The notes under the pieces are model-generated. The model did no database searches. It saw nothing but the letters and a program-made list of their open reading frames with translations, and was not told where the DNA came from. DNA of 64,000 nt from Actinomycetota bacterium (GTDB lineage: Bacteria; Actinomycetota; Thermoleophilia; Solirubrobacterales; Solirubrobacteraceae): contig JAFDWH010000021.1 in assembly GCA_018268595.1 (NCBI GenBank), positions 124,001 to 188,000 of the forward strand. The letters run 5' to 3'. The position numbers and the translations under genes were made by a program. Below, piece after piece: positions 1 to 64,000 of the stretch (position 1 is the first letter of the stretch; each line of letters starts with the position of its first letter).

Positions 1-2
1 CG

Positions 3-1205
3 CGGCGCTACGCGATCACCGACTTCTCCGTCGGTCGCCAGCGCAGCTGGGGCGCGCCGATCCCGATCGTCTACTGCGACGCGTGCGGGATCGTGCCGGT
101 GCCGAAGGAGCAGCTCCCGGTCGTGCTGCCGACCGACCTGCGGATCGACGGCACCGGCAGGCCGCTCGCCGAGCGCGAGGACTTCGTCGGCACGAGCTGC
201 CCGTCGTGCGGCGGCCCGGCGCGGCGCGAGACCGACACGCTCGACTGCCACGTCGACGCGTTCTGGACGTGGCTGTCGATCGCCGTCCCGTACGCGGACC
301 GCGCCCACAGCATGTTCGACCACCCGCAGACGGCCAGATGGCTGCCCGTCACGAACGTGATCCGCGGCACCGACGGCGCCGGCTTCGTGTTCGACCAGCG
401 CTCGTTCACGAAGATGCTGCGCGACGTCGGCCTGCTGACGCACATCGCGGACGGCGAGCCGTTCACGAACCAGCGCATGATCGGGCTCGTCCGCTTCGAC
501 GGCAAGAAGATGAGCAAGCACCTGCGCAACACCGTCGAGCTGAGGGCGATGCTCGAGCAGGTCGGCGCCGACGTGTTGCGCGTGGCGATGATGTACGCCG
601 CCGCGCCGAAGAACGACTTCCACTGGACCGACGAGCCGATCAGGTTCTGCGCCGAGTGGCTCGAGGGGCTGTGGGCGTGGGCGGCGCCGCGGGCGCGCCG
701 CTGGGAGGCGCTCGACCCCGAGCTGCGCGAGCGGATCGACGGCTCCACGAGACTGCGGCGCAAGCTCGTGACGTGGTGCGACATGGCGCAGCGCAACGTG
801 ACGCGGGCGCTCGACGCGATAGAGATGAAGCACGCCGTCGAGGGCGTGATCGCGCTGTCGGAGAAGCTGCGCGAGTTCGAGCGCAGAGCCGAACTGGCGT
901 TTCGCCCTCCGGCGGTCGCAAGCGACCCGCCTGCGGTGAGCGCGTTTCGCCCTCCGGCGGTCGCAAGCGACCCGCCTGCGGGCGACGTCACACTTGACCC
1001 GCTCGACGAGGCCGCCCTGCTGATCGCGCTGCGCCAGCTCGTGCGGCTGCTCGCGCCGATGGCGCCGCACCTCGCCGAGGAGCTGTGGTGGCGCTGCGGC
1101 GAGCAGCGGATGCTGGCGACGCTGCCGTGGCCGGAGCCGGTGCCGCGCACGACCGCGCCGCAGCGGCGGCGGGGCGACGGCGTCGACGCGCCCGTGGGCG
1201 CTTAG
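3..1205 (+). CDS. leuS: leucyl-tRNA synthetase-like class I aaRS, C-terminal part (5' truncated by window edge)
   Basis: The reading frame is open from base 3, so the gene starts before the window and only about 400 C-terminal residues are visible. The start reads GRQRSWGAPIPIVYC followed by a PVP...LPVVLP stretch, which is the LeuRS catalytic-domain pattern. TDTLD, a KMSKS-loop equivalent, and a C-terminal anticodon-binding helix bundle ending LLAPMAPHLAEELWW follow. It would attach leucine to tRNA-Leu in the cytoplasm. Several signature positions are altered. The KMSKS loop reads KKMSKHLRN, and the usual GG-EHA-HL block is replaced by RGTDGAGFVF. It may therefore be a divergent second LeuRS rather than the main one. 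Residues from a 45-bp tandem repeat interrupt the anticodon-binding domain. The stop TAG is at 1203-1205. Family assignment is firm; exact specificity is not. Confidence 0.85.
   Translation, partial: RRYAITDFSVGRQRSWGAPIPIVYCDACGIVPVPKEQLPVVLPTDLRIDGTGRPLAEREDFVGTSCPSCGGPARRETDTLDCHVDAFWTWLSIAVPYADRAHSMFDHPQTARWLPVTNVIRGTDGAGFVFDQRSFTKMLRDVGLLTHIADGEPFTNQRMIGLVRFDGKKMSKHLRNTVELRAMLEQVGADVLRVAMMYAAAPKNDFHWTDEPIRFCAEWLEGLWAWAAPRARRWEALDPELRERIDGSTRLRRKLVTWCDMAQRNVTRALDAIEMKHAVEGVIALSEKLREFERRAELAFRPPAVASDPPAVSAFRPPAVASDPPAGDVTLDPLDEAALLIALRQLVRLLAPMAPHLAEELWWRCGEQRMLATLPWPEPVPRTTAPQRRRGDGVDAPVGA
897..980. repeat. in-frame tandem 45-bp repeat of an imperfect palindrome inside leuS
   Basis: Bases 897-935 and 942-980 are identical over 39 bp with a 45-bp period, so each copy adds exactly 15 codons (the peptide core FRPPAVASDPPA occurs twice). 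Each copy contains a small hairpin, GGCGGTCGC-AA-GCGACCCGCC at 911-931, and the outer arms also pair imperfectly. The encoded Pro/Ala-rich peptide looks like a linker rather than part of the helix bundle. This reads as a recent duplication of an inserted palindromic unit. Confidence 0.85.
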
Positions 1206-1248
1206 CACACACGCCGACACGCTGACTTCTCGCCGCCGCCGGCCGCGA

Positions 1249-1254
1249 TAGACT
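1249..1254 (+). promoter_or_regulatory. possible -10 box (TAGACT) for the proton pyrophosphatase gene
   Basis: TAGACT lies in the 167-bp gap after leuS, about 118 bp ahead of the pyrophosphatase start. It fits the TANNNT pattern seen before several genes here. No convincing -35 box is spaced correctly, so the call is weak. Confidence 0.25.
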
Positions 1255-1372
1255 CGCGCGGTTCTTATGGGGCCCTGGGTCGCGGCGGCTGCCGGGACGA
1301 GGGCCCCGAAGCATGCCGGGGCGTGGAGAGCGCGCCGGCGTGTTCAACGGAAACCCCCCGGAGGATCCAGTC

Positions 1373-3451
1373 TTGTCCAGCTTCCTGAGTGACCACGGCG
1401 TCGTCGTCGCGCTCGTCTGCGCGGCTTGCGCGCTGGTCTATGGCGCGCTGACGGTCCGTTCGCTGCTGGCGCTCTCGCCCGGCAACGAGAAGATGGTCTC
1501 GATCTCCTCGGCGGTGCAGGAGGGCGCGCGCGCGTACCTCAACCGCCAGTACTCGACGATCGCGCTCGTCGGCGTCGTGCTGTTCGTCGCGCTCATCTTC
1601 GTCCAGGACATCTACGTCGCGATCGGCTTCGCGATCGGCGGCCTGTCGTCCGCGGCGGCGGGCTACATCGGCATGAACGTGTCGGTGCGCTCGAACTCGC
1701 GCGTGGCGGAGGCGGCGCGCGACGGCGTGCCGAAGGCGCTCAGCGTCGCCTTCCGCGGCGGCGCCGTCACGGGCATGCTCGTCGTCGGCCTCGCGCTGAT
1801 CGGCGTCGCGGCCTACTACGGGATCCTCACGGCGTGGGTCGACAAGACCCCGAAGGAGGCGGTCGACGCGCTGATCGGCCTCGGCTTCGGCGGCTCGCTG
1901 ATCTCCGTCTTCGCGCGACTCGGCGGCGGCATCTTCACGAAGGGCGCCGACGTCGGCGCCGACCTCGTCGGCAAGATCGAGGCCGGCATCCCCGAGGACG
2001 ACCCGCGCAACCCGGCCGTGATCGCCGACAACGTCGGCGACAACGTCGGCGACTGCGCCGGCATGGCGGCCGACCTGTTCGAGACGTACGCGGTGACCGC
2101 GGTCGCCGTGATGCTGCTCGGCGTGCTGACCTTCTCGGTCGCTGACGCCGGCAACGTCGCGCTCTACCCGCTCGTGCTGGGCGGCGTCTCGATCATCGCC
2201 TCGATCATCGGCACGTTCTTCGTGCGCTCCGCCGCCGGCAACGTCGAGCGGGCGCTCTACCAGGGGCTGTTCGTCTCCGGCGTCCTCGCCGCGGCGGCGT
2301 TCTACCCGATCACGCACTGGCTGATGGACGGCGTCCGCTTCAAGGGCGTGATCGCCCCCAGCTCGACGCCCGGCGTGGGCGACTTCTACGTCTGCTCGCT
2401 GATCGGCCTCGGCGTCACGGCGCTGCTGTTCGTGATCACCGACTACTACACCTCGACGCGCTTCAGCCCGGTCAAGAAGACCGCGAAGGCGTCCGAGACG
2501 GGCCACGCGACGAACATCATCCAGGGCCTCGCGCAGGGCTTCCAGGCAACCGCCGCGCCGGCGCTCGTGATCGCGCTGGGCATCCTGTGGGCCAACCATC
2601 TGGCCGGCATCTACGGCATCGGCATCGCCGTGATGGCGCAGCTCTCGCTGACCGGCCTGATCGTCGCGCTCGACGCGTTCGGCCCGATCACCGACAACGC
2701 CGGCGGCATCGCCGAGATGGCGGAGCTGCCGGAGGACGTCCGCAACGTGACCGACCCGCTCGACGCGGTCGGCAACACGACGAAGGCCGTCACGAAGGGC
2801 TACGCGATCGGCTCGGCCGCGCTCGCCGCGCTCGTGCTGTTCAACGCGTTCGAGCGCGAGCTCAACGCGAAGCTGCTCAGCAAGGGCAAGGACCCGGTCG
2901 TCTTCATCCTCGGCAACCCGTCGGTGCTGATCGGCCTGCTGATCGGCGGCCTGATGGTCTACCTGTTCGCCGCGCTGTCGATGGAGGCGGTCGGCCGCGC
3001 CGGCGGCGCGGTCGTCGAGGAGGTGCGCCGCCAGTTCCGCGAGAAGCCGGGGATCATGGAGGGCACCGACCAGCCGGAGTACGGCACGTGCGTCGACATC
3101 GTCACGCGCGCGGCGCAGCGCGAGATGATCATCCCGTCGCTGATCCCGATCGTCGTCACGCTCGTCGTCGGGCTGATCTCGAAGCAGGCGCTCGGCGGCC
3201 TGCTGATGGGCGTGATCGTCGTCGGCCTGTTCGTCGCGATCTCGATGACCTCGGGCGGCGGCGCGTGGGACAACGCGAAGAAGCTGATCGAGGACGGCGC
3301 GTTCGGCGGCAAGGGCTCCGTCGCGCACCAGGCCTCGGTCACCGGCGACACGGTCGGCGACCCCTACAAGGACACCGCCGGCCCGGCGATCAACCCGATG
3401 ATCAAGGTCGCGAACATCGTCGCGCTGCTGATCATCCCGCTGATCACGTGA
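1373..3451 (+). CDS. hppA: membrane-bound proton-translocating pyrophosphatase (K+-independent type)
   Basis: This is an integral membrane enzyme that hydrolyses pyrophosphate and pumps H+ across the membrane, recycling the PPi of biosynthesis. The start chosen is TTG at 1373, because GGAGG at 1360-1364 sits 8 bases upstream; an in-frame ATG at 1313 has no such site. The product is 692 aa with about 16 membrane segments, the usual family size. The substrate/Mg motifs are present: [11 protein letters not shown] then [12 protein letters not shown] at about residues 192-232, and [14 protein letters not shown] near the C-terminus. The cation-control motif reads [10 protein letters not shown] with Lys471. 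Lys at this position marks the K+-independent class, whereas Ala marks K+-dependent pumps. A strong hairpin follows the stop codon, so it appears monocistronic. Confidence 0.97.
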
Positions 3452-3477
3452 GCGTTGGCCGCATCTGAGCTGCACGT

Positions 3478-3507
3478 CGACGGGCGGTCCTGCGGGGCCG
3501 CCCGTCG
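3478..3507 (+). terminator. hairpin terminator after hppA
   Basis: A 13-bp stem (10 Watson-Crick pairs CGACGGGCGG/CCGCCCGTCG, then one G-T wobble and two C-G pairs) closes a TGCG tetraloop 27 bases after the hppA stop. There is no U tract, as is usual for GC-rich actinobacterial terminators. Confidence 0.7.
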
Positions 3508-3583
3508 TGCGTTCCGGGGCGTTCCAACCTGCTCCTAACACACGGGCAACGGCGCGTCACGCGATGCGGGCGACGATCGGGCC

Positions 3584-4357
3584 ATGAACCCGATTCCGCT
3601 CGCCGATCCGGAGCAGGCCCTCGCCACGGAGCCGCGTGCGGCGGCGCGACTGCCCGGCCTCTCGATCGTCCTGCCGTGCCATGACGAGCAGGACAACGTC
3701 GCCGACGCGATCCGCTACGCGTCAGCCGCGGCGGAGGCGGTCGCGCTCGAGTGGGAGGTGATCGTCGTCGACGACGGCTCGACCGACGCGACCGCCGAGC
3801 GGGCGACCGCGTTCGTCGACGCGGACGAGCGCGTGCGGCTCGTCGTGCACGCCGTCAACCGCGGCTACGGCGGCGCGCTGCGCTCCGGCATCGCGGCGGC
3901 GCGCATGCCGTGGGTCTTCCTGACCGACGCCGACCTGCAGTTCGACCTGCGCGAGCTGGAGCGCTTCGTGCCGCTCGCCGCGCGCGCCGACGTCGTCGTC
4001 GGCCGCCGCGCGCAGCGGCAGGACCCGCTCGTGCGGCGCCTCAACGCCGGCGCCTGGAACTGGCTCGTGCGCAGGCTGTTCGCGATGCCGGTCCGCGACG
4101 TCGACTGCGCCTTCAAGCTGATCCGCGCCGAGCTGCTGGACGGGCTCGCGCTCAGATCGCACGGCGCGATGATCAGCACCGAGCTGGTCGTCAAGCTGGC
4201 CGCGCGCGGCGCGCGGCTGGAGGAGCGTGACGTGTGCCACCGGCCGCGCGTGGCCGGCAAGCAGAGCGGCGCCGACCCGCGTGTCGTGGTGCGCGCCTTC
4301 CGGGAGCTGGCCTGGCTGCGCGGCGAGCTGCGCGGCCGTCCCTCGACCGCTCCCTGA
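3584..4357 (+). CDS. GT2 family glycosyltransferase (polyprenyl-phosphate mannosyl/glucosyltransferase type)
   Basis: This is a 257-aa cytoplasmic or membrane-associated transferase of the DPM1/GT2 type. It is expected to move a sugar from a nucleotide donor onto a polyprenyl-phosphate carrier. It begins LSIVLPCHDEQDNV, has the nucleotide-binding VVDDGSTD at about residues 62-68, RGYGGALRSGI, and the metal-binding TDADLQF at about 113-119. DCAFKLIR near 190 is typical of the dolichol-phosphate type. There is no C-terminal membrane domain, so it is the soluble form. The stop is followed one base later by the start of a GT39-type membrane transferase, which could use the lipid-linked sugar made here. 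The acceptor and sugar cannot be read from the sequence. Confidence 0.9.
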   Translation: MNPIPLADPEQALATEPRAAARLPGLSIVLPCHDEQDNVADAIRYASAAAEAVALEWEVIVVDDGSTDATAERATAFVDADERVRLVVHAVNRGYGGALRSGIAAARMPWVFLTDADLQFDLRELERFVPLAARADVVVGRRAQRQDPLVRRLNAGAWNWLVRRLFAMPVRDVDCAFKLIRAELLDGLALRSHGAMISTELVVKLAARGARLEERDVCHRPRVAGKQSGADPRVVVRAFRELAWLRGELRGRPSTAP

Positions 4358-4358
4358 G

Positions 4359-6200
4359 ATGGCCGCCGCGGGGGTCATGACCGCGGCCCGCGTGCGGACC
4401 GACGGGCTCACCGCGCGCCTCCCGTTCGCGGTCCCCCTCGCGGCGGTCGTCGCGCTCGCCGCCGCGCTGCGCGTGTGGTCGTTTGGCGCGATCGCCGGCA
4501 ACCCGTTCTACGACGCAGCGGTACGCAGCATGTCGCAGTCGTGGCACAACCTGTTCGTCGGCGCGTTCGACCCGAGCGCGCTCACCGCGGTCGACAAGGC
4601 GCCGCTCGACCTGTGGCTGCAGGTCGCCAGCGTCAAACTGCTCGGCTTCTCCTCGGTCGCGCTGCGGCTGCCGGAGCTGCTCGCGGGGATCGCCGCGGTG
4701 GCGCTCGTCGGCGACCTCGGCCGGCGCCTGTTCGGCGCGCCCGCCGGCCTCGCGGCGGCGCTCGCGCTCGCGCTGCTGCCCGCGTCCGTGCTGACGGGCC
4801 GCAGCGACACGATGGACGCGATGCTGATGGCGCTCGTCGTGCTCGCCGCCTGGTGCGTCGTGCGCGCGGCACAGCGCCCGGCGGCGCGCGTGCGCTGGAC
4901 GCTCGCCGCGGGCGCGGCGCTCGGGCTGGCGTTCAACGTGAAGCTGGCGGAGGCGCTGCTGCCGCTGCCGGCGCTGGTGTTGCTCGCGTGGCTCGCGCTC
5001 GGCGGCGGGGTTGGCGCGCGGCTGCGCGCGCTCGCGGCTGGCGGGGCGGCGTTCGCCGCCGTCGCGCTCGCGTGGCTCGTCGCGCTCTCGCTCGCCGCCG
5101 GACCGAAGCCGTTCCCGATCGGCTCGACGGACGGGAGCGCCTGGAACGTCGTGTTCGTGTTCGACGGGCTGCAACGCGTCGGGCTCGCCGGCACGACCGC
5201 GTCGCGGCCCGGCGGGGGGCCGCTGACGCTGTTCGAGAGCGGCGCCGGCGCGCTCGGGACGCTCGTCGGCACGGCGCTTGCGGCTGCGCTGGCGGTCGGG
5301 CTGGCGGGACTCGTCGTGACGCTCGTGGCGGCCGTCCGGGCGCGCCGTGCCGGGCGTCTGCGCGCGGTGGCGGAGGAGGACGCGGACGCCGCCGGGCGGC
5401 GGAAGCTCGCGCGCGCCGGGACGGCGTTCGTCGCCGTCTGGCTGCTGCTCGGGATCGCGGTCTTCGGGCGCATGGTCGTCGTCTACGCCCGCTACCTCGA
5501 CGCGCTGGCGCCGGCGCTCGCGCTCGCGCTCGGCGCGGGCGTGGCGGCGCTCGCGGCCGCCGCCGCGCGGCGGCGCACGGCGGCCGCGGCGCTGGCGCTC
5601 GCGGTCGCGGCGACGGCGGCGCTCGCGCTGGCGATTGCGCCGCCGCGTCCTGCGATCACGGCGATCGCCTTCGTCGCGGCGCTGCTGCTCCTGCTCGCCG
5701 TGCTCGTGCGCCCGCGCGGGCGCGCCTGGTCGCACGCGTTGCTCGCGCTCGCGCTCGTGGGGCTGCTGGCCGCCCCGGGCGCGACCGCGGTCCGCCTCGC
5801 CGGCACGCATCAGTCCGACGGCGGCGAGCCCGGCGCGATGCCGACGCGCCAGCTTGCGAGCCTCAGCGGGTACCTCACCGCCCACCGCCACGGCGCGCGC
5901 TACGAGCTGGCGACGATGGCCGCCGCCAGCGCCGGCGCCGTGATCGCGCGCGACGGGCAGCCGGTGCTGGCGCTCACGAGCGCCTACGGCCGGCCGCTGG
6001 TGACGCCGCACCAGCTCGCAGCCGCCGTGCGCGCGGGGCAGGTCCGCTTCCTGCTGGCCGGCGGCGCGCACTGCGTGGCCGGCCAGCCGCGCGACCGCAC
6101 GGGCTGCGCGCCGGTCGTCGAGTGGGCGCGCGCCCACTCGCGCGACGTGAGCCGCGCCGCGGGCGTGCGCCCGCGGCTGCTGCTGCGTCTGCACGCCTGA
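4359..6200 (+). CDS. GT39/ArnT-type membrane glycosyltransferase (lipid-linked sugar donor)
   Basis: This is a roughly 613-aa polytopic membrane protein of the PMT/ArnT (GT-C) superfamily. The ATG at 4359 lies one base past the upstream GT2 stop; an alternative ATG is at 4377. The first periplasmic loop reads NPFYDAAVRSMSQSWHNLF, and its acidic residue near position 50 is the usual catalytic Asp of GT-C enzymes. DKAPLDLWLQ follows, matching the conserved DKPP-like motif. About 11-12 membrane helices alternate with Ala/Leu-rich loops, and a soluble C-terminal segment of about 130 residues with an HCVA cysteine motif faces outside. It probably transfers a sugar from a polyprenyl phosphate to a cell-envelope acceptor and is co-transcribed with the GT2 gene. 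Substrate is unknown. Confidence 0.85.
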   Translation: MAAAGVMTAARVRTDGLTARLPFAVPLAAVVALAAALRVWSFGAIAGNPFYDAAVRSMSQSWHNLFVGAFDPSALTAVDKAPLDLWLQVASVKLLGFSSVALRLPELLAGIAAVALVGDLGRRLFGAPAGLAAALALALLPASVLTGRSDTMDAMLMALVVLAAWCVVRAAQRPAARVRWTLAAGAALGLAFNVKLAEALLPLPALVLLAWLALGGGVGARLRALAAGGAAFAAVALAWLVALSLAAGPKPFPIGSTDGSAWNVVFVFDGLQRVGLAGTTASRPGGGPLTLFESGAGALGTLVGTALAAALAVGLAGLVVTLVAAVRARRAGRLRAVAEEDADAAGRRKLARAGTAFVAVWLLLGIAVFGRMVVVYARYLDALAPALALALGAGVAALAAAAARRRTAAAALALAVAATAALALAIAPPRPAITAIAFVAALLLLLAVLVRPRGRAWSHALLALALVGLLAAPGATAVRLAGTHQSDGGEPGAMPTRQLASLSGYLTAHRHGARYELATMAAASAGAVIARDGQPVLALTSAYGRPLVTPHQLAAAVRAGQVRFLLAGGAHCVAGQPRDRTGCAPVVEWARAHSRDVSRAAGVRPRLLLRLHA

Positions 6201-6214
6201 CGCGGCCGGTGGGC

Positions 6215-6220
6215 TAGCGT
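6215..6220 (+). promoter_or_regulatory. TANNNT -10 box (TAGCGT) for the response-regulator gene
   Basis: TAGCGT ends 11 bases before the ATG at 6232 and no Shine-Dalgarno sequence intervenes. This fits a leaderless or near-leaderless transcript for the two-component operon. Confidence 0.4.
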
Positions 6221-6231
6221 TTCCCGCCAGC

Positions 6232-6933
6232 ATGTGCGCCGTGGAGAAGCTCTCGCTGCTGGTCGTCGACGACGAGTCGAGCCTGCGCGAGCAGATCAGC
6301 CGGGCGTTCACGAGCGAGGGCCATAGGGTGTTGGCGGTCGCCGACGGGCGCAGCGCGATCGACCGCGCCAGCACCGAGCCGTTCGACTGCGTGCTGCTCG
6401 ACGTCGCGCTCGGCGCCGGGCCGGACGGGATCGAGGTCTGCCGCGAGCTGCGCGCGCGCCGCAACGTCGTCCCGATCATCATGCTGACGGCCCGTTCGAG
6501 CGAGGCCGACGCGGTCCTCGGGCTGGAGGCGGGCGCCGACGACTACGTCGTCAAGCCGTTCGGGCTGGCGGAGCTCCGCAGCCGCATCCGCGCCGTGCGG
6601 CGGCGCGCCGGGTCGCGCGCGCTCGGCGACGAGGTGCTGCAGGTCGGCCCGCTCGTGCTCGACCGCACGCGCCGCGAGCTGCGCGTGCGCGGCGAGCCGG
6701 TCGAGCTGACCTTCTCCGAGTTCGAGCTGCTCGCGGCGCTGATGGAGCAGCCGGGCCGCGTCTTCAGCCGCGAGGAGCTGTTCGTGGCGATCTGGGGCGA
6801 CAGCGCCTTCCGCGACCCGCGCGGCATCGACGTGCACGTGCGCCACCTGCGCGAGAAGCTCGAGCAGCGCCCGGCCGAGCCGGCGCTGCTGCTGACCGTG
6901 CGGGGGAGCGGGTACCGGCTGCACGCCGCGTAG
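6232..6933 (+). CDS. OmpR/PhoB-family response regulator
   Basis: This 233-aa DNA-binding regulator is phosphorylated by the downstream histidine kinase. The receiver domain (residues 8-125) has the acidic pair DDE at 13-15, the phosphoacceptor Asp57 in CVLLDVAL, the conserved Thr in MLTARS and the Lys in YVVKPF. The C-terminal winged helix (about 135-233) has the OmpR pattern SEFELLAALMEQPGRVFSREEL and ends with a recognition helix DVHVRHLREKL. ATG 6232 is used, and a GTG at 6241 is also possible. The stop codon abuts the kinase ATG, so the pair is translationally coupled. The stimulus is not evident. Nearby envelope transferase genes are possible targets, but that is a guess. Confidence 0.95.
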   Translation: MCAVEKLSLLVVDDESSLREQISRAFTSEGHRVLAVADGRSAIDRASTEPFDCVLLDVALGAGPDGIEVCRELRARRNVVPIIMLTARSSEADAVLGLEAGADDYVVKPFGLAELRSRIRAVRRRAGSRALGDEVLQVGPLVLDRTRRELRVRGEPVELTFSEFELLAALMEQPGRVFSREELFVAIWGDSAFRDPRGIDVHVRHLREKLEQRPAEPALLLTVRGSGYRLHAA

Positions 6934-8388
6934 ATGCCCCGCCCGGCGCTCACCGGCCTGCGCGCCCGCCTGCTGCTGGGGCTGCTGCTGACGTGGGCGG
7001 TCACGCTCGCAGTCGTCGCGCTCGCGCTGCTGCAGCCGCTCGAGCGGCGCCTGCGCGACGACGCGCTCGCGACGCTCACGCGCGACGCGCGCGCGGCGCG
7101 GGTCGCGGTGCGCGGGCTCGACGCGAGCGCGCTGCACCCCGGCGACGCGCAGGCGCGGCGCGTGACGCGCGCGCTCGGCCGCCGGGCGAACGCGCAGGCG
7201 GTGCTCGTGAGCCGCGACGGCCGGCGGATCGCGTCGACCGACCCGGACGCGGAGGTCGCGCTCGGCATCGCCGTGCGCGCGCTGCGCGAGGGGCGCACGC
7301 TCGGGCACATCTCCGACGGCGGCGCGATCCCCGTCGCGCACGTCGCGGTGCCCGCCGGCACGGAGGGCGGGCCGGTCGCGCTGATCTTCTACACGCGGCT
7401 CGACAGCGTCGCCTCGGCGGTGCGCGTCGTGCGGCGCGCGGTGATCGTCGCGGCGCTGATCGGGCTCGTCACCGCGCTGCTGGTCGGCACGCTGCTGACG
7501 CGCCCGCTCGTGCGGCGGCTGCGCGGACTGCGGGCGATGGCGCTGAGAGTCGCGCGGCTGGGCCCGCACGTCGAGGTCGCGCCCGATCCGCGGCGCGACG
7601 AGGTCGGCGACCTGACGCGCGCGTTCGCGACGATGCAGGACCGGCTGCGCGAGCAGGAGCAGGCGCGCCGCGCGTTCGTCTCGACCGCCTCGCACGAGCT
7701 GCGCACGCCGGTCACCTCGCTGCGGCTGATGCTCGAGCTGCTGCGTGAGGAGATCGGGCGCGAGCCGCCGCCGTCCGCCGACCAGGTGCGCGCGCAGCTG
7801 CTCGACGCGGCCGACCAGGCCGAGCGGCTGGGCCGCCTGACCGACGAGCTGCTCGACCTCAGCCGCCTCGACGCGGGCGTGCCGCTCGCGCGCGAGCTGG
7901 TTGACGTGCGCGCCGTCAGCCGCGTCGTCGCGCACGAGCTGGACGCGCGGGCGCGCGAGGCCGGCCGCACGCTGCTGGCCGACGAGGCGCAGGCGTCCGT
8001 GTGGGCGGTCGCAGACCCCGGCGCGATCGCGCAGATCGTGCGGATCCTGCTCGACAACGCGCTGCGCTTCGCGCCGCGCGGGACGCCGGTGCGCGTCGAG
8101 GTCGCCGACGACGGCCGCGGCGCGTGCCTCGTGCGCGTGCGCGACGAGGGGCCCGGCGTGCCGCCTGGCGAGCGCGAGGCGATCTTCGAGCGCTTCCACC
8201 GCGGCGCCGAGACGAGCGGCACGACCGGCTTCGGGCTCGGGCTGGCGATCGGGCGGGAGCTGGCGCGGCGCATGGGCGGCGAGCTGACGCTCTCCGGCGA
8301 CGGCGCGCCGGGGGCGTGCTTCGAGCTGCGGCTCGTCGCGGGACCGGGCGGCGGGGACGACGCGCCGGCCCGTCCGCGCGGGTCGTGA
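6934..8388 (+). CDS. membrane sensor histidine kinase (HAMP-HisKA-HATPase)
   Basis: This is a 484-aa sensor kinase whose ATG directly follows the response-regulator stop. One N-terminal helix (about 12-30), a periplasmic sensor of about 140 residues with no recognised fold, a second helix (about 170-189) and a HAMP linker precede the kinase core. The phosphorylated residue is His254 in STASHELRTPVTS. The ATP-binding domain shows the N box (LLDNALRFAPRG), G1 (VRDEGPGVP), the F box (ERFHRG) and G2 (TTGFGLGLAIGRELA). It should autophosphorylate and pass phosphate to Asp57 of the upstream regulator. All catalytic motifs are intact. Confidence 0.95.
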   Translation: MPRPALTGLRARLLLGLLLTWAVTLAVVALALLQPLERRLRDDALATLTRDARAARVAVRGLDASALHPGDAQARRVTRALGRRANAQAVLVSRDGRRIASTDPDAEVALGIAVRALREGRTLGHISDGGAIPVAHVAVPAGTEGGPVALIFYTRLDSVASAVRVVRRAVIVAALIGLVTALLVGTLLTRPLVRRLRGLRAMALRVARLGPHVEVAPDPRRDEVGDLTRAFATMQDRLREQEQARRAFVSTASHELRTPVTSLRLMLELLREEIGREPPPSADQVRAQLLDAADQAERLGRLTDELLDLSRLDAGVPLARELVDVRAVSRVVAHELDARAREAGRTLLADEAQASVWAVADPGAIAQIVRILLDNALRFAPRGTPVRVEVADDGRGACLVRVRDEGPGVPPGEREAIFERFHRGAETSGTTGFGLGLAIGRELARRMGGELTLSGDGAPGACFELRLVAGPGGGDDAPARPRGS

Positions 8389-8437
8389 CGCCGACCTGCG
8401 CCGACGGCTGGCGCGTGCGCGCGCACCCGCCCCGTTA

Positions 8438-9385
8438 ATGTGCCGGCGCTTGGTCGCCCGTCGCCCGCCGTCCGTCAAGCTGGTGCCGCTGCTGCTCGCG
8501 CTCGCGGGCGCGGCCGGCCTCGGCGCGACCGGCGGCGCCAGCCCCGGCCCCGGCACCGCGCCGCGCAGCTCGCCGGCGTGCGCGAGCGGCGCGACCGCGA
8601 GAGCCGGCGACGTGGACCTCGCGATCGTCTCCCACGGCGTGCGCCGCACCGCCCGCGTGCACGTCCCGCCGGGCGTCGGCAGCGGACCCGCGGCGCTGCT
8701 GCTGGCGTTCCACGGGACCGGCGGGAACGGACGCTTCATGGAGCGCTACTCGGGCCTCGCCGCGCAGCTCGACCGCGGGCCGGCGGCGATCGGCGTGTTC
8801 CCCGACGCGGACGGGCCGCGCTGGAACGTCGAGGAGCGCCGCGCCGACCCCGACGACATCGACTTCGTCGGCAACCTGCTCGACGCGCTCGGTGAGCGCT
8901 GGTGCCTCGACCTCGGCCGCGTGACGGCGGCCGGCGTCTCGAACGGCGGCAGCATGGCGGCGCTGCTCGCCTGCGCGATGCCGCGCCGGCTCGCCGGCGT
9001 CGCGATCGTCGCGGGCGGCTTCGCGACGCTGCCGCCGTGCCGCTCGCGCCACCCCGTGTCGGTGCTCGAGATTCACGGCCGCGACGACCCCGTCGTCCCG
9101 TACCGCGGCCTCGCCGGCGGGCGCGGCGCCGTCGTGCCGTGGCTCGCGAGCTGGATCGCGCGCGACCGCTGCCGGCGCGTCCATCCGCGCAGCCGCGCGA
9201 TCGCGCGCGGGGCGGTCCGCTACGACTGGGGCGCATGCGCCGGCGGGACGTCCGTCGTGCATATCGCGATCGCCGGCGGCCGCCACCAGTGGCCGGGCGC
9301 GACGCCGTCCGACCCGGGCCCCGCCGCGACGATCTCGGCGGCCGCGCAGGTGTGGGCGTTCCTCGCGCCGCGCCGGCTCGCGTAG
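8438..9385 (+). CDS. secreted PHB-depolymerase/feruloyl-esterase-type alpha/beta hydrolase (LpqC-like)
   Basis: This 315-aa protein has an Arg-rich start and a hydrophobic signal segment (about residues 13-35), so export is likely. The fold is the polyhydroxybutyrate depolymerase / LpqC group. An oxyanion-loop motif FHGTGGNG is followed by the nucleophile elbow GVSNGG with Ser168, an acid in HGRDDPVVPY (Asp216/217) and His283 in GGRHQWPG. The spacing of the triad fits the family. It probably cleaves an ester bond in a polyester or aromatic ester outside the membrane; the natural substrate is unknown. It stands alone between the kinase and an MFS gene, with only 49 and 30 bases on either side. 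Confidence 0.88.
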   Translation: MCRRLVARRPPSVKLVPLLLALAGAAGLGATGGASPGPGTAPRSSPACASGATARAGDVDLAIVSHGVRRTARVHVPPGVGSGPAALLLAFHGTGGNGRFMERYSGLAAQLDRGPAAIGVFPDADGPRWNVEERRADPDDIDFVGNLLDALGERWCLDLGRVTAAGVSNGGSMAALLACAMPRRLAGVAIVAGGFATLPPCRSRHPVSVLEIHGRDDPVVPYRGLAGGRGAVVPWLASWIARDRCRRVHPRSRAIARGAVRYDWGACAGGTSVVHIAIAGGRHQWPGATPSDPGPAATISAAAQVWAFLAPRRLA

Positions 9386-9415
9386 CGTCCCGCGCGACCC
9401 GCGGCGTGCGTCACC

Positions 9416-11149
9416 ATGGGGCGCATGCGCACGCGCTCGTGGGTGGTGACCGTCGCCGCCGGGCTGGTGCTGGCGGACGCGTCGATCGTGACGCTCGCGC
9501 TGCCCGAGCTGCTGCGGGCGCTGCACACGACGGTCGAGGGCGTCGCGGCGGTGATCGCCGTCTACACGGGCGCGCTGGCGCTCGCGCTGCTGCCGGCCGA
9601 GCGGCTCGTGCGGCGCGCCGGGGCGGCGCCGGTCGCCGCGGGCGGCTTCGCGCTGCTCGCGCTCGCCTCGGTCGTCTGCGCGGCGGCCGGCACGCTGCCG
9701 CTGCTGCTGACGGCGCGCGCCGTGCAGGCCGCCGCCGGCGCGGGCGCGCTCGTCGCGACGTTCGCGCTGATCGGCGGCGGCATGCCGTCCGGCCGGCGCC
9801 ACTGGCTGGGCGCCGCCGTGCTGGCGAGCGCGGTCGGCCCGGCGCTCGGGGGTGCGCTGACGCAGGCGTTCGACTGGCGCGCGATCTTCGTCGCGCAGGT
9901 GCCGGTCGCGCTCGCCGGCGCCGTTGCAGCTTGGCCCCGGCCGCTCGGCGGGCGGGTCCTGACCGCTCCGGGTGCGCGCCCACCGGCCTTCCGGCCGGCG
10001 GACGTGCATCCTCACGGCCACCCGCCCGATCGGCCGCTCCGTCCTTCGCCGGCTGCCGACGCGCTCGCGCTCGCACTCGTCTCCGGCGCGCTCACCGCCG
10101 TCCTCTTCGGCCTCGTGCTGCTGCTGATCGCCGGCTGGGCGGTCGAGCCGCTGGTGGCCGCCGCGACCGTGACGGTGCTGCCGCTCGCGGCGCTGGCGGG
10201 GGCGCGGGTGCAGGCGCCGCCGCGGCCGCGCGCGCTGGCCGGCTGCCTGCTCGTCGGCGGCGGGGTGCTGGCGCTGGCGTGGCTGCCGACGGCCTCCGTC
10301 GCGTGGACGCTGCCGCCGCAGGCGCTCGCCGGCGTGGGGATGGGGCTGGCGCTGCCCGCGTTCGCGGGGGAGCTGCTGCCGGAGCGCACGACCGGCGAGG
10401 CGGCGCGGCTGCTGACGATCCGCCACGCCGGCATCGCGCTCGTGCTGGTCGCGCTCGCGCCGCTGATCGCGCACCGCCTCGGCGTCGTCACCGAGCATGC
10501 GCAGGAGCAGGGCGTCGCGCTCGTGCTCGACGCCAGGCTGCCGCCGCAGGACAAGCTCACGCTCGCGCCCGCGCTGCTCGGCGGCGTCGAGGCGGAGCGC
10601 CCGCGCGCCGGGCTGCGGCAGGCGCTCGCCGGCCACGGGCAGGGCTACGCGGGCGCGCAGCGCACCGTTTACGACCGGCTCGCGCACCGCGCCGACGACG
10701 TGATCGTGAGCGCCGTCGGCGACGCCTTCCGCATCGCGTTCGCGATCGCGGGCGCGCTGGCGCTCGTGGCGGGCGCGGCGCTCGCGCTCGGCGGACGCGC
10801 CGCCGTGCCGCGCGCCGGCCCGGCCACGGCCCTGCTGGCGCTCGCGCTGGCGCTGACGGTCGCCTTGCCCGTCGCCTACGCCGCCGCCCACGCGGCCGAC
10901 GAGCCGCGGCCCGTCGTGCTGCACGACCCCTGCAAGCCGCGCAGGCTGCCGGGCACCGGCGGGATCGCCGGCTTCCTGCAGGACCGCGCGCTCGAAGCGC
11001 TCGACCGCGCCGCCTGCCACTACGGCAGCACCCGCGAGGAGCTCGTGCTGGCGCTGGCGAGCGACAGAGCGGCCAAGCGCTACGAGCGACGCCACGGCGT
11101 CGACCCGCGCTCCGTCTCCAGCGTGCTCGAGAACCTGCTCAGCCCGTGA
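9416..11149 (+). CDS. DHA2-type MFS transporter with unusual C-terminal domain
   Basis: This 577-aa membrane protein is of the drug:H+ antiporter-2 (14-helix) type. DASIVTLALPELLRALHTT near the N-terminus and GPALGGALTQAFDWRAIF (motif C region, about residue 140) are typical. The predicted role is export of a hydrophobic compound driven by the proton gradient. Two features are odd. The central loop (about residues 174-206) is a Pro/His/Arg-rich stretch encoded by a roughly 97-bp imperfect palindrome. After the last helix there is a 75-residue tail (about 503-577) starting HDPCKPRRLP and containing GSTREELVLALAS, which is not part of standard MFS proteins. The tail has two cysteines and looks like a small helical domain. 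Substrate is unknown. Confidence 0.85.
   Translation: MGRMRTRSWVVTVAAGLVLADASIVTLALPELLRALHTTVEGVAAVIAVYTGALALALLPAERLVRRAGAAPVAAGGFALLALASVVCAAAGTLPLLLTARAVQAAAGAGALVATFALIGGGMPSGRRHWLGAAVLASAVGPALGGALTQAFDWRAIFVAQVPVALAGAVAAWPRPLGGRVLTAPGARPPAFRPADVHPHGHPPDRPLRPSPAADALALALVSGALTAVLFGLVLLLIAGWAVEPLVAAATVTVLPLAALAGARVQAPPRPRALAGCLLVGGGVLALAWLPTASVAWTLPPQALAGVGMGLALPAFAGELLPERTTGEAARLLTIRHAGIALVLVALAPLIAHRLGVVTEHAQEQGVALVLDARLPPQDKLTLAPALLGGVEAERPRAGLRQALAGHGQGYAGAQRTVYDRLAHRADDVIVSAVGDAFRIAFAIAGALALVAGAALALGGRAAVPRAGPATALLALALALTVALPVAYAAAHAADEPRPVVLHDPCKPRRLPGTGGIAGFLQDRALEALDRAACHYGSTREELVLALASDRAAKRYERRHGVDPRSVSSVLENLLSP
9939..10035. repeat. about 97-bp imperfect palindrome within the MFS gene
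   Basis: The outer arms GGCCGCTCGG (9939-9948) and CCGATCGGCC (10026-10035) pair with one mismatch. The inner arms CCACCGGCC and GGCCGGCGG (9980-10001) close on TTCC. Intermediate parts pair with gaps. It is in frame and encodes the loop between membrane helices, where an insertion would be tolerated. Confidence 0.6.
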
Positions 11150-11205
11150 CGACGGGAGCGCTGCCCGGCCGCGGCGCCATCTAGCATCCCGTCTCGAACG
11201 CCACG

Positions 11206-13113
11206 ATGGCTCAGCGACGCCTCCACGGCCTCGAGCGGGTGCTCGGGGTCAACGCTCTCTTCTCGACCGCCTACGGCAACGTGGGCAGCTCGATCTACTA
11301 CGCGCTCGGCCTGGTCGCGAGCTTCGCGCTCGGGCTGACGCCGGTCGTCTTCGTCATCGCCGGCTTCATCTTCTACCTGACCGCCGCCACCTACTCGGAG
11401 GCGACGGCGATGTACCCGGAGGCGGGCGGCTCCTCCAGCTTCGCGCGCCACGCCTTCAACGAGTTCTGGTCCTTCTTCGCCGCCTGGGGCCAGATGCTCA
11501 ACTACGTCATCACGATCTCGATCTCGGCCTTCTTCGTGCCGCACTACCTCGGCTCGCTGTTCTGGGAGCCACTGCGGCACGGCCCGGGCGACGTGATCGC
11601 CGGCATCGTCGTCGTCGCCGTGCTGGCGGTGATCAACGTGTTCGGCGTCAAGGAGGCGGCGCGGCTCAACATCTTCCTCGCCGTCACCGACTTCGCCACG
11701 CAGCTGCTGCTGGTGGTCCTCGGCCTCGGGCTGGTGTTCTCGCCGCAGACGCTGGTCGACAACGTGCACCTGGGGCTCGCGCCGACGTGGAAGGACTTCG
11801 CGATCGCGATCCCGGTCGCGATGATCGCCTACACCGGCATCGAGACGATCTCGAACATGGCCGAGGAGGCCAGAGACGAGGCGACGACGATCCCGCGGGC
11901 GATCAACCGCGTCGTGATCGCCGTCTTCGCGATCTACGCGCTGCTGCCGGCCGTCGCGCTGAGCGCGCTTCCCGTCACGCAGAACGCGGACGGCACGTAC
12001 CAGACGCTGCTCGGCGTGGGGGAGGACCAGGGCGGCTTTGCCGGCGACCCGGTGCTGGGGATCGTCAAGCACCTGCATCTCGGCCCGCTGCAAGGCGTCG
12101 GCGAGCTGTACGTCGGTCTGCTGGCGGCGACGATCCTGTTCATCGCGACGAACGCCGGCATCATCGGCGTCTCGCGGCTCGTCTACTCGATGGGGATCCA
12201 CCGCCAGGTGCCCGACCGGCTGCGCCAGCTGCACCCGCGCTTCCGCACGCCGTGGATCGGGATCCTCGTCTTCTCGGCGCTGGCGTGCGTCGCGATGATC
12301 CCCGGCAAGGCCGACTTCCTCGGCAACATGTACGCGTTCGGCGCGATGCTGTCGTTCACGATCGCGCACGTCGCGGTCGTGCGGCTGCGCGTCACCAGAC
12401 CGGACTTCGAGCGCCCGTACACGGGGCCCGGAACGCTGCGCTGGCGTGGCCATGCGCTGCCGCTGTTCGCGCTCGTCGGCGGGCTCGGGACCGGCCTCGC
12501 GTGGGTCACCGTCACCGCCCTGCACGTCGACGTCGCGCTCGCCGGCATCGGCTGGCTCGCGTTCGGCGTCGCGCTCTACGCCGTCTACCGCCGCCGTCAG
12601 GGGCTCGACCTCGCCACGACGACGCGCGTGGCGGTGCCGAAGCCGGTCGTCGACCACGAGGCGGAGTACGAGTCGGTGCTGGTCGTGTTCGAGGAGCGCG
12701 AGTTCGAGCCCGACATCCTCGCGACCGCGATCCGCATGGCGGCGCGGCGCAGCCGCGGCATCCACGTGCTGGTGACGATCGTCGTGCCGGCGACGAGCCC
12801 GATCAACGCCGCGCTGCCGGAGCAGGAGCTGGCGGCGCAGGAGGTGATCGAGCAGGCGAAGGTGCAGGGCGGTCGTCGCGTGACCGGCCACTGGCAGAAG
12901 GTGCGCGCCGGCCAGGCCGGTCGCGCGATCGTCGACGAGGCGCGCGAGATCGGCGCGCGCGCGATCGTGATGCCGCTGCCCGAGCGCTCCGGCGGCGGCT
13001 CGGTCTTCGGCCGCACGCTCGAGACGGTGCTGGCCGAGCGCCCGTGCCGCGTGATCATCGAGTCGGCGCGCGGCAGGCGCGCCGCGCCGGTCGAGCCGGC
13101 GGCGGTCGCGTAG
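11206..13113 (+). CDS. APC-superfamily permease with C-terminal universal-stress (USP) domain, copy 1
   Basis: This 635-aa protein has about 12 membrane helices (residues 10-460) and a cytoplasmic USP-like domain (about 487-625). The helix 1 region reads GNVGSSIYYALGL, matching the unwound substrate/ion-binding motif of APC transporters, and EAGGSSSFARHAFNE follows in helix 3. The C-terminal part starts EYESVLVVFEEREFEP and resembles UspA folds fused to permeases. It could import an amino acid or, like the c-di-AMP-regulated KimA group, a cation such as K+. Two TrkA-type K+ regulators downstream make the K+ option attractive, but this is inference. The next small gene starts immediately after the stop. 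Confidence 0.88.
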   Translation: MAQRRLHGLERVLGVNALFSTAYGNVGSSIYYALGLVASFALGLTPVVFVIAGFIFYLTAATYSEATAMYPEAGGSSSFARHAFNEFWSFFAAWGQMLNYVITISISAFFVPHYLGSLFWEPLRHGPGDVIAGIVVVAVLAVINVFGVKEAARLNIFLAVTDFATQLLLVVLGLGLVFSPQTLVDNVHLGLAPTWKDFAIAIPVAMIAYTGIETISNMAEEARDEATTIPRAINRVVIAVFAIYALLPAVALSALPVTQNADGTYQTLLGVGEDQGGFAGDPVLGIVKHLHLGPLQGVGELYVGLLAATILFIATNAGIIGVSRLVYSMGIHRQVPDRLRQLHPRFRTPWIGILVFSALACVAMIPGKADFLGNMYAFGAMLSFTIAHVAVVRLRVTRPDFERPYTGPGTLRWRGHALPLFALVGGLGTGLAWVTVTALHVDVALAGIGWLAFGVALYAVYRRRQGLDLATTTRVAVPKPVVDHEAEYESVLVVFEEREFEPDILATAIRMAARRSRGIHVLVTIVVPATSPINAALPEQELAAQEVIEQAKVQGGRRVTGHWQKVRAGQAGRAIVDEAREIGARAIVMPLPERSGGGSVFGRTLETVLAERPCRVIIESARGRRAAPVEPAAVA

Positions 13114-13314
13114 ATGCCCGACCCGGGCCAGCTGCACCGCGGCACGACGCGCCTGCTGTCGCTCGCGATGATCGCGATCGGCGTCGCGCTCGTCGTGCGC
13201 ACGCTCGCGGCCGGCGGCGGGGGCGCGGCGATCGGCGTCGTCCTCGGCGTCCTGTTCGTCGCGGCCGGCGGCGCGCGCCTCTACCTGCAGTCGCGCCAGC
13301 GGAGAGGCCTGTGA
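13114..13314 (+). CDS. small two-helix membrane protein between paired permeases
   Basis: This is a 66-aa protein whose ATG follows the upstream permease stop without a gap and whose stop overlaps the next start (GTGA). It has a short polar N-terminus, two hydrophobic segments (about residues 14-31 and 39-55) around a Gly-rich turn, and a basic tail QSRQRRGL. I do not recognise the family. Its tight placement between two paralogous APC-USP permeases suggests a subunit or assembly factor for them. Confidence 0.75.
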   Translation: MPDPGQLHRGTTRLLSLAMIAIGVALVVRTLAAGGGGAAIGVVLGVLFVAAGGARLYLQSRQRRGL

Positions 13315-15227
13315 GCCCCCGCACGCTCAGCGCCCGCGCGCTGTTCGGGCTCGTCTACACGATGTCCGTCAGCTCGGTCTACTTCGCGCTCGGCGTGGTC
13401 GCGCAGCGCGCGCTGGGGCTGACGCCGCTCGTCTTCCTGATCGCGGGCGTGTTCTTCGCGCTCGCCTCGATGACGTACGTCGAGGGAGCCGCGCTGCACC
13501 GCGAGCGCGGCGGGTCGAGCGTCTTCGCCCGCTACGCCTTCAACGAGCTGGTCAGCTTCGTCGCCGGCTGGGCGATCCTGCTCGACTACGCGATCCTGCT
13601 CGCCGTCACCGCCTTCACGGCGACGAACTACCTCGCCGAGTTCTGGAAGCCGGTCGGCGACGGCCCGCTGGAGCTGGTCGTGGCGGTCGGCGTGATCGCG
13701 GGCGTCGCGCTGATGAACGTGGTCGGCGTGAGCGCGCGCCAACTGCGGCGCGGGCTGATCGTGGCGCTCGCCGACATCGCCGTGCAGTTGCTCGTGATCG
13801 TGCTGGGGCTGACGCTGCTGCTGCACCCGGGCGCGATCGTCGACACGATCCACCTCGGCAGCTCGCCGACGTGGGACGACACGATCTACGCGCTCACGAT
13901 CGCGACGATCGCCTTCACCGGCCTGGAGGCGGCCGCCAGCCTCGCCGGCGAGACGGAGACGTCGCGCAGCGGCCTGCACCGCCTCGTCGGGCCGGGCGTC
14001 GGCACGATCCTGCTCGTCTACGTCGGCATCGCGGTCGTCGGCGTCAGCGCGCTGCCGGTCGGCGGCGGGCCGGGCGCGTTCACGACGCGCGACGTCGAGG
14101 CGCCGCTGCTGTCGGTCGCCGACGCGTTCACGCAGCGCTGGCTCGCGGACGGGCTGCGCACGGCGGTCGCCGTGACCGCCGTGATCGGCCTGCTGGCGGC
14201 GGCGAACTCGTCGATGCTGGGGATCTCCCGGCTCGCCTACGGGCTCGCGACGAACCGCCAGATCCCCAGCGCGCTCGGGCGCCTGCACCCGCGACGCGGC
14301 ACGCCGTACGTGCTGATCGCGCTCGCCGCGCTCGTCGCCGCGGCGCTCACGATCCCCGCCGACATCGACTTCCTCGTCGGGATCTACGCGTTCGGGGCGA
14401 TGCTCGCGTTCACGATCGCGCACTGCTCGATCATCCGGCTGCGCTTCCGCGAGCCCGACCGCGACCGCCCCTACGCGGTGCCCTTCTCGATCCGCGTGCG
14501 CGGCGGCTCGCTGCCGCTGCCGGCGGTGGTCGGCGCGCTGCTGTCCGGCGCCGGCTGGGTGACCGTCCTCGTGCTGCACACGGGCGCGCGCTACGTCGGG
14601 CTCGGCTGGCTGCTCGGCGGGCTCGCGCTGTACGTCGCCTACCGGCGGATCGACGGCAACCCGCTGCTCAAGCGCGTCACCGTGCCCGAGCGCGCGCTGC
14701 GCGGCGAGCCGCCGCGCGCCGAGTTCGGCTCGCTGCTGGTGCCGATCTTCGGCAAGCCGCTCGACGACGACATCGTGCAGACGGCCGGCCGGCTGGCCGG
14801 CGACGTGCGCGACGAGCTCGACGAGGAGGGCGCGACGATCGAGGCGATCTGGGTCTTCGAGGTGCCGATGTCGCTGCCGATCGACGCGCGTCTGCCGGAG
14901 ACGCAGCTCAGACGCGCGCAGGAGGCGCTGCGGCGCGCCAAGGCGGTCGGCGAGGAGTACGAAGGCGTGCACGTGCAGACCGCGATGGTGCGCGCGCGCC
15001 GCGCCGGCGAGGCGATCGTGCGCGAGGCGCGACGGCGCGGCGTCGAGGCGATCGTGCTGGCCGCCGAGGAGCCCTCGCGCGTGCGCAGCGGGGCGCTGTT
15101 CGGCGGGTCCGGCGGCCCGCTCGAGAACTACGTCGGCGACGTCACCAAGTACGTGCTGCGCAAGGCCGACTGCCGCGTGATCCTGACCGCTCCGGCCGCG
15201 GAGCCGCGCGCCGGGGCCCCGCGGTAA
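13311..15227 (+). CDS. APC-superfamily permease with C-terminal USP-like domain, copy 2
   Basis: This is a 638-aa paralogue of the upstream permease. The start is GTG at 13311, overlapping the previous stop by four bases (GTGA), with GGAGAGG at 13301-13307 as ribosome site. The membrane part begins LFGLVYTMSVSSVYFALG, lacking the GNVGSS form of copy 1, which may mean a different substrate. It shares RGGSSVFARYAFNE, about 12 helices, and ends with a USP-like domain from about residue 473 (FGSLLVPIFGKPLDDD). The stop TAA is also the first part of a TAACCT box ahead of the TrkA-like gene. The two permeases could form a heteromer or act on different substrates with shared regulation. Confidence 0.87.
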   Translation: MSPRTLSARALFGLVYTMSVSSVYFALGVVAQRALGLTPLVFLIAGVFFALASMTYVEGAALHRERGGSSVFARYAFNELVSFVAGWAILLDYAILLAVTAFTATNYLAEFWKPVGDGPLELVVAVGVIAGVALMNVVGVSARQLRRGLIVALADIAVQLLVIVLGLTLLLHPGAIVDTIHLGSSPTWDDTIYALTIATIAFTGLEAAASLAGETETSRSGLHRLVGPGVGTILLVYVGIAVVGVSALPVGGGPGAFTTRDVEAPLLSVADAFTQRWLADGLRTAVAVTAVIGLLAAANSSMLGISRLAYGLATNRQIPSALGRLHPRRGTPYVLIALAALVAAALTIPADIDFLVGIYAFGAMLAFTIAHCSIIRLRFREPDRDRPYAVPFSIRVRGGSLPLPAVVGALLSGAGWVTVLVLHTGARYVGLGWLLGGLALYVAYRRIDGNPLLKRVTVPERALRGEPPRAEFGSLLVPIFGKPLDDDIVQTAGRLAGDVRDELDEEGATIEAIWVFEVPMSLPIDARLPETQLRRAQEALRRAKAVGEEYEGVHVQTAMVRARRAGEAIVREARRRGVEAIVLAAEEPSRVRSGALFGGSGGPLENYVGDVTKYVLRKADCRVILTAPAAEPRAGAPR

Positions 15228-15230
15228 CCT
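15225..15230 (+). promoter_or_regulatory. TANNNT -10 box (TAACCT) overlapping the permease stop codon
   Basis: TAACCT ends 7 bases before the ATG at 15238, and there is no Shine-Dalgarno sequence in the gap. It could start a leaderless transcript for the two TrkA-type genes independently of the permease operon. Confidence 0.4.
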
Positions 15231-15237
15231 CCCGCGC

Positions 15238-15666
15238 ATGTTCATCCTGGTCGTAGGGGCCGGCCGCGTCGGCTCCGCCGTCGCCAAGCGGGCGCTGGAA
15301 GCGGGTCACGAGGTGTCGGTCCTGGACGAGGACCCGCTCTCGCACGAGCAGCTCGACAAGGACCTGCCCGAGAGCTGGGAGGACGCCGGCGGCCGCTTCA
15401 CCGTCGGCACCGCGCTCGAGGTCGACGCGCTGCTGGAGGCCGGGATCGAGCAGGCCGACGTCTTCATCGCCTCCACCAACGGCGACAACACGAACCTCGT
15501 GATCGCGCAGATCGCGCAGCGCCGCTTCGACGTCCCGCGCGTCGTCGTGCGCGTGCTCGACCCGGCGCGCGCCGCCTGGTACGCCGAGCAGGGCCTGCAC
15601 ACGATCTGCCCGACGCAGCACGCGATCGACCTGGTCGAGAGAGCCGCGCTCGACCCCGCCGCATGA
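15238..15666 (+). CDS. TrkA-N (RCK_N) domain protein lacking the C-terminal RCK domain
   Basis: This 142-aa cytoplasmic protein consists only of the Rossmann-type NAD/nucleotide-binding domain of potassium-channel regulators. It starts MFILVVGAGRVGSAVAKRAL (the GxGxxG motif) and contains VSVLDEDP (acidic end of strand 2) and DVFIASTNGDNTNL. The usual TrkA_C domain is absent, and the reading frame ends 13 bases before the second, full-length TrkA-type gene. The two may assemble as a heteromeric ring, with this one supplying only the ligand-binding layer. No TrkH/KtrB pore gene is in the window. Confidence 0.88.
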   Translation: MFILVVGAGRVGSAVAKRALEAGHEVSVLDEDPLSHEQLDKDLPESWEDAGGRFTVGTALEVDALLEAGIEQADVFIASTNGDNTNLVIAQIAQRRFDVPRVVVRVLDPARAAWYAEQGLHTICPTQHAIDLVERAALDPAA

Positions 15667-15679
15667 GAGGACCCGCTCC

Positions 15680-16354
15680 GTGTACGTGATCGTCGTCGGC
15701 GCCGGCAAGGTCGGCTGGAACCTCGCGCGCGAGCTGCTCGGCAAGGGGCACGAGGTGACGCTGATCGAGTCCGAGCGCCGCCGCTACCTGATCGTCGAGC
15801 AGGAGCTGGAGCATGCTGTCCAGTACGGCGACGCGACCGAGCTGTGGGTGCTGGAGCGCGCCGGCATCCAGCGCGCCGACCTCGTGATCGCCGTCACCGG
15901 CGACGACGAGGACAACATGCTGATCTGCCAGGTCGCGAAGGAGAAGTACCTGTGCCAGCGGATCGTGGCGCGCGTCAACAACCCGCGCAACCTGCAGCAC
16001 TTCAAGCTGCTGGGGATCCGCCCGGCCGTCTCCGCGACGGACCTGATCCTGCGCCTGATCGAGCATGAGGTGCCGCAGTACGGGCTCGTGCAGCTGCTCG
16101 CGCTCGAGGGCGAGCGGCTCGAGATCATCGAGCTGGAGGTCGTCGACGGCGCGCCTGCGGCCGGCTGCCGCGTCGAGGACATCGAGCTGCCCGACGGCAG
16201 CCTGATCATCTCGGTGCTGCGCGGCGGCAAGGGCTTCGTGCCGAAGTCCGACACGGTGATCGAGGCGGGCGACGAGGTGCTGCTGATCCTCGACCCGGGC
16301 CTCGAGTCGGCGATCACGCCGCAGTTCACGCGTAACGGCGCCGGGCCCGGGTAA
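15680..16354 (+). CDS. trkA: TrkA-type potassium transport regulator (RCK_N + RCK_C)
   Basis: This 224-aa regulator has the complete architecture: an NAD-binding N domain (MYVIVVGAGKVGWNLA, VTLIESERRR, LVIAVTGDDEDNML) and a TrkA_C domain (about residues 140-215). The start is GTG at 15680, preceded by GAGAGG at 15665-15670. Such proteins bind nucleotides and gate a TrkH/KtrB-type K+ channel from the cytoplasm. Here the adjacent membrane proteins are APC-USP permeases instead of TrkH. The regulator may therefore act on those or on a pore encoded elsewhere. Confidence 0.92.
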   Translation: MYVIVVGAGKVGWNLARELLGKGHEVTLIESERRRYLIVEQELEHAVQYGDATELWVLERAGIQRADLVIAVTGDDEDNMLICQVAKEKYLCQRIVARVNNPRNLQHFKLLGIRPAVSATDLILRLIEHEVPQYGLVQLLALEGERLEIIELEVVDGAPAAGCRVEDIELPDGSLIISVLRGGKGFVPKSDTVIEAGDEVLLILDPGLESAITPQFTRNGAGPG

Positions 16355-16384
16355 GGTCCCGGCGCGTCGCGACGCGAACCGGAC

Positions 16385-17629
16385 ATGGCAGACACTCACG
16401 TCAAGCATCTCCTGATCGGCGGCGGCCTCGCGAGCGCCAACTGCGCGCGCTGGCTGCGCGAGTCCGGCGGCGAGGGGGAGATCCTGCTGGTCGGCCGCGA
16501 GCCCGACCCGCCGTACAACCGCCCGCCCTGCTCGAAGGGCTACCTGCAGGGCAAGGAGTCGCGCGAGGACGCCTACTTCCGCCCGGACGACTGGTGGGCC
16601 GAGCAGCGCATCGACCTGCGCACGAGAACGAGCGTGATGAAGCTCGACACGGCCGCGCGCGAGGCGACGCTGTCCTCGAAGGAGGTCGTCTCGTACGAGT
16701 CCGCGCTCGTGGCGACCGGCGCGAACGTGCGGCGGCTGAACGTCGAGGGCGCCGAGCTGGAGGGGATCCACTACCTGCGTGCGCTCGGCAACGCCGACCA
16801 CATCCGCACCGACGCGGACGGCAAGAAGGTCGTGCTGATCGGCGGCTCCTACATCGGCTGCGAGGTCGCGGCGTCGCTCGTCGCGGGCGACCACGCGAGC
16901 TGCGAGATCGTGATGCAGGAGGCGGTGACGCTCTCGCGCGGCTTCGGCGAGGCGGCCGGCCGCTTCTTCCAGGGACGGCTGGAGGAGCACGGGATCGTCG
17001 TGCACGGCGAGGACGGGCTGGCGCGCTTCGAGGGCGCCGACGGGCGCGTCACGCACGTCGTCACGGAGCGCGGCAAGCGCCTCGAAGCCGATTGCGTCGT
17101 GATCGGCGCGGGCGTGATGCCGGACGTGATGCTGGCCCGCTCGGCCGGCCTCGCTTTGGACGAGGAGCGCGGCGGCCTGCTGTGCGACGCGCAGCTGCGC
17201 ACGAGCGCCCCGGGCGTGTGGGCGGCCGGCGACGTCTGCTCCTACGACTCGCGCCCGAACGGCCGGCGCATCCGCGTCGAGCACTGGGACGTCGCCTTCA
17301 ACCACGGCAAGACCGTCGCGCTGAACATGCTCGGCCAGGAGGTCGCGCACGACGTCGTGCCCTACTTCTTCTCCGACCTCGCCGACTGGGCGTCGCTGGA
17401 GTACGTCGGCCCGGCGGCCGGGTGGGAGCGCGAGGTCGTGCGCGGGTCGCTCGAGGACGGCGCTTTCAGCGTCTGGTACCTGAGCGGCGGGCGCGTCGAG
17501 GGCGCGCTGTCGGTCGGGCGCTCCGAGGACCTCGAGCATGCGCGCCGGCTGATCGCCGCGCGCGAGCCGCTGGGCGACGACGCGGTCGCGGCGCTCGGCG
17601 CGCTCGACGCCGACCTCGCGGCGCTCTGA
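16385..17629 (+). CDS. FAD-dependent NAD(P)H oxidoreductase (ferredoxin/rubredoxin reductase family)
   Basis: This 414-aa flavoprotein transfers electrons from NAD(P)H to a small redox partner. It shows the FAD-binding Rossmann motif LLIGGGLASANCAR (about 9-22), RPPCSKGYL, the second dinucleotide site VVLIGGSYIGCEVAASL (about 149-165) and the FAD-ribityl motif GVWAAGDVCSY (about 278-288). A C-terminal dimerisation-type domain follows. No redox CxxC is present, which fits the ferredoxin reductase / AIF-like branch rather than thioredoxin reductase. No ferredoxin gene is adjacent. A 158-aa protein of unknown function follows after five bases and is probably co-expressed. Confidence 0.9.
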   Translation: MADTHVKHLLIGGGLASANCARWLRESGGEGEILLVGREPDPPYNRPPCSKGYLQGKESREDAYFRPDDWWAEQRIDLRTRTSVMKLDTAAREATLSSKEVVSYESALVATGANVRRLNVEGAELEGIHYLRALGNADHIRTDADGKKVVLIGGSYIGCEVAASLVAGDHASCEIVMQEAVTLSRGFGEAAGRFFQGRLEEHGIVVHGEDGLARFEGADGRVTHVVTERGKRLEADCVVIGAGVMPDVMLARSAGLALDEERGGLLCDAQLRTSAPGVWAAGDVCSYDSRPNGRRIRVEHWDVAFNHGKTVALNMLGQEVAHDVVPYFFSDLADWASLEYVGPAAGWEREVVRGSLEDGAFSVWYLSGGRVEGALSVGRSEDLEHARRLIAAREPLGDDAVAALGALDADLAAL

Positions 17630-17634
17630 CCGCG

Positions 17635-18111
17635 ATGGCGCCGCCGGCCGAGGAGGCGCGCGAGCTGATCGCGCAGCTCGCCGTGACGCTGCGGCGCTTC
17701 GTGCACGCCGCCGGCGCGCTGGAGGCGACGCTGCTGCTCGACCAGGGCGCGGAGCTGCCGGCGCTCGTCGTCGAGTGCCCGGCGGTCGGGCCGGTGCTGC
17801 TGGCCGAAGGGGAGGAGGTCGTCCAGCTCGACGCCGACCGCCTCGCCGCCGAGCCGCTGCCGCTGCCGGAGGTGAAGGCGCTGCCGCCGTTCGAGGTCGA
17901 CGCCGAGCGGGCGCAGATCACGTCGCTGATCGGCGGGGTCGAGCACCACGCGCGCGCCGTCCGCGCGCTCGCCGAGCTGTTCCCCGGCCGCAGCGTGCTG
18001 AGCGTCCAGTTCCCGACGACGGACGTCGAGACGCCGCTGACGATCGCCGCGCGGGCGGGGGAGCCGGTCGTCCTCGCGCTCGGCGAGGAGACGTTCGAGC
18101 TGCCGCTCTAG
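17635..18111 (+). CDS. conserved-looking protein of unknown function
   Basis: This 158-aa, acidic, soluble protein starts at ATG 17635, five bases after the reductase stop. It has no signal peptide, no membrane segment and no Cys cluster beyond a single ECPAVGP. The Ala/Leu/Glu-rich sequence alternates short helices and strands and ends EETFELPL. I do not recognise the family. Position suggests translational coupling with the FAD reductase. The stop overlaps by four bases (CTAG) the stop of the VOC gene on the other strand. Confidence 0.75.
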   Translation: MAPPAEEARELIAQLAVTLRRFVHAAGALEATLLLDQGAELPALVVECPAVGPVLLAEGEEVVQLDADRLAAEPLPLPEVKALPPFEVDAERAQITSLIGGVEHHARAVRALAELFPGRSVLSVQFPTTDVETPLTIAARAGEPVVLALGEETFELPL

Positions 18112-18524
18112 AAGGTGACGCTGCCGTCCGGGTGGAGCGTCCAGTGGGGGTTGTGCGCGACCTCCCACGGATGGCCGTCCGGGTCGAGGAAGACGCCCGA
18201 GTAGCCGCCCCAGAACGTCTCGGCGCCGTGGCGCGGGATCGTCGCGCCGGCCGCCTCCGCCTGCGCGATCACGGCATCGACCTCCGCCGGCGAGCCGACG
18301 TTGTGCGCGAGCGTGACGCCGCCCCAGCCGCCGGGGTCGTGCGCGATCCCGCTGTCGGCGGCGAGCTTCTCGCGCGACCACAGCGCGACGATCATCCCGC
18401 CGGCCTGAAAGAACATCACGTCGTCGTCGGGCGAGGTCCCCTGCCAGCCGAGCGCCTCGTAGAAGACGCGGGCGCGGGCGAGGTCGGCGACGCCGAGCGT
18501 CACGAGGCTGAGGCGCTGCTCCAT
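18108..18524 (-). CDS. VOC-superfamily (glyoxalase/bleomycin-resistance-like) protein
   Basis: This 138-aa single-module vicinal-oxygen-chelate protein begins MEQRLSLVTLGVADLARARV. The start at 18524 is preferred over an upstream ATG at 18563 because the family fold begins right there. The motifs FYEALGW and GVFLDPDGHPWEVAHNPHW are diagnostic of the paired beta-alpha-beta-beta-beta units. His and Glu residues in the latter could bind a metal. The reaction is unknown; relatives include dioxygenases, glyoxalases and binding-only proteins. It is convergent with, and overlaps by four bases, the preceding gene. Confidence 0.9.
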   Translation of the reverse strand: MEQRLSLVTLGVADLARARVFYEALGWQGTSPDDDVMFFQAGGMIVALWSREKLAADSGIAHDPGGWGGVTLAHNVGSPAEVDAVIAQAEAAGATIPRHGAETFWGGYSGVFLDPDGHPWEVAHNPHWTLHPDGSVTF

Positions 18525-18566
18525 TGCAAGGATGCTGCCACGGCTCGCGGCGGCGATGCGCATTTC

Positions 18567-18600
18567 GCGCTCCGATCACCGCAAGCGGCGATCTGCGCGC
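18567..18600. repeat. 34-bp palindrome between the VOC gene and tRNA-Gln
   Basis: GCGCTCCGATCACCGC and GCGGCGATCTGCGCGC pair with four mismatches around an AA centre. The centre CGCAAGCG is the same as in the leuS repeat hairpin. It may be a fixed copy of a related element, or a regulatory hairpin in the VOC upstream region. Confidence 0.5.
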
Positions 18601-18643
18601 GACGGGACAGCGAGCGAGCCTCTATCCTGATCGGCCGATCCGT

Positions 18644-18714
18644 TGCGGGATCGTCTAACGGCAAGACGCTCGGCTCTGGACCGAGAAATTGGGGTTCGAA
18701 TCCCTGTCCCGCAG
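18644..18714 (+). tRNA. tRNA-Gln (anticodon CUG)
   Basis: A complete cloverleaf can be drawn by hand. The acceptor stem TGCGGGA/TCCCGCA (18644-18650 with 18707-18713) is followed by a D arm. The anticodon stem CTCGG/CCGAG carries loop CTCTGGA (anticodon CTG, reading CAG), and the T loop is TTCGAAT. CCA is not encoded. Two T-stem pairs are wobble pairs. Confidence 0.95.
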
Positions 18715-18847
18715 TCGCAGTCCCCCTCTGTCGCGCACTTGACGTTCCGTGCGTCGCCGCGCGAGCAGACGCGGCGGGCGCGCGGCTCGAAGCTGGACGC
18801 ATCGAACAGGCGGGCACCGGGCCCGCCTCCGAGACCGGAGGGTCCTC

Positions 18848-19477
18848 ATGCGTTCCAGCCTCACCGTCCGCCGTCCGTCCGCCGCCCTCGTCGTCGCGAT
18901 CGTCGCGCTGTTCGCCGCGCTCGGCGGGACCGGCTATGCAGCCGCGACGCTCAGCGGCAGAGCGATCCAGAAGCGCAGCATCCCGGCGAACCGGATCGTC
19001 CCCAACGCGCTCACCGGCAAGCAGATCGACGAGTCCAAGCTCGGCCCGGTGCCGGTCGCGCAGCAGGCGCTGAGCGCGCAGACGGCCGCCAGCGCGACCG
19101 ACGCCGATCACGCGACGAGCGCCGACAGCGCGACGACCGCGCAGGACGCGCAGAAGCTGCAGGGCCGCGAGCCGGGCGCCTTCATGGCCGGCAGCGTGCG
19201 CGTCGTCTCCAACCAGGTCACGGTCCCCACGACCGGCAGCAACGCGGTCACCGCCTCCTGCGGGGCGAGCGAGAAGGGCATCGGCGGCGGGGCGGGCTGG
19301 ATCATCCCCGGCACCGAGGTCCCGACGGAGCTCGACGCGCAGTTGAACGCCTCGCTGCCGGTCCCGACGACGGGCGGCACCGACAACATGACCGGCTGGC
19401 GCGCCGTCGGCGTCAACAGAACCGGCGCCGACCGCATCTTGCGGGCCTACGTGGTGTGCGTCGCAAGAACGGCGTAG
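18848..19477 (+). CDS. exported Ala/Ser-repeat protein, Thermoleophilia-type family (copy 1)
   Basis: This 209-aa protein has a signal anchor (PSAALVVAIVALFAALGGTG) followed by SGRAIQKRSIPANRIVPNALTG and a low-complexity stretch of A/S/D repeats (SATDADHATSADSATTAQ). The C-terminal half (about 120-209) looks like a small beta-rich domain with two Cys. GGAGGG precedes ATG 18848 at the usual distance. The N-terminal pattern matches the protein at 32310. The family, common in this lineage, is exported and otherwise unassigned. Three Arg codons in the mature part are AGA. Function is unknown; a cell-surface or envelope role is likely. Confidence 0.85.
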   Translation: MRSSLTVRRPSAALVVAIVALFAALGGTGYAAATLSGRAIQKRSIPANRIVPNALTGKQIDESKLGPVPVAQQALSAQTAASATDADHATSADSATTAQDAQKLQGREPGAFMAGSVRVVSNQVTVPTTGSNAVTASCGASEKGIGGGAGWIIPGTEVPTELDAQLNASLPVPTTGGTDNMTGWRAVGVNRTGADRILRAYVVCVARTA

Positions 19478-19489
19478 CAGCGTCCGCTG

Positions 19490-21196
19490 TCAGCCGGCGA
19501 CCCATACGGTCACCGGCTCGCTGCGCCCCTTCAGCTCGACGGGACCATGGCGCCGCAGCCCCTCGGCTGCGGCGCCGAGCCGCGCGCGCGTGGAGTCGGC
19601 GACGAACAGGCGGCCGTCGGCCTCGCGCGCCAGCGCCTGCAGCCGCGCCGCCACGTTCGTCGCGTCGCCGACGGCCGCGTACTCCAGCCGCCGCTCGCCG
19701 CCGACGAAGCCCGACATCACGTGGCCGCTGTTGAGGCCGATGCCGGCGTCGAGCGGGGCGTCGGCGAGGCGCTCCTCCAGCAGCCAGGCGTTGAAGCGGG
19801 GGAGCGCGGCGTCGAGGACCTCGCGCGCGGCGGCGAGCGCGCGCTCCGCGTGGTCGGGCTGCGGGAGCGGCGCGCCGAAGACGGCCAGCACGCCGTCGCC
19901 CTGGTAGGAGACGACGGTGCCGCCGTGCGCGAAGACGGCGCCGGAGACCGCGTCGAGGTAGCGGTTCAGCACGGCGATCACCTGCTCGGCGTCGAGCCGC
20001 TCGGCGAGCGTCGTGAAGCCGCGCAGGTCGCAGAAGAGGACGGTCGCCTCCAGCCGGCGGCTCTCCAGGCGCGGCGCGGCGTCGCCGTCCGGCAGCAGCT
20101 CGGCGGCGACGTCCGGCGGCACGAAGCGCTCGAACGTCGTGCGCAGCCGCCGGCGCGCCCGCACCTCGAACGCGTATGTGAGCGCGACGGCGCTGGCGGT
20201 GCCGAGCGCGAGCGCGAGCAGGGGCGCGGCGACGGGGACGATCGCGCCGGCGTCGAACGCGAGCTGGGCGCCGCCGAGCAGCGCGAGCGCGCCGAGCAGG
20301 CCGGCGCCGAGCGCCTGCGCGAGCGCACGGCTCGGCGTGCCGGCGAGCGTCGCCAGCGGCGCGAGCAGCCCGGCGGCCAGCACGAGCAGGACGGCCACGG
20401 CGGCGGGCGCGTCGGCGAGCGGGTAGCCGTCGAGGACGGTCTGGACGGCGTTCGCGTGGATCTCGGCGCCGGACATCAGGCCGCCGCCGGCGGGGGTCGG
20501 CCAGCTGTCCTTGAGCGTCGGAGCGGTCGCGCCGACGACCACGATCCGGCCGCGCACCGCCGCGCGCTCGAAGCGGCCGTGGAGCACGTCGAGGAACGGC
20601 AGCTCGCGGATCGTGCCGGGCGGTCCGGCGAAGTCGAGCGGGTGCGTGCCGGCGTCCGGGTCGCCGTGCGCGGCGAGCACCGACAGCGCGGGGAGGCCCT
20701 GCACGCGCGCGTCGAGCCGCCGCCACACGCCGTCGTCGTCGACCGGCAGGAGCGTCGAGCCGATGCGCGTGCCCTGGCGCCGCAGCCGCGCGACGCCGAG
20801 GACCGCCGGCGTCCCGTCCCTGAACTGCTCGGCGGTGCCCAGCACGACGCGCGGGTCGTCGAGCGCGCGCAGCAGCGCCTCGTCGCCGGCACGGTCGCGC
20901 GGGGTCGAGAACTGCACGTCGTACGCGATCGCGCGGGCGCCTGCGGCCAGCAGTTGCGTGATCACGCGGGCGTGCAGAGCGCGCGAGAAGGGGAAGCGCG
21001 CCGCCGCGTCCTCGTCGATCCCGACCACGACCACGTCGGGCGCCGGGTGCGCGCCGCGCACGTGGTAGCGCGCGTCGAGCAGGCTGCGCTCGGCGCCGGC
21101 GAGCGTGCCGGTCGCCGCGAGCAGCCCCGCGAGCCCCGCCGCCAGCAGGCCGACGACGAGCGTCCGCACGAGGCGGGCTGGGGGACGCCGCGGCAT
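19490..21196 (-). CDS. CHASE2-domain membrane adenylate/guanylate cyclase (class III)
   Basis: This 568-aa protein has a signal-anchor helix (about 10-30), an extracytoplasmic CHASE2 sensor domain (about 35-245: VVVVGIDEDAAARFPF, RAIAYDVQFSTPRD), three membrane helices (about 265-340) and a cytoplasmic class III cyclase domain (about 375-560). The metal-binding aspartates are present in LFCDLRGFTT and YQGDGVLAVFG, and the transition-state motif is NVAARL. It should make cAMP (or cGMP) in response to an unknown extracellular signal. A Crp/Fnr family regulator about 2 kb away on the same strand is a plausible but unproven partner. All catalytic motifs appear intact. Confidence 0.93.
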   Translation of the reverse strand: MPRRPPARLVRTLVVGLLAAGLAGLLAATGTLAGAERSLLDARYHVRGAHPAPDVVVVGIDEDAAARFPFSRALHARVITQLLAAGARAIAYDVQFSTPRDRAGDEALLRALDDPRVVLGTAEQFRDGTPAVLGVARLRRQGTRIGSTLLPVDDDGVWRRLDARVQGLPALSVLAAHGDPDAGTHPLDFAGPPGTIRELPFLDVLHGRFERAAVRGRIVVVGATAPTLKDSWPTPAGGGLMSGAEIHANAVQTVLDGYPLADAPAAVAVLLVLAAGLLAPLATLAGTPSRALAQALGAGLLGALALLGGAQLAFDAGAIVPVAAPLLALALGTASAVALTYAFEVRARRRLRTTFERFVPPDVAAELLPDGDAAPRLESRRLEATVLFCDLRGFTTLAERLDAEQVIAVLNRYLDAVSGAVFAHGGTVVSYQGDGVLAVFGAPLPQPDHAERALAAAREVLDAALPRFNAWLLEERLADAPLDAGIGLNSGHVMSGFVGGERRLEYAAVGDATNVAARLQALAREADGRLFVADSTRARLGAAAEGLRRHGPVELKGRSEPVTVWVAG

Positions 21197-21279
21197 GCGC
21201 GGCAGTGTCGCGCATTCGACGCGCGCTGCGTCGACTCTGCGACAGTCCCGTGGCGCGCGACGCGCGAGAGTCCCACCCG

Positions 21280-23091
21280 ATGCCCCGTCCTCATCGCACC
21301 CTCGTCCTCCGCCTGCTGGCGACGCTCGCGCTGCTCGCGCTCGCCGGTGCCGGCACGACCGGCGTCGTGCGCGGCGCCGCCGGCGAGCGGATCGACACGG
21401 TCGCCGGCAGCGCGAGCGGCGGCTTCGGCGGCGACGGCGGTGCGGCGACGAGCGCCCTGCTGAGCGGCCCGTCCGGCGTGGTGGCGCTCGACCCGGCGGC
21501 GGGCGGCGCCGGCTACCTGATCGCCGACACCGCGAACCACCGCATCCGCCGCGTCGCCGCGGACGGGACGATCGCGACCGTCGCGGGCGCCGGCCCGGCG
21601 AACGGCGCGCCCGGCGCGTTCGGCGGCGACGGCCAGCCGCCGACCGGCCCGGCCGCGCGCCTGAACCAGCCGCGCGGCGTCGCGCCGCTCGCGGGCGGCG
21701 GCTTCCTGATCGCCGACACCGGCAACAACCGCATCCGCGCGGTCATCAACAACACGCTCACGACCGTCGCCGGCGACGGTCAGGCGGCCTTCGGCGGCGA
21801 CGGCGACGGCGCCCAGATCGCGCAGCTCGACCAGCCGGCCGGCGTCGCCGCCCTGCCCGACGGCGGCTACCTGATCGCGGACACCGGCAACAACCGCGTG
21901 CGTCGCGTGTCGCCCAGCGGGATCATCACGACCGTCGCCGGCACGGGCGCGGCTGCCTTCTCCGGCGACGGCGGTCCGGCCACGTCCGCCGCGCTCAACG
22001 CGCCGTCCGCCGTCGCGCCGCTGACGGGCGGCGGCTTCCTGATCGCCGACAGCGGCAACGACCGCATCCGCCGCGTGGACGTCGACGGCACGATCCGCAC
22101 CGTCGCGGGCGTGGGGAAGCCCGGCTTCGGCGGCGACGGCGGCCCCGCCGGCCGAGCGCTGCTGAACGCGCCCGCGGGCGTCGCCGCGCTCGCCGACGGC
22201 TCGATCGCGATCGCCGACACGGGCAACGGGCGCGTGCGCCTCGTCGGCCTGGACGGCACGATCCGCACGCTCGCCGGCACCGGCGTCACAGGCTTCTCGG
22301 GCGACGGCGGCGACCCCGAGCTGGCGCAGCTCGCGCAGCCCCGCGGCGTCGCGCCCGACGGTGCGCGCCTGCTGATCGCCGACACCGCCAATCACCGCGT
22401 CCGCGCCGTCTCGCAGCGTCCCGCCGGTCCCGACGACTCGCTCAACCCGACGCCGCCGCTCGGCGTCTCGCCGCCCGTGCTGGGCAGAAGCGTCGTCGCC
22501 AAGCCGCGCGCGGGGCGGGTGCTCGTGCGGCTGCCGGGCACGCGCAGCTTCGTGCGGCTGGAGACGATCGCGAACCTGCCGATGGGCAGCGAGCTGGACG
22601 CGAGCGACGGCAGCGTCGCCGTCTTCTACGCGACCAGCCCGAGCGGCAAGCGCGCGAAGGGGATCGCGACCGGCGGGCGCTTCCTCGTCGCGCAGCCGCC
22701 GGAGTACGACCACGGCCAGCGGCCGGGCGAGATGACGCTCTCCGGTCCGTTGTTCGGCTGCGGCGCCTCGCAGCGCCGGCAGGTCCGCGACGGCGCGCGC
22801 GACTCGCGCGCCGCGGCGGCCGGTCCGACCGCGCAGACCGCCGCGCACGCGCGCCACGGCCGCAGACTCAAGGTGCGGGCGCGCGGGCGGATCCGCACGC
22901 GCGGGCGTTACGGCGCCGCGACCGTGCGCGGCACGCGCTGGACGATCGTCGACCGCTGCCCGTCGCACCCGCGCCCCGGGACGCTCGTCGTCGTCTCGAA
23001 GGGCCTCGTCGCCGTGCGCTCGTTCGCGCTGCAGCGGACGGTGCTGGTGCCGGCGGGGAAGCGCTTCCTCGCGCCGGCGAGACGGCCGTAG
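21280..23091 (+). CDS. secreted six-bladed NHL-repeat beta-propeller protein
   Basis: This 603-aa exported protein has a signal peptide (LLATLALLALAGAGTTGVV). Six NHL repeats follow (about 35-380), each with the IADT-N-R-RRV signature and a TVAG..GFGGDGG insert. ATG 21280 is used; the reading frame is open upstream but lacks a signal sequence there. A C-terminal region of about 200 residues contains GAMxx-type beta strands resembling FecR-like anchors (PRAGRVLVRLPGTRSFVRL), one Cys pair and a basic stretch. It is probably a surface or periplasmic binding scaffold; no enzymatic motif is visible. It diverges from the cyclase gene across an 83-bp gap. Confidence 0.88.
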   Translation: MPRPHRTLVLRLLATLALLALAGAGTTGVVRGAAGERIDTVAGSASGGFGGDGGAATSALLSGPSGVVALDPAAGGAGYLIADTANHRIRRVAADGTIATVAGAGPANGAPGAFGGDGQPPTGPAARLNQPRGVAPLAGGGFLIADTGNNRIRAVINNTLTTVAGDGQAAFGGDGDGAQIAQLDQPAGVAALPDGGYLIADTGNNRVRRVSPSGIITTVAGTGAAAFSGDGGPATSAALNAPSAVAPLTGGGFLIADSGNDRIRRVDVDGTIRTVAGVGKPGFGGDGGPAGRALLNAPAGVAALADGSIAIADTGNGRVRLVGLDGTIRTLAGTGVTGFSGDGGDPELAQLAQPRGVAPDGARLLIADTANHRVRAVSQRPAGPDDSLNPTPPLGVSPPVLGRSVVAKPRAGRVLVRLPGTRSFVRLETIANLPMGSELDASDGSVAVFYATSPSGKRAKGIATGGRFLVAQPPEYDHGQRPGEMTLSGPLFGCGASQRRQVRDGARDSRAAAAGPTAQTAAHARHGRRLKVRARGRIRTRGRYGAATVRGTRWTIVDRCPSHPRPGTLVVVSKGLVAVRSFALQRTVLVPAGKRFLAPARRP

Positions 23092-23124
23092 CGCGCCGCG
23101 CGCCGGCCGGTCGAGCGCGCCGTC

Positions 23125-23796
23125 CTAGCCGAACGCGCCGCGCGCCCGCTGCGCGAGCGCGTCGGGGTCGAGCAGCGTCGTGCGCCCGCGCGACAGCTCG
23201 AGCGCGCCGCGCGCCTGCTCGTCGCGCAGCACTCTGTTGACGGTCGCGCGCGAGGTCCCGGCGAGCGAGGCCAGCTCCTCCTGCGTGAGCGGCACGACCG
23301 CGCCCGCCTCGGCCTCGCCGTAGGCGGAGACGACGTCGAGCAGTCGCCGCCGCACGCGCGTGTCGGCGGGGATGTGCAGCGCCTCGACGAGCTGCTCCGA
23401 CAGCTCGCGCACGCGCTGCGCCAGCACGCCGACGAGCAGCGCGTCGGTCTGGGGACGCCGCCGGCGCAGGCGGTCGAAGTCGAGCTGATGGATCGACAGC
23501 GTCTCGCCGTCCTCCAGCGCCGCCACCGTCGCCGAGCGCGGCGCCTGCGGCGTCAGCAGCGCCAGCTCGCCGAACGCGCCGCCCGGCCCGACGACGTTCA
23601 GCGTCGCCGTCGCGCCGAACTCGGTCGTGATCCGCACCGCGAAGCGCCCGGCGCGCACGAGGTGGAGCGTGTCGGCCGGGTCGCCGGCATGGAAGACGAC
23701 CTCGCCCGCCGCGAAGCGCCGCCGCCGCGCCCGCTCCGTCAGCTCCGCCACGTCCTGCTCCTCGAGGCCGGCCAGCAATGCGAACTCCTCGCGCAT
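23125..23796 (-). CDS. Crp/Fnr-family transcriptional regulator
   Basis: This 223-aa regulator starts MREEFALLAGLEEQDVAEL at 23796. An upstream ATG at 23856 is rejected because it would read through a hairpin and the fold starts here. The cyclic-nucleotide-binding domain (about 5-125) has GDPADTLHLVRAG and GAFGELALLTPQAPRSATV, close to the cAMP phosphate-binding cassette (GELAL-RSAT). The C-terminal helix-turn-helix reads TQEELASLAGTSRATVNRVL. It likely senses cAMP, perhaps from the CHASE2 cyclase encoded nearby. A TAGCGT box sits 8 bases before the start. Confidence 0.93.
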   Translation of the reverse strand: MREEFALLAGLEEQDVAELTERARRRRFAAGEVVFHAGDPADTLHLVRAGRFAVRITTEFGATATLNVVGPGGAFGELALLTPQAPRSATVAALEDGETLSIHQLDFDRLRRRRPQTDALLVGVLAQRVRELSEQLVEALHIPADTRVRRRLLDVVSAYGEAEAGAVVPLTQEELASLAGTSRATVNRVLRDEQARGALELSRGRTTLLDPDALAQRARGAFG

Positions 23797-23804
23797 GGGC
23801 GGGG

Positions 23805-23810
23805 ACGCTA
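23805..23810 (-). promoter_or_regulatory. TANNNT -10 box (TAGCGT) for the Crp/Fnr gene
   Basis: On the minus strand TAGCGT ends 8 bases before the ATG at 23796, and no Shine-Dalgarno sequence intervenes. This matches the leaderless pattern seen at other starts. Confidence 0.45.
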
Positions 23811-23826
23811 CACACCCGGGAGGACC

Positions 23827-23861
23827 GCGATTTGTGGTCGGTGGGGCCGACCGCAAATCGC
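23827..23861. terminator. 15-bp inverted repeat after the fused ABC transporter gene
   Basis: GCGATTTGTGGTCGG (23827-23841) and CCGACCGCAAATCGC (23847-23861) pair fully apart from one G-T wobble, around TGGGG. The repeat starts six bases past the ABC stop codon and lies upstream of the Crp/Fnr promoter. It can act as terminator. The AT-containing arms could also be an operator for the Crp/Fnr protein. Confidence 0.6.
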
Positions 23862-23866
23862 GCTCC

Positions 23867-26800
23867 TCACGCCACCGCCTGCTCCGCCCAGTCGCGGTGC
23901 AGGCGCGCGTAGGCGCCTCGGGCCTCGAGCAGCTCGTCGTGCGTGCCCTGCTCGACGATGCGCCCGCCGTCGAGCACGACGATCAGGCCGGCGTGGCGGA
24001 TCGTGGAGAGCCGGTGCGCGATCACGATCGCGGTGCGGCCGGCGAGCAGCCGTCGCAGGCCGTGCTCGATGCGCGCCTCGGTCTGGACGTCGACGTTCGA
24101 GGTCGCCTCGTCGAGCACGAGGATGCGCGGGTCGGCGATCAGCGCGCGCGCGAACGCGACGAGCTGGCGCTGCCCGGCCGAGAGCTGCACGCCGCGCTCG
24201 CCGACCTCCGTGTCGTAGCCGAGCGGCAGCGCCTCGACGAACGCGTCGGCGCCGACCGCCGCCGCGGCCGCCGCGACCTGCGCGCGACTCGCGCCCGGCC
24301 GCCCGAAGGCGATGTTCTCGGCGATCGTCCCGCTGAACAGGAAGCCCTCCTGCGGCACGATCCCCATCCGCTCGCGCAGCGACCGCGCCGCGACGTCGCG
24401 CAGGTCGTGCCCGTCCACGCGCACGACGCCCATTGTCGGGTCGTAGAAGCGTGCGACGAGCTTCGCGAGCGTCGACTTGCCGGCGCCGGTCTCGCCGACC
24501 AGCGCGACCGTCATGCCCGGCGGGACGTGCAGCGAGACGTCTCTCAGCGCCCAGGGACCGGCGTCGTCCTCGCCGTAGCGGAACGACACGTCCTCGAACG
24601 CCAGCTCGCCGCGCAGCTCGTCCAGCACGACCGCGCCGGGGCGGTCGACCAGCTCCGGCTCCTCGTCGAGCAGCTCGAAGATCTTGTCGAGCGCCGCCAT
24701 GCCGGACTGGTAGGTCGTGTAGAGCTGCGAGAGCTGCTGGATCGGGTCGAAGAACTGGTTCAGCGCGGCGATGAAGCCGAACACGATCCCCGCCTGCGTC
24801 TGGCCGTGGATCACCTCGAAGCCGCCGACGACGAGGAGCCCCACGGTCACGAGCGAGGACAGCAGCTCGACGCCGGGGAAGTACGCGGCGTTGAGGTAGA
24901 CGGTCGTCATGTTCGCGTCGCGGTTGGCCTGGTTGAGGTCCGCGAAGCGGCTGATGTGGCGCTGCTCCTGGCCGAACGAGCGCACCACCCGGATCCCCGA
25001 CAGCGTCTCCTGCAGGTAGCCGGTGATCGCGCCGATGCGCTCGCGCGTGCGGCGGAACGCGTCGGCGGAGGCGATCCGGAAGGCGAGCGCGGCGGCGGCC
25101 ATCACCGGGATTGCGAGCAGCGTGTAGAGCGCCAGCTCGGCGTCGAGCCGGAACAGGATCACGACGACGCCGACGAGCGTCAGCGTCGACTGCAGCAACG
25201 TGACGATCCCGTCGGAGACGAGCGAGTCGAGCGCCTCGACGTCGTTCGTGATGCGGCTGATCACGACGCCCGCGCGCACACGCGAGTAGAAGCCGAGCGA
25301 GAGCGACTGCAGGTGGCGGAACAGCTGCACGCGCAGGTCCTGCAGCGCGCGCTGCCCGACCCAGCCGGTCAGGTACGTCTGCGCGGAGGAGGCCGCCCAC
25401 GCGACGATCGCCGCAGCGACGAACACCAGCACGATCCGCGTCAGCGCGCCGGCGTCGTGCTGCTGGATCCCCTGGTCGATCGCCTTCGTCGCCAGCGGGA
25501 TCGGCGCGAGCGCGGCGCCGGTCGCGACGATCAGCGTCGCGAACATCAGTGCGACGCGCCCGCGATAGGGGCGCAGCAGCTCGATCAGCCCGCGCAGCTT
25601 GCGCCCGCGCCCGCCCGTCTGGCGCAGGCGGCGGCGCAGCTCGGCGAGGCGGTCCTGCTCGCGGCCGGCGGTCGTGCGGTCGCCGAGCGCGCCGGAGCCG
25701 AGCGCGGAGACGCCCTCGTCGGGGCGGCGCGCGGCGGGCATGGGGCGACCGTCCGCGGTGGCCAGCGCCGGCCGGCGGCGCGCGGGGACAGCGGGAGCGG
25801 GCACGGCCTCGACCGGCTTGCGCGTCAGGAACACCTGGTCCGGCAGGCCCTTCTCGACGATCTCGCGGTAGAGCCCGTCCTGCGCGAGCAGCTCGTCGTG
25901 CGTGCCCTGCGCGACGACCCGGCCGCCCTCCAGCACGACGATCTCGTCGGCCAGCGCGATCGTCGAGAGGCGGTGCGCGATCACGAACGTCGTGCGGCCC
26001 GCCATCACCTCCGCCAACGCCTGCTTGATCTCCTGCTCGGTCGAGGCGTCGACGGAGGAGGTCGCGTCGTCCAGCACGAGGATGCGCGGGTTCGCCAGCA
26101 GCGCCCGCGCGATCGCGATCCGCTGGCGCTGCCCGCCCGACAGCGTCAGCCCGCGCTCCCCGATCAGCGTCTCGTAGCCGTCCGGCAGCTCGCGCACGAA
26201 GCCGTCGGCGTGGGCGCGGCGCGCCGCCTCCTCGACCTCCTCGCGCGTCGCGTCGGGCCGTGCGTAGGCGATGTTGTCGTGGACGCTCGCGGAGAACAGG
26301 AACGGGTCGTCGGACACGATCGCGACCGCGCGCCGCAGCGCGTCCGGGTCGACCGAGCGCACGTCGGCGCCGTCGATCAGCACGGCGCCGTCGGTCACGT
26401 CGTAGAGGCGCGGCAGCAGCGAGACGAGCGAGGTCTTGCCCGAGCCGGTGCCGCCGACGAGCGCGACCGTCGTGCCCGCCGCGACCGTCAGGTCGACGTC
26501 CTGCAGCGCCGGGCGCACCTGGCCGTCGAACGTCAGCGACACGTCGCGCAGCTCCACGCGCCCGCGGCCGTCCGGCAGCGGCGTTGCGCCCGGCGGCGCG
26601 ACGATCCCCGGCTCGCGGTCGAGCAGCTGGAAGATGCGCGCGCCGGAGGCGGTCGCGCGCTGCGCGGCGCCGAGCATGTAGCCGAGCGTGCGCATCGGCC
26701 CGGTCAGCATCAGCACGTACCCGTAGAACGTGATGAAGACGGCGAGGTCGATCGAGCCGTCGATCGCGGCGTTGCCGCCGACGAGCAGGATGGCGGCGAG

Positions 26801-27556
26801 GCCGAGGTAGGGGAGGAAGCCGATCAGCGGCGCGTAGCGGGCTTGCAGCCGCGTCGTGTACATCGCCTGGTCGAAGACGCGGCCGGTCTGGTGGCGGAAG
26901 CGCTCGAGCTGCAGCTCCTCGCGCGCGAACGCCTTCACGACGCGCACGCCGGAGACGTTCTCCTCCGCGACCGCGGTCAGCTCGGCGATGCGCTGCTGCA
27001 CCTCCTGCATCGCGGGGCGCGAGCGGCGGCCGTAGCGGAACGCGACCAGCACGACGAAGGGGACTGGCGTCAGCGCGATCAGCGCCAGGACCGGCTGGAT
27101 GATGAACATCGCGACCGCCGCCAGCGCGAGCGTGAAGAACGACTGGCCGATGAAGATCAGCCCGTAGCCGAGGAAGAAGCGCACCGCCTGCAGGTCGACC
27201 GTCACGCGCGACATCAGCTGGCCCGTCTGCTGGCGGTCGAAGAAGCCCAGCTCGAGCGACTGCAGGTGTGCGTAGAGGCGCGCGCGCAGGTCGTACTCGA
27301 CCGCGAGCGAGACGCGCCCGGCGACGAGCCGGCGCCCGACCGACAGCCCGAGCCGCGCGACGCCGGCGGCCGCGACGAGCGCGGCGAACAGCAGCAGCCG
27401 CGAGCGCTCGCCGTGCGTGATCGCGCCGATCGCCTGGCCGGTCAGCCACGGGATCGTGACGCCGGCGCCCATCGCGGCGGCAGCGAACAGGAAGGAGACG
27501 ATCACGCCCCGGCGATAGGGGCGCAGGAAGCCGAGGAGGCGCGTGAACGTCCGCAT
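23867..27556 (-). CDS. fused heterodimeric-type ABC exporter (TMD-NBD-TMD-NBD)
   Basis: This 1229-aa single polypeptide contains two complete ABC exporter halves. Half 1 has six helices and an ATPase domain with Walker A GGTGSGKTS (about 366-375), signature LSGGQ, and Walker B LVLDDATSSVD, where the catalytic Glu is Asp. Half 2 has Walker A GETGAGKST (about 1018-1027), signature LSAGQ and an intact LVLDEATSNVD. One composite ATP site (Walker B of half 1 with the signature of half 2) is therefore degenerate, as in TM287/288 and BmrCD heterodimers. The linker (about 580-650) is Arg/Pro rich. The likely role is export of a lipid, peptide or drug. Such halves are usually separate genes, so the fusion is notable. 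It shares a promoter region with a small Cys protein. Confidence 0.95.
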   Translation of the reverse strand: MRTFTRLLGFLRPYRRGVIVSFLFAAAAMGAGVTIPWLTGQAIGAITHGERSRLLLFAALVAAAGVARLGLSVGRRLVAGRVSLAVEYDLRARLYAHLQSLELGFFDRQQTGQLMSRVTVDLQAVRFFLGYGLIFIGQSFFTLALAAVAMFIIQPVLALIALTPVPFVVLVAFRYGRRSRPAMQEVQQRIAELTAVAEENVSGVRVVKAFAREELQLERFRHQTGRVFDQAMYTTRLQARYAPLIGFLPYLGLAAILLVGGNAAIDGSIDLAVFITFYGYVLMLTGPMRTLGYMLGAAQRATASGARIFQLLDREPGIVAPPGATPLPDGRGRVELRDVSLTFDGQVRPALQDVDLTVAAGTTVALVGGTGSGKTSLVSLLPRLYDVTDGAVLIDGADVRSVDPDALRRAVAIVSDDPFLFSASVHDNIAYARPDATREEVEEAARRAHADGFVRELPDGYETLIGERGLTLSGGQRQRIAIARALLANPRILVLDDATSSVDASTEQEIKQALAEVMAGRTTFVIAHRLSTIALADEIVVLEGGRVVAQGTHDELLAQDGLYREIVEKGLPDQVFLTRKPVEAVPAPAVPARRRPALATADGRPMPAARRPDEGVSALGSGALGDRTTAGREQDRLAELRRRLRQTGGRGRKLRGLIELLRPYRGRVALMFATLIVATGAALAPIPLATKAIDQGIQQHDAGALTRIVLVFVAAAIVAWAASSAQTYLTGWVGQRALQDLRVQLFRHLQSLSLGFYSRVRAGVVISRITNDVEALDSLVSDGIVTLLQSTLTLVGVVVILFRLDAELALYTLLAIPVMAAAALAFRIASADAFRRTRERIGAITGYLQETLSGIRVVRSFGQEQRHISRFADLNQANRDANMTTVYLNAAYFPGVELLSSLVTVGLLVVGGFEVIHGQTQAGIVFGFIAALNQFFDPIQQLSQLYTTYQSGMAALDKIFELLDEEPELVDRPGAVVLDELRGELAFEDVSFRYGEDDAGPWALRDVSLHVPPGMTVALVGETGAGKSTLAKLVARFYDPTMGVVRVDGHDLRDVAARSLRERMGIVPQEGFLFSGTIAENIAFGRPGASRAQVAAAAAAVGADAFVEALPLGYDTEVGERGVQLSAGQRQLVAFARALIADPRILVLDEATSNVDVQTEARIEHGLRRLLAGRTAIVIAHRLSTIRHAGLIVVLDGGRIVEQGTHDELLEARGAYARLHRDWAEQAVA

Positions 27557-27565
27557 GCTTCAAAA

Positions 27566-27573
27566 AGTATAGT
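27566..27573. promoter_or_regulatory. bidirectional -10 element between the ABC exporter and a small Cys protein gene
   Basis: TATAGT on the plus strand (27568-27573) and TATACT on the minus strand (27571-27566) overlap. Each ends exactly 9 bases before the ATG of its gene (27583 and 27556). The whole gap is only 26 bp, AT-rich and without a Shine-Dalgarno sequence. One element appears to drive two divergent leaderless transcripts. Confidence 0.55.
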
Positions 27574-27582
27574 GGCGGGGTC

Positions 27583-27789
27583 ATGGCCGACTCGCCGCCG
27601 CCGCCCGCGCCACCGCCCGCCGGCCTCTGCAACGCCTGCGTCCACCAGCAGCTCGTGCCGAACCGCCGCGGCTCGGTCTTCTCGCTCTGCAGACGCGCGA
27701 AGAGCGACCCCTCGTTCCCCCGCTACCCGCGCATCCCGGTCATCGAGTGCCGCGGGTTCGAGGCGCGCGGGGCACGGCAGGCTCAGTAG
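27583..27789 (+). CDS. small conserved-looking four-cysteine protein
   Basis: This 68-aa protein has a Pro-rich N-terminus followed by CNAC (Cys16, Cys19), a segment RGSVFSLCRRA (Cys36) and YPRIPVIECRGFE (Cys56). The CX2C-X16-C-X19-C spacing could bind zinc or an iron-sulphur cluster. I recall similar short actinobacterial proteins of unknown function, but cannot name a family. It is transcribed divergently from the ABC exporter and overlaps by 7 bases the stop of the convergent NACHT gene. Confidence 0.8.
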   Translation: MADSPPPPAPPPAGLCNACVHQQLVPNRRGSVFSLCRRAKSDPSFPRYPRIPVIECRGFEARGARQAQ

Positions 27790-30659
27790 GTCAGCCGGAC
27801 CGAGCCGTCGAGCCAAGCCCGTACGAGTGCCCGGTCGTCCGGGCCGAACACGTCCACCGCGAGGTCTCCGCTCTGGTCAGGCCGCGACCAGGCGATCTGC
27901 TCGACGCGCTCGACCACCGTGTGCAGATCCTGCGACAGCAGCGGCGACGCCTCCATGAAGTCGCGCTCCATCGACTCCGCGAGCGTCGCCATCACGGCGA
28001 ACGCGACCAGGCGGGCATCGGCGTCCCATGCATCCGAGAGGGCGCGGTCGGCGTCCGCGTCGTCGTAGAGATGGTCCACCATCTCGCAGCCGATCTGGTC
28101 GACGCTCTCGCGTTCGGCCCACGGCGGCGCGGTCGCGCGCAGGATCGCGACCAGGTCGGTGACGACGGGGCGGAGCGTCCAGCGATCCGCGGGCTCGGTG
28201 GCGAGCTCGATGAACAGCTCAGAGATCAACGACGCGTTCGTCGCGCGGATGTAATGGCGGAAGCGGCGGGGGGCGAACACCGGCGCAAGGCCGAAGCGCT
28301 CCACGAGCTGCGCAACCGGCAGCATGCCCTCGAGGACCAGGTCGACCGCGATCCACGGGTCGGTGAGCGCGGCCTCCTGGAGGCGGGGAGCGAGCCGCGT
28401 GCGGAGCTCCAGCTGAGCCGCCGCCCAGTCCGCGTTCGCGCGTGCCGCGTCGTGCAGCGAATGCAACGCGAGATCGAGGGTCGCGACGTCGCCCGCCGCC
28501 GCAGCCAGCTCTTCGACGACGACCTCCCGGGCGACCACGCGGACCTCGGGGCCGACCCGCAGCACCAGGTCGAGCACGCCCGTCTCGAGCCCGTGCCCTG
28601 CCCGCACCAACGCGACCTCCTCTGCGACTGCTGCGGCGAGGATCCGCTTCGTCAGGCCGGGGGACGGCACGAGGAAGGACAGCGCATCGAGCACGAACAC
28701 ACGCACGTTCTGCCGCTGGGCTTCGTCGAGGGTCGCGTCGAGGAGGTGCTCGAGCAGCACGTCGGTCGAGTCCGCCACGCGCCGAGACTGCAGCTGAGCC
28801 GCAAGTTGCATGACGACGTACCACTCCCGCCGTGCGACATACGGGAGCATCGCCTGGGCGAGTCGCTCGGGCGTGGGATGGATGCTGGCGAGGTACGCGG
28901 CCGTGAAGTACTCGAGAAAGGTCTGGTGCGTGAACTGGAACAGCGGCTCGCCGCGTGCGTCGAAGCCGGTGTCGGTGAACACCCACGCGCGGCCCTTGCA
29001 GAAGTCGATGAACCCGATCGCCGCGGCACGCGCGTCGTCGGCATCGGCGAACCGCCGGCCGTGCAGGTACTCGGTCGTCTTCGCGACGAGCGCATCTCGC
29101 GTGACGCCGCTCTGGAGCGCGGGAGTGCTGAAGATCCAGTGTGCGAGGAACTGCATCGTCGGGCGCAGGTGCGACTCGAACGGGACCGCAGGCGAGATGC
29201 GGCGCTGGCGATCCCAGCGCTCGAACAGCATCACCGCGCACTTCTCGTAGACCTCGGACCGATTCGAGGGGATGTAGCTCTCCCCGCGGTAGAGGCTGCA
29301 CATGAGCCCGAGCATCAGCGGGTTCGAGCGCAGATCGGCGACGGTCCTGCTCTCGTGCAGGAACGTGCGGACGAGCGGGCTGTCCGCCGTCATCGGCTCC
29401 GAGTCGAGCGTGAACGCCTTCGTGACGTACTCGGTGACCTGTCGCTCGTCCAGCTCCTGAAGCGAGTAGGTCCCGAAGCGCCGGGCGTCCAGCGGCGCCT
29501 CGTCGTAGCCGATGCGCCGCGAGGTGACGAGGACCGGGGTGGCCGGAAAGAGGGTGACGAAGCTCTCGATGTCCGCGGCCACCTCCTGCCGGCGTGACGT
29601 CTCGAGCAGCTCGTCGAGTCCGTCGAACAGGACCACTGCGAGGCCGTTGCGCAGCAGGTACTCGAACGTTCCTCGCGGCGCGGCGGGCATCTGATACCGC
29701 GAGCTGGCGGTCTGCTCGATGTGCAGCAGAAGCGAGTGCCCGGGTCCCTTCTCCGCGCCGTACTCGCGCAGGATGACGCGGATCGCGATCGGCGGGAGCA
29801 ACGAGGCGTCGTCGGGGCGGGCGTCGCCGGAGAGGTCCCAGGCGATCTTTTTCGTGAGCGTCGTCTTGCCGCCGCCTGGGTCACCGAGGACGACGGTGCG
29901 GCGGAGATCGCCGAGGAAGCGCTCGTAGACGATCGGCGCCCACTTGACGCGATCCGTCGTCTCGGGCTGAAGATGCGGCGCGACGTAGATGTCGTCGATC
30001 GGACGACGCGCCTGTCCCTCCAGGTGCGGCGGCACTACGGTGCCCTCCCGCTGTGCGACCTGGACCCGATACTCCTCTGCATAGGCGTGGATCGCGTCGT
30101 GCGAAGGCAGGTCGGGACGTCTCAGGAGCGCGATCGAGCGCTGGAGGTTGTCGACCGCGTCGAGGAGCATGGTGTGCCGCCAGTGCGACAGCGCCTCGTG
30201 CGCAGCGACGTCCTCGGCGGCGATCGCCGCGTGCAGGGCGTTGCGCGCGGCGGCGAGGAGCGCCTCGTAGAGGCGCTCGGCCGATGCCGACACCTGGTCG
30301 AGCGGAAGCCCGGTCGCATGAGCGAGCGAGGACGCGAATCCGCTCCGCAGCGTCGCGAGCGCGGGCGGCGTCGGGCGGTCGGCGTAGAAGATGGGGACCA
30401 GCGCGTTCCGGCACTCCGGGCTGTGCAGGAACGCGCGCAACCGCTCGCCACCGTGCTCAGGGGAGATCGCCTCGACGTCCGCCAACAGCGCGACCGCGTC
30501 GTCGACTGCTCTGGCGATCACCGGATCCTCGCGCAGCGCGCTGTCGAGCGCAGATCCGCTGTGACTCGAACGCAGCGTGTGGATTGCGCTGCGCGCCGCC
30601 TCCAGGAGCGCTGTGACGATCAGCTCGGCGTAGACGCCGTCGAGAATCGGGTCGCCCAC
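27783..30659 (-). CDS. NACHT-domain STAND NTPase (bacterial NLR-like, candidate phage-defence protein)
   Basis: This is a 958-aa single-gene STAND protein. An alpha-helical N-terminal region of about 240 residues with no recognised effector fold precedes the NACHT ATPase. The P-loop is GDPGGGKTT (259-267), and Walker B VVLFDGLDEL (342-351) has the extra acidic residue typical of NACHT. PVLVTSRRIGY (sensor 1) follows, as does the NACHT-end motif FQFTHQTFLEYFTAAYL. About 350 C-terminal helical residues probably sense a ligand. Bacterial NACHT proteins (bNACHT) are known to block phage, with ligand binding triggering oligomerisation. Codon use is visibly less GC-biased than in neighbours, suggesting horizontal acquisition. 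No nuclease, TIR or protease motif is visible, so the effector mechanism is unknown. Confidence 0.9.
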   Translation of the reverse strand: MGDPILDGVYAELIVTALLEAARSAIHTLRSSHSGSALDSALREDPVIARAVDDAVALLADVEAISPEHGGERLRAFLHSPECRNALVPIFYADRPTPPALATLRSGFASSLAHATGLPLDQVSASAERLYEALLAAARNALHAAIAAEDVAAHEALSHWRHTMLLDAVDNLQRSIALLRRPDLPSHDAIHAYAEEYRVQVAQREGTVVPPHLEGQARRPIDDIYVAPHLQPETTDRVKWAPIVYERFLGDLRRTVVLGDPGGGKTTLTKKIAWDLSGDARPDDASLLPPIAIRVILREYGAEKGPGHSLLLHIEQTASSRYQMPAAPRGTFEYLLRNGLAVVLFDGLDELLETSRRQEVAADIESFVTLFPATPVLVTSRRIGYDEAPLDARRFGTYSLQELDERQVTEYVTKAFTLDSEPMTADSPLVRTFLHESRTVADLRSNPLMLGLMCSLYRGESYIPSNRSEVYEKCAVMLFERWDRQRRISPAVPFESHLRPTMQFLAHWIFSTPALQSGVTRDALVAKTTEYLHGRRFADADDARAAAIGFIDFCKGRAWVFTDTGFDARGEPLFQFTHQTFLEYFTAAYLASIHPTPERLAQAMLPYVARREWYVVMQLAAQLQSRRVADSTDVLLEHLLDATLDEAQRQNVRVFVLDALSFLVPSPGLTKRILAAAVAEEVALVRAGHGLETGVLDLVLRVGPEVRVVAREVVVEELAAAAGDVATLDLALHSLHDAARANADWAAAQLELRTRLAPRLQEAALTDPWIAVDLVLEGMLPVAQLVERFGLAPVFAPRRFRHYIRATNASLISELFIELATEPADRWTLRPVVTDLVAILRATAPPWAERESVDQIGCEMVDHLYDDADADRALSDAWDADARLVAFAVMATLAESMERDFMEASPLLSQDLHTVVERVEQIAWSRPDQSGDLAVDVFGPDDRALVRAWLDGSVRLTY

Positions 30660-30707
30660 GGCCGGATCGTATGACGGCGACCCTCGTGACGCGCCGGTCG
30701 CGGTTCG

Positions 30708-32183
30708 TCAACCGGCTCTGATCGCGGCGTACTTGACCGACAGGTACTCGTCGATGCCCTCGGCGCCGCCCTCGCGGCCGAAGCCGGACTGCTTGACGCC
30801 GCCGAACGGTGCGGCGGCGTTGGAGACGAGGCCCTGGTTGAGGCCGACCATGCCGGTCTCGAGGCGCTCGATCACGCGCAGCGCGCGATCGAGGTCGCGC
30901 GTGAAGACGTAGGCGACGAGCCCGTACTCCGTCTTGTTGGCTGCCGCGATCGCCTCGTCCTCGCGCTCGAAGGTGGCGATCGGGGCGACGGGGCCGAAGA
31001 TCTCCTCGCGCAGCAGGCGCGCCTCGCCGGGCACGTTCGCCAGCACCGTCGGGGCGTAGAAGTGGCCGCGGCCGTCCAGCTCGCGCCCGCCGACGACCGC
31101 CTGCGCGCCGCGCTCCAGCGCGTCCTCCACCAGCTCGCGCACCTTGCCGCGCTGGTCGTCGTCGATCAGCGGGCCGACCTGCACGCCGTCCTCGACGCCG
31201 CGCCCGACCTTCAGCGCGTCCATCCGCGCCGCGAGCTTCTCCGTGAACGCGTCGGCGACGGAGGCGTGGACGTGGAAGCGGTTGGCGGCCGTGCACGCCT
31301 CGCCGATGTTGCGCATCTTCGCGACCATCGCGCCGTCGACCGCGGCGTCGAGGTCGGCGTCCTCGAAGACGACGAAGGGGGCGTTGCCGCCCAGCTCCAT
31401 CGAGACGCGCAGCACGTGTCTCGACGCCTGCCCCATCAGCTGGCGTCCGACCTCGGTCGAGCCGGTGAAGGACAGCTTGCGCAGGCGCGGGTCGTCGATC
31501 AGCGGGCCGGTCGTGGCGCTCGCGGAGCTCGCCGTGAAGACGTTCAGCACGCCGTCGGGCAGGCCGCAGTCGTCGAGGATCTGCGCGAGCGCGAGCATCG
31601 ACAAAGGGGTCTGCTTGGCGGGCTTGACGACCATCGTGCAGCCGGCCGCGACCGCCGGGCCGATCTTGCGCGCACCCATCGCGAGCGGGAAGTTCCATGG
31701 CGTGATCAACAGGCACGGGCCGACCGGCTGGCGCATCGTCAGCATCCGCATGCCGCCGTTGGGCGCGGTCGCCCAGCGCCCCTCGATCCGCACCGCCTCC
31801 TCGGAGAACCAGCGCAGGAAGTCGGCCGCGTAGAGCACCTCCGCGCGCGACTCGGCGACCGGCTTGCCCATCTCGAGCGTCATCAGCAGCGCCAGCTCGT
31901 CCGCGCGGCCGACGACCGCCTCGTAGGCGCGCCGCAGGATCTCGCCGCGCTCGCGCGGGGCCGTGGCCGCCCACTCCGCCTGCGCGGCGCACGCGGCGTC
32001 GAGCGCCGCCATCGCGTCCTGCGGCGTCGCGTCCGCCACCTCGCACAGCGCCTCGCCGGTCGACGGGTCCTCGACCGCGAGCGTCGCGCCGCCGCTCGCG
32101 TCTCGCCACGCGCCGTCGACGAACAGCCCCTTCGGGACCTTCGCGACGACCTCCTGCTCCAGGCTGCTGCCGATCGTGCTCAT
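30708..32183 (-). CDS. gabD: NAD(P)-dependent succinate-semialdehyde dehydrogenase family enzyme
   Basis: This 491-aa aldehyde dehydrogenase oxidises an aldehyde, probably succinate semialdehyde, to the acid. The start is ATG 32183 preceded by GGAG; the open frame upstream has no family similarity. Catalytic Cys297 lies in GEACTAANR and the general base Glu263 in MELGGNAPF. The cofactor regions TPWNFPLA, KPAKQTPLS and FTGSTEVGRQL are intact, and NQGLVSNAAAPFGGVKQSG near the C-terminus fits the GabD/SSADH branch. No GABA transaminase is adjacent, so the specific substrate is inferred from family similarity only. Confidence 0.92.
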   Translation of the reverse strand: MSTIGSSLEQEVVAKVPKGLFVDGAWRDASGGATLAVEDPSTGEALCEVADATPQDAMAALDAACAAQAEWAATAPRERGEILRRAYEAVVGRADELALLMTLEMGKPVAESRAEVLYAADFLRWFSEEAVRIEGRWATAPNGGMRMLTMRQPVGPCLLITPWNFPLAMGARKIGPAVAAGCTMVVKPAKQTPLSMLALAQILDDCGLPDGVLNVFTASSASATTGPLIDDPRLRKLSFTGSTEVGRQLMGQASRHVLRVSMELGGNAPFVVFEDADLDAAVDGAMVAKMRNIGEACTAANRFHVHASVADAFTEKLAARMDALKVGRGVEDGVQVGPLIDDDQRGKVRELVEDALERGAQAVVGGRELDGRGHFYAPTVLANVPGEARLLREEIFGPVAPIATFEREDEAIAAANKTEYGLVAYVFTRDLDRALRVIERLETGMVGLNQGLVSNAAAPFGGVKQSGFGREGGAEGIDEYLSVKYAAIRAG

Positions 32184-32309
32184 CGGGGACTCCGGGGCTC
32201 GGGGGCGCTCTGCTGTTCGTGGTGTGCCCGTTCTCCCGCAAGGGATTCCAGCACGACACGACACGGCTGGACGGTAGGGTCGCCGCAAGCAACCCCATCG
32301 GAGGTAGAG

Positions 32310-33038
32310 ATGCAAGCGGTACTGGCGCGTCTGTCGTATGCGAACGTCATGTCGACGATCGCCGTCTTCGTCGTCCTGGGCGGTGGCGCGTACGCGGCCA
32401 CGGCGCTTCCGCGCAACAGCGTCGGCTCGGCGCAGATCAAGCGCAGCGCGGTGACGAAGTCGAAGATCGCGCGCAACGCGGTGGTCGGCTCGAAGGTCAA
32501 GAACGACAGCCTCACGGGAGCCGACGTGGTGGAGAGCACGCTCGGCAAGGTGCCGCAGGCGGCCGCGGCGGACAACGCGACGCACGCCGGCTCGGCGGAC
32601 TCCGCGACGCACGCCACCTCGGCCGACACGGCGGCGAACAGCGGCAAGCTCGGCGGCGTGGCGGCCGACGGCTTCCGGCGGACGGTCGCGCAGTCGGGCG
32701 AGACGCTCGCCGGCGCGTTCTCGGTCCGCTACCCGGCGAACGCCACGTTCGTCGTCGCCAGCGACTCGTTCCCCGTCCCGTTGCCGGTGGGGACGCCGAC
32801 TCCGACGTACCACTACGTCGCCGGCTCGAGCGACGGGACGTGTCCGGGGATCGGCCAGGCTCCGGCCGGCGTGCTCTGCCTCTATGGCTACAACACGTTC
32901 AACCTGCACTTCAGCAACATCTCGGGCGGCGCGGAGAGCGCCCCGCAGGATCGCTACGGCTGGTCGTTCGACGCGAACGCCGACACGGCCTCCTCCGGCG
33001 GTTACATCATCGGCAGCTGGGCCTACCGCGTGCCCTAG
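32310..33038 (+). CDS. exported Ala/Ser-repeat protein, Thermoleophilia-type family (copy 2)
   Basis: This 242-aa protein starts at ATG 32310 with GGAGG 6 bases upstream. It begins LSYANVMSTIAVFVVLGGG, a signal-anchor of a family common in this lineage, followed by PRNSVGSAQIKRSAV and short repeats (NATHAGSADSATHATSADTA) that resemble those of the protein at 18848. The C-terminal domain (about 120-242) is beta-rich with Cys in GTCPG and GVLCLYG, probably a disulphide-linked sandwich. It is likely exported and membrane-anchored; function unknown. A strong hairpin follows. Confidence 0.85.
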   Translation: MQAVLARLSYANVMSTIAVFVVLGGGAYAATALPRNSVGSAQIKRSAVTKSKIARNAVVGSKVKNDSLTGADVVESTLGKVPQAAAADNATHAGSADSATHATSADTAANSGKLGGVAADGFRRTVAQSGETLAGAFSVRYPANATFVVASDSFPVPLPVGTPTPTYHYVAGSSDGTCPGIGQAPAGVLCLYGYNTFNLHFSNISGGAESAPQDRYGWSFDANADTASSGGYIIGSWAYRVP

Positions 33039-33053
33039 CGGTCGGCGATCCGT

Positions 33054-33086
33054 GCGGGAGGGCCGGCGCGGTGCCGGCCCTCCCGC
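33054..33086. terminator. bidirectional hairpin terminator between convergent genes
   Basis: A perfect 14-bp stem GCGGGAGGGCCGGC / GCCGGCCCTCCCGC closes a GCGGT loop, midway between the convergent stops at 33038 and 33107. Confidence 0.8.
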
Positions 33087-33106
33087 CGGTGCTGCTCAGG
33101 GCGTCA

Positions 33107-33928
33107 CTAGAAGGTGACGAGCGGGAACTCGATTCGCGCGATCGACGCCTGGCCTCTCACGCTCGGGTGGAAGTAGTCGCGCGTGCCGACCTCACCCGCT
33201 TCGAATCTGTATTCGTAGCCGGTGTTTCTGTCGTACTGGCAGTTCGTGTACCTCGCGCACACTTCGGCGAGCACGCCGTTGAATTCGACCTCTCGTCTCT
33301 GCACGCGCAGACGCCGTTCTTCGTCTTCTCTCGACGTCGATTCGGCGTTCCTGAGCATCGACTGGCAGATGCCGAGGCTCCTCCACGTGGAGAGCGCCGA
33401 TCTGTTCGTGTGCAGCAGGCTCCACAGCTGGTAGACGTTCGGGATCGAGCCGACGCTTATCCTCGAGCCGGCCGGCAGTCTTTCGCCGAGCGTCCTCATC
33501 GCGGTTTCGAGGTCCGACCTGAAGCTCGCGACCGTCGTCATGTTGCCCTCTTCGGAGGTGCAAACGTCGTTGGCGCCCATCTCGACGGCGACGTATTCGA
33601 CTCTCTGACCTGCCGCGGTGGTCGCCTGTTCGGGCAGGTTGCTCATCCTCGCGCCCGACCTGGCGTCGTTGTTCGCCCTGCCTTCGATCCCCGGGTTCAC
33701 TGCCCTGATGCGCAGGTAAAAGCTGTTCACGGTCGTTTCCGTGCCCGTCGCCCACGAGTTCTGCGGGCAGTCGATGAACGGGAAGCTGCACGTGTTGAAC
33801 GCGCGGGTGATCGAGTCACCTGTGGCCGCCATCGAGTTCGGATAGGCGGCGAGCGCTGCCGTGCTGGCGAGCGCGACGAGACAGATGGCCGCGCCCAGCG
33901 CGGCGAGCGTCCGGCGTGTGCCGGTCAT
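33107..33928 (-). CDS. secreted SGNH-family hydrolase
   Basis: This 273-aa exported protein has a signal peptide (LAALGAAICLVALASTAALA). The SGNH blocks are visible: ATGDSITRAF with nucleophile Ser39, a block II Gly/Asn region, MGANDVC (block III) and DYFHPSVRG with Asp251 and His254. It probably removes an acyl or acetyl group from an extracellular lipid or polysaccharide. Several Cys suggest disulphides. Codon use is unusual for this genome, with frequent GAA, AGA, AGG and one ATA. GGAAGGGGG lies before ATG 33928, and a 9-bp inverted repeat lies about 90 bp upstream. Confidence 0.88.
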   Translation of the reverse strand: MTGTRRTLAALGAAICLVALASTAALAAYPNSMAATGDSITRAFNTCSFPFIDCPQNSWATGTETTVNSFYLRIRAVNPGIEGRANNDARSGARMSNLPEQATTAAGQRVEYVAVEMGANDVCTSEEGNMTTVASFRSDLETAMRTLGERLPAGSRISVGSIPNVYQLWSLLHTNRSALSTWRSLGICQSMLRNAESTSREDEERRLRVQRREVEFNGVLAEVCARYTNCQYDRNTGYEYRFEAGEVGTRDYFHPSVRGQASIARIEFPLVTF

Positions 33929-34014
33929 AGCGGTTCCCCCTTCCGGACCCGTCTCTCCGCATGCCGGGCCCTGGTCGTGCCGGCGGCCCCCTGCCGTCCG
34001 GCTCGTCGCACCAC

Positions 34015-34038
34015 CTTACTGGCTAGTCGGCCAGCAAG
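34015..34038. promoter_or_regulatory. inverted repeat, possible operator upstream of the SGNH hydrolase
   Basis: CTTACTGGC (34015-34023) and GCCAGCAAG (34030-34038) pair with one mismatch around TAGTCG. It lies about 90 bases upstream of the hydrolase start, is AT-richer than its surroundings, and has the size of a dimeric repressor site. Confidence 0.4.
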
Positions 34039-34051
34039 TGACGGGTGAGGG

Positions 34052-34084
34052 GCGCCGGCGCGGTGGGGGGAACCGCGCCGGCGC
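34052..34084 (-). terminator. hairpin terminator after lon
   Basis: A perfect 13-bp stem GCGCCGGCGCGGT / ACCGCGCCGGCGC with a 7-base purine loop lies about 22 bases beyond the lon stop. Confidence 0.75.
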
Positions 34085-34105
34085 GGGGGGAAGGGCGTGG
34101 GCCGG

Positions 34106-36430
<2,325 letters not shown>

Positions 36431-36514
36431 AGGTTCAGTTCGCTTTCGTGTCGGGCTCGTCGCGCAAAGCGGAAGGCGATCCGCTCCGGCCTTGAGATGA
36501 GTATAGGCGCCGAA

Positions 36515-36572
36515 GCAGATCTAAGTCCACCACCAGCAGATCTATACCCGTTGAGGGCGTTCCGCGATCTGC
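36515..36572. promoter_or_regulatory. three GCAGATC boxes between lon and a divergent gene
   Basis: GCAGATCT occurs at 36515-36522 and 36536-36543, a 21-bp step or about two helical turns. An inverted GATCTGC lies at 36566-36572. The boxes surround the AT-rich part of the 154-bp intergenic region and the putative lon -10 box (TATACT, 36505-36500). They could bind one regulator controlling both genes. Confidence 0.4.
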
Positions 36573-36584
36573 GAAGATGGGCAC

Positions 36585-36938
36585 ATGAGCGAGCCGACGC
36601 CCGCCGGCGGCGCGATCCCACCCGAGCCGAACGCCTCGCCGCAGCCGCACGACGTGCTGGCCGCGGAGCAGTTCGCGATGCCGGCCCCGCAGGCGGCCTG
36701 GCACCGCGAGGCGCCGCCGCAGCTGCCGCCCGAGCCGAACGCCTCCGACGAGCCGCACGACGTGTTGGCCGCCGAGCAGTTCGCGATGCCGGCGCCGCCG
36801 CCGCACGTGGAGTTCGAGTCCCCGCCGCTCGTGCACGGGGCGACCGACGACGTCGTCATGCACGTCGCGCCGGCCGGCGCGCTCGTGCTGCTGCTGCGCC
36901 GCTGGCGCGACTGGCGCCGCATGCGCCGCGAGAGCTGA
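36585..36938 (+). CDS. Pro-rich protein with duplicated 'PHDVLAAEQFAMPAP' motif
   Basis: This 117-aa protein of unknown function contains an internal duplication: PPEPNAS-xx-PHDVLAAEQFAMPAP appears at about residues 12-35 and 48-71. The C-terminal third carries a short hydrophobic stretch (VVMHVAPAGALVLLL) followed by a basic tail RRWRDWRRMRRES, suggesting membrane association. There is no signal peptide. I recall the DVLAAE-F motif in other Thermoleophilia small proteins but know no function. It diverges from lon and shares the intergenic region with the GCAGATC boxes. Confidence 0.75.
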   Translation: MSEPTPAGGAIPPEPNASPQPHDVLAAEQFAMPAPQAAWHREAPPQLPPEPNASDEPHDVLAAEQFAMPAPPPHVEFESPPLVHGATDDVVMHVAPAGALVLLLRRWRDWRRMRRES

Positions 36939-36950
36939 AGCGCTCGCCGC

Positions 36951-37964
36951 TTAGGCGCGCGTCCGCCGCCGCTGCACTGCGTCGCCGAGCGCCGCCTCCC
37001 AGCGCTTGACGTTGCGGCTCATCGCGTGGCCGCGCGCCCACTTGCGCCCGCGCTTGGCGAGCCTCGCGCGCTCGCGCGGGCCGTCGACCAAGCGCGTCAG
37101 CGCCGCGTGCCAGTCGCCGTCGGCCACGAGCCGGCCGCCCTCGCGCTCGCCGAGCCCGAGGTAGGGGCCGACCGGCGAGGCGAGCCACGGTGTCCCGACG
37201 GCGGCGTACTCCTTCAGCTTGCAGTTCGAGCGCGCGCGGTTGAACGAGACGTCCGCGAGCGGCGCGAGCCCGAGGTCCCATTCGGCCGTCAGGCGCGGCA
37301 GCTGCGCGTAGTGGACCATCGGCATGTAGCGGTAGCGCTCGCGTTCGAGGCTGAGGTCGAGGCCGATGCTGACGACATTTACGTCGGGGCGCTCGTCGAG
37401 CAGCGCGCGCAGCACGTCGCGCAGGCCCAGCGCGCGCAGGTCGTAGATGTGCTCGTAGCCGGCGACCCAGCCGATCGTGACGCCGTCGTGCGACGGGCGC
37501 TCGATGCGCGAGAAGGCGTCCGGCACGTAGTTCTCGACGACGGTCACGGCCGGCGCGCCGCCCGCCAGGAAGCGTTGCGCGAGGTCGCTGCTGGGGGTCG
37601 TGACGAGGTCCGCGAGCCCGATCGCCGCGGCCAGCTCGGTCGCCGTGCGCTGTGAGCGCAGCCCGCCGCGCCTGACGGAGCCGCGCGGGTTGGGCGGGAC
37701 GTCCGTGAGGTCGTCGTCGTTGTCCCACACGAACGCCGCGCCGTTCGCCGCGAGCGTGTGGACGGTCCGCAGGACGGGGGCCGAGTGCAGCCGGTGCACG
37801 AACACGACGTCGGCGCCGTCGGGCGGCAGCGTCTCGGTGCGCGCGGCGTCGCCCTCGCGCAGCACGACGACCTCGTGGCCGCGCTCCTCGAGCGCCTGCG
37901 CGGGCTCGAAGCAGCGGTGGCACGTGTTCACGTGCCGCTGGTCCCCCCAGGTGATGATCCGCAT
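36951..37964 (-). CDS. GT-B glycosyltransferase (family 4-like)
   Basis: This 337-aa cytoplasmic transferase begins MRIITWGDQRHVNTCHRC. It has two Rossmann halves: an acceptor half with FVHRLHSAPVLR and VWDNDDDLTD, and a donor half with GVTIGWVAGYEHI, a DLGLAPLADVSFNRARSNCK segment (the acidic/sugar-nucleotide contact region) and LKEYAAVGTPWLASPVGPY. It would add a sugar to a cell-surface glycan or protein; specificity is unknown. The NDDD sequence is typical of a group of GT4-like enzymes in polysaccharide clusters, but no cluster is present here. Two CCRGTGCAAC repeats lie just upstream. Confidence 0.85.
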   Translation of the reverse strand: MRIITWGDQRHVNTCHRCFEPAQALEERGHEVVVLREGDAARTETLPPDGADVVFVHRLHSAPVLRTVHTLAANGAAFVWDNDDDLTDVPPNPRGSVRRGGLRSQRTATELAAAIGLADLVTTPSSDLAQRFLAGGAPAVTVVENYVPDAFSRIERPSHDGVTIGWVAGYEHIYDLRALGLRDVLRALLDERPDVNVVSIGLDLSLERERYRYMPMVHYAQLPRLTAEWDLGLAPLADVSFNRARSNCKLKEYAAVGTPWLASPVGPYLGLGEREGGRLVADGDWHAALTRLVDGPRERARLAKRGRKWARGHAMSRNVKRWEAALGDAVQRRRTRA

Positions 37965-37984
37965 CCCGGTCTAAGTATGGAAGA

Positions 37985-38017
37985 CCGGTGCAACAAAAAA
38001 CAACTAACCAGTGCAAC
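37985..38017 (-). promoter_or_regulatory. direct repeats CCGGTGCAAC / CCAGTGCAAC upstream of the GT4-like gene
   Basis: Two 10-bp repeats differing at one base start at 37985 and 38008, a 23-bp step, flanking an A-rich stretch (ACAAAAAACAACTAACC). They lie 20-50 bp upstream of the glycosyltransferase start, the position of an activator site. Confidence 0.35.
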
Positions 38018-38160
38018 GACGCGGGAAGGGCCGCCGCGCGACGGGCGCCGGCCCCCGCCCGCCCGGCGCGCCGGCCCACCACGAGCTCGAGGAGGAGAGG
38101 CCCGAGCAGCAGCGGTTTCTGCGGCCGGCGCGCCGAGGGACGCTTGGAAGCCGCCGGAGG

Positions 38161-38400
38161 CTAGCCGCGCTCGGCGGCCGGCTTCGCGCGCTGCTCGGCG
38201 CCCGGGGCGGGCACTGTGCCGCGCGGTGCCGGAGCGATGCGCTCCATGCTCCAGCGCGGCTCGTGCGCGTCCCGCCCCCGGTGCCGCAGCAGCACGTAGC
38301 GGCGAATCGGTGAAGTGCTCTGCATGCACGAGATGGTCGGCGATCGTGCGTGCGGCGCCATCGGCCCGGCGTCGAGGATCTGCACCGCGCGCTGCTCCAT
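38161..38400 (-). CDS. possible small basic protein (unknown)
   Basis: A 79-codon frame on the minus strand has the strong G/C preference at third positions expected of a real gene here. It reads MEQRAVQILDAG at the start and contains a central RRYVLLRHRGRDAHEPRWS. A shorter start at 38325 is possible. There is no recognised family, no clear ribosome site and no signal peptide. The 196 bases between it and the GT4-like gene hold only GC-rich hairpins and the CCRGTGCAAC repeats. Confidence 0.4.
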   Translation of the reverse strand: MEQRAVQILDAGPMAPHARSPTISCMQSTSPIRRYVLLRHRGRDAHEPRWSMERIAPAPRGTVPAPGAEQRAKPAAERG

Positions 38401-38471
38401 CTGGCGGAGCGCGGCGCATGACGCGCCGGTTTCGCGGGAAAGGTGGGGGCGGTTCGATGAAAGGGGACCAG

Positions 38472-38642
38472 ATGGTTGCGTTGATCGTGCTGTTGCTGTT
38501 GCTGTTCCTGCTCGGCGGGCTCGGCTTCGCCGCACACGTGCTGTGGTGGATCCTGATCGCCGCGCTCGTGATCTGGGCGATCGGGTTCTTCGTCGGCGGG
38601 GCGGGCGCCGCAGGCGGGCGCCGCGGCTGGTATCGCTGGTAG
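38472..38642 (+). CDS. small hydrophobic membrane protein
   Basis: This 56-aa protein starts MVALIVLLLLLFLLGGLGFA and ends GRRGWYRW. Two closely spaced hydrophobic segments and the WYRW tail match a short 'hydrophobic protein' type seen widely in actinobacteria, often stress-induced, with no known function. ATG 38472 follows GGGGA; an earlier ATG at 38457 would add a polar MKGDQ start. Confidence 0.75.
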   Translation: MVALIVLLLLLFLLGGLGFAAHVLWWILIAALVIWAIGFFVGGAGAAGGRRGWYRW

Positions 38643-38697
38643 ACGCACCGTCCGGCAGCTCGGAGGCGACCGCGCCCCGCAGTCTCTGCGCGGGCGC

Positions 38698-38713
38698 CTC
38701 CGGCGCCGGAGGA
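38698..38713. terminator. short perfect palindrome between convergent genes
   Basis: CCTCCGGCGCCGGAGG is a 16-bp perfect palindrome located between the stops of the small hydrophobic protein (38642) and the GGDEF/HD-GYP gene (38736). It is a plausible bidirectional terminator. Confidence 0.4.
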
Positions 38714-38735
38714 CACCGGAAGTCGGTGCGTGTTG

Positions 38736-40784
38736 TCAACCGCGCTCGTGCGCGTGCGGACGCTCGACCGCGTCGGCGCGCGCGACCGTAGGCGCCGGCG
38801 GTTCGAGCGCCAGCGCGTAGAACGCCTCGACCACCGCCGGGTCGAACTGCGTGCCCGCGCAGCGCCGCAGCTCCGCGAGCGCCTCCGCGCGCGAGAGCGT
38901 GCGCTGGTACGACCGTGGCGTCGTCATCGCGTGGAACGCGTCGCAGACGCTGACGATGCGGGCGCCGAGCGGGATCTGCTCGGCCTGCAGGCCGTCCGGG
39001 TAGCCGGCGCCGTCCCAGCGCTCGTGCGAGGCGCGCACGATCTCCGCAACCGGGCGCATCGCGGGCGCCGCGCCGAGGATGCGGTCGCCGATGATCGTGT
39101 GCTGGCGCATCAGGTCCCACTCGTCGCTGTCGAGCGCGGCCGGCTTGTGCAGGATCTCGTCGGGGATCGCGATCTTGCCGACGTCGTGCAGCTCGGCCGC
39201 GCGCGTCACCTCGTCGAGCTGCTCGGCGCTCAGGCCGAGCCGTCTGCCGACCGCCCCGGCGAGCGCGGCGACGCCGTGCAGGTGGCGGTGCAGCTCGGGC
39301 TCGCGCTCGCGCAGCAGCTGCAGCAGGACGTCGCGCGTCTGCGTGCGGCTCGACGCGCGCGTGCTGCGCTTGGCGGCGTACATGCGCTGGTCGGCGAGCT
39401 GCAGCGCCTGCGTCGGGTTGCCGGCCTCGTCCGGGATCGTGACGGCCCCGCACGAGGCGCCGACGCGGAAGCCCTCGCCCTGCTCCTCGAGCGCCGCGCC
39501 GCAGGCGCGCAGCACCGCGTCGTCGGTCGCGAGGCGGCCGTCCAGCAGCACGCAGAACTCGTCGCCGCCGAGACGGTAGGCGTGCCCGTGGTCCGCGACG
39601 GCGGTCGCGAGGCGGCTGGCGAGGCGGTCGAGCAGCATGTCGCCGGCCGCGTGGCCGTAGGTGTCGTTGTAGCCCTTGAAGCCGTCGAGGTCGAAGAAGG
39701 CGAACGTCGCCGGCCGCATGCGGTCGTGCCGGTCCGGGCGGAACGCGCGCTCGAGGTCGCGCATCAGGCGGCGGCGGTTCGGGAGCCCCGTCAGGCCGTC
39801 GGTGAGCGCCTCGGTGCGCGTCGCGCGCAGCAGCGCGGTGTTGTCGCGGAAGGTGATGCCGGCGCGCACGATCGCGACCACGAGCGCGGCCGTCGCCAGC
39901 AGCGCGGCGCCGTCGGACAGCGGCCTGAAGTGGTCCCACGTGAGCAGCAGGAGCGCGATCACGGCGAACGCGCTCGGGTACACGAACGTCTGGCTGCCGT
40001 AGCGGTGGTGCGGGGAGGGCGTGCGCCACGGCTGCCACGCCGCCCAGCTGCAGCAGATCAGCGCGGTCGGCCACATCACGTCGACGACCGAGCCGTCGTA
40101 GTAGATGCCGACGGCGTCCTGGTAGAGGTAGAGCGTGTCGGCGACGGCCGACAGCAGGAGCCCGAAGCCGAACAGCGCCCAGCCGCGTCCCGGCCGCCAC
40201 GCCTGCGTCGCGAACGCGATCAGGACGAAGCCGACGAGCACGAGGTCGCCGAGCGGGTCGGCGAGGTTGAGCGCCATCTGCGAGGCGTTGCCGTGGGTCG
40301 CCTCGACGATCGGGCCGAACGCGAGCGCGACGATCAGCGCCGCCGCCGTCAGCGCCGCCAGCAGCCCGTCGATCCACATGCGCGCCGCGACGCGCTCGCG
40401 GCCGTGCGTGACGAGCAGCGCCACGCCGGCGACGCAGAGCGGATAGAAGGCGAGGTACAGGCCGTTCGTGATCGGGCTGTCGCCGCTCGCGGGCAGCACG
40501 ACCCATGCGAGGTCGCCGAGCGTCCAGCAGGCGAACCCGATCGCGATGCAGGTCCACGCGAGCCGCTGGTCCGGGCCCGCGAGCGCGCGCCAGGCGCACA
40601 GCGCGACGCCGACGGACTCGAGCGCCAGGTAGAGGTCGTCGGTGAAGAAGTGGTCGGCCGCGCCGCTGCCGACGAGCGCGTAGACGAGCTCGGCGGCCAG
40701 CCCGACGGCGGTCGCCGCGAAGAGGAGCCTCCGCACGAACAGCCCTTTCGATGTCACCTGCGACCGGCTCCTCTCGTGGTTCAC
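38736..40784 (-). CDS. membrane GGDEF + HD-GYP cyclic-di-GMP turnover protein
   Basis: This 682-aa protein has about nine N-terminal membrane helices (residues 15-300), a GGDEF domain with TDGLTGLPNRRRL and active-site LGGDEF (about 405-410), and a C-terminal HD-GYP phosphodiesterase with ELHDVGKIAIPDE (about 531) and WDGAGYPDGL (about 590). Both opposing activities, synthesis and hydrolysis of c-di-GMP, look intact. The membrane domain, which has TLGDLAWVVLPASG, resembles uncharacterised multi-helix sensor regions. The start is GTG at 40784. It lies divergent from the sugar importer operon with a 137-bp gap; any functional link is unproven. Confidence 0.93.
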   Translation of the reverse strand: MNHERSRSQVTSKGLFVRRLLFAATAVGLAAELVYALVGSGAADHFFTDDLYLALESVGVALCAWRALAGPDQRLAWTCIAIGFACWTLGDLAWVVLPASGDSPITNGLYLAFYPLCVAGVALLVTHGRERVAARMWIDGLLAALTAAALIVALAFGPIVEATHGNASQMALNLADPLGDLVLVGFVLIAFATQAWRPGRGWALFGFGLLLSAVADTLYLYQDAVGIYYDGSVVDVMWPTALICCSWAAWQPWRTPSPHHRYGSQTFVYPSAFAVIALLLLTWDHFRPLSDGAALLATAALVVAIVRAGITFRDNTALLRATRTEALTDGLTGLPNRRRLMRDLERAFRPDRHDRMRPATFAFFDLDGFKGYNDTYGHAAGDMLLDRLASRLATAVADHGHAYRLGGDEFCVLLDGRLATDDAVLRACGAALEEQGEGFRVGASCGAVTIPDEAGNPTQALQLADQRMYAAKRSTRASSRTQTRDVLLQLLREREPELHRHLHGVAALAGAVGRRLGLSAEQLDEVTRAAELHDVGKIAIPDEILHKPAALDSDEWDLMRQHTIIGDRILGAAPAMRPVAEIVRASHERWDGAGYPDGLQAEQIPLGARIVSVCDAFHAMTTPRSYQRTLSRAEALAELRRCAGTQFDPAVVEAFYALALEPPAPTVARADAVERPHAHERG

Positions 40785-40921
40785 CGCTGTATCGGCCGAT
40801 CGCCGAGGTGACTTGACGGGGGCCGCGCTCGACCCGGGCGGTTTGGCGCTCCCGTGCCCGTGGTAGCTGTCGTGGAGGAGGAGGTCGGTTGAGCCCGGCC
40901 GGCAGCTGAGGAGGTATGTGG

Positions 40922-42159
<1,238 letters not shown>

Positions 42160-42163
<4 letters not shown>

Positions 42164-43491
42164 GGACGCACCGTGTCCATCTCCACGCGCTCGCCGCGCT
42201 CGCCGCGGCGGCGCTGCTCGCGCTCGCCGGCTGCGGCGGGGGCGGCGGCAACAACGGAGGCGGCACGTCCACCTCCGCCACCTCGAACGTCTCCGGGAAC
42301 GTCTCGGTCGTCGGCGTCTGGACCGGTGACGAGCAGAGATCGTTCCAGGCCGTCATCAGCAAGTTCAACCAGACGTATCCGAACGTGAGAGTGAAGTACA
42401 CCTCCGCAGGTGACAACGTCCCGACGGTGGTGAGCACGGCGGTGCAGGGCGGCAACCCGCCCGACATCGCGACGATCGCGCAGCCCGGCCTGATCAGAGA
42501 GTTCCAGGCGAAGGGCGCGGTGAAGCCGCTCGACTACGTCAGATCGGCGCTCGACGCGAACTACCCGCCCGACCTCGTGAGACTCGGTCAGATCAACGGC
42601 AAGCTCTACAGCTTCGTCTTCAAGGGCGCCAACAAGTCGACCGTCTGGTACAACGTCGCCGCGTTCAGAGCCGCCGGCATCACACCGCCGAGAACGTGGG
42701 CGGAGTTCCTCAGAGACGGCCAGACGCTGAAGGCCTCGGGCGTCCCCGCGTACGCGCTCGGCGGCTCGGACGGCTGGCCGCTGACGGACCTGTTCGAGAA
42801 CATCTACCTGCGGCAGGCCGGCCCGGCGAAGTACGACCAGCTCTCGACGCACAGCATCAAGTGGACGGACCCGTCCGTCAGAACCGCGCTCAGAACGATG
42901 GCGGCGGTGCTGAGCGACACCTCCAACCTCGCCGGCAGAACGAGCGCGACGCAGACCGACTTCACGACCTCGGTCGAGGACGTCTTCCAGGACCCGCCGA
43001 AGGCCGCGCAGGTGATCGAGGGCGACTTCGTGCCCGGCGTGGTCGCGAGCAAGACGACGCTCAGAGCGGGCACCGGCTACGGCGTCTTCCCGTTCCCGTC
43101 GGTCAGAGCCGGTGACGAGAACGACGTCGTCGGCGGCGGCGACTCGATCACCGTCTTCAAGGACACGCCGGCGGTGAGAGCGTTCGTGAGATTCCTCGCG
43201 ACGCCGCAGGCGGCGCAGGTGTGGGCCGCGCGCGGCGGCTTCTCCTCGCCGAACAAGGGCGTGAGCGCCAGCACGTACCCCGACGCGATCACGCGCACGG
43301 TGGCGACCGCGGTCGCGAACGCGAGAACCTTCCGCTTCGACATGTCCGACCTCGCGCCGGCCGCCTTCGGCGGCACGCCGGGGCAGGGCGAGTGGAAGAT
43401 CCTGCAGGACTTCGCGACCAACCCGAGCGACGTGAACGGCACGGCCGCGAAGCTCGAGGCGGCCGCGGCGAAGGCGTACGGCCAGGGGTAG
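42160..43491 (+). CDS. family 1 extracellular solute-binding lipoprotein (sugar ABC importer)
   Basis: This 443-aa lipoprotein captures a sugar outside the membrane. The lipobox LALAGC places the acylated Cys at residue 25, followed by a Gly/Asn/Ser/Thr linker. The mature part shows the family 1 fold: SVVGVWTGDEQRSFQAVISKF, PPDIATIAQPGLI, YSFVFKGANKSTVWYN, PRTWAEFL, and a C-terminal WAARGGFSSPNKGV. GTG 42160 overlaps the ATPase stop (GTGA). By hand count, 16 of 20 mature Arg codons are AGA, very unlike the ATPase gene just upstream. The substrate is probably an oligosaccharide or glycoside, but cannot be read. Confidence 0.94.
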
Positions 43492-43495
43492 GCAG

Positions 43496-44815
43496 GTGGA
43501 GGCGTCGGCGCTTCCGGCAGCGACAGGGGCGGGCCGCCGCAGGCGCGAGCGGCTCGTCCCGCTGCTGTTCCTCGCGCCGGCGCTGATCTTCCTGCTCGTG
43601 TGGCTCGTCTATCCGACGGTCCGCACGGTCGTGCGCTCGTTCTTCGGCCGCAGCGGCAGCGACTTCGTCGGCTTCGACAACTACAAGGCGCTGTTCACGA
43701 CCGACACGCTCCGGACCGCGATCAAGAACAACGTCATCTGGGTCGCGGTCGTGCCGGCGTTCGTGACGGCGATCGGCTTGATCTTCGCGGTGCTGACCGA
43801 GCGCATCCGCTGGTCGACCGCGTTCAAGACGGTCGTCTTCATGCCGATGGCGATCTCGCTGTTCGCGGCCGGCGTGATCTGGCGCGTGATGGACCAGACC
43901 GACCCGTCGCTGGGGACCGTGAACGCGACGCTGAAGGTCGTGCACGACGCGTTCGGCTCGTCCGGGCCGCTGACGACCGCGCAGCCGTCCACGCCGGCGC
44001 TGACCGGCAGCCCGTCGAGCGGGTTCGTGCTGAGAGCGGTCGTGCGACCCGGCGGCGTGGCGCTGATGGGGCTGACCGCGATCCCGCCCGACGAGGTCCC
44101 GGCCGCCGCGCCGGACGCGGTCAGACCGGCGCCGAGAGCGGGCGCGATCGGCGGCGTCGTGTGGCGCGACTTCAAGCCGGGCGGCGGCAGACCGGGCGTC
44201 GTTGAGAGAGGGGAGCAGGGCCTCGGCGGGGTGGACGTCGAGCTGCGGCCGGCCGCCGCCGGCGGCGCGGTCGCCAGCACGACGACCGCGGCGAACGGCT
44301 CGTTCTCGTTCGGGGACGTGAGACCGGGCTCCTACCGCGTGGCGATCGCGTCCTCGACCTTCGCAGCGCCCTTCGCGGGCGTGAACTGGCTCGGCCCGAA
44401 GCTGATCACGCCGGCCGTGATGATCGCCTACGTGTGGGTGTGGGCCGGCTTCGCGATGGTGATCATCGCCGCCGGCTTGTCGGCGATCTCGCGCGAGGTG
44501 CTGGAGGCGGCGCGCACCGACGGGGCGACCGAGTGGCAGGTCTTCCGGCGGGTGACCGTGCCGCTGCTGGCGCCGGTGCTGAGCGTCGTGTTCATCACGA
44601 TGATCATCAACGTCCTGAAGGTGTTCGACATCGTGCTGAGCGTTGCGCCGCAGTCCTCGCAGGACGACGCGAACGTGATCGCGCTGGCGATGTGGCGCAC
44701 CTCGTTCGGCGGCGTCAACGACTTCGGGCTCGGCTCGGCGATCGCCGTGTTCCTGTTCGTCCTCGTGCTGCCGGTGCTGGCGCTGAACGTGCGGCGCTTC
44801 CGGCGGGAGACGTGA
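43496..44815 (+). CDS. sugar ABC permease (MalF type) with inserted SdrD-B-like extracytoplasmic domain
   Basis: This 439-aa permease has six to seven helices. It begins with an Arg-rich tail and LVPLLFLAPALIFLLVWL, and its cytoplasmic EAA loop reads EAARTDGATEWQVFRR (about 336). Between helices, residues about 158-296 form an insertion of about 140 residues outside the membrane. The last 70 of these (GAIGGVVWRDF ... RGEQGLGGVDVELRP ... TTTAANGSFSFGDVRPGSYRV) match the SdrD B-like / prealbumin-type beta domain pattern. MalF of E. coli has a P2 loop in a comparable place that contacts the binding protein, but with a different fold. Arg codons in the insert are mostly AGA (6 of 10), while none of the 21 others is. 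GTG 43496 starts four bases after the binding-protein stop. Confidence 0.9.
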   Translation: MEASALPAATGAGRRRRERLVPLLFLAPALIFLLVWLVYPTVRTVVRSFFGRSGSDFVGFDNYKALFTTDTLRTAIKNNVIWVAVVPAFVTAIGLIFAVLTERIRWSTAFKTVVFMPMAISLFAAGVIWRVMDQTDPSLGTVNATLKVVHDAFGSSGPLTTAQPSTPALTGSPSSGFVLRAVVRPGGVALMGLTAIPPDEVPAAAPDAVRPAPRAGAIGGVVWRDFKPGGGRPGVVERGEQGLGGVDVELRPAAAGGAVASTTTAANGSFSFGDVRPGSYRVAIASSTFAAPFAGVNWLGPKLITPAVMIAYVWVWAGFAMVIIAAGLSAISREVLEAARTDGATEWQVFRRVTVPLLAPVLSVVFITMIINVLKVFDIVLSVAPQSSQDDANVIALAMWRTSFGGVNDFGLGSAIAVFLFVLVLPVLALNVRRFRRET

Positions 44816-45726
44816 TGGAGGCTTCGGGACAGGCCGCCGGACAGGCCGTCGCGCTCCCGCGCGAGCGCGCACGCGCGGGAGAGCCGTGGGCGGCGCGCGT
44901 GGGGCGGGCGGTCGCGCGCGGGCCGCTCAACATCCTGCTCGCCGTGCTGGCGGTGATGTGGCTCGTGCCGACGCTCGGGCTGCTGCTGACGTCGCTGCTG
45001 CCGGCGACGGCGATCACGCAGCAGGGCTGGTGGAACGTCGTCGCGCACCCGAGCCTCGCGACGTGGGAGAACTACAGGGCGATCTTCGCCAACTCCGCGA
45101 TCACGAGCGCGCTGTGGACGACCGTGCAGATCGCGGTCTTCAACACGGTGCTGCTGGTGGTCGTCGCGTCACTCGCCGGCTATGCGTTCGCGTGGCTCGA
45201 CTTCCGCGGGCGCGACTGGCTGTTCGTCGGCGTGATCGCGCTGCTCGTCGTGCCGTTGCAGGTCGCGCTGATCCCGATCTTCACGATCTACCAGGACACG
45301 GGCCTGTTCGACACGGTGCTCGGGCTGGTCCTCTTCCACGTCGCCTTCGGGCTGCCGTTCGGGATCTTCCTGATGCGCAACTTCTTCATCGGGATCCCGA
45401 GAGACATCATGGAGTCGGCGCGCATCGACGGGGCGTCGGAGTGGCGCATCTTCACGCGGCTGATCCTGCCGCTGGGGCTGCCGGCGATCGCCTCGCTGGC
45501 GATCTTCCAGTTCCTGTGGACGTGGAACGACCTGATCGTCGCGCTGACGTTCGGCCGCAACACGCAGCCGCTCACCGTCGCGATCTTCTCCCAGACGCGC
45601 CAGTTCGGCTCGAACATCGAGCTGATCGCGCCGGCCTCGTTCCTGTCGCTCGCGATCCCGCTCGTCGTGTTCCTCGCCTTCCAGCGCTTCTTCGTGCAGG
45701 GGCTGCTGGCGGGTTCGGTCAAATAG
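44815..45726 (+). CDS. sugar ABC permease (MalG type)
   Basis: This 303-aa inner-membrane permease partners with the MalF-type subunit. ATG 44815 overlaps the upstream stop (TGATG). It has six helices and the EAA coupling loop ESARIDGASEWRIFTRLILP (about 199-219). ENYRAIFANSAIT and WTWNDLIVALTF are typical of the MalG/CUT1 group. No insertion is present, unlike the partner subunit. It completes the operon of ATPase, binding protein and two permeases, all coupled by overlaps or a 4-base gap. Confidence 0.95.
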   Translation: MEASGQAAGQAVALPRERARAGEPWAARVGRAVARGPLNILLAVLAVMWLVPTLGLLLTSLLPATAITQQGWWNVVAHPSLATWENYRAIFANSAITSALWTTVQIAVFNTVLLVVVASLAGYAFAWLDFRGRDWLFVGVIALLVVPLQVALIPIFTIYQDTGLFDTVLGLVLFHVAFGLPFGIFLMRNFFIGIPRDIMESARIDGASEWRIFTRLILPLGLPAIASLAIFQFLWTWNDLIVALTFGRNTQPLTVAIFSQTRQFGSNIELIAPASFLSLAIPLVVFLAFQRFFVQGLLAGSVK

Positions 45727-45824
45727 TGACTGGACGCCGCCCTTAGACTGGTTAACGGACGTTCGGCCGACGCCCTCACACACAGGCGGCGGGCGCTGCC
45801 CGCTGCGCCAACGAGGGAGGTCCC

Positions 45825-46784
45825 ATGACCATGCGGAACACGGCCGCGCTCGTCGTCGTGCTGGCGGCCGCGGCGCTCGGGCTGCTCGCGGGCAGCGCCG
45901 GCGCCACCGAGTCGGTGGCGTTCGAACCGGGCAGATCGATAACTGCCTCGGGCACACTCACGATGACTGCCGAAGTGCTGAGCATGAGATGCCCAGTGAC
46001 GCTGTCGGGCTCTTTCGCCACCGGCAGTCTGGCGGCGACAAGAGGAACGCAGTGGGGATCGGTCTCCAGATTCACCTGGACAAGATGCTCTGGGGGTGAA
46101 TTGAACGCCGCGCTAAGCCTGCCGTGGCCGTTCAGATTCCGTTCGTTCCCGGCCGAATATCCGGCAGAAGCGAGAAGCGTGACGCTCGACCTCGGCGGCG
46201 TCGCGCTGCAGGGGACACTGTTCTCCACGTGCCTATATTCAGGGACCGTCGGGCAGCAGATCGGCCTCAGTCCCGAAGGCGAACTCGAAGAAGCGTGGAG
46301 AACCGGCAGCGTCACCGAGCTCGCCGAAGAAAGGCTCTCGCTCGTGTCCGGGGCCGGCTGCCCCTCGACGGCGAGGGTGTCCGGCACGCTGACGCTCACG
46401 CCGCAGCAGAACGTGCGGCGGTTCATCGGACGGCTCTCGATAATAGGCGGCTCGATCCCCGTCGGTGCGACCGAAGCGTCGGTGGTGATGAGCAACACCT
46501 CGCCCGTCACCTTCCCGGAAGTGGGCGTCGCGACCGTGCCGCTCACACCGCTCGAAATCATAGGAGCGCCGACGTTCCCGACCGACAACGCGGAAATGTT
46601 CAGGATCAAGGAAGAAAGAAACTTCTGCCAGAACACCAGGCTGCCGCCCGGCGGGTCGGTGGTGTGCAACACGGACATCAGATACATAGAAACGGCTGCG
46701 CGCCCGAAGACGGCGCACATGAGGATCGCGGCCGAACTCGGCGGGGTGGTCCGCTCGACCAACTGGCCCCTCAGAGCCGAATAG
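45825..46784 (+). CDS. exported beta-rich protein with strongly atypical codon usage
   Basis: This 319-aa secreted protein has a signal peptide (AALVVVLAAAALGLLAGSAGA) and GGGAGG-type ribosome site before ATG 45825. The mature part opens ITASGTLTMTAEVLSMRCPVTLSGSFA, a pattern I associate with exported proteins of Solirubrobacterales, and contains five Cys in likely disulphide pairs. No catalytic motif is seen. By hand count Arg is AGA (11) or AGG (5) in 16 of 22 mature codons. ATA is used five times for Ile and GAA commonly for Glu, all rare in neighbours. It follows the sugar importer by 98 bases but has its own ribosome site and a terminator. Function unknown. Confidence 0.85.
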   Translation: MTMRNTAALVVVLAAAALGLLAGSAGATESVAFEPGRSITASGTLTMTAEVLSMRCPVTLSGSFATGSLAATRGTQWGSVSRFTWTRCSGGELNAALSLPWPFRFRSFPAEYPAEARSVTLDLGGVALQGTLFSTCLYSGTVGQQIGLSPEGELEEAWRTGSVTELAEERLSLVSGAGCPSTARVSGTLTLTPQQNVRRFIGRLSIIGGSIPVGATEASVVMSNTSPVTFPEVGVATVPLTPLEIIGAPTFPTDNAEMFRIKEERNFCQNTRLPPGGSVVCNTDIRYIETAARPKTAHMRIAAELGGVVRSTNWPLRAE

Positions 46785-46793
46785 CGCCGCAAG

Positions 46794-46829
46794 CCGCCCG
46801 GCCGACCGGCTCCCCGGCCGGTCGGGCGG
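46794..46829 (+). terminator. hairpin terminator after the exported protein gene
   Basis: CCGCCCGGCCGACCGG and CCGGCCGGTCGGGCGG (16 bp, one G-T wobble and one mismatch) enclose a CTCC loop 9 bases after the stop codon. Confidence 0.7.
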
Positions 46830-46834
46830 CGTCG

Positions 46835-46840
46835 TACGAT
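46835..46840 (+). promoter_or_regulatory. TANNNT -10 box (TACGAT) for the methyltransferase gene
   Basis: TACGAT ends 8 bases before ATG 46849 and directly follows the upstream terminator. The GGGAG next to the ATG is too close to serve as a ribosome site, so a leaderless transcript is likely. Confidence 0.4.
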
Positions 46841-46848
46841 CGCGGGAG

Positions 46849-47571
46849 ATGACGTCGCTCTACGGCTCCGACCTCGCGCACGTGCACGACCTCGCCTTCG
46901 GCGGCTGGGCGCGCGACGCCGCGCCGTTCGTGCTGGCGCGCCTGCGGGAGGCGGAGGTCACGGACGGGCGCGTCGTCGACCTCGGTTGCGGCAGCGGCAT
47001 CTGGGCGGCGGAGCTGCTCGCCGCCGGCTACGACGTGGTCGGGGTCGACGGCTCGGCGGAGATGCTCGCGCTCGCCCGCCGGCGCGCGCCCGCGGCGCAG
47101 CTGGTGCACGGCTCGCTGCACGACGTCGCGCTGCCGCCCTGCGTGGCGGTCACCGCGCTCGGCGAGTGCGTCAACTACGGCAGGCCGCCGAGCCTCGAGC
47201 CGCTGTTCCGCCGCGTCTGGACGGCGCTGGAGCCGGGCGGCCTGTGGGTCTTCGACGCCGCCGCCCCCGGTCGCGAGCCGGCCGGCCGCAGGCGCGCGCG
47301 GCACGAGGGCGACGGCTGGGTGATGCGCGTCGAGGCGGCCGAGGATCGCGCCGCGCGCACGCTCATGCGGCGGATCGCGCTCGTGCGCGACGGGCGCACG
47401 AGCGAAGAGCGGCACGTGCTGCGGCTGTACGAGCGCGAGCAGGTGATCGACTGGCTCGAGGCGACCGGCTTCGACGTCACGACGCACGCGTCGTACGGCG
47501 CGGCGAGCGGCCTGCCGGGCGTGCACGTCTACGTCGCGCAGCGACGGGCACGCAGCGGTGGTACGGCTTGA
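46849..47571 (+). CDS. class I SAM-dependent methyltransferase
   Basis: This 240-aa soluble enzyme has motif I VVDLGCGSGIWAAELL (about 42-57), VVGVDGSAEMLALARRR with the acidic ribose-binding residue, and post-motif LEPGGLWVFDAAAPG. A C-terminal beta sheet of about 80 residues probably forms the acceptor site. The substrate is a small molecule by fold, but the specific acceptor is not recognisable. It converges with the receiver-kinase gene on the other strand, with 9 bases between the stops. Confidence 0.9.
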   Translation: MTSLYGSDLAHVHDLAFGGWARDAAPFVLARLREAEVTDGRVVDLGCGSGIWAAELLAAGYDVVGVDGSAEMLALARRRAPAAQLVHGSLHDVALPPCVAVTALGECVNYGRPPSLEPLFRRVWTALEPGGLWVFDAAAPGREPAGRRRARHEGDGWVMRVEAAEDRAARTLMRRIALVRDGRTSEERHVLRLYEREQVIDWLEATGFDVTTHASYGAASGLPGVHVYVAQRRARSGGTA

Positions 47572-47580
47572 TGCGCCGGT

Positions 47581-49275
47581 TCACGTAGGCGCCGGCCGCG
47601 TCGCGCCGGGCTCCCCCGCCGCGGCGGCGCGTCTCTCCTTCGGCAGGCGCGCGAGCGTCTCCTTGATCGCGGCGGTCCACACGAGCAGGCGCATGCGCGC
47701 CGCGGGATCGAGCTGGGTGACGCGGAACACCCGCAGCGCGTAGAGCAGGCACGTCACCGCATGCTGGCGCCTCGACACGCCCATCGTGCGGATCGCGATC
47801 CCCATCAGCGTCGCGGAGACGCGCGCCCAGTAGGGCGGGTCGGCGTCGGGGCGGCCGTCCCACCAGTCGTCGCCCGCCGAGAAGTCGTGTGCCCACAGCT
47901 TGCGCTCGATCGCCAGGTCGCGGATCGCGTGCTCGCCGACGTCGGCCCACACCGTCGGGGTCAGGCGCAGGCTCGCCTCCAGCCCGGCGAGGTCGAGCGT
48001 GACCGGGCCGCGCTCGGTGTGGCGGAAGTCGATCAGCACGATCTCGTTCGTGCTCGAGACGATCACGTTGCTGGCGTTGAGGTCGCCGTGCACGACACTC
48101 TGGTCGTAGAAGCCGCGGACGTTGCCCGCCACGAGGTCGGCGTCGACCGGCAGCTCGACGCGGCCCCCACCGGGGAAGACCAGTGCGCTGCCCGACTTGG
48201 TCGCGCCGAACGAAGCGGCGCGCCGCGTGCTGAACGCGTCCGCCTCGGCGATCACCTTGAGGGCGTCGAGGCGGTAGGCGCGCCGGAAGAAGCCGGCGAG
48301 GTCGCGCGCGCGCGGGCCGCCGCCGCGCCAGTCGCCCTCGTCGCCGAGCAGCTGCCGGATCGTCGCGTGCGCGCGCTCGTCCTGCGCGTTGAAGAGGCTC
48401 TGCAACGCGACGATGTCGCGCGGCGAGCTGCCGGCGAACGAGTAGCAGATCGCCCCGAGCGTGTCGCCGACCGCATGGCCGAGCAGCTCCACGCGGCGAT
48501 GCAGCGAGAGCCGGAAGCGCACGTAGCGGTCGTAGCGCCGCAGCTCCTCGAGCGTGTCGTGGCGCGGCCCGATCTTCACGACGCACTGGATCCCGTCGTC
48601 CTGCGCGCCCGTGCGCGGGCGGCCGTAGGCGACGATCGAGCGGCTCTTGCCGCCTTCGAGCAGCTCGAGGTCGATCGCGGCGATGTCGTCGACCGCCCTG
48701 CCCTCGTTCGCGTCGCGCTCGATGTCCTGCCCGAACGCGCTCGAGACGACGTAGTCGAGCTCCTCCACGGTGGTCGCGACGGGCCGCCCGCGCGGCGTCG
48801 TCCCGCCGCGCAGCCGGCGGCCCTGGAGCTGCTCGTAGAGCAGCTCCAGCGGGCCGACGTCGACCGGCGCCCGCAGCCACTCGAGCGCCGCAACTTCGAC
48901 GTAGTCGACGAACAGATGGTCGAAGTTCTCCTTGTCGACGGCGCCGTCGATCACGCGGTTGGCCGGGTCGAGCATGTCGAAGATGCCGGTGCGGTACTCG
49001 TTCGGCCGCCCGGTCAGCAGCAGCCGTCGGCAGCTCGGGCGGACGTCCGCGAGCAGGCGCAGGATCGTCAGCCCGTCGACGTTGGGACGCGCGGTCCGGT
49101 CGAGCTCGATGTCGACGAACGCGACGTTGAAGTAGTGGTCGGCGATCAGCGCGTCGGCCTCGTCGAGGTTGCGGCCGACCGAGACGTGGATCCCGCGCTC
49201 GGGCGCGGCCGACTCCAGCGCGATGTCGAGCAGGTCGGTGTCGTCGTCGACGACGAGCGCGCGGAAGGTCCTCAC
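47581..49275 (-). CDS. receiver domain fused to an APH-like phosphotransferase
   Basis: This 564-aa protein has an N-terminal receiver (residues 1-130: FRALVVDDDTDLL, phosphoacceptor Asp55 in VAFVDIELD, LLLTGRP, and VDKENFD where the conserved Lys lies). A linker region (about 130-250) follows, then a kinase-like domain of the aminoglycoside/choline phosphotransferase fold. That domain has VVKIGPRHDTLEEL (nucleotide-contact Lys), the catalytic loop VVHGDLNASNVIV (His396, Asp398, Asn403) and EIVLIDFRH (Asp416, metal). The two intact catalytic motifs argue for an active kinase controlled by phosphorylation of the receiver. The fold resembles the TCAD9-type kinases proposed in ternary conflict systems, a comparison from memory. 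GTG 49275 overlaps by four bases the stop of the sensor gene. Confidence 0.85.
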   Translation of the reverse strand: MRTFRALVVDDDTDLLDIALESAAPERGIHVSVGRNLDEADALIADHYFNVAFVDIELDRTARPNVDGLTILRLLADVRPSCRRLLLTGRPNEYRTGIFDMLDPANRVIDGAVDKENFDHLFVDYVEVAALEWLRAPVDVGPLELLYEQLQGRRLRGGTTPRGRPVATTVEELDYVVSSAFGQDIERDANEGRAVDDIAAIDLELLEGGKSRSIVAYGRPRTGAQDDGIQCVVKIGPRHDTLEELRRYDRYVRFRLSLHRRVELLGHAVGDTLGAICYSFAGSSPRDIVALQSLFNAQDERAHATIRQLLGDEGDWRGGGPRARDLAGFFRRAYRLDALKVIAEADAFSTRRAASFGATKSGSALVFPGGGRVELPVDADLVAGNVRGFYDQSVVHGDLNASNVIVSSTNEIVLIDFRHTERGPVTLDLAGLEASLRLTPTVWADVGEHAIRDLAIERKLWAHDFSAGDDWWDGRPDADPPYWARVSATLMGIAIRTMGVSRRQHAVTCLLYALRVFRVTQLDPAARMRLLVWTAAIKETLARLPKERRAAAAGEPGATRPAPT

Positions 49276-51638
49276 GCCTCGCCTCCGGAGCGGTCGGTCG
49301 CCGGCGCCTCGAGCGCGACCGGCAGGTGCACGCGCGCGATGAACCATCTGCTGCGGTTGTGCTCGATGTGCACGTCGCCGCCGAGCGAGCGCATCAGCGC
49401 GCCGCTCGTGTAGGCCCCGATGTGCAGGCGCCGCCCCAGCGGGAAGCGGACCGGCACGCGGTACAGGCACTCGGCCGTGTGCGCTCGCATCGCGCGCGGC
49501 ACGCGGTTGCCGATCGAGAGCGCCAGGTACTCGCGCCCGCCGGCGTCGAAGCTGTTCCAGCGCAGCCAGCCCTCGAGCTGCGATCTGAGCATCTGCCGGT
49601 GCGCGTTGCGCAGCAGCTCCTCGAACACCACGCGCAGGATCAGCGTGCGCGTGCCGGTGTGCGCGATCGACACGGCCGGCGCGTTGCGGCGCTCGAAGAT
49701 GCCGTCGAAGTTCAGCTCCTCCAGGACCTCGGCGAGGATCGCCTCGGTCGTGAGCGGCGCGTCGACGACGTCGGCCGTCCCCGGGACGATCAGGCGCAGG
49801 ATCTCGTTCGCGATCCCGTGGATCTCCACGTCGGCGCCGGCGCGCTTGCGCAGCTCTCTGACCTGCCGGAAGATCTGGTGCTGGTTGGCGGTCGCCGCGA
49901 TCGTCATCGAGAAGACCTGCTGCTCCTGGGCGCGCCGCGCGTGCTGGATCGCGAGGCCGACCTGCTCGACGATCGCGTGCGCGGTGTCGAGCGTGTCCTC
50001 GTAGCCGTAGGGAAAGCGGCTCTCGAGGTTGAGCGTCCCCGTGATGCGACCGCCGACGAAGATCGGCAGGCACAGCTCGGAGCGCGTGCCCTCGCGCACC
50101 TCCAGGTACCCGTCCAGCCGCTTGTAGCGTCTGCGCGCGGGCGCGAACTTCGTGCGGTCGAGGTAGCAGTGCTCGCCCGCGCGCGCCACCCACGCGTTGA
50201 CGCTGTGGAAGTCGCGGATCGAGATCTGCGCGTGCCGGTCGTCCATGCACGACGGCGGGTACGCGGCGAAGCGGACGAGCGTCCGCTGGTCGAGCGACAG
50301 CAGGCGCACCGTCGCCGAGCGGCTGCGCGTGAGGTCGGCGACCATCTGCAGCGTCTCGTCGATCGCGCCCTTGGCCGGCAGCGCGTCCGGCGGGATCCCC
50401 GCGCAGCCGTCGCCGTAGCTGCCGTGCAGCGTGACCGGGGAAGAGAGCGCGTTGCGGCGCGTGAGGTCCGCGAGCGAGCTCGAGAACCGCGACAGCAGCA
50501 TCTGCGTGCGCCACATGCTCAGGCGGTTGGCGATCAGCCGCAGGATCGTCACGTCGCGGTAGGTGAAGTAGCCGCGGTCGAAGGGCCGCACCTTCTCGAC
50601 GTTGATGACGCCGATCGTCGCTCCGGCGCCCGTGCGCAGGCGTGCCTGCACGATCGGCACGGCCAGCTCCGCGAAGGCGTGCTGGCCGCTTGCGAGCCCC
50701 GACGTGTGCCCGCTGCCGGGGTGCATGAGCATGAAGTCGCGCGCGTCGTTGATCACGCGTGGGCGCCGGCGCCGGTAGACCCACGCGACGACGCTCTTGG
50801 GGTCGTCGAACGGGATCGTTCTGCGCGGGCGCACGTTGCGGATCTCGGCCTCGAGCGCGAGGTCCGCGTCCTTCGTGTCGAAGTAGACGTTCCCGACGCT
50901 GCTGCCGGTCAGCTCCAGCGCCGCTTCCAGCATCAGGCGCGGGAGCGCGCTGGGGTCGAGCTGCGCGAGCTGCTGCGCGTGGTTGAACGACTCGAGCTGC
51001 TCCGTCACGGCCGGATCGAGCCGCTCGAGCGTGGTCTCGACGTCCTGCTCGGCCAGCAGGTTGCCGTGCACGACGACGGGGGCGCTCGCGTTGACCATGT
51101 ACAGCAGCTCGTCCATCGCGGCGTCGACCGCTTCGCAGGGCAGCGCCACGCCCGGGGTGTTGAGCACGACGTGGATCGCCGCCGGCACGATGCCGCGATC
51201 GGCGGCGGCCGGGCCGACCGCCGGACTGCGGCTGAGGATCGCCACCGGGCCCGACAGCAGCGGCGCGACGGAGGAGAACGGCGACTGCGCCCGCAGCGCG
51301 CTCGCGAACTGCTCGGGCGCGACGCGAGCCAGCTCGAAGTCGGTGAGCGTGGAGACGATCGGGCCCGGTCGCGCCGCCAGCGCGGCGAGGCGGCCGCGAT
51401 GGCGGTGCGTCATCGACCAGTGACGGTGCGACGGCAGCAGCAGCGAGTGGAACAGCGTCTCCCCGCGGAAGGCGATCAGCAGCGCCGCCTCGGCTTGCGC
51501 CTGCTCGCGCAGCCGGCTGACGTGAGCTTCGATCGCCTCGGCCTCGCAGTAGCGGCCGAACAGCAGGTACTCGGTCGGCGTCCAGGCGGCGTGCGGACGC
51601 GCGGCGAAGGACCGGCTCTGAGCGGTCACGGCGAGCAT
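49272..51638 (-). CDS. GAF-GAF-ATPase sensor protein, partner of the receiver-kinase
   Basis: This 788-aa soluble protein starts MLAVTAQSRSFAARP. An N-terminal region of about 225 residues of unknown fold (WSMTHRHRGRLAALAARPGP) precedes GAF domain 1 (about 228-375), GAF domain 2 (about 423-563) and a C-terminal GHKL-type ATPase-like domain. The latter has an N-box-like VVFEELLRNAHRQM (about 667-680) and an RLHIGAYTSGALMRSLGGDV segment in the position of the G2 box. Its GxGxG loops are degenerate, and no phosphoacceptor His of the HisKA type is visible. It may sense a small ligand through GAF and either phosphorylate the receiver of the downstream protein in an unorthodox way or regulate it by binding. 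The 4-base GTGA overlap with the next gene implies tight coupling. Confidence 0.85.
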   Translation of the reverse strand: MLAVTAQSRSFAARPHAAWTPTEYLLFGRYCEAEAIEAHVSRLREQAQAEAALLIAFRGETLFHSLLLPSHRHWSMTHRHRGRLAALAARPGPIVSTLTDFELARVAPEQFASALRAQSPFSSVAPLLSGPVAILSRSPAVGPAAADRGIVPAAIHVVLNTPGVALPCEAVDAAMDELLYMVNASAPVVVHGNLLAEQDVETTLERLDPAVTEQLESFNHAQQLAQLDPSALPRLMLEAALELTGSSVGNVYFDTKDADLALEAEIRNVRPRRTIPFDDPKSVVAWVYRRRRPRVINDARDFMLMHPGSGHTSGLASGQHAFAELAVPIVQARLRTGAGATIGVINVEKVRPFDRGYFTYRDVTILRLIANRLSMWRTQMLLSRFSSSLADLTRRNALSSPVTLHGSYGDGCAGIPPDALPAKGAIDETLQMVADLTRSRSATVRLLSLDQRTLVRFAAYPPSCMDDRHAQISIRDFHSVNAWVARAGEHCYLDRTKFAPARRRYKRLDGYLEVREGTRSELCLPIFVGGRITGTLNLESRFPYGYEDTLDTAHAIVEQVGLAIQHARRAQEQQVFSMTIAATANQHQIFRQVRELRKRAGADVEIHGIANEILRLIVPGTADVVDAPLTTEAILAEVLEELNFDGIFERRNAPAVSIAHTGTRTLILRVVFEELLRNAHRQMLRSQLEGWLRWNSFDAGGREYLALSIGNRVPRAMRAHTAECLYRVPVRFPLGRRLHIGAYTSGALMRSLGGDVHIEHNRSRWFIARVHLPVALEAPATDRSGGEA

Positions 51639-51736
51639 ACTGCTGAAGGACGGGCCATCGTGCAACTGGGAAGTGGTGCACCAATCGATCGCCCGGGGTG
51701 GGACGGGCGGGCTCCCACCGGACGACTGCTTTCGTG

Positions 51737-51742
51737 TACGCT
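51737..51742 (+). promoter_or_regulatory. duplicated TACGCT box before the second methyltransferase gene
   Basis: TACGCT at 51737-51742 ends 8 bases before ATG 51751 and is repeated at 51745-51750. There is no ribosome site. The first copy fits a -10 box for a leaderless transcript. Confidence 0.4.
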
Positions 51743-51750
51743 TGTACGCT

Positions 51751-52527
51751 ATGACGAACAGAACGGACACGCGTGAGTGGGACGCCGGCGCCTACGACAC
51801 GCTCAACGCGCCGATGACGGCGCGCGGGAACGACGCCGTCGCGCGCCTCGAGCTGCGCGGCGACGAGACGGTGCTGGACGCCGGCTGCGGCACCGGGGAG
51901 GTGACGGCGACGCTGCTGGAGCGCCTGCCGCGCGGCCATGCGATCGCCTTGGACGGCTCGCGCGCGATGCTCGACGCCGCGCGCGAGCGCTTCGCCGCCG
52001 ACGCGCGCGTGTCGTTCTTGCACGCCGACCTCGGCGAGCCGCTGACCGGCCCGCTCGGCGGCGCGCGCGTGGACGCGATCGTCTCGACCTCGACGTTCCA
52101 CTGGGTGCGCGACCACGACGCGCTGTTCCGCCATCTCGCCGGCGCGCTGACGCCCGGCGGCCAGCTCGTCGTCGACTGCGGCGGGGCCGGCAACATCGCG
52201 GCGGTGCTGGACGCGCTGCGCGCGCTCGGCCACCACGAGCACCCGTGGACGTACGCCGGCGTCGGGGAGACCGAGGCGCGGCTGCGCGCGGCCGGCTTCG
52301 ACCGCACGGACGTGCGGCTCGTGCCGCGCACGACCCGCTTCGAGAGCGACGAGCAGCTCGAGCGCTTCCTCACGAGCGTCGTGCTGCGCACGTTCGTGAC
52401 GGAGCTCGGCGACGAGGCCGGCGGCGCGCTCGTGCGCGACGTCGCGGCGCGGCTGCCGGCGCGCGAGATCCGCTGGGTGCGGCTCGAGGTCGTCGCGCGG
52501 CTCAGCGACGCGGGCGCGGCTGCGTGA
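51751..52527 (+). CDS. class I SAM-dependent methyltransferase (trans-aconitate methyltransferase-like)
   Basis: This 258-aa soluble enzyme has motif I VLDAGCGTGEVTATLLERL (about 42-60), AIALDGSRAMLDAARERF, and the FHWVRDHDALFRHLAGALTPGG segment characteristic of the Tam/trans-aconitate 2-methyltransferase group. The C-terminal half resembles that family but without a diagnostic residue I can name. It is divergent from the GAF sensor gene with a 112-bp gap and overlaps by 26 bases the convergent hypothetical gene. It is not closely similar to the methyltransferase at 46849 beyond the fold. Confidence 0.9.
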   Translation: MTNRTDTREWDAGAYDTLNAPMTARGNDAVARLELRGDETVLDAGCGTGEVTATLLERLPRGHAIALDGSRAMLDAARERFAADARVSFLHADLGEPLTGPLGGARVDAIVSTSTFHWVRDHDALFRHLAGALTPGGQLVVDCGGAGNIAAVLDALRALGHHEHPWTYAGVGETEARLRAAGFDRTDVRLVPRTTRFESDEQLERFLTSVVLRTFVTELGDEAGGALVRDVAARLPAREIRWVRLEVVARLSDAGAAA

Positions 52528-53293
52528 GCGCCAGCGTCGCGCGCTCCTCGTAGCGCACGTCGCCGACGATCGTCCCGGTCGTGCTGGCGTTCGCGAGCGC
52601 GCGGCGCACGACGAGCCCGCTGCCCGGCAGCAGCCACGCGAAGGTCGTGCCGACGCCGGTCGTCTCGCCGCTGACGCGCGTCGTCGTGCGCAGCAGCAGC
52701 GTGGACACGCGGCGCCCGTCGAGCGTCAGCGTGCGCGGGCCGACGACGCTCGTCGCGTCGGCGGTCGTCGTGCCCGCGATCGCGCAGCGGCTCGACCAGC
52801 GGGCGCCGCGCGCGAGCCGCGCGGGCAGCCACGTCGAGCCGGGCGCGCACGCGTACGCGCGACGGTCGACGTGGCCGGCGAACTCGTGCTCCTCGCTCTG
52901 GTTCAGCAGGCGCCACGAGCCGTCCGCGCGCGGGCACGCGAGCAGCGCGTCGTGGCGTGTGGCGAGCACGTCCCAGCGCGTGCGCAGGCAGCCGCCGGGC
53001 GTGGCCGTCACCGCGACCGTCGTGCGGGCCGGATAGGCGTGGCGGCGGCTGCCGAGCACGTGCGAGACCTCGAAGCCGCGCGTGTCGTAGACGTAGACGC
53101 CCGGCTGCGGCGCGCGGCCGCGCAGCGCCGGCGGGAGCGTGCGCGCGCTCGGCGGCAGCGCGCGGAAGCGCGCGAGCGCGGCGGCGACCGAGGCCGGCTC
53201 GGACGACTCGTGCGTCGCGAGGCGGAAGGCGCCGTAGCCGGCGAGCGCGACGGCGGGGACGGCGAGGGCGATCACGACGCGCGAGCGGCGCAC
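52502..53293 (-). CDS. membrane-anchored exported protein of unknown function
   Basis: This 263-aa protein begins MRRSRVVIALAVPAVALAGYGA, a signal anchor. The mature part is Thr/Arg-rich and beta-stranded, with GVYVYDTRGFEVS, a Cys pair (GGCLRTRWDVLAT and LLACPRADG), and a second Cys pair (YACAPG, SSRCAIAG). No enzymatic motif is seen. I do not recognise the family. It overlaps the methyltransferase 3' end by 26 bases on the opposite strand. Confidence 0.8.
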   Translation of the reverse strand: MRRSRVVIALAVPAVALAGYGAFRLATHESSEPASVAAALARFRALPPSARTLPPALRGRAPQPGVYVYDTRGFEVSHVLGSRRHAYPARTTVAVTATPGGCLRTRWDVLATRHDALLACPRADGSWRLLNQSEEHEFAGHVDRRAYACAPGSTWLPARLARGARWSSRCAIAGTTTADATSVVGPRTLTLDGRRVSTLLLRTTTRVSGETTGVGTTFAWLLPGSGLVVRRALANASTTGTIVGDVRYEERATLALTQPRPRR

Positions 53294-53327
53294 GCCGCGA
53301 CCGTAGCGGGCGGTGCGGCCGGTGCCC

Positions 53328-54089
53328 TCAGCCGGTCGCGCCCGGCACGGCGACGCGCTCGCCCGGCAGCGTCGCCGCGCGCGTCACCAGCTCCGCCGTC
53401 AGCAGCGCGCTCAGCAGTTGCACGAGCAGCAGCGTCAGCAGCACCGTCAGCTGCACGCGCGCGGCCGTCTCCGGCGAGGCGCCGCCGAGCACGAGACCGA
53501 CGAACGTGCCCGGCAGCGTGACGAGCCCGGCGCTGCGCGTCTGGTCGACGAGCGGCACCATCGCGCCCGCGATCGCGCGCCGCGTCAGTGGCACGAGTGC
53601 GTCGCGCGCGCGGTCGCCGAGCGACAGGCGCGCCTCGATCTCGTCGGCGCCGGCGCCGAGGTCCTCGACCAGCCGGCGGCCGGTCAGCGTCGTCGCGAGC
53701 ATCGCGCCGCCGATCAGGATCCCCGCCGTCGGGATCGTCGCGCGCGGCGTCGCCGCGAACGCGCCGACCAGCAGCAGCACGCCGACCGCGCTCAGCGCCG
53801 GCAGCGCGATCGCCGCGATCGCGATCCGCCGCGAGCCGGGCAGCGCGCGCATGCGCGAGCCGGCCGTCAGCGAGGCGGTCGCGACCATGACCGCGACGAA
53901 CGCGACCGCCAGCCCCGGCACGCGGAAGACGAGCGCGATCAGCGCGCCGACGAGCGCGAGCTGGACGGCGGCGCGCAGCGCGGCGGTCAGCAGCGAGCGC
54001 GAGAGGCCGAGCCGCTGGCGGTGCGCGAGCCAGGCCGCCGCGAGCACGAACGCCGCGCTGGCGAGCAGTTGCGCGAGCGGCCGGCTCAC
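53328..54089 (-). CDS. fetB: FetB/UPF0014-type ABC permease (metal exporter)
   Basis: This 253-aa membrane protein has about seven helices. The start is GTG 54089, overlapping by four bases the stop of the ATPase gene (GTGA). Family hallmarks are RAAVQLALVGALIALVF (helix 2-3), the SLTAGSRMRALPGSR loop, and MVPLVDQTRSAGLVTLPGTFVGLVLGG near the C-terminus. The FetAB pair exports iron or contributes to manganese/oxidative-stress resistance in E. coli. The cation here is not evident. Confidence 0.92.
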   Translation of the reverse strand: MSRPLAQLLASAAFVLAAAWLAHRQRLGLSRSLLTAALRAAVQLALVGALIALVFRVPGLAVAFVAVMVATASLTAGSRMRALPGSRRIAIAAIALPALSAVGVLLLVGAFAATPRATIPTAGILIGGAMLATTLTGRRLVEDLGAGADEIEARLSLGDRARDALVPLTRRAIAGAMVPLVDQTRSAGLVTLPGTFVGLVLGGASPETAARVQLTVLLTLLLVQLLSALLTAELVTRAATLPGERVAVPGATG

Positions 54090-54802
54090 GAGGCGGGCTC
54101 CGTCGCCTCGTGCGGCGCGGTCGCGAGCAGCTCCGCCGGCGTGCCGACAACGGCCGTCCCGTCGCGCAGCGCGACGACCTGGTCGGCGACGTCGGCCGCG
54201 AACCCGAGGTCGTGCGTGGCGACGACGACGCCGAGCCCGTCGCGCGCGAGCCCCGTCAGCGTCGCGCCGACGTGGCGGGCGGCGTCGGCGTCGAGCGCGG
54301 CGGTCGGCTCGTCGAGCAGCAGCAGCTCCGGCGCGCGCGTGAGCGCCCGCGCGAGCGCGACGCGCGCCCGCTCGCCGCCCGACAGCGCGCCCGCCGTCCG
54401 GTCGAGGAACGCGGGCGCCAGGCCGGCGGCGCGCAGCGCGTGCGTCAGTCGCCGCTCGTCGGCGGTCGCCGGCTCGAGCGCGTAGGCGAGGTTCTCGCGC
54501 ACGCTGCCCGGCAGCATCACCGGCGTCTGGCCGACGAGCCCGACGCGCCGGCGCAGTTCGCACGGCTCCAACCCGGCCGTGTCCACGCCGTCGAGCAGCA
54601 CGTCGCCGGCGAGCGGCAGCAGCAGCCGGTTGAGGCAGCGCAGCAACGTGCTCTTGCCGGCGCCGGACGGCCCGACGAGCGCCGTCACCGAGCCCTTGCG
54701 CGCGGCGAACGCGACGTCGCGCAGGACGGCGCGCCCGCCGTGCCCGACCGCGAGGCCGGCCACGGCGAGCCCGTCGATGCGGTCGGCGAGGCGGGCGGAC
54801 AC
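54086..54802 (-). CDS. fetA: FetA-type ABC ATPase (partner of FetB)
   Basis: This 238-aa cytoplasmic ATPase shows Walker A GPSGAGKST, the Q loop LVGQTPVMLPG, signature LSGGERAR, Walker B LLLLDEPTAALD and the H loop ATHDLG. All are intact. The start proposed is GTG 54802; the open frame continues upstream, so a longer form cannot be excluded. It forms a two-gene operon with the FetB-type permease, which starts within its stop codon. Confidence 0.9.
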   Translation of the reverse strand: MSARLADRIDGLAVAGLAVGHGGRAVLRDVAFAARKGSVTALVGPSGAGKSTLLRCLNRLLLPLAGDVLLDGVDTAGLEPCELRRRVGLVGQTPVMLPGSVRENLAYALEPATADERRLTHALRAAGLAPAFLDRTAGALSGGERARVALARALTRAPELLLLDEPTAALDADAARHVGATLTGLARDGLGVVVATHDLGFAADVADQVVALRDGTAVVGTPAELLATAPHEATEPAS

Positions 54803-54843
54803 CGCGTCAACGTAGCGGTCGGCGCGGGCGGCCGGCGCGCAGC

Positions 54844-56301
54844 TCAGCCGTCCACCAGCAACCCGCGCATCGGCCCGACGAGCCGCTTCGTGCGCCGCGA
54901 CACCGCCGGCAGCTCCATCAGCCGGTGCGTGCGCGGCAGGCCGGCGCGGTGCCGGCGCAGCTGCTCCTGCGCGATCGGGCGCCAATGCTCGTCGATCGTG
55001 CGCGCCGGATCGCCCGCGACCTGCTCGAGCGGCAGCTCGAGGTGCTCGGACCACAGCTGCAGGCGCGTGCGTCGCGCCAACTCCGCGTCGTCCGTGAGCA
55101 CGTTCATCTCGGTGTCGTTGAACAGCGAGTGCTCGTTGAGGTTCGCCGAGCCGACCGTCAGCCAGCGGTCGTCGACGATCCCCACCTTCGCGTGCACGTA
55201 GAGGGGATGCGTGCGCGTGCCGGCGTGGGACGAGACGGTCGCGGCGAGCAGGCGGTCGCTGCCGCCGGCCGCCTCGACGAGCCGCCCGAGCTGGCCGCGC
55301 GTCGTGTCGGCGCCGTTGTTCGGGCGCGCGGGCAGGAGCAGCAGCAGGCGGAAGCCGGGGGTCGGCGGGTCGCGCAGCTTCGCGGCCAGCAGCTCGACGA
55401 TCTCGGTCGACCACAGGAACTGGTTCTCCAGGTAGACGAGCCGCTGCGCCGCGCGCAGCGCGCGCACGTACGCCTCGAAGATGCGGAAGTCGCCGCGCGG
55501 GACGAACTCGTACGTTCCGTCGGGAACCGTCCGCAGCACCTGGACGGTCGTCTCGCCCGCCGGCGGCTGCGGGCGCGGGGGCGGCAGCGGCTCGCGGGCG
55601 ACCTCCTGCCAGCGCGCGCGGAAGTGCTCGGCGACGTCGGCGACCGCCGGCCCGTGCAGGCGGGTCGCGACGTCGTGCCAGCCGAGGCGGCCGACGGGCG
55701 GGTGCGCGCGCACGTCCCAGCGGTCGCCCGACAGCGAGGTGAGGTCGATCCCGCCGACGAACGCGACCTCGTCGTCGACGATCACGAGCTTCTCGTGGTG
55801 GCAGTGCATCGTGCGCTCGCGCGCGTCGAGCGCGCATCTGATGCGCGTGCCGCGCGTGAGCTGCTCGCGGACCCGCTTCACGTCGGAGCGCTTCGGCTCG
55901 AACACGGGCGCCGGCGGGCCGGCCCACACGAGCACGCGCACCGCGACGCGCTCGGCCAGCTCGGCGAGCACGTCGCGCAGCGTGCTCGGGGAGCCGCCGT
56001 CGCGCTCGATCAGGAACGCCGGCGTGACGTGCCAGCCGGCGATGTGCACGTGCGATCTGGCGCGCTTGAGCGCCGCGCAGATCTCGCCGATCGCGTGCTC
56101 GCCGTCGATCAGCACGTCGAGGCGGTTGCCGTCGCGCGGCGGCGGGTCGCCGGCCGCCCACAGCCCCTCGTCCGGCGGGTCGAACACGCGCGCGTGGCCG
56201 AGCTTCGCCAGCCGCCGGCGGTGGTGGTCGCGCACCTGGCGCTCGAGCTGCTGGCCGACGACCCGGTCGAGGCGGGCGATCGTGTCGGGGAGGACGCTCA
56301 T
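54844..56301 (-). CDS. phospholipase D-family protein (cardiolipin synthase-like)
   Basis: This 485-aa protein carries two HKD motifs: HHEKLVIVDDEVAFVGGIDLT (near residue 167) and HAKVGIVDDRWLTVGSANLN (near 367), each with the His, Lys and Asp needed for the phosphatidyl-His intermediate. There are no clear membrane helices at the N-terminus, unlike classical cardiolipin synthases. It may act as a soluble or peripheral phospholipase D or phosphatidyltransferase. It diverges from the KAP NTPase gene with 84 bases between. Confidence 0.9.
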   Translation of the reverse strand: MSVLPDTIARLDRVVGQQLERQVRDHHRRRLAKLGHARVFDPPDEGLWAAGDPPPRDGNRLDVLIDGEHAIGEICAALKRARSHVHIAGWHVTPAFLIERDGGSPSTLRDVLAELAERVAVRVLVWAGPPAPVFEPKRSDVKRVREQLTRGTRIRCALDARERTMHCHHEKLVIVDDEVAFVGGIDLTSLSGDRWDVRAHPPVGRLGWHDVATRLHGPAVADVAEHFRARWQEVAREPLPPPRPQPPAGETTVQVLRTVPDGTYEFVPRGDFRIFEAYVRALRAAQRLVYLENQFLWSTEIVELLAAKLRDPPTPGFRLLLLLPARPNNGADTTRGQLGRLVEAAGGSDRLLAATVSSHAGTRTHPLYVHAKVGIVDDRWLTVGSANLNEHSLFNDTEMNVLTDDAELARRTRLQLWSEHLELPLEQVAGDPARTIDEHWRPIAQEQLRRHRAGLPRTHRLMELPAVSRRTKRLVGPMRGLLVDG

Positions 56302-56385
56302 GGGCCTCAGTCGTACCCCCGATGCGCGACGTCCGCTCGCGAGGTCGCTTGACCCGATTGCACCGGGTCATGGAGGATCACGGCC

Positions 56386-59001
56386 GTGGGACCGCGGGAC
56401 GAGCCGTTCGAGGCGCTGCTGGCCGACGGGCAGATGGCCTATGCGGCGTTCCATCGGGCACTCGCAGCCCCCGCGGCGCACGAGCGCGACATGCGCGGCC
56501 GGGGGCTGGACGAGCTGTTCGGACCCGAGACGCTGCCGCCGCCGCATCCGTCGCTCCCGCTGCGGGTGCTGGCGAGCCTCGCCCATCACGCGCGCAACGG
56601 CAACCTCGAGACGCGCTACCTGTTCGAGCCGGTCTCGAACGAGGGCCTGCGCGCCCTCAGCGACTGGCAGGTCCGCAACTACGAGCAGCTCCAGCGCTAC
56701 GTCCCCGAGGCGATCCGGGCAGAGCCGCTGTGGCTGACGTGGGAGCCGCCGCACTCGGACGCGCCGTACGGGGCCGGACGCCTCGAGCTCGACGAGCTGC
56801 GGCACGCGGTCGGGCTGTTCCTCGCCGCGAGCCACGCGTCGTCGGCGGTGATGGGGCTCGTCTTCGTGCTGCTGCGCGACTGGTACCTCGACCTCGTCCG
56901 CCCGCTCGAGCAGCTGCGCGGCGACGCCGGGGGGCTCGTCGCGCGCGCGTGCGAGATGGCCGTCAGCGGCCGCCGCGACCCCGACCTCGACTGGGCGGTC
57001 GTGCTCGCGCACGAGCAGGAGGCGCGCGAGCGGCTGGGCACGCCGACCTCCGCCTGGACGCTCCTGCACGCCTGCGCGTCGGCCGACGCGCTCGAGCTGC
57101 TCGACCTGTCGCTGACGGGCGAGCGCGTCGACGAGGCGCTGACGGCGCTGGTGCCCGAGCAGGCGCGGCGCGGCAAGCCGGCCGAGCAGCCGGCGGACGA
57201 CCCGGCCGACGTGGGCGACGCGGCGGCCGCGCGCGGCGACGCCTTCCGTCCCTCGACGGCGATCTCGACCGACGCCTGGACCGTCGAGGACCGGCTCCAA
57301 TACGACGTCTACGCGGAGGCGATCACGCGCTTCATCCTCGACGAGCGCACGCGCGCGCCGCTGACGATCGGGATCAAGGCGCCGTGGGGCGCCGGCAAGA
57401 CGTCGCTGATGCGGATGATCCGCCGGCGGCTCGACCCGGAGGCGGACGGCGCCGGCCCCGCGCGCGGGGCGGACGGCGAGCGCCTGTCGAACCGCGAGGT
57501 GCTGAAGACGACGGCGCTGCCGCGCGAGCAGGCGGCCGAGCAGCTCGCGATCGACGGCGTCGACACGCGCGCGCAGCGGACCAGCGTGTGGTTCAACGCG
57601 TGGAAGTACCAGAGCGGCGAGCAGCTGTGGGCCGGCCTCGCGCACGCGATCGTCTCGCAGGTCGAGGCGCGCATGAGACCGTGGGAGCGCGAGCGCTTCT
57701 GGGCGAGCCTCAACATCCGCCGCGTCGACCTGACCGCCGTGCGCCGCCGCATCTACCGCGCGTTCCTGCTGCGCGCGATCCCCGACCTGCTGCTGGTGCC
57801 GCTCGCGCTGCTGCTCGCGCTCGCGACCGCGCTCGTCGCGTCGGCCGCCGCGGGCGGGCTGACCGCGGTCGCGACCGCGCTCGGGCTCGGGCTCGACGCG
57901 GCGCGCCGCTGGCGCGCCTTCGCAGGCGAGAGCGTCGCCGCGTCCGACCCGAAGCTGGTCGCCGACCCCGGCTACGAGGACCGGCTCGGCTTCCTGCACC
58001 TCGTCCACGAGGACATGCACCGGATCCTCGCGCTCGTCGCCTCGCCGGAGCGCCCGCTCGTCGTCTTCGTCGACGACCTCGACCGCTGCTCGTACACGAC
58101 CGTCGTGCAGGTGATCGAGGGGCTCAACACGTTCCTCGCGGGCGACTTCGAGAGCTGCATCTTCGTGATCGCGATGGAGCCCGACCTCGTCGCCGCGCAG
58201 ATCCACGTCGCCTACGCCGACCTGTTCGCGCGGATCGCCGAGCGCGACGGCAGCGCCGGCAGCGACCTCGCGTGGCGCTTCCTGGAGAAGATGGTGCAGC
58301 TGCCGCTGGCGCTCCCGCCGCCCGGCGAGCCGCAGATCGAGCGCTACGTGCAGTCGCTCGTCGCGAGCGAGGCGCAGGCTCAGGTGGTCGAGCTCGACGA
58401 CGACGACGAGCAGCTGGTGGCGGCGCGCTCGGCGATCCGGAGCGCGCGCGTGAGCGACTCGCTCGGCGGCATCGCGGACGCGCTCGAGCGGGCGAGCGAG
58501 ACGCTCGACCGGGGGGCGGGGCAGGAGGAGGCGTATCGGCGGGCGCTGCTGCAGCGCGCCGCGCGGATCGAGTACGCCAGCGAGTTCGACGACGGGCATC
58601 CCGAGGTGCGCGCGATGCTCCAGCGCCACGCCGCGGCGCTGCACCACAACCCGCGCGAGATCAAGCGCTTCGTCAACGTCTTCCGCTTCTACGCCTACGT
58701 GCAGTTCTGGCGCACGACCGACGGCCTGCCCGCGCCCGACCTCGACGGCGCGGCGAAGCTCGCGACGCTCGCGGTCCGCTGTCCGCACCTGCTGAGCGCG
58801 CTCGGCGCGGTGGTCGAGGCGGACGGCGAGCGACGGCAGCTGCTCGCGTGGCTGGAGCGGATCGACGGCGACGCGACGCTGGAGGAGAAGGTGCTCGGGC
58901 AGGTGCCCGGCTACGTGCGCGACGCGCTCGCGGAGCCGGGCCTGCGGTCGCTGATCGTCGCCCCACCGGCCGTCGGGGAGCAGGCGAGCGGGTTCCTGTG
59001 A
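56386..59001 (+). CDS. KAP-family P-loop NTPase with predicted membrane helices
   Basis: This 871-aa protein starts at GTG 56386 with GGAGG 11-15 bases upstream. The N-terminal 290 residues are of unknown fold (RYLFEPVSNEGLRALSDW). The P-loop is GIKAPWGAGKTSLMRMI (about 329-342). Two hydrophobic helices are inserted between Walker A and B (about 458-502), and Walker B is LVVFVDDLDRCS (about 556-566), the KAP signature. NPREIKRFVNVFRFY near the C-terminus is also typical. KAP NTPases are membrane-bound and some have been linked to phage exclusion and conflict systems (the prototype is phage T7 PifA). It is convergent with sbcC, with 18 bases between the stops. Confidence 0.9.
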   Translation: MGPRDEPFEALLADGQMAYAAFHRALAAPAAHERDMRGRGLDELFGPETLPPPHPSLPLRVLASLAHHARNGNLETRYLFEPVSNEGLRALSDWQVRNYEQLQRYVPEAIRAEPLWLTWEPPHSDAPYGAGRLELDELRHAVGLFLAASHASSAVMGLVFVLLRDWYLDLVRPLEQLRGDAGGLVARACEMAVSGRRDPDLDWAVVLAHEQEARERLGTPTSAWTLLHACASADALELLDLSLTGERVDEALTALVPEQARRGKPAEQPADDPADVGDAAAARGDAFRPSTAISTDAWTVEDRLQYDVYAEAITRFILDERTRAPLTIGIKAPWGAGKTSLMRMIRRRLDPEADGAGPARGADGERLSNREVLKTTALPREQAAEQLAIDGVDTRAQRTSVWFNAWKYQSGEQLWAGLAHAIVSQVEARMRPWERERFWASLNIRRVDLTAVRRRIYRAFLLRAIPDLLLVPLALLLALATALVASAAAGGLTAVATALGLGLDAARRWRAFAGESVAASDPKLVADPGYEDRLGFLHLVHEDMHRILALVASPERPLVVFVDDLDRCSYTTVVQVIEGLNTFLAGDFESCIFVIAMEPDLVAAQIHVAYADLFARIAERDGSAGSDLAWRFLEKMVQLPLALPPPGEPQIERYVQSLVASEAQAQVVELDDDDEQLVAARSAIRSARVSDSLGGIADALERASETLDRGAGQEEAYRRALLQRAARIEYASEFDDGHPEVRAMLQRHAAALHHNPREIKRFVNVFRFYAYVQFWRTTDGLPAPDLDGAAKLATLAVRCPHLLSALGAVVEADGERRQLLAWLERIDGDATLEEKVLGQVPGYVRDALAEPGLRSLIVAPPAVGEQASGFL

Positions 59002-59019
59002 GCGGCGCGGGGCGGCGGC

Positions 59020-61929
59020 TCAGGCGGCCAGCGCTGCCCGCTCGTGCTCGACGCGCGAGCCGCTGCGGCCCTTGACGACGCGCAGGCGCGCGGGGATCCG
59101 CTGGCGCAGCTCCGCGACGTGGGAGACGATCCCGACCGTGCGGCCGCCCTCGCGCAGCTGGTCGAGCACGTCGAGCACCTCGTCGAGCGTGCGCTCGTCG
59201 AGCGAGCCGAAGCCCTCGTCGACGAACAGCGTCTCGAGGCGGCTGCCGCCGGCCTCGGCGGCGACGACGTCGGCCAGGCCGAGCGCGAGCGCGAGGCTGG
59301 CGAGGAACGTCTCGCCACCGGACAGCGTGGCGGGCGAGCGCTGCTGGCCGGTCCAGCCGTCCACGACGCGCAGCTCCAGCCCGCCGCGGCGCTCCTTGCG
59401 GGCGCGCTCGTCGGTGTGGACGAGCTGGTAGCGGCCGTTCGACATCTGCTCGAGGCGGACCGTCGCCGCCTGGGCGACCTCCTCCAGGCGCGCGGCGAGC
59501 ACGTAGGCGGACAGGCGCATGTGCAGGCGGTTGCTTGCGCCGGTGCCGTCGACGAGGCCGGCCAGCTCCTTGATCGTGCGCTCGCGCTCGGCGACCGGGG
59601 CGAGGTCGGCGAGGGCGTCGTCCAGCTCTGCGGCGAGGCGCCTGAGCGCGGCCACGCGCTGGTCGGCGAGCGCGTGGCGGCGGGTGGCGGCGTCGTCGGC
59701 GGCGACGGCTGCGGTGGCTTGGGCTTCGAGGGTGGGGAGGGGGGTGGGCGCGGCCGGGGCGGCCGCGTCGGCCTGCTCGGCGCCGGTCTCGGCCAGCTCG
59801 TGCGCGAGCTGCTCGGCGCGCGCGCGGCGCTCGGCGAGGCCGCGGTCGTAGGCCGCGATGCGGTCGGCGAGCGCCTGCTGTTCGTCGCGGTTGAGCAGGG
59901 CCGCGCGGGCGGCTTGCGCGTCGTCGAAGCCGGCCTCGCGGGCGGCCGCTTCCTGCTCGGCGGCGTCGGCCTGCGCGCGCAGCGCGTCGGCGCGCGCGGC
60001 GATCGAGGCGTCCTCGCCGCGGGCGGCGGCCACGCGCTCGCGGTCCGCCTCCAGCGCTCCGCTGCGCTCGGCGAGCGTGGCGCGGGCGGCGGCTTCCTCG
60101 CGCTCGGCCTGCTGGCGCGCCTGCTCCTGCTCGGTCGTGCGGGTCGCGAGCGCAGCGAGCGCCTGCTGCGCCGCCGCCAGCCCGCCTGCGGTCGTGCGCG
60201 CGTGTGCGAGCGCGGCGTCGAGCCGCTCGGCCTCCGCGGCGAGCGCGTCGGCCGGCGCCTCGCCGGCGACGGCGCGGGCGGCGGCGAGCGCGGCGTCGAG
60301 CGTGGCGAGGGTGCGTTCGGCCTGCTGGCGCTCACGCGCGGCCTGCTCGTGCGCCGCCTGAGCGTGCTGCTCGCGCTCGGCGAGCGGGGTGGGCGCGGCG
60401 GGCGTGCCCGGGGCGGCGTGCGCCGGCGCCGGGTGGTCGGTCGCGCCGCACACGCTGCACGGCTCGCCGGGCTGCAGGCCGGCCGCCAGCTCGGCGGCCA
60501 TGCCGGCGAGCCGGCGCTCGCGCAGGTCGAGCCATGCGGCGTGGGCCTGCTGCTCGGCGTCCACGGCGTGCCGGCGCCGCTCGTCCGCCGTGGTGCGTTG
60601 CGCGAGCAGGCGGTCGCGCTCGGCCGCCTGCTCGGCGCGCTGCCGTGCCGTTTGGGCCTCGGCGTGGAGGCGCTCGGCGCCGGCGGCCCCCTCGCGCGCT
60701 GCCTGCACGGTGGCATCGAGGGTTGCGCGCTCGTGCGCGGCCTCCTCGATCGCGCTGGTCGCCGCTCGCGCCCGGGCCCCGGCCTTCTCGGCGCTCCGTG
60801 CGAGCGCCGCCAGCTGCTCGTCCGCCGCGGCCAGCCGCGCCTCGACGGCCACGAGCGTGTCGAGCGCGCCGGCGGCCTCGCGCGCCGCCGCCGCCCGGTC
60901 GCGCAGCTCGGCCGGCGAGCTGTGTCCTTCCGGGGGTCCATACGACCCCCTAAGGGACACAGCTCGCGTGAGGAGCGCGGCGAGCGGCGCGGCGCGGCGG
61001 GCGGCGGCGAGCTGGGCGTCGGCCGCGTCGCGCTCCGGGCGTCTCGACTCCCAGCGGGCGAGCCGCTCGACGGCCTCCGCGTGGGCGGCGCGGCGCTCTG
61101 CGGCGGCGCGGCCCTCCGCCAGCGCCGCCTCCGCGCGGGTGCGGGCGGCGGTGGCGGCGCGCTGCGCGTCGGCCGCGCTCACCAGCTCCGCCTCCGCGCG
61201 CACGCCGAGGCCGGCGACCCACTCGGCGTGCAGGTCCAGCTCCTCGGGCGCCGGCTCGCCGGCCACCTCGGCGACCTTCGCGACCAGCTCGCGCTCCGCC
61301 TGCGAGGCCGCCTGCAGCTCCGACCAAGCGGCCTTCCTGCGGTCGTTCAGCCAGTGCTCCACGCGCGCGAAGCGGTCGGTGCCGAAGAGGCGTTCGAGGA
61401 CCGCCTGGCGCTCGCCGCTGTCCGCACGGAGGAACGTGGCGAACTCGCCCTGCGGCAGCAGCACGACCTGGCAGAACTGGTCGCACGTCATGCCGAGCAG
61501 CGCGTCCAGCTCGTGGCGCGCCTCGTCCGGGCGGGCGGCGAGGACGGTCCACTCGCCGGACGCCGCGTCCAGCTCCTCGACCGTGCAGGCCGGCCCCTCT
61601 CTCGTCATCCCCTCGCCGCGCAGCTTCGGCCGCTCCTGCGGCGGGCGGCGCACCACGCGCAGACGCCGCTCGCGCAAGGTCACCTCCAGCTCGACCTCCG
61701 TGCGGACCTCCGGTGCGGCGTGGTCGGAGCGCAGGCGGGCATCCCGCGCGCGCGCGCCCGGGACCTGGCCGTACAACGCGAACGCGACCGCGTCGAGCAG
61801 CGTCGTCTTGCCCGCGCCGGTGTCGCCGTGCAGCAGGAACAGGCCGGACTCGGCGAGCGCGTCGAAGTCGACCGTCTCGCTGCCGGCGAACGCCTGGAAG
61901 GCGGTCAGGCGCAGGCGATGGAGCCGCAC
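59020..61929 (-). CDS. sbcC: SbcC (Rad50-like) DNA repair ATPase
   Basis: This 969-aa SMC-like ATPase forms the SbcCD nuclease with the upstream gene product. The start is GTG 61929, 65 bases after the sbcD stop. It has Walker A LHGDTGAGKTT (34-43), two long Ala/Glu/Arg-rich coiled-coil arms flanking the zinc hook PCSVCG (Cys491, Cys494), signature LSGGETFLASLALALG and Walker B LFVDEGFGSLDE. The complex opens hairpins and double-strand breaks. The first arm contains an in-frame palindromic insertion (residues about 322-338, LRGSYGPPEGH). This is ironic, since palindromes are SbcCD substrates. Confidence 0.95.
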   Translation of the reverse strand: MRLHRLRLTAFQAFAGSETVDFDALAESGLFLLHGDTGAGKTTLLDAVAFALYGQVPGARARDARLRSDHAAPEVRTEVELEVTLRERRLRVVRRPPQERPKLRGEGMTREGPACTVEELDAASGEWTVLAARPDEARHELDALLGMTCDQFCQVVLLPQGEFATFLRADSGERQAVLERLFGTDRFARVEHWLNDRRKAAWSELQAASQAERELVAKVAEVAGEPAPEELDLHAEWVAGLGVRAEAELVSAADAQRAATAARTRAEAALAEGRAAAERRAAHAEAVERLARWESRRPERDAADAQLAAARRAAPLAALLTRAVSLRGSYGPPEGHSSPAELRDRAAAAREAAGALDTLVAVEARLAAADEQLAALARSAEKAGARARAATSAIEEAAHERATLDATVQAAREGAAGAERLHAEAQTARQRAEQAAERDRLLAQRTTADERRRHAVDAEQQAHAAWLDLRERRLAGMAAELAAGLQPGEPCSVCGATDHPAPAHAAPGTPAAPTPLAEREQHAQAAHEQAARERQQAERTLATLDAALAAARAVAGEAPADALAAEAERLDAALAHARTTAGGLAAAQQALAALATRTTEQEQARQQAEREEAAARATLAERSGALEADRERVAAARGEDASIAARADALRAQADAAEQEAAAREAGFDDAQAARAALLNRDEQQALADRIAAYDRGLAERRARAEQLAHELAETGAEQADAAAPAAPTPLPTLEAQATAAVAADDAATRRHALADQRVAALRRLAAELDDALADLAPVAERERTIKELAGLVDGTGASNRLHMRLSAYVLAARLEEVAQAATVRLEQMSNGRYQLVHTDERARKERRGGLELRVVDGWTGQQRSPATLSGGETFLASLALALGLADVVAAEAGGSRLETLFVDEGFGSLDERTLDEVLDVLDQLREGGRTVGIVSHVAELRQRIPARLRVVKGRSGSRVEHERAALAA
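60916..60966. repeat. 51-bp palindrome inserted in frame in sbcC
   Basis: Bases 60916-60938 and 60944-60966 form 23-bp arms (outer CGAGCTGTGTCC, inner GGGGGTC) with three mismatches around CATAC. The AT content is higher than in the surrounding coiled-coil sequence. In the minus-strand frame it supplies 17 residues, including the Gly/Pro run SYGPPEGH that would break a coiled coil. Confidence 0.85.
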
Positions 61930-61994
61930 GGCGACCGCCTACCGGCGGCGCGGACCGCCGGCCGCGCGCGGCGCACGCACGCGCGCGCCGCCGC

Positions 61995-63125
61995 TCACGC
62001 GACCGCCTCCGCCACGCGCCGCGCCGTCAGCGCGTCGCGCAGCAGCGCCAGCTCGTCGTCGTCCGCCTCGCGCCCGCGTGTGTCGGACACGAAGCGCGCC
62101 ACCAGCTCGTCGTCGTCCAGCCCGCGCAGGCGCTGATAGGAGTCGTCCGGGCGCGAGCCGGCGCCCTGCGGGTCGAACGCGAGCGCCACGGCGAACGCGA
62201 AGCGCCGCCGCAGCCGCTCCATCGCGTCCGCCGGGCGGACCGGGTCGGTCAGCGTCGCCTGCACCCACGCCGCCTCGGCGTCCGCGAGGCGCGGGTCGGC
62301 GAGCAGCTCGTCGAGCGTCCCGCGCAGGCTCGCCAGCGGCCGGGGGACCGGCGCCGGCAGCAGCTCCACCCGCGGCAGCGCCCCCGCGACCACATCGACG
62401 ACGGCGACCGACTTCGTCTGGCCGGCTTCGCTGAACGACAGCGCCAGCGGCGAGCCGGCGTAGCGGCCGAGCCCGCCGCCGACGACCTGCGGCCCGTGCA
62501 GATGCCCGAGCGCGACGTAGTCGGCGCCGTCGTAGACGGCGGCCGGCACGCTCGCGGCGCCGCCGACGGCGAGGTCGCGTTCGCTCTCCGACGGCAGCCC
62601 GCCGGCGACGAACGCGTGCGCCATCACCGCGACGGGCCCCGAGCGCGAAGCGGCGTCCGCGCGCACGAGCGCCATCGCCGCCGCCATCGCCGCCGCGTGC
62701 GAGCGCTCCTCGAAGCCCATCGCCTCGCGCACCAGGTCCGGCTCCAGGTAGGGGATGGCGTAGACCCAGCCGTCGCCGAGCGGGATCGGCGCGCCCGCCG
62801 TGAGCGGGTCGGTCCGCACGTGCACCCCGGCCCGCGCCAGCAGCCCCGCGCCGAACCCGAGCCGCGCCGCCGAGTCGTGGTTGCCCGAGACGACGACGAC
62901 CGGCGCGACCTCCGCCAGCCGCGTGAGCGCCTCGTCCGCCAGCCGCACCGCGTCGACCGGCGGCAGCGCGCGGTCGTACAGGTCCCCGGCGATCAGCACG
63001 CCGTCCACGGCGGACGCCCGCGCGGCCTCCACGAGGAAGTCGACGAACCCCGCCTGCGCGCCCAGCAGATCCTCGCCGTGGAAGGCGCGTCCGAGGTGCC
63101 AGTCTGCGGTGTGGAGCAGGCGCAT
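61995..63125 (-). CDS. sbcD: SbcD (Mre11-like) nuclease subunit
   Basis: This 376-aa metallophosphoesterase begins MRLLHTADWHLGR with the first metal ligands. VLIAGDLYDRA, VVSGNHDSAARL, VAVMAHAFVAGG and VALGHLHGPQVV follow, so all five phosphodiesterase motifs are present. It provides the nuclease activity of SbcCD. The C-terminal part (about 260-376) is the capping and SbcC-binding region. The two genes are in one operon, nuclease first, as usual. The next gene upstream is divergent, with 52 bases between. Confidence 0.95.
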   Translation of the reverse strand: MRLLHTADWHLGRAFHGEDLLGAQAGFVDFLVEAARASAVDGVLIAGDLYDRALPPVDAVRLADEALTRLAEVAPVVVVSGNHDSAARLGFGAGLLARAGVHVRTDPLTAGAPIPLGDGWVYAIPYLEPDLVREAMGFEERSHAAAMAAAMALVRADAASRSGPVAVMAHAFVAGGLPSESERDLAVGGAASVPAAVYDGADYVALGHLHGPQVVGGGLGRYAGSPLALSFSEAGQTKSVAVVDVVAGALPRVELLPAPVPRPLASLRGTLDELLADPRLADAEAAWVQATLTDPVRPADAMERLRRRFAFAVALAFDPQGAGSRPDDSYQRLRGLDDDELVARFVSDTRGREADDDELALLRDALTARRVAEAVA

Positions 63126-63165
63126 CGCCGTCCAAGATGGCGCGCGGGGCGGATGGAACCCGGCG

Positions 63166-63171
63166 TACGCT
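63166..63171 (+). promoter_or_regulatory. TANNNT -10 box (TACGCT) before the decayed gene
   Basis: TACGCT ends 6 bases before the ATG at 63178. It is the same hexamer as before the methyltransferase at 51751, which suggests the promoter is still preserved. Confidence 0.4.
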
Positions 63172-63177
63172 GCTCCG

Positions 63178-63655
63178 ATGCGACGCCTGCTCGCCGGCTC
63201 GCCACGCTCGTGCTGCTGGACGCGGGCGCCCTGCTGCTGCTGAGCGCGCTGCTGCCCGGCTTCCACGCCGACAGCTTCGGCGCCGCGCTGATCCTCGCGC
63301 TGCTGCTCGCGCTCGCGAACGCGCTCGTGTGGCCGCTCCTGATCCGCGTCGCGCTGCCGTTCTCGACGCGCTGCGCACGCATCCCGGGATCGGCTTCGTG
63401 CTGGTGCGCTCGGCCGCGTTCGAGGAGCTCGTTGGCTCGCACGGCGGCCTCGGCGGCGGCCAGTCGCACCCGTTCGTGCTGCACCCGGTCGCGCTGCCGT
63501 GGCCGGCCGAGGAGGTCGTCGGCGCGGAGGCGGTGCACCGCGTGCTGCGCGGCTGGCTCGCGCAGGTGGGGCAGGCGGGCTATGCGTCGACGTCGAGCGA
63601 CGCGCCGACCGCGAGCGTCGCGACGCGCACGCCCGGCGCCGCGCGCGCGACCTGA
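63178..63655 (+). pseudogene. remnant of a holin-like (YvlD-type) membrane / phosphatase fusion gene
   Basis: The intact ancestor is inferred to be a protein with a YvlD-like N-terminus and a large extracellular type I phosphodiesterase/phosphatase domain, known in actinobacteria. From ATG 63178 the frame reads MRRLLAGSPR and stops early. Restoring one base near 63195 gives LATLVLLDAGALLLL and SFGAALILALLLALANALVW, two membrane helices. Near 63362 the frame changes again and joins abruptly to DALRTHPGIGFVLVRSAA, then to FEELVGSHGGLGGGQSHPF and VGAEAVHRVLRGWLAQVGQ (to about 63574), the usual C-terminus. At least one frameshift and two internal deletions are implied. The final bases overlap the neighbouring gene. 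Confidence 0.75.
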
Positions 63656-63999
63656 GCGGCGAACGCGAGCGCCGGCGCGCGCAGTACGGCGGCGTGGCGG
63701 CGGCGCGTGCCGAGCGGCAGCAGCGTGCCCCAGTGGATCGGCACGGCGACCGCGGGCTGGACGAGCGCGACCGCGCGTGCCGCCGCGCCCGGGTCGAGGT
63801 GGCCGGGGCCGAGCGTCGGCCCCCAGCCCCAGATCGGCACGAGCACGACGTCGACGCGGCCGCGCAGCGCCTCCATCTCCGGGTGGAGTGCGGTGTCGCC
63901 GGCGAACCAGATCCGCGCGACGAGGTAGCCGAGCGCGTCGTGCACATCACGGCCGGGGAAGCGGCGCGTCGGGTGCCACGCGCGGACCGCCGCGACCGT
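63580..63999 (-). CDS. MBL-fold metallohydrolase (UlaG/COG2220-like), partial at window edge
   Basis: The frame is open to the window end, so only the 3' part (about 139 residues) is visible. It reads AVRAWHPTRRFPGRD, ALGYLVARIWFAGDTALHPEM, DVVLVPIWGWGPTLGPGHLDP and VAVPIHWGTLLPLG. These are the metal-binding Asp and His motifs of the UlaG-like metallo-beta-lactamase superfamily. Its substrate is unknown. The ATG at 63945 is internal to the fold and not the true start. Confidence 0.88.
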   Translation of the reverse strand, partial: TVAAVRAWHPTRRFPGRDVHDALGYLVARIWFAGDTALHPEMEALRGRVDVVLVPIWGWGPTLGPGHLDPGAAARAVALVQPAVAVPIHWGTLLPLGTRRRHAAVLRAPALAFAAQVARAAPGVRVATLAVGASLDVDA

Positions 64000-64000
64000 C

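What the first reader, a model, noticed from the sequence alone, without database searches (positions are those of the whole stretch)
47581..51638. GAF-GAF-ATPase sensor coupled to a receiver/APH-like kinase: unusual signalling module
The two genes overlap by four bases. The first has GAF domains and a degenerate GHKL ATPase without HisKA. The second has an intact receiver (Asp55) and an intact APH-type catalytic loop (HGD-N and D). A receiver controlling a small-molecule or protein kinase instead of DNA binding is rare. Similar kinases (TCAD9 type, from memory) have been proposed in conflict systems.
Basis: partly seen in the sequence, partly recalled or inferred. Interest (0 to 1): 0.72.

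Follow-up and report, generated by a model that had tools for sequence, protein, structure and literature searches.

The report
Sensor-switched kinase pair, mobile relatives
Two overlapping genes encode a sensor protein and a receiver-switched enzyme kinase; the kinase belongs to the same rare family as the last gene of an apparently uncatalogued three-gene unit carried by plasmids in many bacteria, which looks like a stress or anti-invader alarm.

Summary
Sensor (49272-51638, minus) and receiver-kinase (47581-49275, minus) overlap by GTGA. The receiver has its full acid pocket and Asp55. The kinase is a TCAD9/APH-type kinase (Pfam 73 bits, cut-off 40) with HGD398-x4-N403, D416, K234 and E244.

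The main new result lies outside the window. Eleven loci, most on plasmids of Actinomycetota and Alpha-, Beta- and Gammaproteobacteria, carry a fixed operon: SMC/RecN-like ATPase, histidine kinase with intact motifs, receiver-TCAD9 kinase. The three proteins co-diverge (r 0.88-0.91, 0/10000 permutations), so they are one unit. PADLOC 2023 has no matching model. The window carries a rare two-gene cousin (2 of 232 genomes of its order): no ATPase gene, and GAF domains plus a very degenerate ATPase in place of the intact histidine kinase.

Not shown: that the sensor phosphorylates anything, what the kinase phosphorylates, or any anti-phage effect. The structure models failed. "Degenerate GHKL" is only weakly supported. 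Best reading: a two-component-like unit whose output is a receiver-gated kinase, probably a stress or conflict response.

The parts
49272..51638 (-). Sensor gene, 788 aa: N-terminal region (about 1-225; possibly another GAF-like fold by inspection, not tested), two GAF domains, long helix, then about 200 aa resembling a degenerate histidine-kinase core (candidate His587 in NQHQIF, N-box EELLRNAH 673-680, lost DxGxG at 710-715, lost GxGxG at about 740)
49275..50201 (-). C-terminal part of the sensor: end of the second GAF, helix, degenerate GHKL-like segment; homologous to the G007 sensor (29%)
49272..49275 (-). GTGA: 4-base overlap of sensor stop (TGA) and kinase start (GTG)
47581..49275 (-). 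Receiver-kinase gene, 564 aa: REC domain (about 1-125) followed by TCAD9/APH-type kinase (about 180-460)
48901..49275 (-). Receiver domain with D10/D11, D55, T88, K115
47896..48738 (-). TCAD9/APH-type kinase domain with K234, E244, HGD398, N403, D416 and the conserved LE(A)SL motif

Best explanation
The pair is a two-component-like signalling unit whose output is an enzyme kinase instead of a DNA-binding domain. The GAF-bearing sensor detects an intracellular ligand or state and acts on the receiver of the co-translated second protein. The receiver gates an APH/TCAD9-fold kinase, which then phosphorylates a still unknown small molecule or protein. The kinase belongs to the same family as the last gene of a mobile three-gene unit (SMC/RecN-like ATPase, histidine kinase, receiver-TCAD9 kinase). 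There the ATPase probably senses DNA or another assault and the histidine kinase relays it. The window is a rare variant in which GAF domains replace the ATPase input and the histidine-kinase core is degenerate. The overall role is most likely a stress or conflict response. Shown: gene structure, domains, intact receiver and kinase residues, family membership, co-inheritance of the three-gene unit. Inferred: signal flow, gating, substrate, conflict role.
For: Gene overlap and coding frames. TCAD9 over cut-off. Same two genes, overlapping, in a second Solirubrobacterales genome at 30-31% identity (L079/G007). Profile comparison of window+G007 with 12 other family members: probability 99.65, E 4.4e-25, covering receiver and kinase. 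All 14 sequences keep receiver Asp and kinase HxD-x4-N and ID. Fixed ATPase-HK-receiver-kinase order with overlapping or abutting genes in 11 loci. Co-divergence r=0.89, 0.91, 0.88, 0/10000 permutations each. HK with invariant H-E, N-box, DxGxG and G2 motifs in those loci. Conflict-type surroundings: an authentic Hachiman pair 1 kb downstream in Caballeronia (HamA2 504 bits, HamB2 1409 bits); toxin-antitoxin genes flanking in Rhodococcus, Vibrio, Leclercia, Piscirickettsia; RES toxin-like gene shortly after the module in G007. The ATPase shows partial likeness to defence ATPases Ppl, LmuB, AriA, GajA.
Against: The sensor of the window and G007 has lost the DxGxG and GxGxG motifs, so it may not make phosphate at all; its GHKL relationship is weak (one of two members no better than shuffles; hhalign probability 23-30%). 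No structure could be obtained (pLDDT 32 and 38). Toxin-antitoxin and defence genes are common on plasmids anyway, and no enrichment test was made. The window's own neighbours are an ABC sugar transporter, methyltransferases, PLD, KAP NTPase and SbcC, not a clear defence island. No relative in 50,697 phage records or in viral contigs.
Confidence: 0.52

Rival explanations
1. The sensor is a pseudo-histidine kinase (or Spo0B-like phosphotransferase): it makes no phosphate, and controls the receiver-kinase by direct contact, while the receiver is phosphorylated by another histidine kinase, by acetyl phosphate, or not at all.
For: DxGxG and GxGxG motifs are lost in both members of the branch while the N-box is kept in the window; the candidate His differs in context (H-Q-I in the window, H-E-L in G007). 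No HATPase_c match even at E<=10.
Against: The receiver keeps every residue needed for phosphorylation, and related loci pair it with a histidine kinase whose motifs are intact. Some bona fide kinases of the AgrC type also lack DxGxG (own knowledge).
Confidence: 0.35
2. A small-molecule kinase of ordinary metabolism or antibiotic modification (APH-like) that happens to carry a receiver.
For: APH family over its cut-off; the HGDLHGxN loop is typical of small-molecule kinases.
Against: Present in only 2 of 232 genomes of the order and absent from six same-genus genomes, so not housekeeping; the co-inherited operon has no metabolic genes; TCAD9 scores far above APH.
Confidence: 0.13
3. A decaying remnant of the three-gene operon that lost its ATPase and its histidine-kinase activity.
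For: ATPase gene missing; sensor core motifs lost; P. salmonis plasmids show that the operon can decay (the ATPase region is annotated as small fragments).
Against: Two genomes keep both genes open, overlapping and with intact receiver and kinase residues at about 30% identity, i.e. long purifying selection; codon-position bias is strong; GAF domains were gained rather than lost.
Confidence: 0.1
4. A component of a VMAP (vWA-MoxR) ternary conflict system, as the Pfam name of the kinase suggests.
For: Pfam name TCAD9; literature mentions active APH kinases and receivers among effectors of such systems.
Against: No vWA, MoxR or VMAP gene among the window neighbours scanned or annotated in the plasmid loci.
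Confidence: 0.04

Closest known systems
TCAD9 (PF19974), ternary complex associated domain 9
   Same: The kinase domain matches it at 73 bits (cut-off 40); the plasmid homologues at 44-60 bits.
   Different: Named for vWA-MoxR-VMAP systems (PMC7159879, PMC10910872); here it sits behind a receiver and next to a sensor, with no vWA or MoxR partner seen.
AAA(SMC-like)-HK-REC/TCAD9 plasmid operon found here
   Same: Same receiver-kinase family over its full length (hhalign 99.65, E 4.4e-25), same sensor-then-receiver-kinase order with overlapping genes.
   Different: The window lacks the ATPase; its sensor has GAF domains and degenerate core motifs instead of a HEAT-like N-terminus and an intact histidine kinase.
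Detocs (from memory: two-component phage defence, DtcA sensor kinase, DtcB receiver buffer, DtcC receiver-effector)
   Same: A sensor kinase controls a receiver fused to an enzymatic effector.
   Different: Effector is an APH/TCAD9 kinase, no stand-alone receiver, an SMC-like ATPase in the full operon. Resemblance recalled, not tested by profile.
Lamassu and other SMC/OLD-like ATPase defence systems
   Same: The operon ATPase has partial matches to LmuB, Ppl, AriA, GajA at its P-loop and signature ends.
   Different: Partner genes are a histidine kinase and a receiver-kinase, not nucleases; matches are partial.
Classical two-component system
   Same: Sensor plus receiver with complete acid pocket, D55, T88, K115.
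   Different: Output is a kinase, not a DNA-binding or cyclic-di-GMP domain; the window's sensor core is degenerate.

Membership tests
TCAD9 kinase family (PF19974) | Pfam score above the curated cut-off | tested here: met
   73.2 bits against 40
TCAD9 kinase family (PF19974) | Catalytic D, N and metal-binding D kept | tested here: met
   D398, N403, D416 in the window; same columns in all 14 sequences
AAA-HK-REC/TCAD9 operon family (defined here) | Receiver-kinase homologous over full length | tested here: met
   hhalign probability 99.65, E 4.4e-25, 364 columns
AAA-HK-REC/TCAD9 operon family (defined here) | SMC/RecN-like ATPase gene directly upstream | tested here: not met
   upstream gene is a divergently oriented methyltransferase; present in 11 other loci
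AAA-HK-REC/TCAD9 operon family (defined here) | Histidine kinase with H-E, N-box, DxGxG and G2 motifs | tested here: not met
   DxGxG and G2 lost in window and G007
Canonical two-component system | Receiver with acidic pocket, phospho-Asp, Thr/Ser and Lys | tested here: met
   D10/D11, D55, T88, K115
Canonical two-component system | Histidine kinase with phosphoacceptor His and ATP-binding core | tested here: inconclusive
   candidate His587; no HATPase_c match at E<=10; collinear N-box and G2-end, 0 of 717 scored shuffles for the window but 23 of 650 for G007
VMAP ternary conflict system | vWA, MoxR and VMAP components together | tested here: not met
   none among neighbouring genes scanned
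Detocs | DtcA, DtcB, DtcC set with stand-alone receiver | not tested
   no Detocs profile identified in PADLOC 2023 output; features recalled from memory; no stand-alone receiver gene beside the module
Anti-phage defence system | Protects a host against phage | not testable with these tools
   needs phage challenge

The most novel reading that the evidence does not exclude
The ATPase-histidine kinase-receiver/TCAD9-kinase operon is an undescribed mobile immune or stress system in which a DNA- or damage-sensing SMC-like ATPase triggers a phosphorelay that switches on an APH-fold kinase effector; the window shows a branch re-wired to GAF ligands.
Probability: 0.35. Interest if true: 0.82.

Novelty: new variant of a known kind. 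Interest (0 to 1): 0.62.

Why it matters
Response regulators normally drive transcription or cyclic-di-GMP turnover. A conserved, mobile unit that ends in a receiver-gated kinase would be a new output type and, if it is a defence system, a phosphorelay-controlled effector that phosphorylates something essential. The catalytic residues are explicit, so D55 and D398 mutants make gating and activity directly testable.

Tried and rejected
VMAP membership: rejected for lack of vWA/MoxR/VMAP neighbours. Housekeeping function: rejected by patchy presence. Structure prediction of receiver-kinase and sensor C-terminus from 2-row alignments gave pLDDT 32 and 38 and was not used for fold searches. Direct scans of genome contigs with the window kinase found nothing, with window+G007 only G007. 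Viral contigs, phage records and E. coli complete genomes: no relatives by the searches made; the E. coli ones used DNA, not protein. Searching with receiver included was swamped by ordinary response regulators. TCAD9 hits below cut-off in 106 actinobacterial genomes are mostly matches to the generic HGD loop, not family members. PDB sequence searches gave receivers among the 60 rows shown for the receiver-kinase and nothing useful for the sensor. Literature searches for TCAD9 found only incidental mentions; none was found for a REC-APH kinase operon.
Full report
Check of the observation. Third-codon-position GC of 0.96 and 0.97 on these frames, against 0.69-0.75 on the overlapping antisense ORFs, shows that these are the coding frames. 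Pfam finds GAF_2 and GAF in the sensor, two stretches each, and TCAD9 (73.2 bits, cut-off 40), APH and a receiver in the second protein.

Anatomy of the kinase protein. The receiver has D10/D11, D55, T88 and K115. The kinase domain has K234, E244, HGD398, N403 and D416. All 14 homologues aligned keep the receiver Asp, HxD-x4-N and the ID motif; the ATP-lysine is Arg in two (G569, Shinella). The proposed refutation 'catalytically dead in most homologues' is therefore not met.

Anatomy of the sensor. The C-terminal 200 residues do not match HATPase_c at E<=10. There are motif-level signs of a degenerate histidine-kinase core: N-box EELLRNAH and the end of the G2 box SLGGDVHIE fall in the right order. 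A local profile scores the window above all 717 scored shuffles, but the G007 homologue is exceeded by 23 of 650. Two classical histidine kinases are hit by the window segment at E about 5e-4 per genome. DxGxG is lost in both members, and the candidate phosphoacceptor His (H587, H-Q-I; H-E-L in G007) is ambiguous in alignment. Absence of a Pfam HisKA hit is not informative, since the related kinases with visible H-E boxes lack it too. I treat 'degenerate GHKL' as likely but unproven.

Relatives of the window pair. The kinase is the only over-cut-off TCAD9 protein in its genome and is absent from six same-genus genomes. In 232 genomes of the order only one other has it, G007, identified as a Solirubrobacterales MAG (PLFX01000043). 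G007 has the same two genes, also overlapping, at 30-31% identity along their length, followed about 65 bases later by a gene with a sub-threshold Xre/MbcA/ParS antitoxin match and then a RES-domain gene over its cut-off.

The wider family. Two other actinobacterial genomes, G568 and G569, have a receiver-TCAD9 kinase overlapping a histidine kinase with intact motifs, with an SMC/RecN-like ATPase gene before it. A plasmid search with the G569 protein found 46 records with near full-length homologues. The same three genes in the same order lie on plasmids of Caballeronia, Rhodococcus, Shinella, Phaeobacter, Klebsiella, Vibrio, Leclercia, Pantoea and Rhizobium. In Piscirickettsia plasmids the ATPase region is annotated as fragments. 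Genes mostly overlap or abut. Pairwise identities of the three proteins over 11 loci correlate at 0.88-0.91, with none of 10000 permutations as high, although mean identity is only 29-35%. This is one old, laterally moving unit. Profile comparison places the window and G007 proteins in the same family over receiver and kinase.

Mechanism. In the full operon the straightforward reading is: ATPase input, histidine kinase, receiver phosphorylation, kinase output. In the window the ATPase is absent and the sensor carries GAF domains, so ligand or state sensing by GAF probably replaces it. Whether this sensor still phosphorylates the receiver is open; hence the pseudo-kinase rival at 0.35. The substrate is unknown. 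The conflict role rests on surroundings: Hachiman beside the Caballeronia copy, toxin-antitoxin genes beside several others, mobility, patchiness, and partial likeness of the ATPase to defence ATPases. None of this is proof, and no enrichment test was made.

Comparison with what is known. Kaur et al. (PMC7159879) report a few active APH-superfamily kinases and sporadic receivers as VMAP-system effectors, and no histidine kinases among the vWA-associated effectors. The paper PMC10910872 mentions TCAD9 beside CRISPR-linked VMAP genes. PADLOC 2023 gives no model fitting the three genes. Detocs is the nearest known principle, from memory. I found no paper on a receiver-APH kinase operon in the held library; newer catalogues outside it were not available.

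Verdict. Real, conserved and unusual; the window copy is a rare divergent branch. The more interesting object is the three-gene plasmid unit that it points to.

Noticed in passing
L080 12790-16337 (Caballeronia plasmid pSBC2-6): A Hachiman defence pair (HamB2 1409 bits, HamA2 504 bits) lies about 1 kb from the ATPase-HK-receiver-kinase operon, with a site-specific integrase on the other side.
   Followed up: partly
L079 10163-11304: Downstream of the G007 copy: a gene with a sub-threshold Xre/MbcA/ParS antitoxin match and a RES-domain gene over its cut-off, a possible toxin-antitoxin pair in the same orientation, starting about 65 bases after the kinase.
   Followed up: partly
window 56386-58998, plus strand: KAP-family P-loop NTPase (106 bits) with partial likeness to QatA and PifA, between a PLD-domain gene (54847-56301) and SbcC (59023-61929).
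   Followed up: partly
window 43496-44812, plus strand: ABC-transporter permease whose N-terminal part carries SdrD_B / carboxypeptidase-regulatory-like beta domains, probably an Ig-like periplasmic loop as in MalF.
   Followed up: no
window 46849-47568 and 51751-52524, plus strand: Two SAM-dependent methyltransferases flank the module on both sides; the first has no match at E<=1e-15 in six same-genus genomes, so the flanks may be variable too.
   Followed up: partly
L087 and L093 (Piscirickettsia salmonis plasmids): 36 plasmid records keep the receiver-kinase, but in the two examined the upstream ATPase region is annotated as small hypothetical fragments, i.e. the operon appears to be decaying there.
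   Followed up: partly
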